38,153 nt of DNA. Origin: Wenzhouxiangella sp. Its GTDB lineage: Bacteria > Pseudomonadota > Gammaproteobacteria > Xanthomonadales > Wenzhouxiangellaceae. The DNA is taken from assembly GCA_007694055.1 (NCBI GenBank), contig RECK01000158.1, positions 1-38,153 on the forward strand, in the 5' to 3' direction. Position numbers and translations under genes: made by a program. Each line of letters starts with the position of its first letter. Position 1 is the first letter of the stretch. Below are positions 1-38,153 of this stretch, one piece after another. Under the pieces are notes generated by a model that was not told the DNA's origin, did no database searches, and saw nothing but the letters and a program-made list of their open reading frames with translations.

Positions 1-58
1 CTATATCCGCAAGCATGGCCTGTATGGCTGCAATGAAAGCCGAGGCAAAAAGGTATAG
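1..58 (+). CDS. nadD: Nicotinate-nucleotide adenylyltransferase, C-terminal end only
   Basis: Reading from base 2, eighteen codons run to a TAG at 56-58. The peptide begins YIRKHGLYG, which matches the conserved end of bacterial NadD, where a Y-I-x-x-x-G-L-Y element closes the adenylyltransferase domain. NadD converts nicotinate mononucleotide to deamido-NAD in NAD synthesis. In many Gammaproteobacteria nadD lies directly before rsfS and rlmH, exactly as here, which supports the call. Only the tail is visible, so the catalytic part cannot be checked. Confidence 0.7.
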   Translation, partial: YIRKHGLYGCNESRGKKV

Positions 59-89
59 ACTAGTCGCAGGTCACCTCTAGAACGGATAC

Positions 90-455
90 TTGAACCACTC
101 CACGATTGTCGACTCCGGAACGCTCCGGGATCTTGCCCAGGCCGTCCTCGAAGATTCAAAAGGCGAGGATATTCAGATTATCGATCTTCGCGATCGATCC
201 AGCTTTGCCGATTTCATGGTGATTGCCAGCGGCAACTCGACCCGCCAGGTCAAGGCCATGGCCGATCGACTTGTCGAACGAGCCAAGGCGGCCGGCGTCA
301 AGCCGCTGGGGGTTGAGGGCGACCGGGAGGCCGAGTGGGTGCTGGTTGACCTGGCCGATGTGGTCGTGCACCTCATGCTGCCGCAGACCCGCGCTTTCTA
401 CAACCTGGAAAAGCTCTGGAGCACGCCCCCGGCCACGCGTTCGGCCCAGGCCTGA
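90..455 (+). CDS. rsfS: Ribosomal silencing factor RsfS
   Basis: A 121-residue protein of the RsfS/YbeB/iojap family. It binds ribosomal protein L14 on the large subunit and blocks joining with the small subunit when nutrients are short. The family core is visible: an N-terminal helix (LAQAVLEDSKGEDIQIIDL), then SSFADFMVIASGNSTRQVKAMAD, the GVEGDREAEWVLVDLADVVVH segment (residues about 75-94) and the closing YNLEKLW. The start is TTG at 90; there is no ATG before residue 44, and only a weak purine stretch precedes the TTG. It lies 31 bases after nadD and 6 bases before rlmH, so the three are probably co-transcribed. Confidence 0.92.
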   Translation: MNHSTIVDSGTLRDLAQAVLEDSKGEDIQIIDLRDRSSFADFMVIASGNSTRQVKAMADRLVERAKAAGVKPLGVEGDREAEWVLVDLADVVVHLMLPQTRAFYNLEKLWSTPPATRSAQA

Positions 456-461
456 GCGCAG

Positions 462-923
462 GTGGATCTGGTAGTTGCCGGGGTCGGGACGCGCATGCCC
501 GACTGGATAGCCGCGGGCTGGAAAGAATACGCTCGTCGCCTGCCGCCGCATCTGCCGCTGAGCCTGATCGAGGTGCCGGTAGCCGGTCGTTCGAATGCCG
601 GCCGGGAATCTCGCGTCGAAGCCGAGCGCCTGCTCGCCCGGGTTCCTGACCGGGCCCGCCTGGTCGCACTGCACGGAGCGGGCAAGGTCTGGTCTACCGA
701 GCAACTGGCTGCCCGCCTGGCCGACTGGCAACAGGATGGCGATCCGGTCTGCTTCGTGATTGGCGGTGCCGACGGCCTGGATCCGGAGCTGCTTGATCGC
801 AGCCAGGCGCGCTGGTCTTTTGGTCCGGCCGTATTCCCGCATATGCTCATCCGGGTCATGGTTGCCGAACAGCTCTATCGGGCCTGGACCATCCTGTCAG
901 GACACCCTTACCATCGTGCCTGA
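462..923 (+). CDS. rlmH: 23S rRNA pseudouridine-1915 N3-methyltransferase
   Basis: A 153-residue SPOUT-class methyltransferase, close to the usual 155 residues. It methylates pseudouridine 1915 in helix 69 of 23S rRNA on assembled 70S ribosomes, using S-adenosylmethionine. Family marks are the N-terminal VGTRMPDW, the glycine-rich cofactor loop FVIGGADGL near residues 98-106, and the C-terminal VAEQLYRAWTI..HPYHR that closes the trefoil knot and contributes to the active site. The start is GTG at 462, six bases after the rsfS stop. It converges on maf with only 18 bases between the stops. Confidence 0.95.
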   Translation: MDLVVAGVGTRMPDWIAAGWKEYARRLPPHLPLSLIEVPVAGRSNAGRESRVEAERLLARVPDRARLVALHGAGKVWSTEQLAARLADWQQDGDPVCFVIGGADGLDPELLDRSQARWSFGPAVFPHMLIRVMVAEQLYRAWTILSGHPYHRA

Positions 924-941
924 AGCCCGGGCGGGAAAGAC

Positions 942-1499
942 TCAGACCAGCCCGGCCTCGCGCAACAGCTCTCCCGTTTCATGCAGCGGCAAGCCGACCA
1001 CCCCGGTGTAGCTTCCGCTGATCCGCCGGATCCAGATCCCGGCCTGGTTCTGAATTCCGTAAGCGCCGGCCTTGTCCATCGGATCGCCGGAGGCAACATA
1101 GGCATCTATCCAGCGTTCGGGCAGCATGCTGAATTCGACTTCGGTCGTGCTCAGACGCTGCAGGCGGCGGCCATCCGGGCACACCAGGGCAACCGCTGAC
1201 AGGACATCATGACAGCGGCCAGACAGCTGCCTGAGCATGCTTCGGGCCTCGTCGGTGTCCTGGGGTTTGCCCAAGGGCTGGCCATCGAGTACCACGGCCG
1301 TGTCCGATCCCAGCACAACATCACCGGGGTGGATTGTCGCTACCGCCATGGCTTTTTCCAGCGCGATGCGCAGGACATAATCGGTCGCCGCCTCGTCATC
1401 GAGGCGCGCTTCATCGATATCGGCGGGCACGACCACGAAGGGTTGTTCGAACAGCGCCAGCAGGTCGCGGCGGCGGGGTGAGGCGGAAGCGAGTATCAC
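942..1499 (-). CDS. maf: Maf/YhdE-type nucleoside triphosphate pyrophosphatase
   Basis: Maf proteins hydrolyse non-canonical or excess nucleoside triphosphates to monophosphates; the YhdE subgroup prefers dTTP and UTP. The signature LASASPRR is at the extreme N terminus, followed by GSDTAVVLDG with the catalytic Asp, KPQDTDEA, and the C-terminal YVASGDPMDKAGAYGIQ with GSYTGVVGLPL, typical of the YhdE subgroup. I chose the GTG at 1499 (185 residues), because an AGGA lies 7 bases upstream and the family begins a few residues before LASxSPRR. An ATG at 1541 would add 14 residues but has no ribosome binding site. In E. coli and relatives maf sits just upstream of rng in the same direction; here it faces the other way. 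Confidence 0.9.
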   Translation of the reverse strand: MILASASPRRRDLLALFEQPFVVVPADIDEARLDDEAATDYVLRIALEKAMAVATIHPGDVVLGSDTAVVLDGQPLGKPQDTDEARSMLRQLSGRCHDVLSAVALVCPDGRRLQRLSTTEVEFSMLPERWIDAYVASGDPMDKAGAYGIQNQAGIWIRRISGSYTGVVGLPLHETGELLREAGLV

Positions 1500-1594
1500 T
1501 GGGGAATCCTGTCGGGTTATTGCAGTCTGAGCCGGCACCATGTTAACGGTTGACGAAGTGCTATGCTTGCAACGATTGATCTCGACCCGGACCC

Positions 1595-3067
1595 GTGAGC
1601 GACGAAATTCTCATCAATGTAACCCTGACCGAGAGCCGCGTGGCTGTGGTTGAGAACGGCCTGCTGCAGGAGCTCTACCTCGAGCGCGAGAACGACGTCA
1701 GCTATGTAGGCAACATTTACATGGGCCGTGTCGAGCGGGTCTTGCCCGGCATGCAGGCCGCTTTTGTCAATATCGGGCTGGAGCGGACGGCATTTCTGCA
1801 TGCCAGTGACATTACGCCACGCCAGCCAGAGCTTGGCGAGGCCGGCGAGCCAGCCCAGATGCCGTCCATCACGGAGCTGCTCAAGCAGGGTCAGAAGCTC
1901 CTGGTCCAGGTGATCAAGGATCCGCTCGGCAGCAAGGGTGCGCGTCTGACCACCCAGCTCAGCGTGCCCTCTCGCTACCTGGTACTGCTGCCGGAGGTTG
2001 ACAGTCTGGGTGTTTCAGTCCGCATCGAGTCCGACGAGGAGCGACAGCGCCTGAAAGACCTGTTGCGCTCGCTGATCGGTGAGGGCAGTCGGGCTGGATT
2101 CATCCTGCGCACCAATGCCGAGGGGGTCATGGCCGAAGCCCTGACCAAGGATCTGGACTACCTGCGACGTCTGTGGTCGCGGATCGAGCAGGCCATGCAG
2201 GTGGCTGAGGCAGGGCAGTGCATTTACGAGGATTTGTCCCTGCCTTACCGCTCCCTGCGTGATCTCATGCATGCGGGTATTGACAAGGTCCGGGTAGATG
2301 ATCGCACTACCTGGCAGCGCGCACGCAAGTTTGCCAGCGACTTTTTTCCCGAGTGGGTTGATCGCATCGAGCATTACGATAGTGATGGCCCGCTGTTTGA
2401 CCTTTACGGGGTAGAGCAGGAAATCGACCGCGCCCTGAGCCGCACGACGCCGCTGAAGTCAGGCGGCTACCTGTCCATCGACCAGACCGAGGCGATGACC
2501 ACCGTCGATGTCAACACCGGCGCCTACGTGGGTTTCCGCAACCTCGAAGAGACCATTTACAAGACCAATCTGGAGGCCGCCCAGGCCATCGCGCGCCAGC
2601 TCAGGCTGCGCAACCTGGGCGGCATCATCATCATCGATTTCATCGACATGACCGATGCCGATCACAAGCGCCAGGTCTTGCGCACCTTGCAGCGTGCCCT
2701 GTCCCGTGACCATGCGCGCAGCTCTGTGTCCGAGATTTCCCCCCTGGGGCTGGTGGAGATGACACGCAAGCGCACCACCGAAAGTCTGGAACACCGTCTG
2801 TGCGAGCCCTGCCAGGCCTGCGATGGCCGTGGCCGGGTCAAGAGCGTCGAAACGGTCTGCTCGGAAATCTTCCGCGAGATCCTGCGGGCTGTCCGTCAAT
2901 TTGAAACCGGTCAGCTGCGGGTCATGGCCGCGCCAGGCGTGGTCGATCGCATACTGGAAGATCATCATCGGTCGATTGCCGAGCTGATCGAGCAACTGGG
3001 TACCAGCATCCAGTTCCAGCCCGAAGAGCAATACGGCCAGGAACAGTTCGACGTCGTACTGCTTTGA
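1595..3067 (+). CDS. rng: Ribonuclease G
   Basis: A 490-residue endoribonuclease of the RNase E/G family, without the long C-terminal scaffold of RNase E. RNase G matures the 5' end of 16S rRNA and cleaves AU-rich single-stranded RNA. The S1-like RNA-binding region spans about residues 36-125 (YVGNIYMGRVERVLPGMQAAF). The metal-binding aspartates are in TVDVNTG (Asp305) and IIIIDFIDM (Asp348). A Cys-rich zinc-link-like motif, CEPCQAC, is at 403-409. The start is GTG at 1595, in the SDEILIN context usual for RNase G. Its stop overlaps the yhdP start by four bases. Confidence 0.95.
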   Translation: MSDEILINVTLTESRVAVVENGLLQELYLERENDVSYVGNIYMGRVERVLPGMQAAFVNIGLERTAFLHASDITPRQPELGEAGEPAQMPSITELLKQGQKLLVQVIKDPLGSKGARLTTQLSVPSRYLVLLPEVDSLGVSVRIESDEERQRLKDLLRSLIGEGSRAGFILRTNAEGVMAEALTKDLDYLRRLWSRIEQAMQVAEAGQCIYEDLSLPYRSLRDLMHAGIDKVRVDDRTTWQRARKFASDFFPEWVDRIEHYDSDGPLFDLYGVEQEIDRALSRTTPLKSGGYLSIDQTEAMTTVDVNTGAYVGFRNLEETIYKTNLEAAQAIARQLRLRNLGGIIIIDFIDMTDADHKRQVLRTLQRALSRDHARSSVSEISPLGLVEMTRKRTTESLEHRLCEPCQACDGRGRVKSVETVCSEIFREILRAVRQFETGQLRVMAAPGVVDRILEDHHRSIAELIEQLGTSIQFQPEEQYGQEQFDVVLL

Positions 3068-6000
3068 CTGATCAACCGTCCCCATCCCGCCTGCGCGCGC
3101 TGCTCGGCTCGCTGCGGGCCGTTTTGCTCACGGCCATCGCCTTGATCATCATCGCGACGGCCGTGGTCGTGGGCATCGGTCGCGCCCTGATACCTTACGC
3201 GGATGAGCTGCGACCCTGGCTGGCCGAACAAATTGGCGATCGCATCGGCCAGGAAGTGCGCTTGCAGCGCATCGAGGCGCAGTGGCCGCGGCTGACGCCC
3301 CAGATCCACCTGTTCGGTGTGGAAGTGGGGCCGGAACAAGCTGTTCTGCTTGAAATCGACGAGACCCGACTGGAGCTTTACCTGCCTGATTTGCTGCGCG
3401 GTGATCGCAACCCGTTCCGCCTGGTCGTGCTGGGCCTGGACCTGGTCCTGGCCCAGGACGAGCATGGGGAATGGGGGCTGGAACTGGAAGGCGGTGCTGC
3501 CCTGGGTGAACGCGATGGGCCGGATGTAGTCGCGGTCGGCGATCTGCTGGTGCGTGATGCCAGCCTCAGGGTGCGGCCACTAAGCCATCCTGAGTTCGAG
3601 GCACGCCTGATCGAAGGCGAGATCAGGCGCCGAGGTGCTCGTACGGAGATCCAGGGGCAGCTCGAGCCTGGCCGGCTTGCCGGTCCGGGCCTGCGCTTCG
3701 CCTTGCGTGTGGATCACCCGGACGGGCGCTGGCGCCAGGCGCGTGCCTGGCTGCTAGGCGACGAGCTTGTGCCTGCCCAGTGGATGGGGGCCGATGCCCT
3801 GCCCGAGTCGGCGCGTGCTTCAGTTGAGGGATGGGCCACCTGGACGGCGGAAGCAGGCCTAAGAGTTGATCTTGACATTAACTTGCTGGATGCCGGTCTG
3901 GGCAGTGATCGAGTTGCTGCGGAGCTTGTTTTTACCAGCGATGCCAACGGCAGTCAGATTGAACTGGTGCGTTTGTCCGCCGGTGAAGAGGAAATGCAAA
4001 GCCTGGCTGCAGGCGTCGCGGTCGGCCGTCGCGGCCCGTATCTGGCCCTGGCTGTCGAGGAGATCGATCTGGGCGCCGTCCATACGCTCATTTATCCGTG
4101 GCTTGATCGTTGGCCGCTGATGCCCAGCCATGTCGGCGGCCGGATATTCGGTTTGACCCTGGGGTTGCAGGCCAACGGCAGCCTGCACGTCCTGCGCGGT
4201 CATATTCATGATCTGAGCGTGGATCTGGTTGAGCCCTTGCCGCGGGTGGCGGGTCTTGATCTGGAGCTGGGTTTGTCGGGGGACCGTGCTGTGCTGATGC
4301 CAGGTGGTCAGCCCCGGGTGCACTGGCCGGCCTTGTTCGAAACGCCGGTCGAGCTCGCAGCGCTCGCTGGTCGGGTGCTGGTCTCTCCCCAGGCGATCGA
4401 GCTGGACCAGGTCCGGATCGAAACAGCGTTCGCCGAGGGCCGCGTCGATGGCTGGATTCTGCTCTGGACGGGACGACCTTTCCTGGATTTCGTTATCGAT
4501 GCCGAGCGCGTTGAACAGGTCGATCCACGCCCCTACCTGCCGCCCCGCTACGTGCCGGATGTCGCGATGGAATGGCTTGATCAGTCGTTGACCTGGATCG
4601 AGCAGGCCAGTGGACTGGTCGTTTTGCATATGCGTGCTGGCAAGCTGGCGGCTGACATCGAGCCCGGCGACTTCCAGGCCGAAGTGGACTTTGCCGGTGT
4701 CGATGTCGACTACTGGCCGGAATGGCCAGGTGCCCACGGCCTGGCTGGCCAGGCCGCCTTTATCGGCCGTTCGCTGACGGCCCGCCTCGAGCAGTCAAGC
4801 CTTGGCCGGGTCGCGGTCGATCAGGCTGACCTGGCTATCCCGGACCTTACCGAGCCGGCCATGTCGCTGTCCCTTGCCGTGGCCGAGGCGGAGGCGGCCG
4901 AGGTGGCCCAACTGCTGGCGGCCATGCCGGTAGCAGGCTTCGTCGATGTGGTCGAAGCAACGCAATGGTCCGGGCCGGCGGCAATCGACCTCGACCTGGT
5001 CCTGCCCTTTCGCAACATGGAAGACTGGTCCATGCAGGGCGCGGTCAGACTGGCCGATACCCGGCTGCTGGTGCCAGGCGTGGGCGTGACGATTGACGGG
5101 CTCACCGGTGCGGCCCAGTTCGACCGCCAGCAGTTGAAGGCGCAGGCGCTTTCCGTTCGGGTTGGTGAACAATCCTGGCCAATCGACCTGGAAGCTGGCT
5201 TCGATGCGCCAGCGTGGCTGCGGGTCAACGGCGATATCAATCCGGTACCCTTGTTTCCGGATCTTGCCGCCTACGCTCAGCAAGTGCCCGGGCAAAGCCG
5301 CTTCGATCTGTTGATCAGCGGGCGCGACCGGGGCGGACTGGCTATCGAGTTGACCAGCGACCTGCGTGGAATGGCCCTGGAGCTGCCGGCCCCGTTGACC
5401 AAGCCGGCCGCCCAGCCATGGCCGCTGGTCTTGAGTATTGTCATCGACGACGATGGCCAGTCCGGACAACTGGAAGTTGACGACTGGATCGACGCTCGCT
5501 GGCTCCGCAAGGATCTGCACTGGGCACTCGGTGTCGGGCTGGGCCAGGCCGCGCCCGGCTTGCCCGACGAAGCCGGTCTGGTTGTCCGGGGTGGTCTGCC
5601 GAAACTGGCCTTGAACGAATGGTTCGAATTGCTCGGCGACAGCCAGGCCCAGCCACGGGCCGCAAGCGCAGTCGATATCCAGCTGCAACTGGACCGGGTC
5701 AGTGGTTTCGGGCTCGAGCTCGAGGCGCTTGCGCTGGAGCTTGGTCGGGAGGATTTGGCCTGGCAGCTGGTCCTCGACAGCGAACGCATGTCTGGCCGGA
5801 TCACCGTGCCGGTTCCACTGGATTCGGGCCGGGTGCTGGTGGCTGACCTCGATCGTCTGCGCCTGGCGCCGCTTGACCCCGAACCAGTGGTGGCAGAGCT
5901 GGCTGCCCACCCGCTCAGTGCCCAGACTTCGACCCAGAGCCCACGTGGCTTGCCGCCGTTGCATCTGTTCATCGAATCCTTGCACTGGGGCGAATTGGAT

Positions 6001-6807
6001 CTGGGTCGGGCGCGGGTGGAAGCGCATGCGGCGGTCGATGGTGTGGAAATCGAACTTGTCGATGTGTCCGGCCCTGATCTTCGCCTGCACGGGCGCGGGC
6101 GCTGGGTTGAGCAGGAACAGCGCTTCCAGAGCGAGTTCCGTGGCCGCCTGAATACGGCCGACCTGAGCGGACTGTTGCAATCGGCAGGTTACGACTCCGG
6201 TCTGCTGGCTGCCCGCGCCCAGGTTGACGCCGATGTGCGCTGGCCGGGTGCGCCGATGGATTTTGCCCTCAGCCGACTCAGTGGCAGCTTTGAGCTGCGC
6301 ATCAGTGACGGCACCATTCCGGAAGCGCGACCCGGTGCCGGTCGCCTCCTGGGACTGGCCAGCTTTACCGCGATTCCACGCAGGTTGATGCTTGATTTCC
6401 GCGACGTCTTCGCCGCCGGTTTCAAGTTCGACGAGATCGAAGGTCGCTTTGACCTGGCCGCCGGCTTCGCGCGCACCGATGGCCTGGTCATCAAGGCGCC
6501 GGCGGCCAACATTACCATCACCGGTGACACCGATATGGCGGCGCGGGAGTATGATCAGGTGATTGTCGTGGAGCCCGGATTGGGTGCGACCTTGCCGGTC
6601 ATCGGGGTGCTGGCCGGCGGACCGGCAGGCGCTGCTGCTGGCCTGGTGCTGAGATCGCTGCTGGAGCGTCCCTTGCGGGGCATTGCCGAGGCTCGCTACG
6701 TCGTCACCGGCGCATGGGATGATCCGCAGATCGAACTGGTCCAGGCCCGGGTGACCGACGAGGCCGGCGAGGAAGCCGTCATTGAGCCTCCACCGGCCGA
6801 CAATTGA
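3064..6807 (+). CDS. yhdP: YhdP-family AsmA-like inner-membrane protein
   Basis: A 1247-residue protein, the normal size for YhdP. One N-terminal membrane segment (about residues 18-38) anchors a very long beta-rich periplasmic body. Near the N terminus, DRIGQEVRLQRIEAQWPRL matches the first conserved block. The C-terminal AsmA-like domain is visible from about residue 1080 (GSFELRISDGTIPEARPGAGRLLGL) to ARYVVTGAWDDPQIELV. YhdP and its paralogues TamB and YdbH form hydrophobic bridges thought to carry phospholipids from the inner to the outer membrane. The TTG start at 3064 lies inside the rng stop codon region (TTGA overlap), so translation is probably coupled to rng. Neighbours rng and tldD match the E. 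coli order. Confidence 0.93.
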   Translation: MTDQPSPSRLRALLGSLRAVLLTAIALIIIATAVVVGIGRALIPYADELRPWLAEQIGDRIGQEVRLQRIEAQWPRLTPQIHLFGVEVGPEQAVLLEIDETRLELYLPDLLRGDRNPFRLVVLGLDLVLAQDEHGEWGLELEGGAALGERDGPDVVAVGDLLVRDASLRVRPLSHPEFEARLIEGEIRRRGARTEIQGQLEPGRLAGPGLRFALRVDHPDGRWRQARAWLLGDELVPAQWMGADALPESARASVEGWATWTAEAGLRVDLDINLLDAGLGSDRVAAELVFTSDANGSQIELVRLSAGEEEMQSLAAGVAVGRRGPYLALAVEEIDLGAVHTLIYPWLDRWPLMPSHVGGRIFGLTLGLQANGSLHVLRGHIHDLSVDLVEPLPRVAGLDLELGLSGDRAVLMPGGQPRVHWPALFETPVELAALAGRVLVSPQAIELDQVRIETAFAEGRVDGWILLWTGRPFLDFVIDAERVEQVDPRPYLPPRYVPDVAMEWLDQSLTWIEQASGLVVLHMRAGKLAADIEPGDFQAEVDFAGVDVDYWPEWPGAHGLAGQAAFIGRSLTARLEQSSLGRVAVDQADLAIPDLTEPAMSLSLAVAEAEAAEVAQLLAAMPVAGFVDVVEATQWSGPAAIDLDLVLPFRNMEDWSMQGAVRLADTRLLVPGVGVTIDGLTGAAQFDRQQLKAQALSVRVGEQSWPIDLEAGFDAPAWLRVNGDINPVPLFPDLAAYAQQVPGQSRFDLLISGRDRGGLAIELTSDLRGMALELPAPLTKPAAQPWPLVLSIVIDDDGQSGQLEVDDWIDARWLRKDLHWALGVGLGQAAPGLPDEAGLVVRGGLPKLALNEWFELLGDSQAQPRAASAVDIQLQLDRVSGFGLELEALALELGREDLAWQLVLDSERMSGRITVPVPLDSGRVLVADLDRLRLAPLDPEPVVAELAAHPLSAQTSTQSPRGLPPLHLFIESLHWGELDLGRARVEAHAAVDGVEIELVDVSGPDLRLHGRGRWVEQEQRFQSEFRGRLNTADLSGLLQSAGYDSGLLAARAQVDADVRWPGAPMDFALSRLSGSFELRISDGTIPEARPGAGRLLGLASFTAIPRRLMLDFRDVFAAGFKFDEIEGRFDLAAGFARTDGLVIKAPAANITITGDTDMAAREYDQVIVVEPGLGATLPVIGVLAGGPAGAAAGLVLRSLLERPLRGIAEARYVVTGAWDDPQIELVQARVTDEAGEEAVIEPPPADN

Positions 6808-6964
6808 AAGCCGGGGCTGCTGGCGGCATATCCTGCCATGGAGAAGTCGACAGAGACGCCATGCATGATGCCGGCTGCCGTGACCACCGGCACTTCCCAA
6901 ATGACGCTTGGTCCGGCCCGTTGCCAGGGTCGGGACGAAGCCTGAATCTGAAAATGGAATAAAC

Positions 6965-8398
6965 ATGATGTTTGAACTGGCACGTGGACAATTATTGCAA
7001 CCGGCCGGGCTGGACGACAGTGACCTGGACCGTATTCTCGGTCGCTTGTGCGGCCCGGGCGTGGATTTGGGCGAAGCCTACTTCCAGCGCCGGGTGCGCG
7101 AAAGCTGGATGCTGGAAGATGGCAGCGTGCGCGGAGGCAGCTGGGATGTGGACCAGGGCGTGGGCTTGCGCGCCGTGGCCGGGACCGGGACCGGTTTTGC
7201 GTACGCCGATTCCCTCGACCTGCCGGCCTTGATGGCGGCGGCCAGCAGTGCCCGGGCCATTACTCGCTCCGGGCAGTCCGGCCAGGTCCGGGCCGGACAG
7301 GCGGTGCAGGCCCGGCATCGTTACGCCGCCGATGATCCGACCGCTTCCGGTCAGGCTGGTGATCGGGTTGAATTGCTACGCACCATTGATGCCTACACCC
7401 GGTCGCTGGATTCGCGTGTCAGCCAGGTGACCGTCAACCTGTCAGCGAGCTTTGAAACGATCGTGGTGGCGGCCAGCGATGGTGTCCTGGCCGGCGATGT
7501 GCGCCCACTGGTGCGTCTGGATATCCGCGTCCTGATGGAGCAGGGCAAGCGTCGCGAGCAGGGCTTTGCCGGTGGCGGTGGTCGTTTCCCGCTGGAAGAG
7601 CTGATGCAGGCGGAAACCTGGCAGGATATGGCCAGGGAGGCGGTGCGCCAGGGCGGCGTCAACCTGACCGCAGAGGATGCGCCAGCAGGCCACATGACCG
7701 TGGTGCTGGGCCCTGGCTGGCCGGGTGTGCTGCTGCATGAGGCGATCGGTCACGGCCTGGAAGGCGATTTCAACCGCAAGGGCATTTCCGCGTTCAGCAA
7801 TCGCATCGGCGAACAGGTGGCCAGCGCCGGGTGCACCATAGTCGATGACGGCACCCTGGAGCGTCGGCGCGGCTCGTTGAGCATTGATGATGAAGGCACA
7901 CCTGCCAGCTGCACGACACTGATCGAGAACGGTCGTCTGGTCGGCTACATGCAGGATAAGCTCAACGCCCGCCTGATGGGGGTTGAACCGACCGGCAACG
8001 GCCGCCGCGAATCCTTTGCCCACCTGCCCATGCCGCGCATGACCAATACCTACATGCTTCCCGGCGAACACGATCCCGGCGAGATCATTGCCTCGGTGGA
8101 GGACGGGATTTACGCGGTCAACTTCAATGGTGGTCAGGTCGACATTACCTCGGGCAAGTTTGTTTTCGCCGCATCCGAGGCCTACCGCATCAAGAACGGC
8201 AAGATCGGCGCGGCCATCAAGGGCGCGACGCTGATTGGCAATGGCCCGGATGTGCTGACCCGCGTCGGCATGGTTGGCAATGACCTCAGGCTAGACAGCG
8301 GCGTTGGCGTCTGTGGCAAGGAAGGTCAGAGCGTTCCGGTCGGGGTGGGTCAACCAACTCTGCGCATCGATGGGCTGACCGTGGGGGGAACCGCCTGA
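6965..8398 (+). CDS. tldD: Metalloprotease subunit TldD
   Basis: A 477-residue protein nearly the length of E. coli TldD and similar throughout. TldD and TldE form a heterodimer in which TldD carries the zinc site; it degrades unfolded peptides, including the antitoxin CcdA, and trims leader peptides such as that of microcin B17. The zinc motif HEAIGH (HExxxH) is at about residues 258-263, and the likely third ligand is the Cys of [11 protein letters not shown] near the C terminus. Other family blocks are [17 protein letters not shown] and [13 protein letters not shown]. The frame is open 19 codons further up to 6908, but the ATG at 6965 (or 6968) fits the family start and has GGA six bases before it. 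Its stop overlaps the pmbA start (TGATG). Confidence 0.95.
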
Positions 8399-9750
8399 TG
8401 AGTGACTTTCTGCAGACACCCGAGCGGGAAATTGCGCAGCTTGAACAACTGGCCCGCCGCGTTCTGGAGCGGGCCCGGTCGGGCGGGGCCGAGCAGGCCG
8501 AGGTTTCACTGTCGTCCAGCCTGGCGCGCGAAGCGGCAGTGCGTCTTGGTGAAGTTGATGTACTTGAGGAAGCGCGTGATCGCGGTATTCGGGTTACGGT
8601 TTTTCGCAATCAATGCAGCGCCTCGGCCTCGACCGGAGACTTGCGCCTGGATACCGTTGACGAATGCGTCGACCGGGCGCTGGCCATTGCCCGGCATACC
8701 CAGCCAGATCCGGCCGCCGGCCTGGCCGATCCGGAACTGATGGCCGATCAGCCGGTTGAACTGGACCTCTGGCATCCGGTTGATCTGGGCATGAGCGACC
8801 TGCTGGCCCGCGCCCGCACCATAGAACAGGCCGGCCGCGATGCCGATGAGCGAATCAGCAACTCTGAAGGTGCTAGCGTCAGCACCGAGGCTGCGGTCTC
8901 GGTCTACGCCAACAGCCATGGTTTCTTCGGCAGCAGCCGCGGGACCAGCTATTCGCAAAGCTGTGTCCTGATAGCAGCCGATGAGGCTGGCATGCAGCGT
9001 GACTATGACTGGGATACGCAGCGTCGCTTTGATGATCTTGCTGACCCGGTGACCACGGGCGCCGGCGCTGCCAGTCGCACCGTGCGTCGGCTTGGTGCAC
9101 GGCGCGTGCCGACGGGCAAGGTGCCGGTGCTGTTCGCTCCGGAAGTGGCGCGTGGCCTGATCGGACACCTGGTCGGGGCCGTGTCCGGCTCCAGTCTTTA
9201 TCGGCGTGCGAGCTATTTGCTGGATGCGGTCGGTCAGCAGGTTCTGCCGTCCTGGGTATCGCTGATCGAGCGCCCGCGTCTGCTGGTTGGGGCCTCGTCC
9301 GGATGGTTCGATGCCGACGGGGTGGCGACTCGCGAGTCAGCCCTGGTCGCTGACGGCGAGCTGTTGCGATACGTGTTGAGTAACTACTCGGCGCGCCGGC
9401 TTGGTCTCCAGACCACGGCCAATGCGGGCGGTGTGCGCAACCTGTGCCTGGTCGGGGCGAGTCACGCTTTTGAACAGCTGTTGGCTGAAATGGGGACCGG
9501 CCTGATTGTCACCGAGGTGATGGGCCAGGGCGTGAACCTGGTCACCGGCGATTATTCCCGGGGTGCGGCCGGATTCTGGGTCGAAAACGGAGAAATCGTC
9601 TTTCCTGCCGAGGAGATCACCATCGCCGGGCATTTGCGCGACATGCTGGCCGGGGTGGTTGCGGCGGGTACCGATGTCGATACCCGCCGCAATATTCAGA
9701 CCGGATCACTGCTGATCGAGCGCATGACCGTGGCTGGCCAGCAGGACTGA
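8398..9750 (+). CDS. pmbA: Metalloprotease partner subunit TldE (PmbA)
   Basis: A 450-residue protein, the same length as E. coli PmbA/TldE. It is the second half of the TldD/TldE protease; TldE lacks the HExxxH zinc motif and instead shapes the substrate channel. That is so here: the region aligned with the TldD active site reads PEVARGLIGHLVGAVSGSSLYRRAS. Conserved blocks are RGIRVTVFRNQCSASASTGDL near residue 60 and VTGDYSRGAAGFWVENGEI near residue 380. The ATG at 8398 shares one base with the tldD stop. TldD and TldE are adjacent here, whereas in E. coli they lie at separate loci. The gene is convergent with the YceI gene, 20 bases away. Confidence 0.94.
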   Translation: MSDFLQTPEREIAQLEQLARRVLERARSGGAEQAEVSLSSSLAREAAVRLGEVDVLEEARDRGIRVTVFRNQCSASASTGDLRLDTVDECVDRALAIARHTQPDPAAGLADPELMADQPVELDLWHPVDLGMSDLLARARTIEQAGRDADERISNSEGASVSTEAAVSVYANSHGFFGSSRGTSYSQSCVLIAADEAGMQRDYDWDTQRRFDDLADPVTTGAGAASRTVRRLGARRVPTGKVPVLFAPEVARGLIGHLVGAVSGSSLYRRASYLLDAVGQQVLPSWVSLIERPRLLVGASSGWFDADGVATRESALVADGELLRYVLSNYSARRLGLQTTANAGGVRNLCLVGASHAFEQLLAEMGTGLIVTEVMGQGVNLVTGDYSRGAAGFWVENGEIVFPAEEITIAGHLRDMLAGVVAAGTDVDTRRNIQTGSLLIERMTVAGQQD

Positions 9751-9770
9751 AGCGACCGGTCGGTCAATGA

Positions 9771-10379
9771 TCACTCTTCGTCCTGGCGTATGCCTTCGAC
9801 GTCGAGGATGATCTGAATTGTTTCGGCTTCCGGCCCCAGATCGTAGTCAATACCGAAATCGGCCAGGGCAAACGACGTGCGGCCAGTGAAGCCGCGTCTG
9901 AAGCCGCCCCAGGGGTCGGTGCCGGCGCCGACGTGTTCGACTTCAAAGTCCAGAGAACGGGTGTGTCCAAGCAGGGTGAAGTCGCCGCTCATGTGGTAGC
10001 GCTCGCCTTCGATGTGTCGAAACGAGGTGCTGCGAAAGTGCGCTTCGGGAAAGTCTTCAACGCTTAGAAAGTCTTCGTTGCGCAGGTGATTGTCCCGGCG
10101 CTCGTGGTTGGAGTCGATGCTGGCGGTCCGGATGGTGACCTCGACGCTGGAATTGGACGGGTCGGCCGGATCGAAAGTGAACTCGCCCTCGAAGTCGTTG
10201 AAACGACCGTAGAGCCAGGAAAAGCCCAGGTGCGAAATCTTGAACTGGATAAAGGCATGAGCTCCGCGCGTGTCAATCACGTAATGCTCGACGCTGCCGT
10301 TGCTTTCGGCGTGGTTGTCGGCCACAGCGACCGTGGTTGCCGTGGCCAGCAATCCTGCTGCGAGAAAATGGCGAATCAT
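9771..10379 (-). CDS. YceI-family periplasmic lipid-binding-like protein
   Basis: A 202-residue protein with a clear Sec signal peptide: MIRHF, a hydrophobic stretch to about residue 17, and a likely cut after AVA (residue 20). The mature part is a YceI-type lipocalin-like barrel: an N-terminal YVIDTRGAHAFIQFKISHLGFSW, FNDFEGEFTFDP, SVEVTIRTASIDSNHERRDNHLRNEDFLSVEDFP, and the C-terminal FALADFGID. Family members bind polyisoprenoid or amide lipids, and some are induced by base or osmotic stress; no substrate can be inferred here. The start at 10379 has an excellent AAAGGAG seven bases upstream (10387-10393). Upstream on the same strand is the short-chain dehydrogenase, 108 bases away. Confidence 0.88.
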   Translation of the reverse strand: MIRHFLAAGLLATATTVAVADNHAESNGSVEHYVIDTRGAHAFIQFKISHLGFSWLYGRFNDFEGEFTFDPADPSNSSVEVTIRTASIDSNHERRDNHLRNEDFLSVEDFPEAHFRSTSFRHIEGERYHMSGDFTLLGHTRSLDFEVEHVGAGTDPWGGFRRGFTGRTSFALADFGIDYDLGPEAETIQIILDVEGIRQDEE

Positions 10380-10487
10380 TGTTGGGCTCCTTTGGCTCGT
10401 GGCCAGTAGTCTCAGGGGCCCCAGTGTCGATCGGTTTGCGCCAGCCCGGCGTGAAGACAAGGGCCGGCCCGGTACAAGTCGGCAGCC

Positions 10488-11300
10488 TCAGCTTTCCTGG
10501 CGGCGGAATTCACCGCTGCGCTTCCTGACCAGCGAAAAAGCCACCGAATAGGGCAGCTTGCGTGAGAGCATGGCAATGAATCGGTTGAAACGGCCGGGTA
10601 CCAGCATCACCGGCGCACCGGGCTTGCCAAATTGGGCCAGGCTGATGCGAACGACATCCTCGGCTTGCATCCACATGTAATCGGGCATTTTCGACACGAT
10701 ATCCCGGGTGCCGACGACATCGTGAAATTCGGAGTAGGTGAAGCCCGGGCACAGGGCCTGGATGGTCACGCCCCTGGCCGCGCTCTCCATCGCCAGGGAC
10801 TCTGAAAACGAGATCATGAAAGACTTTACAGCCGCGTAAAGCGTATGGCCGGACGAGCCGGGCACAATACCTGCCAGCGATGCCACGTTGATGATCCCGC
10901 CCTGACCTGCTGCACGCATGCCCGGCAGCAGGCGATGGGAAAGCTCGGCCACCGCCGTCACCATGACCTGCAGGAAGCGCGCCTGGTCGTCCCAGTCGGT
11001 CTGGTGGTAGACGCCGGCGATTGCGTAACCGGCATTGTTGACCAGCACGTCGACGGTGCGGCCATGCTCGGCCACCGTATCGCAGATCAATTTCGGTGCT
11101 TTCGGATCGGCCAGGTCGGCAGGAATGACCAGGCACTCGCAGCCGTGTTCGGCGCGTAGCGTGTCGGCCACGGTCTCGAGCCGATCACGGCGCCGAGCGG
11201 ACAGCGCCAGGTCATAGCCCGTTGCGGCCATCTGGTGGGCAAATTCGGCACCGATGCCTGCCGAGGCGCCAGTGATCAGGGCGAGAGGTCGGGATGCCAT
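10488..11300 (-). CDS. Short-chain dehydrogenase/reductase (SDR) family protein
   Basis: A 270-residue classical SDR with a Rossmann fold. The cofactor loop TGASAGIG is at residues 10-17, followed by Arg-rich SARRRDR, which favours NADP(H). NNAG is at 88-91, and the catalytic residues are Ser141, Tyr155 and Lys159 (YAAVK). After the active site PGFTYSEFHDVVG resembles SDRs annotated as YqjQ/DltE-like oxidoreductases. The C terminus (VPGRFNRFIAMLSRKLPYSV) is hydrophobic-basic and may touch the membrane. The substrate is unknown. It is divergent from tpiA, with 71 bases between the start codons. Confidence 0.85.
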   Translation of the reverse strand: MASRPLALITGASAGIGAEFAHQMAATGYDLALSARRRDRLETVADTLRAEHGCECLVIPADLADPKAPKLICDTVAEHGRTVDVLVNNAGYAIAGVYHQTDWDDQARFLQVMVTAVAELSHRLLPGMRAAGQGGIINVASLAGIVPGSSGHTLYAAVKSFMISFSESLAMESAARGVTIQALCPGFTYSEFHDVVGTRDIVSKMPDYMWMQAEDVVRISLAQFGKPGAPVMLVPGRFNRFIAMLSRKLPYSVAFSLVRKRSGEFRRQES

Positions 11301-11310
11301 GTTTTTGCTA

Positions 11311-11339
11311 TTGCCTGTGCGGAGCGAGCATCTTATCCT
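11311..11339 (+). promoter_or_regulatory. Candidate sigma-70 promoter for tpiA-secG-tRNA-Leu
   Basis: TTGCCT at 11311-11316 and TATCCT at 11334-11339 are separated by exactly 17 bases, each with four matches to the -35 and -10 consensus. Transcription would begin near 11346, leaving a leader of about 26 bases that contains the GGGGGAG ribosome binding site of tpiA. It lies in the divergent gap between the SDR gene and tpiA. The matches are moderate and chance cannot be excluded. Confidence 0.4.
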
Positions 11340-11371
11340 ATCGCGTTGATCTCAAGCGGGGGAGCCACCCG

Positions 11372-12124
11372 ATGCGCACCAAGTTGATTGCGGGAAACTG
11401 GAAAATGAACGGCAGCAAGCCGATGGTCCGCGAACTGATCGCCGGCATTCTGTCGCGTCTGGACGCCGGCCAGTCCAGCGATGTCATGGTTTTGCCGCCC
11501 TATCCCTATGTTCCGCTGGCCAACTCCCTGCTCGAGAACACACCGGTGCTGCTGGGTGCCCAGGATCTGAGTCGTCACGACAGTGGTGCCCATACCGGGG
11601 AAGTCGCCGGAAGCATGCTGAGTGATGTGGGTTGCAGTCATGTCCTGGTCGGCCACTCTGAACGGCGCAACCTCTACGGGGAGGACAATGCGCTGGTGGC
11701 GGCCAAGTTCGCTGCGGCCCAGGCTGCCGGCCTGCAGCCCATTCTGTGCGTGGGAGAAACCCTCGAAGAACGTCAGGCGGGTCAAACCGATTCGGTTGTC
11801 CGGGCCCAGGTCGATGCCGTGCTGAGTTCATCCGGCGTGGCGGCCTTTTCGCGGGCAATCGTGGCTTACGAGCCGGTCTGGGCGATCGGTACCGGTCAGT
11901 CGGCTACGCCGGACCAGGCCCAGTCGGTTCATGCCATGATTCGGGCGCACCTGGCTGAAGAAGATGCTATAATTGCCGGCCGACTGCGAATCTTGTACGG
12001 TGGCAGCGTCAAACCCGACAACGCCGCTGAATTACTCGAACGCGAAGATATCGACGGTGGCCTGATCGGAGGTGCATCGCTTTCGGCTGATGGCTTCATG
12101 GCCATTTACCAGGCGGCTGGATGA
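11372..12124 (+). CDS. tpiA: Triose-phosphate isomerase
   Basis: A 250-residue TIM barrel that interconverts dihydroxyacetone phosphate and glyceraldehyde-3-phosphate in glycolysis and gluconeogenesis. All catalytic residues are present: Lys11 in GNWKMNG, His95 in VGHSERR and Glu167 in AYEPVWAIGTG. The phosphate-binding YGGSVKPDNA and the GLIGGASL block close the protein. The ATG at 11372 is preceded by GGGGGAG; the frame is open 26 codons further upstream, but that extension (MPCFCYCLCG...) is not part of any TIM. secG follows after 41 bases and is presumably in the same transcript. Confidence 0.97.
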   Translation: MRTKLIAGNWKMNGSKPMVRELIAGILSRLDAGQSSDVMVLPPYPYVPLANSLLENTPVLLGAQDLSRHDSGAHTGEVAGSMLSDVGCSHVLVGHSERRNLYGEDNALVAAKFAAAQAAGLQPILCVGETLEERQAGQTDSVVRAQVDAVLSSSGVAAFSRAIVAYEPVWAIGTGQSATPDQAQSVHAMIRAHLAEEDAIIAGRLRILYGGSVKPDNAAELLEREDIDGGLIGGASLSADGFMAIYQAAG

Positions 12125-12165
12125 GACAGGCGTCTGGATAACAACTGAAACTGGTTTTCAAATAC

Positions 12166-12546
12166 ATGCTTTATACTGTTCTGATCGTTTTTCACGTGCT
12201 GCTGGCCGCTGGCCTGATTGCCATCGTGCTTGTGCAGCGCGGCCCTGGAGCCACCATGGGTGCTGCGTTCGGCGCAGGCGCGTCCGGCACCGTGTTCGGT
12301 TCGCGCGGGTCGGCCAGCTTCTTGACTCGGGCCACCAGCTGGATGGGCGTTGGCTTCTTTGCCATCAGTTTGTCCATGGCGGTGATGGTGGCGCGCAGTG
12401 GCGGCATGATCGAGTCACCAGATGATCTGGGTATTGCAGCCGGGCTGCAGGGTCCGCCAGCTGCCGAGCAAGTCGAGGCAGAAGAAGAGCTCCTGTTCCT
12501 GCTCGAAGAAGAAGACGAATTCATCCCGGAGCCGCCCCAGGACTGA
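12166..12546 (+). CDS. secG: Protein-export membrane protein SecG
   Basis: A 126-residue subunit of the SecYEG translocon, stimulating SecA-driven export. Two membrane helices are visible, about residues 2-22 (LYTVLIVFHVLLAAGLIAIVL) and 56-76. The conserved loop between them reads QRGPGATMGAAFGAGASGTVFGSRGSASFLTRAT. The C-terminal tail from about residue 98 is unusually acidic (runs of Glu with EEELLFLLEEEDE). The order tpiA-secG-tRNA-Leu is common in this group of bacteria. Confidence 0.95.
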   Translation: MLYTVLIVFHVLLAAGLIAIVLVQRGPGATMGAAFGAGASGTVFGSRGSASFLTRATSWMGVGFFAISLSMAVMVARSGGMIESPDDLGIAAGLQGPPAAEQVEAEEELLFLLEEEDEFIPEPPQD

Positions 12547-12584
12547 TCTCTTCACGAGGTCTTGGTGCAGCCCCTCTAAAATTT

Positions 12585-12669
12585 GCCGAAGTGGTGGAAT
12601 TGGTAGACACGCTGTCTTGAGGGGGCAGTGGCGAAAGCCGTGCCGGTTCGAGTCCGGCCTTCGGCACCA
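12585..12669 (+). tRNA. tRNA-Leu (anticodon GAG), CCA encoded
   Basis: A full 85-base cloverleaf of class II type. The acceptor stem GCCGAAG pairs with CTTCGGC before A-CCA (CCA at 12667-12669). The D-loop contains GGAATTGGTAGA. The anticodon stem CTGTC/GGCAG holds loop TTGAGGG, giving anticodon GAG. The variable arm is TGGC-GAAA-GCCG, and the T arm is GCCGG-TTCGAGT-CCGGC. It resembles E. coli leuU, which also lies beside secG. No independent promoter is convincing, so it is probably cut out of the secG-nuo transcript. Confidence 0.97.
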
Positions 12670-12680
12670 TTTTGGAGGGT

Positions 12681-12756
12681 ATCGGGAAGCCTGTGGCCTG
12701 GGTGAATTCGTCAGGCCGGGCCCTTGCGCCTGTTTCCCGATCCGCAAACGAATCGG
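12681..12756 (+). promoter_or_regulatory. Structured nuoA leader with two mutually exclusive hairpins
   Basis: Between the tRNA and nuoA, ATCGGGAA (12681-12688) pairs perfectly with TTCCCGAT (12734-12741). Nested inside, GGCCTG (12695-12700) pairs with CAGGCC (12712-12717). The CCGAT half of the outer arm (12737-12741) can instead pair with ATCGG at 12752-12756, which contains the first bases of the nuoA GGAG (12755-12758). So one fold leaves the ribosome binding site free and the other covers part of it. No U-run follows, so this is not a simple intrinsic terminator. Function is inferred from pairing alone. Confidence 0.4.
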
Positions 12757-12771
12757 AGATGAAACGAACCC

Positions 12772-13128
12772 ATGCTGGCCGAATATTTTCCAATCCTGAT
12801 TTTTCTCGGCGTGGCCGCCGGGATGGGAGTGGTACTGCTCCTGGTCGGTGGCATCCTTGGCCCCCGCAATCCCTCCAGCGAAAAACTCTCCCCGTACGAG
12901 TGCGGGTTCGAGGCCTTCGAAGATTCGCACATGAAGTTCGATGTCCGCTTCTACCTGGTCGCCATTCTGTTCATCATTTTCGATCTGGAGATTGCCTTCC
13001 TGTTCCCCTGGGCCGTCGTGCTTGATGAAATCGGCATGACCGGGCTTGTCGCGATGGGGGTGTTCCTGCTGATCCTGGTGATCGGCTTTGTCTACGAGTG
13101 GAAGAAAGGGGCACTGGAATGGGAATAA
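12772..13128 (+). CDS. nuoA: NADH-quinone oxidoreductase subunit A
   Basis: A 118-residue membrane subunit with three helices (about residues 7-30, 60-80 and 87-107). The conserved loop between helices 1 and 2 reads [28 protein letters not shown], ending in [15 protein letters not shown], both diagnostic. NuoA flanks the quinone channel together with NuoH, NuoJ and NuoK. It is the first gene of the nuo operon, 102 bases after the tRNA. GGAG at 12755 is 13 bases before the ATG, a rather long spacing. The gene overlaps nuoB by 10 bases. Confidence 0.96.
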
Positions 13129-13664
13129 GCGAAATTCTTCACAATCCGCTGGTCGAAGGCGAAGTTGACGACATCCTTCGACCGGAAGCGGACAATCCCC
13201 TGCTCGAGCGCGGCTGGGTTACTACCAGCGCGGACGCCCTGATCAATTGGGCGCGCACAGGATCGATGTGGCCGATGACCTTTGGGCTGGCTTGCTGTGC
13301 GGTGGAAATGATGCACTCGGCAGCGTCACGTTACGACATCGATCGCTTCGGCGTGATTTTCCGGCCCAGCCCGCGCCAGTCTGATGTCATGATCGTCGCT
13401 GGCACCTTGTGCAACAAGATGGCGCCGGCTTTGCGCAAGGTCTACGATCAGATGCCGGATCCCAAATGGGTCATTTCGATGGGATCCTGCGCCAACGGTG
13501 GCGGCTACTATCACTATTCCTATGCGGTAACACGAGGCTGTGACCGGATTGTTCCGGTGGACATATATGTGCCCGGCTGTCCGCCGACCGCAGAAGCACT
13601 GGTATACGGAATCCTGCAGCTGCAGAAAAAGATTCGTCGAACCAACTCGATCGGCGGCTCATGA
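13119..13664 (+). CDS. nuoB: NADH-quinone oxidoreductase subunit B
   Basis: A 181-residue subunit carrying iron-sulfur cluster N2, which hands electrons to the quinone. Cluster ligands are the tandem Cys of [11 protein letters not shown], the Cys of [14 protein letters not shown], and that of [12 protein letters not shown]. The ATG at 13119 lies inside the end of nuoA and follows AAAGGGG; an upstream in-frame ATG at 13098 would add only seven residues atypical of the family. The nuoB stop overlaps the nuoC start. Confidence 0.96.
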
Positions 13665-14389
13665 GTCAATTTACTCCCGCCAACCAGGATCTGGCCCGGG
13701 CGCTGGATGATGTGCTCGGCACCAAGGTGGCGTCGATAACCGAGCACCGTGGGCAGCTGACGGCCGAGATTCCCGCCGAGTACTGGCTGGATGTCGCCTG
13801 GCAGCTGCGCGATGAGCCGCAGCTGAATTTCCAGCAGCTGATCGATCTGTGTGGCGTCGATTTTCTCGGCTACGGGGATGAGGAGTGGGAAACGGCCGAG
13901 GCTACCGGCAGCGGCTTTTCCCGCGGTGTGGATGCGCTGGGGCCGGGGCGCTTCTCCTGGGAAGATCGACCGGAAGCATCCGAGATCCAGAATCGCTTCG
14001 CCGTGGTGGTGCACCTGCTCAGCCTCAAGCATAACCGACGGCTGCGCCTGCGCTGCTTTGCACCGGACGACGAGCTGCCCTTTCTGTCATCGCTTGTTGA
14101 AGTCTGGTCATCGGTGAACTGGTACGAGCGCGAGGCCTTTGATCTGTTCGGTATCGTGTTCGAAGGACACCCCGATCTGCGCCGCATCCTGACCGACTAC
14201 GGTTTCATGGGACACCCCTTCCGCAAGGATTTCCCGCTGATTGGCAACGTGACCGTTCGCTATGATCAGGACAAGCGGCGGGTGGTTTACGAGCCAGTTG
14301 AAATCGAACCGCGTGTGCTGGTGCCGCGCGTGATTCGTCGAGACAGTCGCTACGTGGACGAAAAGATCGACAGCGGTGAGGCACGATGA
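13661..14389 (+). CDS. nuoC: NADH-quinone oxidoreductase subunit C (30 kDa)
   Basis: A 242-residue peripheral-arm subunit without cofactors that packs on NuoD and NuoB. The family signature is [39 protein letters not shown] at about residues 150-190. A stretch near residues 70-110 ([17 protein letters not shown]...WEDRPEASE) is a longer insertion than in the shortest NuoC proteins. NuoC and NuoD are separate genes here, unlike the fused NuoCD of E. coli. ATGA overlaps join it to both nuoB and nuoD. Confidence 0.95.
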
Positions 14390-15639
14390 GCGAGATCAAG
14401 AATTTCACGATGAATTTCGGGCCGCAGCATCCTGCCGCCCATGGCGTGCTGCGCTTGATTCTTGAGCTCGACGGCGAGGTCGTGGAGCGCGCTGATCCAC
14501 ATGTCGGCCTGTTGCATCGGGCAACCGAAAAGCTGGCCGAGTCCAAACCCTACAACCAGTCGATAGGGTACATGGACCGGCTCGACTATGTTTCCATGAT
14601 GTGCAACGAGCATGCTTATGTTCGCGCTATCGAGCAGTTGCTGGGAATCGACCCGCCTGAGCGGGCCCAGTACATACGCACCATGTTCGACGAGATCACG
14701 CGAATCCTCAACCATCTGATGTGGCTGGGTTCGAATGCGCTGGACCTGGGCGCCATGACTGCCTTCCTGTATGCATTCCGCGAGCGGGAAAACCTCATGG
14801 ATACGTACGAAGCGGTGTCCGGTGCCCGTATGCACGCAACTTATTACCGTCCCGGCGGTGTCTACCGTGATCTGCCGGAACAAATGCCGCGACTGGCCGA
14901 AAGTCGTTGGCGCAAGGGCAAGGACCTGGAGCGCATGAACCGCTGGCGCCAGGGCTCACTGCTCGACTACCTGGAAGCCTTCTGCGAGGATTTCTTCGAC
15001 AAGGTCGATGATTACGAAACCCTGCTCACCGACAATCGAATCTGGAAACAGCGCACGGTCGGCATTGGTGTGGTCAGCGCCGAGCGCGCACTTCAGCTTG
15101 GTTTCACCGGCCCCATGCTTCGAGGCAGTGGGGTGGTCTGGGACTTGCGCAAGAAGCAACCGTATGCGAAGTACCGCGAAATGGACTTTGACATCCCGGT
15201 CGGCAGCAACGGCGACTGCTACGATCGCTACCTGGTTCGGATCGAAGAGATGCGTCAGTCGGCGCGGATTGTCCAGCAGTGCATCGCCTGGCTGCGGCAG
15301 AATCCCGGACCGGTGATGTTGCGCAATTTCAAGGTCAGTCCGCCGACTCGCGAGGAGATGAAGGACGACATGGAAGCGCTCATTCATCACTTCAAATTGT
15401 TCACCGAAGGCTATTGTGTACCGCAAGGTGAAACTTACGCGGCGGTGGAAGCACCCAAGGGCGAGTTTGGCTGTTACATGATTTCTGACGGAGCCAACAA
15501 GCCATTCCGCGTGCATCTGCGAGCGCCAGGATTCGCGCACCTGTCAGCCATGCATGAAATGGCCAAGGGTCACATGCTCGCTGACATTCCCGCGCTGATT
15601 GCAACCCAGGATATCGTGTTCGGAGAGATTGACCGATGA
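14386..15639 (+). CDS. nuoD: NADH-quinone oxidoreductase subunit D (49 kDa)
   Basis: A 417-residue subunit that forms the quinone-binding pocket with NuoB; the fold derives from the large subunit of NiFe hydrogenases. The N-terminal [14 protein letters not shown] contains the His loop that contacts the quinone headgroup. [29 protein letters not shown] and the C-terminal [12 protein letters not shown] and DIVFGEIDR are diagnostic. It starts inside the nuoC stop (ATGA) and overlaps nuoE in the same way. Confidence 0.97.
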
Positions 15640-16163
15640 GTATTCAGGCGACCGGGAATGTGGTGGCAGGCAAGGCTGGTTTGCTGTCGTCCCGGACACG
15701 AAACACCATAGACCACTGGCTGACCAAGTTTCCGGAAGGGCCGCAAGGTCGCCGGTCGGCGCTGATTCAGGCCTTGTTTGCCGCCCAGGTTCAGAATGGG
15801 GGATGGCTGAGCGAGGACATGATGGACGCTGTGGCTGATTACCTGGATTTGCCGCCAGTATGGGCATACGAAATCGCGAATTTCTACTCCATGCTGGAGA
15901 CCCGTCCAGTGGGCAGGCACTCCATTTCCATTTGCACGAATATTTCCTGCATGTTGTGTGGTGCCGACAAGGTCGTCGAGCAGGTCGAGAACAAGCTGGG
16001 CATCAAGCTTGGGGAGTCCACCCAGGATGGTCGCATTTTTCTCAAGATCGAAGAAGAGTGCGTGGCCGCGTGTGTTGGTGCCCCGATGATGATTGTCGAC
16101 GGTCATTACCACGAAAATCTGACGCCGGAAAAGATTGACGAAATTCTGGACGGGTTGGATTGA
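15636..16163 (+). CDS. nuoE: NADH-quinone oxidoreductase subunit E (24 kDa)
   Basis: A 175-residue thioredoxin-like subunit of the NADH-oxidising module, binding the two-iron cluster N1a. Its four Cys ligands are visible: CTNISC near residues 106-111 and ECVAAC near residues 145-150. The N-terminal helical part ([34 protein letters not shown]) matches the family. It overlaps nuoD by four bases. The next gene, nuoF, is 191 bases away, the widest gap in the operon. Confidence 0.96.
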
Positions 16164-16170
16164 GTTTGAA

Positions 16171-16198
16171 GGTAAAAGGTAAAAGGTAAAAGGTAAAA
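16171..16198 (+). repeat. Tandem heptanucleotide repeat, four copies of GGTAAAA
   Basis: Four perfect head-to-tail copies of GGTAAAA run from 16171 to 16198, followed by a degenerate GCAAAA. They begin seven bases after the nuoE stop. A 7-base unit changes reading frame at each copy, so it is non-coding, but copy number could change by strand slippage. The rest of the gap (16205-16354) has no gene; its second half is pyrimidine-rich on the plus strand (CTGTCTCCGGCCTGTCTGC and similar). Confidence 0.9.
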
Positions 16199-16354
16199 GC
16201 AAAAGGCTGGACGAGACGTTATGAAGTGGATGATTGAGAGTGCGGGTGGAGCGGTAGCGGGCGCGTGCAGTTGCGACGGTCCTCCCTGTGCTTGCTACTC
16301 GCATCCTGTCTCCGGCCTGTCTGCTGCCTGTTCTCCTGCGCTGAGGAACTTGCC

Positions 16355-17650
16355 ATGAGTGACCACCATGTTGTCTTTACCCACCTCGAAGAAGACCAGT
16401 GCTGGTCGCTGGATGCTTACCGCAAGCACGGCGGCTGGCAGGCCTGGGAACGTATCGTGCGTGAGAAGACAGAGCAGAAAGACATTATCGAAGCGATCAA
16501 GAAATCCGCGCTGCGCGGCCGCGGCGGCGCTGGATTCCCGACCGGGCTGAAATGGTCGTTTATGCCGCGGTCGGCGCCTGGGCAGAAATACCTGCTGTGC
16601 AATTCCGATGAATCCGAGCCTGGCACCTGCCACGACCGGGATATCCTGCGCTACAACCCGCATGCCCTGCTCGAAGGCATGGCCATTGCGTCTTATGCCA
16701 TGGGTGCCACCGTGGCATACAACTACCTGCGCGGCGAGTTTCATCATGAGCCGTTCGAGCGTATTGAAGCCGCTCGAGCAGAGGCCTACGAGGCTGGATA
16801 CCTGGGCAAGAATGTCAAGGAATCGGGCATTGATATTGACGTTTACAATGTGCTCGGCGCCGGAGCCTATATCTGCGGTGAAGAGACTGCGCTGATGGAG
16901 TCGCTTGAAGGCAAGAAAGGTCAGCCTCGCTTCAAGCCGCCGTTCCCGGCCAACTTCGGTGTTTACGGCAAACCGACCACCATCAACAATACCGAAACAC
17001 TGGCCTCGGTGCCCGCCATCATGCGCAAGGGTCCGGAATGGTTCCTGGCGCTGGGCAAGCCGAATAATGGCGGGTCCAAGGTGTTCTCCGTTTCCGGTCA
17101 TGTCAACAAGCCGGGCAATTTCGAGATTCCCCTGGGAACACCTTTCTCCGATCTGCTGGACATGGCCGGCGGCGTGCGCGATGGCAAGGCGCTCAAGGCC
17201 GTCATCCCGGGTGGCTCATCGATGCCGGTCCTGCCGGCCGAGATCATGATGGATCTGGCCATGGATTATGACTCGATTCAAAAGGCCGGTTCCGGTCTGG
17301 GTTCCGGGGCCGTTATTGTCATGGATGAGACCACCTGCATGGTGTCAGCCTGCACGCGAATCGCGCGCTTTTACTATGCCGAGTCCTGCGGTCAGTGCAC
17401 GCCTTGCCGCGAAGGAACCGGCTGGATGTATCGGGTATTAAGGCGCATCATGGATGGCAAGGGGCGCATGGAAGACATCGATCTGCTGGCAGCGGCGGCC
17501 GGGCAAATCGAAGGCCATACCATTTGTGCCTTCGGTGAGGCGGCGGCATGGCCGGTACAAGGGTTCCTGCGTCACTACCGTCACGAGTTCGAATATTTCA
17601 TTCAGCATGGTCGTTCCATCATTTCCGGGCAACTTGGGGTTGCGGCGTGA
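16355..17650 (+). CDS. nuoF: NADH-quinone oxidoreductase subunit F (51 kDa, NADH- and FMN-binding)
   Basis: A 431-residue subunit that oxidises NADH through FMN and holds cluster N3. The FMN/NADH region shows [17 protein letters not shown] near residue 55 and the [15 protein letters not shown] block near residue 170. Cluster N3 Cys ligands are in [11 protein letters not shown] with the later Cys of [13 protein letters not shown]. The ATG at 16355 follows TGAGGAA by seven bases. The frame is open for 30 more codons to a GTG at 16265, but that stretch ([17 protein letters not shown]) comes from the low-complexity gap and does not belong to NuoF, which is cytoplasmic. Confidence 0.97.
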
Positions 17651-17688
17651 GTGTATCCATGACTGAACCGAGGAACAGGCTAGCGTAA
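17647..17688 (+). other. Possible bridging mini-ORF between nuoF and nuoG
   Basis: GTG at 17647 overlaps the nuoF stop (GTGA). It opens a 13-codon frame ([13 protein letters not shown]) whose TAA at 17686-17688 shares a base with the nuoG ATG (TAATG). Ribosomes leaving nuoF could therefore reach nuoG by re-initiation. The GAGGAACAGG inside it also serves as the nuoG ribosome binding site. It could equally be a chance reading frame in a 37-base spacer. Confidence 0.25.
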
Positions 17689-20051
17689 TGGCGACTGTTG
17701 AGCGTCCACAGACCGATCTGGTCACGATCGAGATCGACGGCCAGGCGGTGCAGGCCCCCAGGGGCTCTATGATCATCGAGGCGGCTGATCGCATCGGCAT
17801 TGATATTCCGAGGTTCTGTTACCACCACAAGCTGTCCATTGCCGCCAACTGCCGCATGTGCCTGGTCGATGTCGAAAAGGCACCCAAGCCGCTGCCGGCA
17901 TGTGCCACGCCCGTCGCGGATGGGATGAGGGTATTCACCGAGTCCAAGCGTGCGGTGGATGCGCAGCGCGGGGTGATGGAGTTCCTGCTGATCAATCATC
18001 CACTGGACTGCCCGATTTGTGATCAGGGCGGCGAGTGCGAGCTTCAGGATCTGGCCATGGGTTACGGGCGCTCGATATCGCGCTTCACCGAACGCAAGCG
18101 CGTGGTCAAGGACAAGAATCTCGGGCCGCTGGTTTCTACCGACATGACCCGGTGCATTCACTGTACCCGCTGCGTGCGCTTCCTTGAAGAAATTGCCGGC
18201 ACGGCCGAGCTCGGCGGTATCGGCCGCGGTGAGCATACCGAAATCTCGACCTTCGTCGAGCGCAACATCAACTCCGAGCTGTCAGGCAACATCATCGACC
18301 TTTGCCCGGTCGGCGCGTTGACCAACAAACCGTTCCGTTTCTCGGCGCGACCCTGGGAAATGCGGGCCCGACCGTTCATCGGCGGGCATGACTGCCTCGG
18401 TTCCAACCTGTTTTACCATGTTCGCGGCCAGCGCATCATGCGGGCCGTGCCGCGCGATAACGAAGCCATCAACGAATGCTGGCTCGCCGATCGCGACCGC
18501 TATAGTCATTTTGGACTGACCGGCGATGACCGGCTGACCGAACCCATGATCAAGGTCGATGGCCAATGGCAAAGTTGCGACTGGGACAAGGCCCTGAACG
18601 TTGTTCGAGAAGGCCTTGGCCGGGTCATTGACGACAAGGGCGGGGAAGCGCTGGGCATGCTCGTTTCTCCCCGGGCAACTAGCGAAGAACATCGTTTGCT
18701 GGTTGAAATGGCCAGTGGACTGGGTACGCGGAATCTGGATCATCGTTTGCGTGTGAGTGATTTCCGGCATCCCCGTGCCGGCAGTGCGCACATGGACATC
18801 CCCAGTCGCGATCTCGCGACGAGAGATGCGATCTTCCTTGTTGGCGGCAATATCCGCCACGATCAGCCGCTGCTCGGACACCGCTTGCGCACGGCCTGGC
18901 GTCTGCACGGGGCGCAGATCATGGATCTCAATCCAGTCGCCTACGATTTTCACTTCGACCTGGCCGAACGCGTCACCGTGGCCCCTCAGGCCATGGTCGA
19001 AGCGTTGGCTGGGGTCTGCCGGGCGGCACTGGAACTGACCGAATCCGGGCTTCCGGACGGCGAAATGGGCAAAGTACTGGCAGGCGTCGAACCCGACCAG
19101 GCCAGCCAGAATATTGTCGCGGCGCTCAAGGCCGCAGAGACCGCCGTCATCGTGCTCGGTGACGGTGCCCTGAATCATCCCGACGGCAGCTGGCTGCGAG
19201 CATTGGCCAGTCTGCTGGCCAGTACGCTGGAAGTTGCCTTGTGCGTGCTGCCCGGGCCTGCCAACAGCGAGGGGGCGTGGCTGGCTGGCTGTGTCCCGGG
19301 TCCCGATGGCCTTGATGCCAGGGCCATGCTGGACCAGCCGCGCAGCGCCTATCTGCTCTGGGACTTCGAGCCGGACCTGGACTTGCAGGACCCGGTCCTG
19401 GCCGAACAGGCGCTGTCGAAGTCCGAATTCACCGTGGCGGTATCCACCGTCCGAACAGCCTGTCTCGATACCCATGCCGATGTGCTTCTGCCGTTGGCTG
19501 CCTTGCTGGAAACCGACGGCAGTTACGTGAACCTTGATGGTCAGCGACAGGCTTTCCAGGCTGTAGTCCGCCCCCCCGGCCAGGCGCGGCCAGGATGGAA
19601 GATTCTGCGGCGGCTCGGTGCCATGTGGCAGATTCCGGGTTTCGACTTCTCCAGCCTTGATGGGGTGTCGGAGCCGGCGAGCACGGCAGACAAGCCTGAG
19701 GATGCCTGGTCACTGGAGCCTCTCGCTGTCCATTCAGGCAACGGCACGCTGTCGCGCATCGGCGATACGCCGATGTATGCCGGTGACGGCCTGCAGCGGC
19801 GCTCTGTGCCCCTGCAAGGCACGACCCATGCCGATCCGGTGCTGGTGCGTTTGCATCCGTCCACGGCGTCCGATCTTGGTCTTGGTGAGACCGATCGCCT
19901 GCGCGTGACTCAAGGCGATGCGGCCGTAGACTTGCCCTGGCAGGTTGATTCCCGAATCGCAATCGGTGCGATCTGGCTGCCCGGCTCCACGCCCGAGACC
20001 AGTCGCCTGGGGCCGGCGTGGGGATCGATCATGATCGAGGCGAAATCATGA
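17688..20051 (+). CDS. nuoG: NADH-quinone oxidoreductase subunit G (75 kDa)
   Basis: A 787-residue subunit with the electron wire of the peripheral arm. N1b is bound by the Cys of RFCYHH, ANCRMC and PACATP (about residues 44-72). N5 is bound by [14 protein letters not shown], and N4 by [10 protein letters not shown] and the distal LCPVGAL. The remaining length is a molybdopterin-oxidoreductase-like fold without a cofactor site. The extra N7 cluster found in E. coli NuoG appears absent: the region [16 protein letters not shown] keeps only one Cys. The start follows GAGGAACAGG. The stop overlaps the nuoH ATG. Confidence 0.96.
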
Positions 20052-21067
20052 TCGAGCAACTGCTGACCCTGGTATGGACAGTGACCAAGATCATGATGAT
20101 CGTGCTGCCCATTACCATTGCGGTCGCCTATTTCACCTACTTCGAGCGCAAGGTGATCGGCTACATGCAAGTTCGACGCGGCCCCAACCGGGTCGGTCCG
20201 CTGGGTCTGTTGCAGCCTTTTGCCGACGTGTTCAAGATGTTGTTCAAGGAAATCATCATCCCGACCAACGCCAGCCGTTTCCTGTTTCTGCTGGCACCGG
20301 TGCTGGCCCTGGCGCCGGCGCTGACCGCCTGGGCGGTGATTCCCTTCGATGACTGGCTGGTCCTGGCCAATATCGATGCCGGCCTGCTGTTCGTGCTGGC
20401 CCTGACATCCATGGGCGTGTACGGCATTCTCATCGGCGGATGGGCCTCCAATTCCAAGTACGCCTTGTTGGGCGGCCTGCGGTCGGCAGCTCAGACCGTT
20501 TCCTACGAGATTGCCATGGGCTTTGCCCTGGTCGGCGTTGTTGTTCTTTCCGGCACCTTGAACCTGACCGGGATTGTTCAGGCGCAATCCGGCAGTGTCC
20601 TGTCCTGGTTCTGGCTGCCGCTGTTTCCACTGTTCGTCATTTATTTCATATCGGGCGTGGCCGAGACCAATCGCGCCCCCTTCGACGTGGCCGAAGGTGA
20701 GTCGGAAATCGTTGCCGGCTTTCACACCGAGTATTCGGGCTCGGCCTTCGCCGTGTTTTTCCTGGCCGAATACGCCAACATGATCCTGATTTCGGCCCTG
20801 GCTGCCCTGCTTTTCCTGGGCGGCTGGCTGAGCCCCTTCCAGGGCTTGCCGGTACTGGGCGAAACCTTCCTCGGTGCCGGTGGCATCCACTGGTTCCTGC
20901 TCAAGACCGCCGTGTTCTGTTTCCTGTACCTCTGGTTTCGCGCCACCTTCCCACGCTATCGATACGACCAGATCATGCGCCTGGGCTGGAAGGTTTTCAT
21001 CCCGATCACCATCGTCTGGATCATGGTTGCCGGTCTGTTTCGAGTGCTCGGCTGGTACGGAGCTTGA
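20048..21067 (+). CDS. nuoH: NADH-quinone oxidoreductase subunit H
   Basis: A 339-residue membrane subunit with about eight helices that links the quinone chamber to the proton-pumping arm. Conserved blocks are [21 protein letters not shown] near residue 30, [47 protein letters not shown] and [13 protein letters not shown]. The ATG at 20048 overlaps the nuoG stop (ATGA); an in-frame ATG at 20018 lies within nuoG and is less likely. Confidence 0.97.
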
Positions 21068-21072
21068 TCGCC

Positions 21073-21561
21073 ATGCAAGCCATAAAAAGGTATCTCAAAT
21101 CGCTGCTCTTGCTGGAATTGCTTCAGGGTCTGGCGCTGACCTTCCGCTACTGGAAGTCGCCGAAGGAAACCCTGAACTACCCGGAAGAGAAAACGCCCAA
21201 ATCACCGCGCTTCCGCGGCCTGCACGCGCTCAGACGTTATCCGAACGGGGAAGAACGCTGCATTGCCTGCAAGCTGTGCGAGGCCGTATGTCCGGCCCTG
21301 GCCATCACCATCGATTCTCACCAGCGCGAGGATGGCACGCGTCGCACCACGCGTTACGATATCGACTTGTTCAAGTGCATCTACTGCGGATTCTGCGAAG
21401 AATCCTGTCCGGTGGATTCCATTGTCGAGACCGACATCAGCGAGTACCACTTCGAAAACCGCGGTGAGAATATCGTGACCAAGGAGCAGTTGCTGGCCAT
21501 TGGGGATCGCTATGAAGATCGTATCGCGGCCGCCCGCCAGCAGGACGCGGCATATCGCTAA
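21073..21561 (+). CDS. nuoI: NADH-quinone oxidoreductase subunit I
   Basis: A 162-residue ferredoxin-like subunit with two four-iron clusters, N6a and N6b. The two Cys motifs are [12 protein letters not shown] and [12 protein letters not shown], each completed by the last Cys of the other as in eight-iron ferredoxins. The N-terminal amphipathic helix ([25 protein letters not shown]) lies on the membrane. The ATG at 21073 is taken as the start; a TTG at 21064 overlapping the nuoH stop would add three residues. AAGGAG follows the stop directly. Confidence 0.96.
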
Positions 21562-21674
21562 GGAGAAGATGGACATCGGGTGAAGCAGGGCAAAGCGGGA
21601 GCTGTGACAGCTTCCCGTTGCCGTTTGCAAATCAAGAGCGTCCCTTTTTGAGGAAGAGTCAGGAACCGTCAGGC
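21562..21674 (+). other. nuoI-nuoJ spacer with orphan ribosome binding site, mini-ORFs and hairpin
   Basis: AAGGAG directly after the nuoI stop is followed by an ATG at 21569 that reads only four codons (MDIG) before TGA. A GTG overlapping that TGA (21580) opens 23 codons ending at 21651. CGGGA-GCTG (21596-21604) pairs with CAGCTTCCCG (21608-21617), with one bulged base and a three-base loop. TTTTT at 21645-21649 is too far away for a normal terminator. No gene is recognised. Confidence 0.35.
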
Positions 21675-22277
21675 ATGCCAATCTTGGAAATCGTTTTTTA
21701 TCTGTTCAGTACCGTGCTGATTGGCTCGGCATTGAGCGTTGTGACCGTCGGCAACCCGGTCCATGCCGCGCTGTTCCTGGTGTTGTCGTTCTTCTCGGCT
21801 GCCTGTATCTGGTTGTTGTTGCAGGCCGAGTTCCTGGCGATCGTTCTGGTGCTTGTCTATGTCGGTGCCGTGATGGTGCTGTTCCTTTTCGTGGTCATGA
21901 TGCTGGATGTCAGCGCGGTCAGACCGCGCGGTGGTTTTGCCGCCTACCTGCCGGTTGGCCTGCTGGTCGCGTTGATCATGGCGGTGCAGATGTTCCTGGT
22001 GATATGGACTCGCGGCCTGGAGACTCAGCTCATGCCCGAGCCGCGTCCGGAAGGCTACAGCCACACCAGCGAGATCGGCCGCTTGCTCTACACCGATTAC
22101 CTGTATGCCTTCGAAATTGCCGCCGTGATTCTCCTGGTGGCCATCATCGCGGCCATCGCACTGACCCACCGGCGTCGACCCGGCACCAAGTCGCAGGACC
22201 CCGGCCAGCAGGTCAGGATCATTCGCGAGGAGCGGGTTCGCCTGGTCAAGATGTCGCCTGACGGGGAGGAAAACTGA
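21675..22277 (+). CDS. nuoJ: NADH-quinone oxidoreductase subunit J
   Basis: A 200-residue membrane subunit with five helices next to NuoK and NuoA. Diagnostic are [53 protein letters not shown], which contains the pi-bulge helix 3 central to coupling. The C-terminal tail is basic and cytoplasmic. The ATG at 21675 has AGGAA upstream; the frame continues 19 codons upward to 21618, into the spacer, without family similarity. nuoK begins two bases after the stop. Confidence 0.95.
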
Positions 22278-22279
22278 TC

Positions 22280-22585
22280 ATGCTGACCCTGGCGCATTTT
22301 CTGACTCTGGGCGCGGTCCTGTTCTGCATCGGCGTGGCAGGGATATTCCTGAATCGCAAGAACGTGCTCATCCTGCTGATGTGCATCGAACTCATGCTGT
22401 TGGCGGTCAATATGAATTTCGTCGCCTTTTCGCGGTTTCTCGACAACTATGATGGCCAGGTATTCGTGTTCTTCATCCTTACCGTTGCCGCCGCAGAGGC
22501 TGCCATCGGACTGGCCATCCTGGTCGTCCTGTTCCGCAATCGGGGTTCCATTGACGTTGAAGACCTGGCGGATCTGAAAGGCTGA
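22280..22585 (+). CDS. nuoK: NADH-quinone oxidoreductase subunit K
   Basis: A 101-residue three-helix membrane subunit. The conserved glutamates that relay protons lie in [18 protein letters not shown] (helix 2) and [14 protein letters not shown] (helix 3). The N-terminal [21 protein letters not shown] matches the family. Length is exactly typical. A 91-base spacer separates it from nuoL. Confidence 0.97.
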
Positions 22586-22596
22586 TGGTGCTTGAT

Positions 22597-22680
22597 ATGA
22601 AAACTGCAGATTTGCACAGCCAAGATGTCTGCCGTTGCACGCAGCCCGTCCGGTTGCTATCGAGGGTGCTTGGCCTGTGA
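22597..22680 (+). CDS. Possible leader mini-ORF coupled to nuoL
   Basis: An ATG at 22597 opens a 27-residue frame (MKTADLHSQDVCRCTQPVRL...) that ends in TGA at 22678-22680. That stop overlaps the nuoL start as GTGA, the classic arrangement for translational coupling. There is only a weak, distant AAAGG before its ATG. I do not recognise the peptide and it may be a chance frame; the exact overlap is the reason for listing it. Confidence 0.25.
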   Translation: MKTADLHSQDVCRCTQPVRLLSRVLGL

Positions 22681-24638
22681 ACATTCAGAGCATCATCCTG
22701 CTGATTCCGCTGCTGCCGCTGTTCGGCTGCCTGGCTGCCGGGCTATTCGGTCGCCTGATCGGCAGGTCCGGGGCACACTGGGTCACGATTCTTGCCGTGG
22801 CCGGTTCCTTGCTGTTGTCGTCCTACGTGGCCTGGGAAGTCTTTTTCAATGATCTTCCGGTATTGAACTATTCGGTCTATACCTGGGCGATAACCGACGG
22901 CATCCGTTTCGAGATCGGTTTCCTGATCGACAGCCTGACTGCCCTGATGATGGTGGTCGTGACCTTCGTGTCGCTGATGGTGCACATCTACACCATCGGC
23001 TACATGCATGATGACGACGGCTATCAGCGTTTCTTTGCCTATATCAACCTGTTCACTTTCGCCATGCTGATGCTGGTCATGGCGAACAATTTCCTGCAGC
23101 TTTTCTTCGGCTGGGAAGCGGTTGGTGTCGTTTCCTACCTGCTGATTGGCTTCTGGTTCAAGAAAGACTCGGCGGTGCGCGCCAACCTCAAGGCCTTCCT
23201 GGTCAACCGGGTTGGCGATTTCGGGTTCCTGCTCGGCATTGCCGCGGTGCTGTTTTACATGGGCTCGCTCGACTATGCGGAAGTCTTTGCCGCCACGCCC
23301 GCGGTCGAGGGCCAGACCCTGACTATCCTGGGCCAGATGGAATGGCAGGTCATGACCTTCATCTGCATCTGCCTGTTCATCGGTGCCATGGGCAAATCGG
23401 CCCAGGTCCCGCTGCATGTCTGGCTGCCCGACTCCATGGAAGGCCCGACTCCGATTTCGGCCCTGATTCATGCGGCGACCATGGTCACGGCCGGCATCTT
23501 CATGGTGGCCCGCCTGTCGCCAATGTTTGAAACCTCGGTAACGGCATTGAGTTTCATCCTGGTCATCGGAGCCATCACCGCCCTGTTCATGGGGCTGGTC
23601 GGCATCGTGCAGAACGACATCAAGCGCGTCGTTGCCTACTCGACCCTGTCCCAGCTCGGATACATGACCGTCGCCCTGGGCGTTTCGGCCTACTCGGCGG
23701 CGATTTTCCACCTCATGACGCACGCCTTTTTCAAGGCCCTGCTGTTCCTGGCGGCCGGTTCGGTCATCATGGCCCTGCATCACAAGCAGGACATGCGCCA
23801 GATGGGCGGACTGGCCCGATATATGCCCATCACCACCGCTACGGCCTGGCTTGGGTCGTTGGCCCTGATTGGATTTCCGTTCTTTTCGGGTTTCTATTCC
23901 AAGGATTTGATCATCGAGGCGGTGAAACTGGCTGACCGGCCTGGTGTTGCCTTCGCCACTTTCGCTGTCTATGCCGGCGTTTTCATCACGGCACTTTACT
24001 CGTTCCGCTTGCTCTACCTGGCTTTCCATGGTCCGACGCGCATGGATGAGGAGACCCGTTCGCACGTGCACGAATCTCCGCGCGTGGTGACCATTCCGCT
24101 GATTCTGCTGGCCATACCCTCGGTGTTGATCGGTTACTTCACCGTCCAGCCGCTGTTGTTCGGCGGCGCCCTGGCCGATGCCATCCACGTGCGCGAGGCG
24201 CATGACGTGGTCGCGGCCCTGGCAGACAAGGTCAGCAGTCCGTTTGCCTTTGCCCTGCATGGTTTCGTCACGCCGGTTTTCTGGCTGGCGATGCTGGGTG
24301 TCGGGCTGGCGACCTACATCTACCTGTTCAACCCATCGCTGGCAGACCGGATCCGGCAGCGTTTCTCGCTGGTCTGGACCATCCTGGACCGCAAATACGG
24401 CTTTGATGAACTCTATCTGCGCGTATTTGCCGGTGGCGGGCTCAAGGTTGCCGACGGCTTGTCTCGAGGCGGAGACCGTTTCCTGATCGACGGCCTGATC
24501 GTCAACGGCTCGGCCAGGATGGTGGGCAAGCTCGCCGCCTTTGCCCGCCAGGTCCAGTCCGGCTTCATCTTCCACTACGCGTTCGCCATGATCATCGGCC
24601 TGGTGGCCATCGTGGCGTCCTTCGTCCTGCTCCGCTGA
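22677..24638 (+). CDS. nuoL: NADH-quinone oxidoreductase subunit L
   Basis: A 653-residue Mrp-antiporter-like proton pump at the far end of the membrane arm, with a long lateral helix near its C terminus. Conserved charged residues lie in LFFGWEAVGVVSYLLIGFWF (the helix-5 Glu), MGKSAQVPLHVWLPDSMEGPTPISALIHAATM (the helix-7 Lys) and HLMTHAFFKALLFLAAGSV (a second Lys). The GTG at 22677 is preceded by GAGGG and gives the standard N terminus; a TTG at 22635 would add 14 residues. The stop shares one base with the nuoM ATG (TGATG). Confidence 0.96.
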   Translation: MNIQSIILLIPLLPLFGCLAAGLFGRLIGRSGAHWVTILAVAGSLLLSSYVAWEVFFNDLPVLNYSVYTWAITDGIRFEIGFLIDSLTALMMVVVTFVSLMVHIYTIGYMHDDDGYQRFFAYINLFTFAMLMLVMANNFLQLFFGWEAVGVVSYLLIGFWFKKDSAVRANLKAFLVNRVGDFGFLLGIAAVLFYMGSLDYAEVFAATPAVEGQTLTILGQMEWQVMTFICICLFIGAMGKSAQVPLHVWLPDSMEGPTPISALIHAATMVTAGIFMVARLSPMFETSVTALSFILVIGAITALFMGLVGIVQNDIKRVVAYSTLSQLGYMTVALGVSAYSAAIFHLMTHAFFKALLFLAAGSVIMALHHKQDMRQMGGLARYMPITTATAWLGSLALIGFPFFSGFYSKDLIIEAVKLADRPGVAFATFAVYAGVFITALYSFRLLYLAFHGPTRMDEETRSHVHESPRVVTIPLILLAIPSVLIGYFTVQPLLFGGALADAIHVREAHDVVAALADKVSSPFAFALHGFVTPVFWLAMLGVGLATYIYLFNPSLADRIRQRFSLVWTILDRKYGFDELYLRVFAGGGLKVADGLSRGGDRFLIDGLIVNGSARMVGKLAAFARQVQSGFIFHYAFAMIIGLVAIVASFVLLR

Positions 24639-26161
24639 TGGAAAGTCTGATGTCTGAATGGCCGCTGCTGAGTCTGCTTGTCTGGCTGCCGATTGCCGCT
24701 GCTGTCGGGCTCGCTGTACTGGGTCCGCGTCAGCCTGGCCTGGTCCGGCCCATGGCCCTGATCACCACGCTGGTAACCTTTGTTCTGTCGCTGTTGCTGT
24801 GGTCGGGTTTTGACGCCGGGACAGCCGCCATGCAGTTCGAGGAGCGCCTGGTCTGGATCGCCGCTTTTGATATCCACTACCACCTCGGCATCGATGGGCT
24901 TTCTCTGCCGCTGATCCTGCTGACCACGCTGATCGGTGTCCTGATCGTGATTGGCGGCTGGCAAATCAGTGATCGACCGCACCTTTACCTCGCCGCCTTC
25001 CTGCTGCTGCAGGGGCTGATGACGGGCATGTTTGCCGCCCTCGATGCGCTGCTGTTCTACGTTTTTTTCGAGGCCATGCTGGTGCCGATGTTCCTGATCA
25101 TCGGCATCTGGGGTGGACCCAATCGTATCTACGCCACGATCAAGTTTTTCCTGTTCACCTTTTTCGGTTCGGTGTTCATGCTCATTGCCCTGATCTGGCT
25201 GTACCTTCAGGGTGGGAGCTTTGCCATTCTTGACCTGCACCAGCAGGCCATCGACCTCAATGCGCAGATCTGGATCTTCCTGGCCTTCCTGATCGCCTTC
25301 GCTGTCAAGATACCCATGTGGCCGGTTCATACCTGGTTACCCGATGCGCATGTCGAGGCTCCAACCGGCGGCTCGGTGGTGCTGGCGGCGGTGATGCTCA
25401 AGATCGGCGGCTATGGTCTGGTCAGGTTCTCCCTGCCGATCGTGCCGGATGCGGCGGCGGCCCTGGACTGGCTGGTGATAGGGTTGTCCCTGGTCGCCAT
25501 TGCCTATATCGGCTTCGTTGCCCTGGCCCAGTCCGATATGAAAAAGCTGATTGCGTACAGCTCGATCTCGCACATGGGCTTTGTCACCCTGGGCCTGTTC
25601 CTGGCCTTTGCCATCGTCCGCAATACCGGTGAGGTCACCGGCGCCGGACTGGGCATCAGCGGTGCCATGGTGCAGATGATTTCGCATGGTTTCATTTCCG
25701 GTGCGATGTTCCTGGCCGTGGGCGTGCTGTACGACCGGGTCCACAGTCGTGAAATCTCGTCCTATGGCGGTGTGGCCAACACCATGCCCTGGTTTGCCAT
25801 GTTCGCCGTTCTTTTTTTCATGGCCAATGCAGGCCTGCCGGGGACCTCGGGGTTCGTCGGCGAGTTCATGGTGATCCTGGCGGCTTTTCACGCCAATTTC
25901 TGGTTCGCCTTTGTCGCTGCGACCACGCTGCTGCTGGGCGCTGCCTACAGCCTGTGGCTGGTCAAGCGGGTGTTCTACGGTGAGGTCGGCAACAGCGCGG
26001 TGGCGGCCCTGAAAGACCTGACCGGGCGCGAGTGGACCCTGATGGTGACGCTGGCAGTACTGGTCCTGGGCGTGGGCATCTGGCCATTCCCGCTGCTGCA
26101 CATGATGGAGGCCTCGGTCCAGAACCTCGTCGAACACATCGTGTTGACCAAGGTTGAGTAG
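24638..26161 (+). CDS. nuoM: NADH-quinone oxidoreductase subunit M
   Basis: A 507-residue antiporter-like pump subunit of about 14 helices. Key charges are in LFYVFFEAMLVPMFLIIGIWGG (Glu), AFAVKIPMWPVHTWLPDAHVEAPTGGSVVLA (Lys), and the SDMKKLIAYSSISHMGF segment. FISGAMFLAVGVLYDR and ANAGLPGTSGFVGEFMV complete the family pattern. The ATG at 24638 overlaps the nuoL stop; a second in-frame ATG lies at 24650. nuoN follows after 20 bases. Confidence 0.96.
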   Translation: MESLMSEWPLLSLLVWLPIAAAVGLAVLGPRQPGLVRPMALITTLVTFVLSLLLWSGFDAGTAAMQFEERLVWIAAFDIHYHLGIDGLSLPLILLTTLIGVLIVIGGWQISDRPHLYLAAFLLLQGLMTGMFAALDALLFYVFFEAMLVPMFLIIGIWGGPNRIYATIKFFLFTFFGSVFMLIALIWLYLQGGSFAILDLHQQAIDLNAQIWIFLAFLIAFAVKIPMWPVHTWLPDAHVEAPTGGSVVLAAVMLKIGGYGLVRFSLPIVPDAAAALDWLVIGLSLVAIAYIGFVALAQSDMKKLIAYSSISHMGFVTLGLFLAFAIVRNTGEVTGAGLGISGAMVQMISHGFISGAMFLAVGVLYDRVHSREISSYGGVANTMPWFAMFAVLFFMANAGLPGTSGFVGEFMVILAAFHANFWFAFVAATTLLLGAAYSLWLVKRVFYGEVGNSAVAALKDLTGREWTLMVTLAVLVLGVGIWPFPLLHMMEASVQNLVEHIVLTKVE

Positions 26162-26181
26162 CAAGGCAATAGACGCAGACG

Positions 26182-27618
26182 ATGACAATCAACGAATTAC
26201 AACTGGCCCTACCCGAAATCTTCGTGCTCAGCATGGCCTGTGTCGTGCTCCTGGCCGATCTGTTCATCTCGGACGAGCGTCGCGGCCTGACCCATTTGCT
26301 GGCAGTGCTGACCCTGGTTTTTGCCACCATCCTGACCCTGCGCGTCATGCTGCCGCCTGGCGAGGTGTTGTATGCCTTTTCCGGCACGTTCATCCGTGAT
26401 CGCTTTGGCGACGTACTCAAGGTTTTCAGCTACATCATCCTGGCCGGTGTGTTCGTCTATGCCAAGCATTACCTGCGCCAGTTCAACCTGTTCAAGGGCG
26501 AGTTCTACACCTTGAGCCTGTTTGCACTGCTTGGGATCATGGTGATGATCTCGGCCGGCAACATGATCACGATTTACCTGGGCCTGGAACTGCTGGCCCT
26601 GTCTACCTATGCCCTGGTCGCGCTTGATCGCGATTCGCGCTTCGGTTCGGAAGCAGCCATGAAGTATTTCATCCTCGGCTCGCTGGCCTCGGGCCTGTTG
26701 CTTTACGGCATGAGCCTTATTTATGGCGCGACCGGATCACTGGACCTGGCCACGATCAGCGCGGCCCTGGGCGATGGCATGGGTGATTCCATGCTGCTGA
26801 CATTCGGCCTGGTCTTCGTGGTAATCGGTATCGCCTTCAAGCTGGGCGCGGTGCCTTTTCACATGTGGGTGCCGGATGTTTACCACGGCGCGCCCCTTGC
26901 CATTACCCTGTTCATCAGCTCGGTGCCCAAGCTGGCTGGCCTGGCCCTGGCCATCCGCTTGCTCGATAACGGACTGATCGGCCTGCACGGTGACTGGCAG
27001 GGGATGCTGGTTGTGCTGGCCGCACTGTCGCTGGTGCTTGGCAACGTGATCGCCATCGCCCAGACCAATATCAAGCGCATGCTGGCCTACTCGACCATCT
27101 CGCACATGGGCTTCATGCTCATGGGTATCCTGGCCGGGACCCCGGAAGGTTACGCGGCGGCGATGTTCTATGCCATCGCCTACGCCATCACTTCGGCTGG
27201 CGCTTTCGCCGTGGTGATCATGATGTCGATTGACGGACGCGAAGCGGATCAGATCGACGATTACAAGGGTCTGGCCCGTCGCAATCCCTGGCAGGCCTTC
27301 CTGATGCTGATGATGCTTTTCTCCCTGGCCGGCATCCCCGTCTTCATCGGCTTTTTTGCCAAGTGGCAGGTGATTGCTGCGGCCTTGCAGGCCGGCTTCG
27401 TCGGACTTTCGGTGCTGGCCGTGCTTGCCGCCGTTGCAGGAGCGTTCTACTACCTGCGCATAGTCAAGTTGATGTACTTCGACGAGCCCGACCAGGAAGC
27501 GCCGGTTTCGGCGCCGGTCGATTTCCGCGCCGTGCTGACCATCAACGGTGTCGCTGTTCTGGCCCTGGGCGTATTCTCCGGCGGTTTGATCAGCCTTTGC
27601 GTCAGCGCTTTTGTCTGA
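26182..27618 (+). CDS. nuoN: NADH-quinone oxidoreductase subunit N
   Basis: A 478-residue antiporter-like subunit and the last gene of the operon. Family blocks are ITIYLGLELLALSTYALVAL (Glu), GIAFKLGAVPFHMWVPDVYHGAPLAITLFISSVPKLAG (Lys), NIKRMLAYSTISHMGFMLMG, and FSLAGIPVFIGFFAKWQV. The C-terminal VKLMYFDEP is also typical. No clear intrinsic terminator follows it; the next 0.5 kb holds no recognised gene. Confidence 0.96.
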   Translation: MTINELQLALPEIFVLSMACVVLLADLFISDERRGLTHLLAVLTLVFATILTLRVMLPPGEVLYAFSGTFIRDRFGDVLKVFSYIILAGVFVYAKHYLRQFNLFKGEFYTLSLFALLGIMVMISAGNMITIYLGLELLALSTYALVALDRDSRFGSEAAMKYFILGSLASGLLLYGMSLIYGATGSLDLATISAALGDGMGDSMLLTFGLVFVVIGIAFKLGAVPFHMWVPDVYHGAPLAITLFISSVPKLAGLALAIRLLDNGLIGLHGDWQGMLVVLAALSLVLGNVIAIAQTNIKRMLAYSTISHMGFMLMGILAGTPEGYAAAMFYAIAYAITSAGAFAVVIMMSIDGREADQIDDYKGLARRNPWQAFLMLMMLFSLAGIPVFIGFFAKWQVIAAALQAGFVGLSVLAVLAAVAGAFYYLRIVKLMYFDEPDQEAPVSAPVDFRAVLTINGVAVLALGVFSGGLISLCVSAFV

Positions 27619-27778
27619 TTCGTTATTACCTGTTCACGTATATGCACCAGCCTTGACCCGGCTCCAGTCTTTTGTAAGCGCAGATGGGAGCAGATTCAAA
27701 AGCCCGATATCCGAGTCCGGCGAAGACTGCTGACCCGAGAAGTACTGAGAATGCAGATCCGGGCAGGAGGCTTTCCAT

Positions 27779-27898
27779 GTGCAGAAAATCTGGCGGGCGC
27801 TGCGCAAGGTTTTGTGGTTGCTGCAAACTGCTGAAAAAGAGATTGGAAGGGTGGAGGAGGCAGCGGCCGGATACCACCCGTTGCGAAAGGGGGGATGA
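27779..27898 (+). CDS. Candidate small protein of 39 residues
   Basis: A perfect AGGAGG at 27765-27770 stands 8 bases before GTG 27779 and 6 bases before an overlapping ATG at 27777. The GTG frame gives an amphipathic, Trp-containing helix (starting QKIWRALRKVLWLLQTAEKE) ending in GYHPLRKGG. The ATG frame gives a Cys-rich basic peptide (MCRKSGGRCARFCGCCK) of 59 residues ending at 27956. The GTG product looks more protein-like. I recognise neither; the consensus ribosome binding site in an otherwise empty region is the main support. Confidence 0.25.
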   Translation: MQKIWRALRKVLWLLQTAEKEIGRVEEAAAGYHPLRKGG

Positions 27899-27965
27899 GG
27901 CTGAAAGGCGGGGCCTTGCGATTGTTTTCCTTATCTTCCAACTTCCTCCAACCTGACCAGCGTAG

Positions 27966-27985
27966 GCCGGGGCCACGTCCCCGGC
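27966..27985. repeat. Short perfect inverted repeat, REP-like
   Basis: GCCGGGG (27966-27972) and CCCCGGC (27979-27985) form a seven-base stem with the six-base loop CCACGT. The surrounding CGTAGGCCGGGGCCACGTC resembles the extragenic palindromes scattered through many gammaproteobacterial genomes. No U-run follows on either strand. With one copy in the window, membership of a repeat family is inference. Confidence 0.45.
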
Positions 27986-28041
27986 GGCCATGTCCGGACT
28001 GTCTCCAAACCTATGGGAATAAATCCAAACCTGCTCGCGAC

Positions 28042-28060
28042 TTCCCTTGGGTAAAGGGAA
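28042..28060. repeat. Short perfect inverted repeat
   Basis: TTCCCTT (28042-28048) and AAGGGAA (28054-28060) form a seven-base stem with a five-base loop GGGTA. It lies 75 bases downstream of the diguanylate cyclase stop on the minus strand and could protect or end that transcript, but neither strand shows a following U-run. Confidence 0.4.
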
Positions 28061-28134
28061 CATGACGTACGAGGAGTGGATTCAACCTTTGCTCCCGACG
28101 GGCCCACTGTAGGTTGCGAGATTCGGATGGACCC

Positions 28135-30051
28135 TTAATGGGGGGGCTCGCCCAAGTTTAGTTCAACCAGCTTGAAGTCCCCTTTCGCGAGCTGCTGTTC
28201 CATGGCGTTGGGATCCAGGCTCGATTGATTGGCATCTGGCCACAGGCCAAGAGCGCGCTGGCGTCCCTGCCGCTTGGCCTTGTACAGCAGCTGATCGGCG
28301 ACGATGAATGCCGGCTCCCAGTCTTCCTGGCCGGAATGAGCCTGGCTCTTCTCCAAGGGTGCAAAGCCCACGCTGGCGCTGATCGGCACACTGGCGCCGC
28401 GGTTGTCCACGATCTCGACCGCAGCGATTCCCTTGATCAGTTCGTCGGCCCGTTGTTCAACCTCGCTTCGGTTCAGGCGCGGCAGCAACAGACAGAATTC
28501 TTCGCCGCCCCAGCGGCCCACCTCCCCCCTGTGGTTCTTGGCGAATGCCGCCAGGAAGTGGCTGACGGCGAGCAGGGCACGGTCGCCCACGTCGTGTCCG
28601 AAAGAGTCATTGATGCGCTTGAAGTGGTCGAGATCGACCAGGAACAGGACTGAGTACCGATCTGCCGGTCGCGCGTTGTCGAAGCGCAGCAGTGCGGTCA
28701 TGTAGCGCCGGTTGGGCAGGCCGGTCAGTGAGTCGGTACGGCTGATCATGGCCAGCTTTCGATTGTTGGCTCGCTGCCACAAAAAGATTCCCAATGCAGC
28801 CAGGGCGAGCACCAGCAGCGCGGCGGTTGTCAGTCGCTGCAGTAGTCGTTGCTGGTCCATGGTCATGGCCTGAACCTCGCGTTCGCGCCTGAGCTGCTCC
28901 AGTTCGACTGCCTGGCGCTGCAGACCGAGCTCGGCTTCCAGCTCCGTCAGGCGCTGGTCCTGCTGTTCTCTGATGTTTTGAGTCTGCCGCGCCAACAGCG
29001 TCTGGTGCAAGTCCAGTGCCCGTTCCAGATCGCCGATCGCGGCCAGCACATCGACCATCGTCTTTAGCGAGGCGGACACAGAAAGATATGCCTGGGAGCG
29101 TTCGGCCAGAGCCAGAGCGGTTTCTGCCAGTTCAAGGGCCTCGTCCAGAGAGCCTCGGGCCATTTGCAGGCGGGCCATGTCTCGTAACAGAGCGGCTCGC
29201 TCGGCCGGGTTGTCGAATTCCTGGTGCAGGGCGCTGGAGCGTTCAAACAGTTCAAGCGCCTTGTCGTCTTCTCCAACAAGGTGCTTGAGACCGCCAATCA
29301 CGGCCAGCAGGCTGGCCAGGCGGACTTCCATACCCGGGGCTTCCAGTTGTGACACCAGCGGCTGGAGCACTTCCAGCGCTTCCTGGTGCTGTCCCTGGTA
29401 GCGCAGGGTCAGTCCCAGGTTGTAGTGCAGCGGCAGCATTTGACGCAGGTCGCCATCAGCGCCGGGGAGGGCGATGGAGCGCTGATGATTGGCAAGCGCG
29501 CGCTCGTGCATGCCGGCATCGGCCTGATACATCGCCAGGCTCCCCAGGATAAAGGGGATCAGCTCACTCAGCTGTTCGCGCTCGGCCAGGGCCATCGCTT
29601 CTTCGACGACGGCCATGGCTGCCGTGTTGTCGCTGGCACGGTGGAATACGCCGCTGCCCCGGATCAACAGCCGGGCCCGTATTCCAGGGTCTCCGACGCG
29701 CAGTACTTCGGCCCGGTGCTGGTTTTCCATCAGGGCAATGGCATCCTGCAAGCGGCCGATGACGGCCAGGCTGTGGCCCTTGCAGTTGAGCGCACGAGCC
29801 CGCGAAACGGGGTTGGTCACGGTCGAGTCGCCGAGCACGCGTTCGGCAACCGCGATGGCTGCGTTCGGGTCGTTGTGCTCCAGCATTTCGCACTGGCCAA
29901 GTAACGCCTCCACTGACTCGGCCCAGGCCGGTCCGTTGCCGGCCATGAGCATCAGAACCAGCACGCCGATTGAGGTCGCCGAGCTGAAACGTTTGATGAG
30001 TTCAGTGAGTGCGCCCGTCCGCTGTTGGTTGGCTCGAAGGCGTGCGCGCAT
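28135..30051 (-). CDS. TPR-sensor diguanylate cyclase (GGDEF) with periplasmic tetratricopeptide domain
   Basis: A 638-residue protein from the ATG at 30051. It has a signal-like N terminus cut after PAWA (residue 44), then a long run of tetratricopeptide-like helical repeats (about 50-370). Next come a Gln/Glu/Arg-rich coiled coil, one membrane helix (LTTAALLVLALAALGIFLW), and a cytoplasmic GGDEF domain from about 432 to 600. The active-site motif is GGEEF at 515-519 in RWGGEEF, an accepted active variant, and LVDLDHFKRINDSFGHDVGD supplies metal and substrate contacts. The RxxD inhibitory site five residues upstream is missing (HRGEV instead). It probably makes cyclic di-GMP in response to a periplasmic cue. 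The frame is open to 30156, but the start at 30051 gives the cleaner signal sequence. Confidence 0.88.
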   Translation of the reverse strand: MRARLRANQQRTGALTELIKRFSSATSIGVLVLMLMAGNGPAWAESVEALLGQCEMLEHNDPNAAIAVAERVLGDSTVTNPVSRARALNCKGHSLAVIGRLQDAIALMENQHRAEVLRVGDPGIRARLLIRGSGVFHRASDNTAAMAVVEEAMALAEREQLSELIPFILGSLAMYQADAGMHERALANHQRSIALPGADGDLRQMLPLHYNLGLTLRYQGQHQEALEVLQPLVSQLEAPGMEVRLASLLAVIGGLKHLVGEDDKALELFERSSALHQEFDNPAERAALLRDMARLQMARGSLDEALELAETALALAERSQAYLSVSASLKTMVDVLAAIGDLERALDLHQTLLARQTQNIREQQDQRLTELEAELGLQRQAVELEQLRREREVQAMTMDQQRLLQRLTTAALLVLALAALGIFLWQRANNRKLAMISRTDSLTGLPNRRYMTALLRFDNARPADRYSVLFLVDLDHFKRINDSFGHDVGDRALLAVSHFLAAFAKNHRGEVGRWGGEEFCLLLPRLNRSEVEQRADELIKGIAAVEIVDNRGASVPISASVGFAPLEKSQAHSGQEDWEPAFIVADQLLYKAKRQGRQRALGLWPDANQSSLDPNAMEQQLAKGDFKLVELNLGEPPH

Positions 30052-30165
30052 GAGTGGGGGTTCAGTGATCAATCCACGAGTGTATATTTTTTTGCTGAGA
30101 TCCGCTGCGCCGGGTCGTCTGACTTGCCCGGCCATGTAGAATGCGCAACGGATCATCCGCCGTTA
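30052..30165. promoter_or_regulatory. Divergent upstream region of the diguanylate cyclase gene and truB
   Basis: The 114 bases contain an AT-rich patch TGTATATTTTTTT (30081-30093) and, reading towards truB, TGTAGAAT, whose TAGAAT (30137-30142) resembles an extended -10 element. Reading towards the cyclase gene, TATACA (30086-30081) is a possible -10. Neither has a convincing -35 at 16-18 bases, so the exact promoters are uncertain. Confidence 0.25.
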
Positions 30166-31077
30166 ATGCGCTCAGACATGAATCCTGCTGCTCCCCCCCC
30201 AATAGTCTCGGGCATTCTGCTGCTCGACAAACCATCCGGCCTGACTTCCAACGCAGTATTGGGCAGGGCGAAACGCATACTGGCGACCAAAAAGGCCGGG
30301 CATACCGGCACGCTGGACCCCATGGCATCGGGTTTGCTGGTGCTTTGTTTCGGCGAGGCAACAAAAGTATCGGGTTTTTTGCTCGATGCCGACAAGGCCT
30401 ACGAAGCCGAGGCCACGCTGGGTGTGACGACCGATAGCGAGGACGCCGAGGGCGAGGTGATCGAGCGCCGGGAGGTGCCGCCCTTGACCAGAGACGATGT
30501 CGAGTCGGTACTGGGGAGTTTCCGCGGACCCATCATGCAAGTGCCGCCCATGCATTCGGCGCTGAAATACAAGGGCCAGCGTCTGTACGAACTGGCACGG
30601 CGCGGCGAGGAGGTGGAGCGTCCCGCCCGAGCCATTACCATCCACGAGCTGAGCCTGACCGGGTTCGAGTCGCCTCGCTTGCAACTGACCGTTACCTGCA
30701 CCAAGGGCACCTACATTCGATCGCTGGTGCGTGATATAGGTGAAGCACTGGGCTGCGGGGCCCACCTGAGCGCGCTGCGCCGGACCCTGAGCGCGCCATT
30801 TGCCCTGGCCAATGCGCATACCCTGGATGAGTTGGACGGACTTGATGTGGAGGCTGCCAGGGCCCTGCTGCTGCCGGCCGATGTCGCGCTGGCCCATTTG
30901 CCTGGGCTGGATCTTGATCCAGAACAGGCCACCCGGCTGTGCCAGGGTCAGAAGCTGTCCGGCCTGGCTGCGATTGCGCCCGGACTGGTCCGGGTCTACG
31001 GCGACGGTGCGTTTCTGGGTATCGGTGAAACGGATGGTTGCGGGCGGCTGAAGGCGAAGCGCTTGCTTGCGACCTGA
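30166..31077 (+). CDS. truB: tRNA pseudouridine-55 synthase TruB
   Basis: A 303-residue enzyme that makes the universal pseudouridine 55 in the T loop of tRNAs. The N-terminal GILLLDKPSGLTSN, the catalytic Asp51 in AGHTGTLDPMASG, MQVPPMHSALKYKGQRLYELARRGEEVERPAR, CTKGTYIRSLVRDIGEALG and a C-terminal PUA-like region (LVRVYGDGAFLGIGETDG) are all in place. ATG at 30166 or 30178 are both plausible starts; the family has 12-20 residues before GxLLLDKP. In most relatives truB lies between rbfA and rpsO; neither is beside it here. It converges on tsaB with 30 bases between stops. Confidence 0.95.
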   Translation: MRSDMNPAAPPPIVSGILLLDKPSGLTSNAVLGRAKRILATKKAGHTGTLDPMASGLLVLCFGEATKVSGFLLDADKAYEAEATLGVTTDSEDAEGEVIERREVPPLTRDDVESVLGSFRGPIMQVPPMHSALKYKGQRLYELARRGEEVERPARAITIHELSLTGFESPRLQLTVTCTKGTYIRSLVRDIGEALGCGAHLSALRRTLSAPFALANAHTLDELDGLDVEAARALLLPADVALAHLPGLDLDPEQATRLCQGQKLSGLAAIAPGLVRVYGDGAFLGIGETDGCGRLKAKRLLAT

Positions 31078-31107
31078 GGCAATACTTGTGCCGGCACCAG
31101 TGATTCG

Positions 31108-31764
31108 TCAGCCGGTGACCTGGTTGCGCAGATAGACCGGTTCGAGCCGGTGGCCCGGAACCGCTTCGACATCATCGGCCAGAAGCAGCAAGGCCTCGGC
31201 ATCGGGCCAGGCTTCAATCGCAGTACCCTGGTTTTCCAGCCCGGTGATGTCCTTGAGCTGTTCCCGGTAGCGAACGGCGCCGGGACCGGCCGCAGTCCAG
31301 GGGCCCGGAGCGGGGAGCTTCAGCTGTTCCGGGCTGGCCAGGAACTCCGGCCCCAGGCGTTGGCAGTGTTTGCCTGTGCATTGAAACCAGGCGCCGTATA
31401 CCTCGTTCATGCGCGCATCCAGCAACGCCAGCAGCTGCGGGGCAGGGCTGTGTTGCCGAATGCGCGCGGCCAGCGCGTCCAGGGAGGAAACCGGCCGCAC
31501 CGGCAGATCGTGGGCCAGGGCGATGCCCTGCACCACACTCAAGCCGATACGCAGGCTGGTGAATCCCCCGGGGCCGCGACTGACCACGAGTTCGTCCAGG
31601 TATTCGAAACCTGTCCCGGCCTCGGCCAGCAGTTCATCGACCCAGGGCAGGATCAGGCGGGCGTGCGCGCGGGCCTCAACGATGCGGCGGCTCAGCACTG
31701 TCGCGTCGAATTGCAGCGCAACCGAACAGGCTTCGGTCGAAGTTTCTATGGCCAGACGGATCAT
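31108..31764 (-). CDS. tsaB: tRNA threonylcarbamoyladenosine biosynthesis protein TsaB
   Basis: A 218-residue ASKHA-fold protein that pairs with TsaD to place threonylcarbamoyl on A37 of ANN-decoding tRNAs. The N terminus LAIETSTEACSVAL, HARLILPWVDELL and SRGPGGFTSLRIGLSVVQGIAL are diagnostic; the length is slightly under the E. coli protein. It is the last gene of the minus-strand group mrcB-lipoprotein-yoaA-tsaB. The yoaA-tsaB neighbourhood is shared with E. coli. The gap to yoaA is 37 bases. Confidence 0.94.
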   Translation of the reverse strand: MIRLAIETSTEACSVALQFDATVLSRRIVEARAHARLILPWVDELLAEAGTGFEYLDELVVSRGPGGFTSLRIGLSVVQGIALAHDLPVRPVSSLDALAARIRQHSPAPQLLALLDARMNEVYGAWFQCTGKHCQRLGPEFLASPEQLKLPAPGPWTAAGPGAVRYREQLKDITGLENQGTAIEAWPDAEALLLLADDVEAVPGHRLEPVYLRNQVTG

Positions 31765-31801
31765 GGGGGGAGTTTACGGGAAGCGGGCAGGGAGAGCGGC
31801 G

Positions 31802-33721
31802 CTATTGGAGTTCGTGGCGTTGGCGCAGGAAAGCCGCGGCTTCGGAGCCATCGTTCACCCGGGTCATGGGGGGCAGGCTCTTGATGAACAGGCCACCGTA
31901 GGCCTTGGTCGTGAGCCGGGGGTCGCCCAGGACCAGCACGCCGAAGTCACGGTCCTGGCGGATCAGGCGGCCGGCGCCCTGCTTCAGGGCCAGCACGGCC
32001 TGGGGCAGCTGGACCGTGGCAAACGGATTCTCCCCGGCTTCGCGCACGGCCTTGAGCGTGGCCTCCAGCACCGGGTCGTCGGGCGCGGCAAAGGGCAGCT
32101 TGTCGATGATTACCAGGCTCAGGTCGCGACCGGGCACATCGACGCCTTCCCAGAAACTGGCCGCACCCAGCAACAGGCTGCGCGGTGTCTCGCGAAAGCG
32201 CTGGAGCAGGATCTGGCGGGGCGCTTCCTCCTGAACCAGCAGGTTGAAGTCGGTGTGCCCGCGCAACCATTCGGCGGCCCGGGACAGCGCACGGTGGGCG
32301 GTGAACAGCAGGAAGGCGCGTCCGGCATTGGCCCGAAGCAGGGGCAGGACTTGGGTCAGCAAGGCCTCCGTATGGGCCGGGTCGCGGGGCTCAGGCAGCC
32401 GGTCGGGTATCCACAGTCGGGTCTGGTTCGGGTAGTCGAAGGGGCTGTCGACCACCAGTTGGGCCGCTTCCTCCAGGCCGAGACGGCGGGTAAAGTGATC
32501 GAAGCGCCGACCCACGGCCAGGGTCGCCGAAGTCATGATCCAGGGTGCCGGGTTGTTGGCGCGCAGTTCCTTCAGCGGGGTGGCAACATCCAGCGGGGTC
32601 AGATTCAGGCTGAAGCGCCCGCGTCGATGACTGAACCAGCGAACATAGCCATCCTGTCCGGCCAGAAAGGCGGTCAGACCATCCAGCATCATTACCGCCC
32701 GGTCGGCACAGTTCGACAATTCCCGGGTCTGCTCGGCCAGGGGAGCCAGCGCCGAATTCAGTGCCTGGAGCGCCCGGCCCAGGGTGGCGAACGTTTCCCG
32801 ACGATTGGCAATCCGGCCAAAGTCGCCCCTGGGCGGCAGGTCGACACAGGCCGAAACGGCCTGGTCCAGGGCCGACTTGAGTTGTTCGATGGGTTCGCGC
32901 AGCAGGGCCAGCGCCCCGCTGGCCTCGGCGCAGGCGGCGAGGCTGTCTCGACCCAGTTCCTTGAGCTGCCAGGCGCTGACCCCGCGTGAAAAAAAGCGCA
33001 TGGCCGTGTCCGGCACCTGGTGGGCCTCGTCGATGATGACGGCCTCGGCGCCGGGCAGGACCTCGCCGAAACCGGTGTGTTTGAGCGCCATGTCGGCGAA
33101 CAGCAGGTGATGGTTGACCACCACCAGGTCAGCGTCCTGGGCGCGCCGACGGGCCTGGGCCAGCGGACAGTCCTTCAGTTTGGGACAGTCGCTGCCCAGG
33201 CAGTTGTCCTGGGTAGAGGTGACCAGCGGCCAGACCGGAGAGCGCTCGCTGATGGTTTCGAGTTCGGAAATCTCGCCACTGCCGGTATGCCGGGCCCAGC
33301 GCTGGACCAGGCGCAGCTCCTCGCCCAGTTCGCCAGCGCTGAGGCGGTCGTCACCCAGGTGGACTTCGAGGCGCTGCGGACAAAGGTAATTGCTGCGACC
33401 CTTGAGCAGGGCAACCTTGCATTCGACCCCGGTGGCCTTCAGCGCCAGGGGCAGGTCGCGCTTGAACAGCTGGTCTTGCAGGTTGAGCGTGCCGGTCGAC
33501 AGGATGCTGCGACGGCCCCTGAGCAGGGCGGGTACCAGGTAGGCCAGGGTCTTGCCGGTGCCGGTCGCTGCCTCGGCGACCAGGTCGGTACCCGTTTCCA
33601 GGCAGGAGTCAATGGCCCGGGCCAGGCTGACCTGGCCGGGGCGGGGTCGGTAGCCGTCGAGCAGGGTCGAAAGCGGACCGTCGGCGGCAAAGCAGGCGGT
33701 CAATTCCGCGGAGTCAGTCAC
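31802..33721 (-). CDS. yoaA: DinG/YoaA-family ATP-dependent DNA helicase
   Basis: A 639-residue superfamily 2, XPD-like iron-sulfur helicase. Motif I is EAATGTGKT at residues 50-58, and the four-iron cluster is framed by Cys114 (NYLCPQRLE), Cys174, Cys179 and Cys185 (DNCLGSDCPKLKDCP). The Walker B box is DEAH at 231-234. The C-terminal helicase motifs appear in FLLFTAHRAL, GAASFWEGVDVPGRDLSLVIIDKLPF and GAGRLIRQDRDFGVL. E. coli YoaA unwinds DNA and works with the polymerase subunit HolC (chi) in repair of blocked forks. tsaB next door supports YoaA rather than DinG. Confidence 0.92.
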   Translation of the reverse strand: MTDSAELTACFAADGPLSTLLDGYRPRPGQVSLARAIDSCLETGTDLVAEAATGTGKTLAYLVPALLRGRRSILSTGTLNLQDQLFKRDLPLALKATGVECKVALLKGRSNYLCPQRLEVHLGDDRLSAGELGEELRLVQRWARHTGSGEISELETISERSPVWPLVTSTQDNCLGSDCPKLKDCPLAQARRRAQDADLVVVNHHLLFADMALKHTGFGEVLPGAEAVIIDEAHQVPDTAMRFFSRGVSAWQLKELGRDSLAACAEASGALALLREPIEQLKSALDQAVSACVDLPPRGDFGRIANRRETFATLGRALQALNSALAPLAEQTRELSNCADRAVMMLDGLTAFLAGQDGYVRWFSHRRGRFSLNLTPLDVATPLKELRANNPAPWIMTSATLAVGRRFDHFTRRLGLEEAAQLVVDSPFDYPNQTRLWIPDRLPEPRDPAHTEALLTQVLPLLRANAGRAFLLFTAHRALSRAAEWLRGHTDFNLLVQEEAPRQILLQRFRETPRSLLLGAASFWEGVDVPGRDLSLVIIDKLPFAAPDDPVLEATLKAVREAGENPFATVQLPQAVLALKQGAGRLIRQDRDFGVLVLGDPRLTTKAYGGLFIKSLPPMTRVNDGSEAAAFLRQRHELQ

Positions 33722-33739
33722 GTCACTGGTGATCCTTCC

Positions 33740-34246
33740 CTAAAAACGGGGCGGCGGTTCAACCCGGCAGTCCTGCATGCGTTCCCGGGCGCGATGGGCC
33801 TCTTCGTGCCGACCGGTGCGCTCGCGCGCCAGTGCCATGGTGCGCCAGTTGCGCTGGCACAGCTCGCCTACCCTGGGTCCGACGTCGAATGAACGACTGG
33901 CATTCGCTTCGGCCTGCTCCCAATCGCCCTGGGCCAGACGAACCTCGGCCATGTTCTGCAAAAGCTCCGGATCCCGCGGTTCAATGCGGATGGCTCTTTC
34001 CAGCAGCATGGCTGCACGGTCGAGATCGCCATCACGTTCGGCTTGCTCGGCTGCCGTGATCAGCTCATCGACAGCCGGGTTGCGCAGCGGGAATACCTGC
34101 AGTCCGCGGGCTGCTTCGGGTTCGGGTTCGCTGGCCCGTGCCTGTTCAACGGGACTGCGGTCCTCCACCGGCGCGGGTGGCTGGGTCGCGCATGCGACCA
34201 GCAGCAGCGAGCAGATCGGAACAAGAGAAAGGTGGATCCTGGCCAT
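33740..34246 (-). CDS. TPR lipoprotein, LpoP-like candidate activator of PBP1b
   Basis: A 168-residue lipoprotein. The signal peptide ends in the lipobox LVAC (Cys19), followed by a Pro/Glu-rich linker (about 20-50). The mature domain has two tetratricopeptide repeats (about 57-90 and 91-124) and a third helical pair containing Cys130 and Cys160, which could form a disulfide. It starts 28 bases after the mrcB stop and lies in the same direction. In Pseudomonas aeruginosa the PBP1b activator LpoP is a TPR-containing outer-membrane lipoprotein encoded next to PBP1b, so the same role is a good inference here. Similar small TPR lipoproteins of unknown role also exist. Confidence 0.75.
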   Translation of the reverse strand: MARIHLSLVPICSLLLVACATQPPAPVEDRSPVEQARASEPEPEAARGLQVFPLRNPAVDELITAAEQAERDGDLDRAAMLLERAIRIEPRDPELLQNMAEVRLAQGDWEQAEANASRSFDVGPRVGELCQRNWRTMALARERTGRHEEAHRARERMQDCRVEPPPRF

Positions 34247-34274
34247 GCTATCGGTTTCTCGGCTGGTTCAAGAG

Positions 34275-36746
34275 TCAGGGTCGCCGCCACCAGGCGCGCC
34301 TGGCTGCGGATTCGGTCCGCGCATCCATGCACGGAGAGTACAAGCCGGGCTGGCTATCGGCAACGAAGGGCAGGGCCCTGGCATTGCTGCAATCCTCGCT
34401 GGCCAGCAACGGTGACGGCCAGTCGATCCAGTACCATTCGATGCCTTCCGGCCAGCTGCGTCCAGTGGCACTGACCGGCAGTCCGGAAAAGAGTTCGGCC
34501 CAGACCGGCAGTGCCGTGGCCGAACCGCTGATGCCGGCCGGGGCATTGTCATCGCGTCCGGTCCAGACCACTCCGAGCCAATCTTGAGTATATCCCACGA
34601 ACCAGGCATCCCTGCGGTCGTTGGTGGTGCCGGTCTTGCCACGCGCGCCTATGTCTGCCGGCAGGCGCCAGGACAGGCTGCGGGCCGTGCCCTCGGTGAC
34701 GGCGTGGCGCAGGGCGAAATCGAGCAAGGCCAGCGCCTCCCGATCACGAATCGGCCGCATGCGCATGGGGTAGCGCGCGATTTCGCTGCCCCGGGCATCG
34801 GTGACCTGGTTGATTGCCCGCAACGGGGTGCTGTAACCCTCGGCTGCCAGGGGTTGATAGAGCTGGGCAACCTGCAGTGGCGTCAGGTCGAGCGCGCCGA
34901 GAAACGCCGACGGGTGGGGGTCACTGCCGGGCTCCACGCCGAGCTGGCGCAGCAGACGGAACAGCCCGCTCAGGCCCAGCTCCTGGCCGAGTGCGACCGT
35001 GGCCTGGTTGTAGCTGAAGGCCAGGGCATCCATCAGCGGCACCTGGCCATGGCTGGTGCCGTCGTAGTTTCGTGGCTGCCAGGGTTCCTGGCCGGCAACA
35101 CGGATACTCAGCGGCTCGTCATGCAAGGTGGTGGCCAGGTGAAACCGCTCGGGCTGGGCCAGGGCAATCAGGTAGACAAAGGGCTTGATTACCGAGCCCA
35201 CCTGGCGTCGGGCGTCGAGGGCGCGGTTGAAGCCGCGACGGCCAGGCTGACGATCGCCAACCAGGGCCCGGATTTCGCCGGATGTGGGCTCCAGCAGGAT
35301 GATGGCGCCTTGTAGTTCGCCGGGTTGCCGTTCGACTTGGCTGAGGCCCTGGCTCAGTGCTCGTTCCGCCTGGCGCTGGGCCGAAGGGGACAGGGTCGTA
35401 TGAATCCTCAGGCCGGTTCCGCTCAAGTCGCGTTCGCGGTAATCACGGCGCAGCTGGCGGGCGACCAGCTCAAGGAAATCTCCGTAGCGCTGGCTGCGCT
35501 GACCGCGCTGGATATTGACATCCAGCGGTCGCCCCGTGCTGTCGCCATGGCTGGCCAGGTCGATCAGGCCGGTTTCCAGAAAGATGTCCAGGACCCGATC
35601 GCGTCGGTCCAGTGCGCGTTGCGGGTTGCGCACGGGGTGGTACCAGGAGGCACCCCGGACCATGCCGACCAGAAGTGCGATCTGCTCGGGCGCCAGGGCC
35701 TGGACCGGCAAGCCAAAGTAATGCTCGCTGGCGCGGCCGAATCCGTGGATGGCGCGCGGGCCGTCCTGGCCCAGGTAAACCTCGTTCAGATAGGCCTCGA
35801 GGATGGCGGCCTTGCCATAGCGTCGCTCCAGGCTGATGGCCATGATCGCTTCGTTGATCTTGCGCACCAGGCTGCGGTCTGGGCTCAGGAACAGGTTCTT
35901 GACCAGCTGCTGGGTGATGGTGGATCCACCCTGGACGACCTGGCCATGGCGCAGGTTCGTCCAGGCCGCTCGAATCATGCCGCGCGGGTCGATGCCGTGA
36001 TGATGGTTGAAACTGCGGTCCTCGACGGCCTGGATGCCGGCGACCAGCAGCGGCGGAAAATCCACCAGCGCCACCAGGGTGCGATCATTGTCGTCGAGGG
36101 GCAGCAGGGCACCGAGCTCGGCTGGCGGTACGCGCACCAGGCCGCTGCCCGGTGCACTGATGCGCTGCAGGTGGCGCACGGCATCCTGTTCGATCGATAA
36201 GCTGAGCCGGACTGCCGGTTCCGGGCCGTCGCCGTAAACGAATCCCGGCAGATGGAGATCCAGCTGCTGCCCGCTCTGGCGGAACCGGCCCGGCTGGGCG
36301 GGGTCGCCGCTGCGCAGACCGGCAGCGTCCAGCTCGACCAGCATGTCATCCAGGCTGATCTTCAGCCCGTCGTAGAGCTCCAGTGGCCGGGCGTAGACCC
36401 GGCTGTTCTGGGTCCACTGGCGCTCGGCGAAACGCATGCCCGCTTCCCGATCCAGCCACCACACCCACGGACCGGCCAGGCCGAGGGTCAGGCCGGCGGA
36501 GAACAGCAGCAAGGTAATAAAAAGACGACGCAGCACGGGCGTTATTGTAGGTGCAAACTCATCCGCTACGGGGCTTATCCAGTCCTTGGCCCGGTCCCAA
36601 GCCGCCGCGGTCCATGTCAAACCTGTCTCGGGTTTTCGATCAATCCACCGTTTCCAGCAATGAACCTCGTTTTCCGGGCCCATCAGGTCGCGGTCAATCC
36701 AACTGGCCAAGCTATAATGGGGGATTGGCCCTGAACTAGCTGGCAT
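34275..36746 (-). CDS. mrcB: Penicillin-binding protein 1B (bifunctional peptidoglycan synthase)
   Basis: An 823-residue class A PBP that polymerises lipid II and cross-links peptides. A short cytoplasmic tail is followed by a membrane helix (about 74-97) and a UB2H-type domain (about 105-190), which marks PBP1B rather than PBP1A. The GT51 domain carries Glu242 in VEDRSFNHHHGID and GGSTITQQLVKN. The transpeptidase has Ser518 in SVIKP, SYN at 578-580 and KTG at 704-706. The C-terminal tail has a Cys pair (786, 806). The ATG at 36746 would place the start over a TATAAT box serving the divergent gene; an internal ATG at 36683 (residue 22) is an alternative with no better ribosome binding site. 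Confidence 0.93.
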   Translation of the reverse strand: MPASSGPIPHYSLASWIDRDLMGPENEVHCWKRWIDRKPETGLTWTAAAWDRAKDWISPVADEFAPTITPVLRRLFITLLLFSAGLTLGLAGPWVWWLDREAGMRFAERQWTQNSRVYARPLELYDGLKISLDDMLVELDAAGLRSGDPAQPGRFRQSGQQLDLHLPGFVYGDGPEPAVRLSLSIEQDAVRHLQRISAPGSGLVRVPPAELGALLPLDDNDRTLVALVDFPPLLVAGIQAVEDRSFNHHHGIDPRGMIRAAWTNLRHGQVVQGGSTITQQLVKNLFLSPDRSLVRKINEAIMAISLERRYGKAAILEAYLNEVYLGQDGPRAIHGFGRASEHYFGLPVQALAPEQIALLVGMVRGASWYHPVRNPQRALDRRDRVLDIFLETGLIDLASHGDSTGRPLDVNIQRGQRSQRYGDFLELVARQLRRDYRERDLSGTGLRIHTTLSPSAQRQAERALSQGLSQVERQPGELQGAIILLEPTSGEIRALVGDRQPGRRGFNRALDARRQVGSVIKPFVYLIALAQPERFHLATTLHDEPLSIRVAGQEPWQPRNYDGTSHGQVPLMDALAFSYNQATVALGQELGLSGLFRLLRQLGVEPGSDPHPSAFLGALDLTPLQVAQLYQPLAAEGYSTPLRAINQVTDARGSEIARYPMRMRPIRDREALALLDFALRHAVTEGTARSLSWRLPADIGARGKTGTTNDRRDAWFVGYTQDWLGVVWTGRDDNAPAGISGSATALPVWAELFSGLPVSATGRSWPEGIEWYWIDWPSPLLASEDCSNARALPFVADSQPGLYSPCMDARTESAARRAWWRRP
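36713..36718 (+). promoter_or_regulatory. Consensus -10 box upstream of the glycosyltransferase gene
   Basis: A perfect TATAAT stands 73 bases before the ATG at 36791, giving a predicted start of transcription near 36725. No good -35 is found at 16-18 bases upstream (the sequence there reads GCGGTC), so it would depend on an activator or tolerate a poor -35. It lies within the first codons of mrcB if that gene starts at 36746. Confidence 0.35.
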
Positions 36747-36790
36747 ACCTTGCGTTTGCCGCTCCCGGTTTCGCTCAAGGCACCACCCTT

Positions 36791-38153
36791 ATGTCTACTC
36801 TTGCTTCCAGCGATCGCTCATGCGCGAATGTCATACCGCAGATCATCTGCAGGCCTGACCGGTACGGTCGCCTTGATTCGGTCTGGCTGGCGGCGGTACG
36901 CAAGTCATTTCCCGACGCGCAATTGTTTGCCCGGCCGGCCCAAGCCGGCGATCATGACCTTGCGTCCTTGCCGAGTGAGCGTGCATCGCTGACATCCTTG
37001 CTGGCAGCCATGCCCAACCGGGATCGCAATCCCGTTCTCGTTCTGGCCAGCGGTGTGTTCCCGGCGCCCAACATGCTCGAACGTCTGGCCGGAATGCTGA
37101 ACCATCCGGGCTGCCCGGATTTGACCTGGTTGCCCAATAATCGCGATGCTGACCTTAACCCTGCGGCCGGCTTGAATGAGGATGATGTTCCCGACGCGCT
37201 GGATTCGCTGGTAGCCGCCTGCGGCGCCCAGTGCTGGACTCGTTTCCAGCGGCAAGACGGCAGTGCCCTGCTACTGCGCGCCGGTGTCGACATGGCGGGC
37301 CGTGACCTGAACGAGATCGAGCAGGCGGTTGTCGACACCATGTGCCTGCATGATCCGAGCTTGCCGCGCAACCATGGAAAGTCGGGAACGCCAATCCAGC
37401 AGGCAGCCTTCGGGCAGGTCAGGCAGCGGCTGCAGAGCCTGCTGCAAGAGCAGGTGGATAGCCTGGCTTACATCGGATTCGACCCGCGCCCGGTCACGCT
37501 GCATATCACCCACGCCTGGGGCGGTGGCATCGCGCGCTGGATTCGCGATCAGTGCGAGCACGATGAGCAGGGGCTGCACCTGGTACTGACAGCGGCCGGA
37601 GAACCTGATGGCCAGGAGCATGGACAGCGCCTGTGCCTTTACGCACATGGCCCTGATCGTACTCGGCTGGCTGAATGGGTGCTGGAGCCTCCCATCGCCG
37701 ACACCGCCAGCCGTCATGCCCACTACGCCGAGCTGCTCGACGCCGTTCTTGCCCGCTACCGGGTCAGCCGCGTCCTGGTTTCCTCGTTGATCGGACACAG
37801 TCTGGACTGTTTGCGCACCGGTCTGCCCACCGGCCAGGTCCTGCACGATTTTTATCCGGCTTCCCCGGTTCTGGATATCGATCCGCAACGCTTCGTGGAC
37901 GAGGGCATCGGCTTCGACGTCGCTGCTGCCCTGTCCGGCGCTGGGCGTGCCTTTCAGTTCGCCAACCGATCGGTGTCCCACTGGCAGCATGTTCGGGCAA
38001 GCTGGCTGGAGACAGTTATCGAGCAGGGGACCCGACTGATTGCGCCGACTCGACACGTGGCGGCACGCTGGTCTCACCTTTTCCCCGGAAGTCTGGATGG
38101 TCGGATCGAGGTCATTGCCCACGGTCAGCCGCCGTCAAACCATGAAATGCAGG
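36791..38153 (+). CDS. Probable glycosyltransferase, incomplete at the right edge
   Basis: From the ATG at 36791 the frame is open without a stop through base 38153, giving 454 codons so far; the frame is closed upstream by a TAG at 36737. AAGG at 36777-36780 may serve as ribosome binding site. Residues about 20-190 resemble a nucleotide-sugar transferase-like N-terminal domain (VLVLASGVFPAPNMLERL, then TWLPNNRDADLNP). From about 236, HITHAWGGGIARWIRD resembles the glycine-rich start of GT4-type glycosyltransferases, followed by VSSLIGHSLDCLRTGLP, LHDFYPASPVLD (about 351) and RLIAPTRHVAARW. This two-part layout suggests a surface-polysaccharide glycosyltransferase. The UDP-sugar-binding C-terminal half would lie beyond the window. 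The specific sugar is unknown. Confidence 0.7.
   Translation, partial: MSTLASSDRSCANVIPQIICRPDRYGRLDSVWLAAVRKSFPDAQLFARPAQAGDHDLASLPSERASLTSLLAAMPNRDRNPVLVLASGVFPAPNMLERLAGMLNHPGCPDLTWLPNNRDADLNPAAGLNEDDVPDALDSLVAACGAQCWTRFQRQDGSALLLRAGVDMAGRDLNEIEQAVVDTMCLHDPSLPRNHGKSGTPIQQAAFGQVRQRLQSLLQEQVDSLAYIGFDPRPVTLHITHAWGGGIARWIRDQCEHDEQGLHLVLTAAGEPDGQEHGQRLCLYAHGPDRTRLAEWVLEPPIADTASRHAHYAELLDAVLARYRVSRVLVSSLIGHSLDCLRTGLPTGQVLHDFYPASPVLDIDPQRFVDEGIGFDVAAALSGAGRAFQFANRSVSHWQHVRASWLETVIEQGTRLIAPTRHVAARWSHLFPGSLDGRIEVIAHGQPPSNHEMQ

Follow-up and report, generated by a model that had tools for sequence, protein, structure and literature searches.

An LpoP-family lipoprotein encoded behind PBP1b in Wenzhouxiangella, its cysteine pair and its persistence in lineages without detected PBP1b

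The mrcB–lpoP locus and the architecture of its lipoprotein

Four minus-strand genes, mrcB, lpoP, yoaA and tsaB, follow one another in the window (the whole stretch of DNA analysed, 38,153 nucleotides, which is contig C6 of a 4.15-Mb Wenzhouxiangella sp. draft genome made up of 459 contigs). The gene under study, lpoP (33740–34246), starts with ATG and encodes a 168-residue LpoP-family lipoprotein predicted to activate PBP1b. Ahead of it lies mrcB (34275–36746), the product of which has GT51, transpeptidase and UB2H domains and scores 749 bits against the PBP_1b profile TIGR02071 (cut-off 717.75). The UB2H domain (residues 124–197; 36156–36377, minus strand), the predicted docking site of LpoP, is recognized by Pfam (PF14814, E 7.6e-13). 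The true start of mrcB is probably further inside than the listed ATG (36500–36746, minus strand), because the matches of most relatives to its translation (P0002) begin only at about residue 60–83. Behind lpoP are yoaA (31802–33721), encoding a DNA repair helicase (YoaA NF053712, score 783, cut-off 680), and tsaB (31108–31764), encoding a t6A37 tRNA modification subunit (TsaB TIGR03725, score 178, cut-off 69.3). The successive intergenic gaps are 28, 18 and 37 bases; the first agrees with the spacing given in the initial annotation, mrcB ending at 34275 and lpoP beginning at 34246.

A promoter and terminator scan of 30900–37200 found no promoter-like sites and no terminator-like sites on the coding strand; its sole terminator-like site lies at 37019 on the opposite strand, a lower count than shuffled sequence gives. 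The absence of such sites is weak evidence that mrcB, lpoP, yoaA and tsaB form one transcript, in which yoaA and tsaB most probably ride along as passengers. The initial annotation had suggested that the transcript runs on into these two genes and linked cell-wall synthesis to DNA repair and tRNA modification. The gene order stood, being widely conserved (see below); co-transcription we infer, and the tie of lpoP to repair and tRNA modification is one of conserved gene order only. Nothing pairing yoaA with mrcB was found in the open-access literature searched.

Elsewhere in the window, 28135–30156 (minus strand) encodes a predicted diguanylate cyclase with its GGDEF domain at residues 469–635 and a long part ahead of it; the plus-strand open reading frame beside it is a putative truB. 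The plus strand at 1595–26161 carries rng, yhdP, tldD and pmbA, followed by genes of respiratory complex I (NuoD, F, G, L and M tested).

The lipoprotein has three parts, all encoded on the minus strand. The signal peptide (residues 1–19; 34190–34246) ends in the lipobox L16-V17-A18-C19 (LVAC), and Cys19 is conserved in at least 90% of 44 LpoPs, in keeping with the lipobox first proposed. A tether of about 37 residues (residues 20–56; 34079–34189), mostly without predicted secondary structure, connects it to a domain of six helices forming three TPRs (residues 57–160; 33767–34078), which is predicted to bind UB2H. Pfam recognizes TPR_14 in two stretches (E 9e-9). An AlphaFold2 model built from 44 aligned homologues has a mean pLDDT of 87.8, rising to 94–98 per block of ten between residues 61 and 160, and groups the helices into three pairs (57–71 and 75–88, 93–106 and 109–122, 128–143 and 147–160); the two methods together bear out the earlier count of two to three repeats. 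Model confidence in the tether is below that in the TPR domain, except for a short helix at 32–37.

We considered whether a short tether sets this protein apart and rejected the idea: the median is 37 residues (range 29–51) in the 75 LpoPs from PBP1b-bearing genomes of the order (Xanthomonadales) in which a lipobox was found, and 42 (range 15–122) in 20 LpoPs of the class (Gammaproteobacteria), the longest, 122, belonging to a P. aeruginosa-like LpoP (G438). Two LpoPs of family f136 (L160 in G311 and L212 in G224) carry a C-terminal extension of about 75–80 residues beyond the TPR domain.

Kinship with LpoP and linkage with PBP1b

The structure of P. aeruginosa LpoP (6w5q) matches residues 60–156 of the window protein in a single ungapped stretch of 97 residues (E 8.3e-15, 58.4 bits). 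By comparison, the three designed TPR proteins with alignments shown reach at most 19 bits per stretch, and the best natural TPR protein among the matches listed (7kw7) reaches 31.9 bits. When the AlphaFold2 model was searched with Foldseek, the seven best matches were all 6w5q chains (the first with a target TM of 0.94 and 41% identity). VIA-align likewise placed 6w5q on top (Z 18.7, 106 residues, rmsd 1.2), ahead of a runner-up entry at 16.8 with 16% identity. The homology to P. aeruginosa LpoP thus exceeds that of a generic TPR, and the likeness to LpoP first suggested from the sequence is upheld: by sequence and modelled structure, the lpoP product is an LpoP, beyond a mere TPR protein, and a further member of the known LpoP family. 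A homologue of LpoB was considered and rejected, as a search of the window's genome with the LpoB profile PF13036 at E 0.001 gave no hit; LpoB is not among the Pfam matches of P0001.

Of the 101 order genomes, the window's own counted, 93 have an LpoP match, none with an internal stop; the lpoP reading frame is therefore not a chance one. Conservation of the mrcB–lipoprotein gene pair, which the initial annotation asked to be checked, is supported at both taxonomic levels, and neither of the two refuting outcomes that it named (no homology to LpoP beyond generic TPR, or homologues usually unlinked to mrcB) was observed. In 68 of the 82 order genomes with both genes, lpoP lies at most 1,000 bases downstream of mrcB on the same strand; G001 makes a 69th case at 1065 bases, a distance due to its partial mrcB match. 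The two are not adjacent in family f11 (6/6), in 4/7 of f9 and in three genomes of family f1 (G031, G040 and G041), and contig ends may account for part of this. All six f11 genomes (G052, G061, G069, G076, G088 and G100) have mrcB, lpoP and yoaA on separate contigs and keep the cysteine pair described below. One genome of family f2 (G090, locus L042; 100% complete, 3 contigs) has its mrcB and yoaA matches 191 bases apart and no lpoP match at E 1e-5; here LpoP has apparently been lost while PBP1b stays.

Across the class, we scored 377 genomes at least 95% complete, calling LpoP by the profile of alignment A1 at E 1e-8 and PBP1b by TIGR02071 at E < 1e-100. LpoP was found in 216 genomes and PBP1b in 223. 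The two occur together in 203; 13 have LpoP but no PBP1b, 20 have PBP1b but no LpoP, and 141 have neither (odds ratio 110, Fisher p 1.8e-64, not corrected for kinship). Four of the PBP1b calls are less certain (G171, G270, G434 and G348, E 1e-131 to 1e-179). Linkage outside the order was scored among the matches listed, of which 136 genomes with LpoP and 146 with PBP1b were used, 100 of them with both; lpoP lies at most 1,500 bases behind mrcB in 86 of these 100. Within the order, yoaA follows lpoP within 1,500 bases in 79 of the 92 genomes with both. The order lpoP–yoaA–tsaB also recurs outside Xanthomonadales (L147, L149, L151 and L152, judged by eye from protein starts) and is therefore an old neighbourhood.

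The LpoP discovery paper is reportedly that of Greene et al. 2018. The window protein shares with P. aeruginosa LpoP the lipobox, a tether, a three-TPR domain of equal length and fold, an E-R-x-x-R motif at the helix 2–3 junction and a PBP1b partner with UB2H; in genomes with P. aeruginosa-like LpoPs (G230 and G438), lpoP is just downstream of mrcB, as in the window. P. aeruginosa LpoP differs in having no cysteine at position 130, its last residue, 259, aligning with model residue 160, and in its tether of 127 residues (PMC7267771), compared with 37 here. Unlike in the window, yoaA was not seen by eye beside lpoP in G230 (L164). P. aeruginosa LpoP binds to UB2H; it increases the glycosyltransferase rate 4.5-fold and transpeptidation products 2-fold (PMC7267771). 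A. baumannii LpoP was picked out by its gene's location next to that of PBP1B and by 30% identity, and was then shown to activate the enzyme (PMC7943195); it is likewise a lipoprotein, with two recognized TPRs. The window gene resembles these two in position, fold and homology. E. coli LpoB is also an outer-membrane lipoprotein activator that docks on UB2H, but consists of a β-sheet flanked by helices (PMC7267771), and its profile is unmatched in the window's genome. CpoB and LpoA are, like LpoP, TPR-containing regulators of class A PBPs (PMC7267771); they are separate genes, the LpoA match (PF04348) lying on contig C406 of the window's genome.

By analogy with the two tested homologues, from P. 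aeruginosa and A. baumannii, it is very likely that the window LpoP activates the adjoining PBP1b. The lipobox, tether, homologous three-TPR domain, linkage to mrcB, UB2H-bearing PBP1b and lack of an LpoB match are all consistent with such an activator. The protein might instead be a generic TPR lipoprotein that adjoins mrcB by chance and leaves PBP1b unaffected. TPR domains are widespread, the product receives only sub-threshold TPR names from NCBIfam, and the HMMER summed scores of three designed multi-repeat TPR proteins exceed that of LpoP. However, the LpoP score comes from one stretch, with the designed proteins and the best natural one listed well below it; 6w5q heads the structure lists, and lpoP co-occurs and is linked with mrcB. 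We rejected this reading on the 6w5q sequence match and the structure comparisons, and consider it improbable. Still less credible, and very improbable in our view, is a brake in the manner of CpoB, in which the TPR lipoprotein would damp PBP1b instead of activating it: the LpoP TPR domain is similar in fold to that of CpoB (PMC7267771), but in both sequence and structure the window protein is closest to LpoP, and E. coli cpoB sits with tol-pal, not with mrcB (PMC7267771). Against activation itself stand the non-adjacency of mrcB and lpoP in f11 and much of f9, and the persistence of LpoP where PBP1b is not detected, which PBP1b activation alone does not explain.

The cysteine pair and the predicted PBP1b contact

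The lpoP product has three cysteines other than Cys19: Cys12 in the signal peptide, Cys130 (codon 33857–33859, minus strand) and Cys160 (codon 33767–33769, minus strand), the proposed disulfide partner of Cys130. Apart from the lipidated Cys19, the mature chain has no cysteines but the latter two. The initial annotation had singled them out as a pair in the third helical pair, where the AlphaFold2 model indeed places them, and they proved invariant: both are present in 92 of the 92 order LpoPs examined and in none of 32 outside the order. The 92 are drawn from 93, one 62-residue match at a contig edge (G031) being left out; 91 show Cys160 in the alignment, and one (L198 in G071), which reaches Cys160 past an insertion, was scored by its tail. 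The 32 are drawn from 210 class LpoPs outside the order, and most of the 32 end ahead of the Cys160 position. By comparison, the mean column identity of alignment A1, whose 44 rows all come from within the order, is 47%.

The two helices that carry the pair are consecutive and antiparallel. In their hairpin register, the residue numbers of the cysteines sum to the same value as those of the helix limits that flank the turn (130 + 160 = 143 + 147; AlphaFold2 helix limits), and Cys130 and Cys160 should therefore lie opposite one another where the hairpin opens. On its conservation and this geometry, which derives from the modelled helix limits, the pair probably forms a structural disulfide. A single origin suffices to explain the pair on the unrooted LpoP tree, and the joint occurrence of both cysteines is for that reason not independent proof of a bond. 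The order-wide pair goes beyond what was known of LpoP; a paper in the open-access literature searched that mentions both LpoP and disulfides treats the Pseudomonas and Acinetobacter proteins in its LpoP passage.

The UB2H interface of P. aeruginosa LpoP was mapped by NMR to the junction of helices 2 and 3 (PMC7267771). At this junction the window protein has a charged patch, E83-R84-x-x-R87-x-x-x-R91 (33974–34000, minus strand), with all four charged residues present, which is a candidate PBP1b contact. Among LpoPs from PBP1b-bearing genomes, E83-R84-R87 is exact in 24 of 25 from the class, in 35 of 35 from the window's own family (f1) and in 8 of 8 from f8, and in just 2 of 38 from the other PBP1b-bearing families of the order. 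Where PBP1b was not detected, it is exact in 0 of 4 from f1 (a single clade), in 0 of 7 from the rest of the order and in 2 of 7 outside it (G132 and G162). The pattern is thus what one would expect of a contact that erodes once its partner is gone, yet the patch is not required everywhere. Loss of the patch was also tried as a marker of PBP1b loss; it holds within f1 (35/35 versus 0/4) and fails order-wide (2/38), and is a hint only. In the third TPR, most groups retain R132-N133-W134, whether or not PBP1b was detected in them, and f2, f3 and f9 are among the exceptions; W134 occupies the usual TPR tryptophan position.

We propose that LpoP would be anchored in the outer membrane by its lipid, with the tether of about 37 residues letting the TPR domain reach through the peptidoglycan. 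The domain would dock on the UB2H domain of PBP1b, near the glycosyltransferase domain, by way of its helix 2–helix 3 junction, and the docked LpoP would speed up both glycan polymerization and cross-linking by PBP1b. A disulfide between Cys130 and Cys160, where the ends of the last two helices face each other, would pin the third TPR. No experiment on the window protein or on any Xanthomonadales LpoP was found in the open-access literature searched; one paper there that mentions both LpoP and Xanthomonas names Xanthomonas only for a CpoB structure. With this analysis, the LpoP–PBP1b pair known by experiment from Pseudomonas and Acinetobacter reaches Xanthomonadales and more than half of the class-wide genome sample. 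The analysis also suggests that P. aeruginosa LpoP, whose tether is very long and which lacks the cysteine pair, is atypical of the family.

LpoP in lineages without detected PBP1b

PBP1b was not found by profile or protein search in 11 of the 93 LpoP-bearing genomes of the order: all four of family f5, both of f7, four of the window's own genus (G004, G007, G021 and G023) and G072. The lpoP frame is open in the PBP1b-less genomes of f5, f7 and the Wenzhouxiangella subclade. A gene other than mrcB lies upstream of lpoP in f5 (G046, G057 and G066), f7 (G048), G007, G021 and G023, and wherever the neighbourhood was read, lpoP heads the series lpoP–yoaA–tsaB. Outside the order, the clearer cases among the matches listed are f126 (four genomes), f138 (two genomes), G132 and G170, with f126 and f138 sister groups on the LpoP tree. 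Some calls carry limits: in G072 and G162, lpoP lies at a contig end and the absence of PBP1b may be an assembly gap; G004 is 63% complete; LpoP matches in G146, G191 and G285 (E 2e-9 to 9e-9) and in G174 are weak and may be generic TPRs; and G303 and G430 were counted by profile match alone.

Four close pairs lacking PBP1b gave dN/dS ratios of 0.03, 0.10, 0.04 and 0.07 over the last 120 codons of lpoP (dS > 1 in one pair), similar to the 0.02–0.15 of nine PBP1b-bearing pairs (two with dS > 1). Two more distant PBP1b-less pairs gave saturation in one case and 0.37 in the other. On the LpoP tree, the PBP1b-less label has to change 8 times, and supported branches force 6 of these changes, with G162 and G072 counted; the tree is weak (119 columns, unrooted, 123 of 124 rows, being those with more than 80 filled columns). 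Intact LpoP is thus present without detectable PBP1b in at least four lineages, and in the close pairs that were tested it evolves under purifying selection. The ERxxR patch is missing from these four lineages, as it is from several families with PBP1b.

The 24 genomes with LpoP only (11 from the order and 13 from the class) were also searched for other GT51 enzymes. Exactly one GT51 match was found in 15 of them (G007, G023, G046, G048, G057, G058 and G073; seven genomes of f126, f138 and G132; and G285). G066 has a second in a 350-residue frame, G021 has two pieces of one gene and G004 has none; the remaining genomes have two or three matches. The GT51 enzymes of G007, G023, G046, G048, G066 and G073 are PBP1a-like with an OB domain, and UB2H was not found in these six at E 0.01. 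LpoA was present in 26 of 26 genomes tested, and on that ground we rejected the notion that LpoP replaces a missing LpoA in the PBP1b-less genomes.

The survival of LpoP without PBP1b hints at a second role. It is possible, if tentative, that the LpoPs of the class have a PBP1b-independent function, with PBP1a most likely or another periplasmic client, beside the activation of PBP1b. In favour are the open frames of f5, f7 and the Wenzhouxiangella subclade (G007, G021, G023 and probably G004), the cases outside the order among the matches listed, the single GT51 enzyme of 15 LpoP-only genomes and its PBP1a nature in the six read, the place of lpoP at the head of its neighbourhood, the low dN/dS of the close pairs and the repeated, mostly forced changes on the tree. 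However, LpoA, the activator of PBP1a, leaves no evident vacancy; 141 of the 154 class genomes without PBP1b also lack LpoP; draft gaps may explain some absences, as with the contig-end genes of G072 and G162; and the distant pairs gave 0.37 or saturation. We regard as somewhat unlikely the narrower proposal that a second periplasmic partner, PBP1a or another wall enzyme, would be bound by way of the third TPR, with redox control a possibility in Xanthomonadales; in this view the ERxxR motif has mostly been shed, and the third TPR and, in Xanthomonadales, the Cys130–Cys160 pair have been kept. Activation of PBP1b remains our preferred reading for the window LpoP, and the PBP1b-less lineages offer a natural experiment, in which the residues lost may serve PBP1b and those kept something else.

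Some PBP1b-less genomes with LpoP also match the LpoB profile PF13036, strongly in G372, G430 (f126) and G162 (E 1.8e-33 to 4.9e-39), and weakly, above the cut-off, in the f5 and f7 genomes G046, G048, G057, G058, G066 and G073 (E 7e-7 to 3.5e-5).
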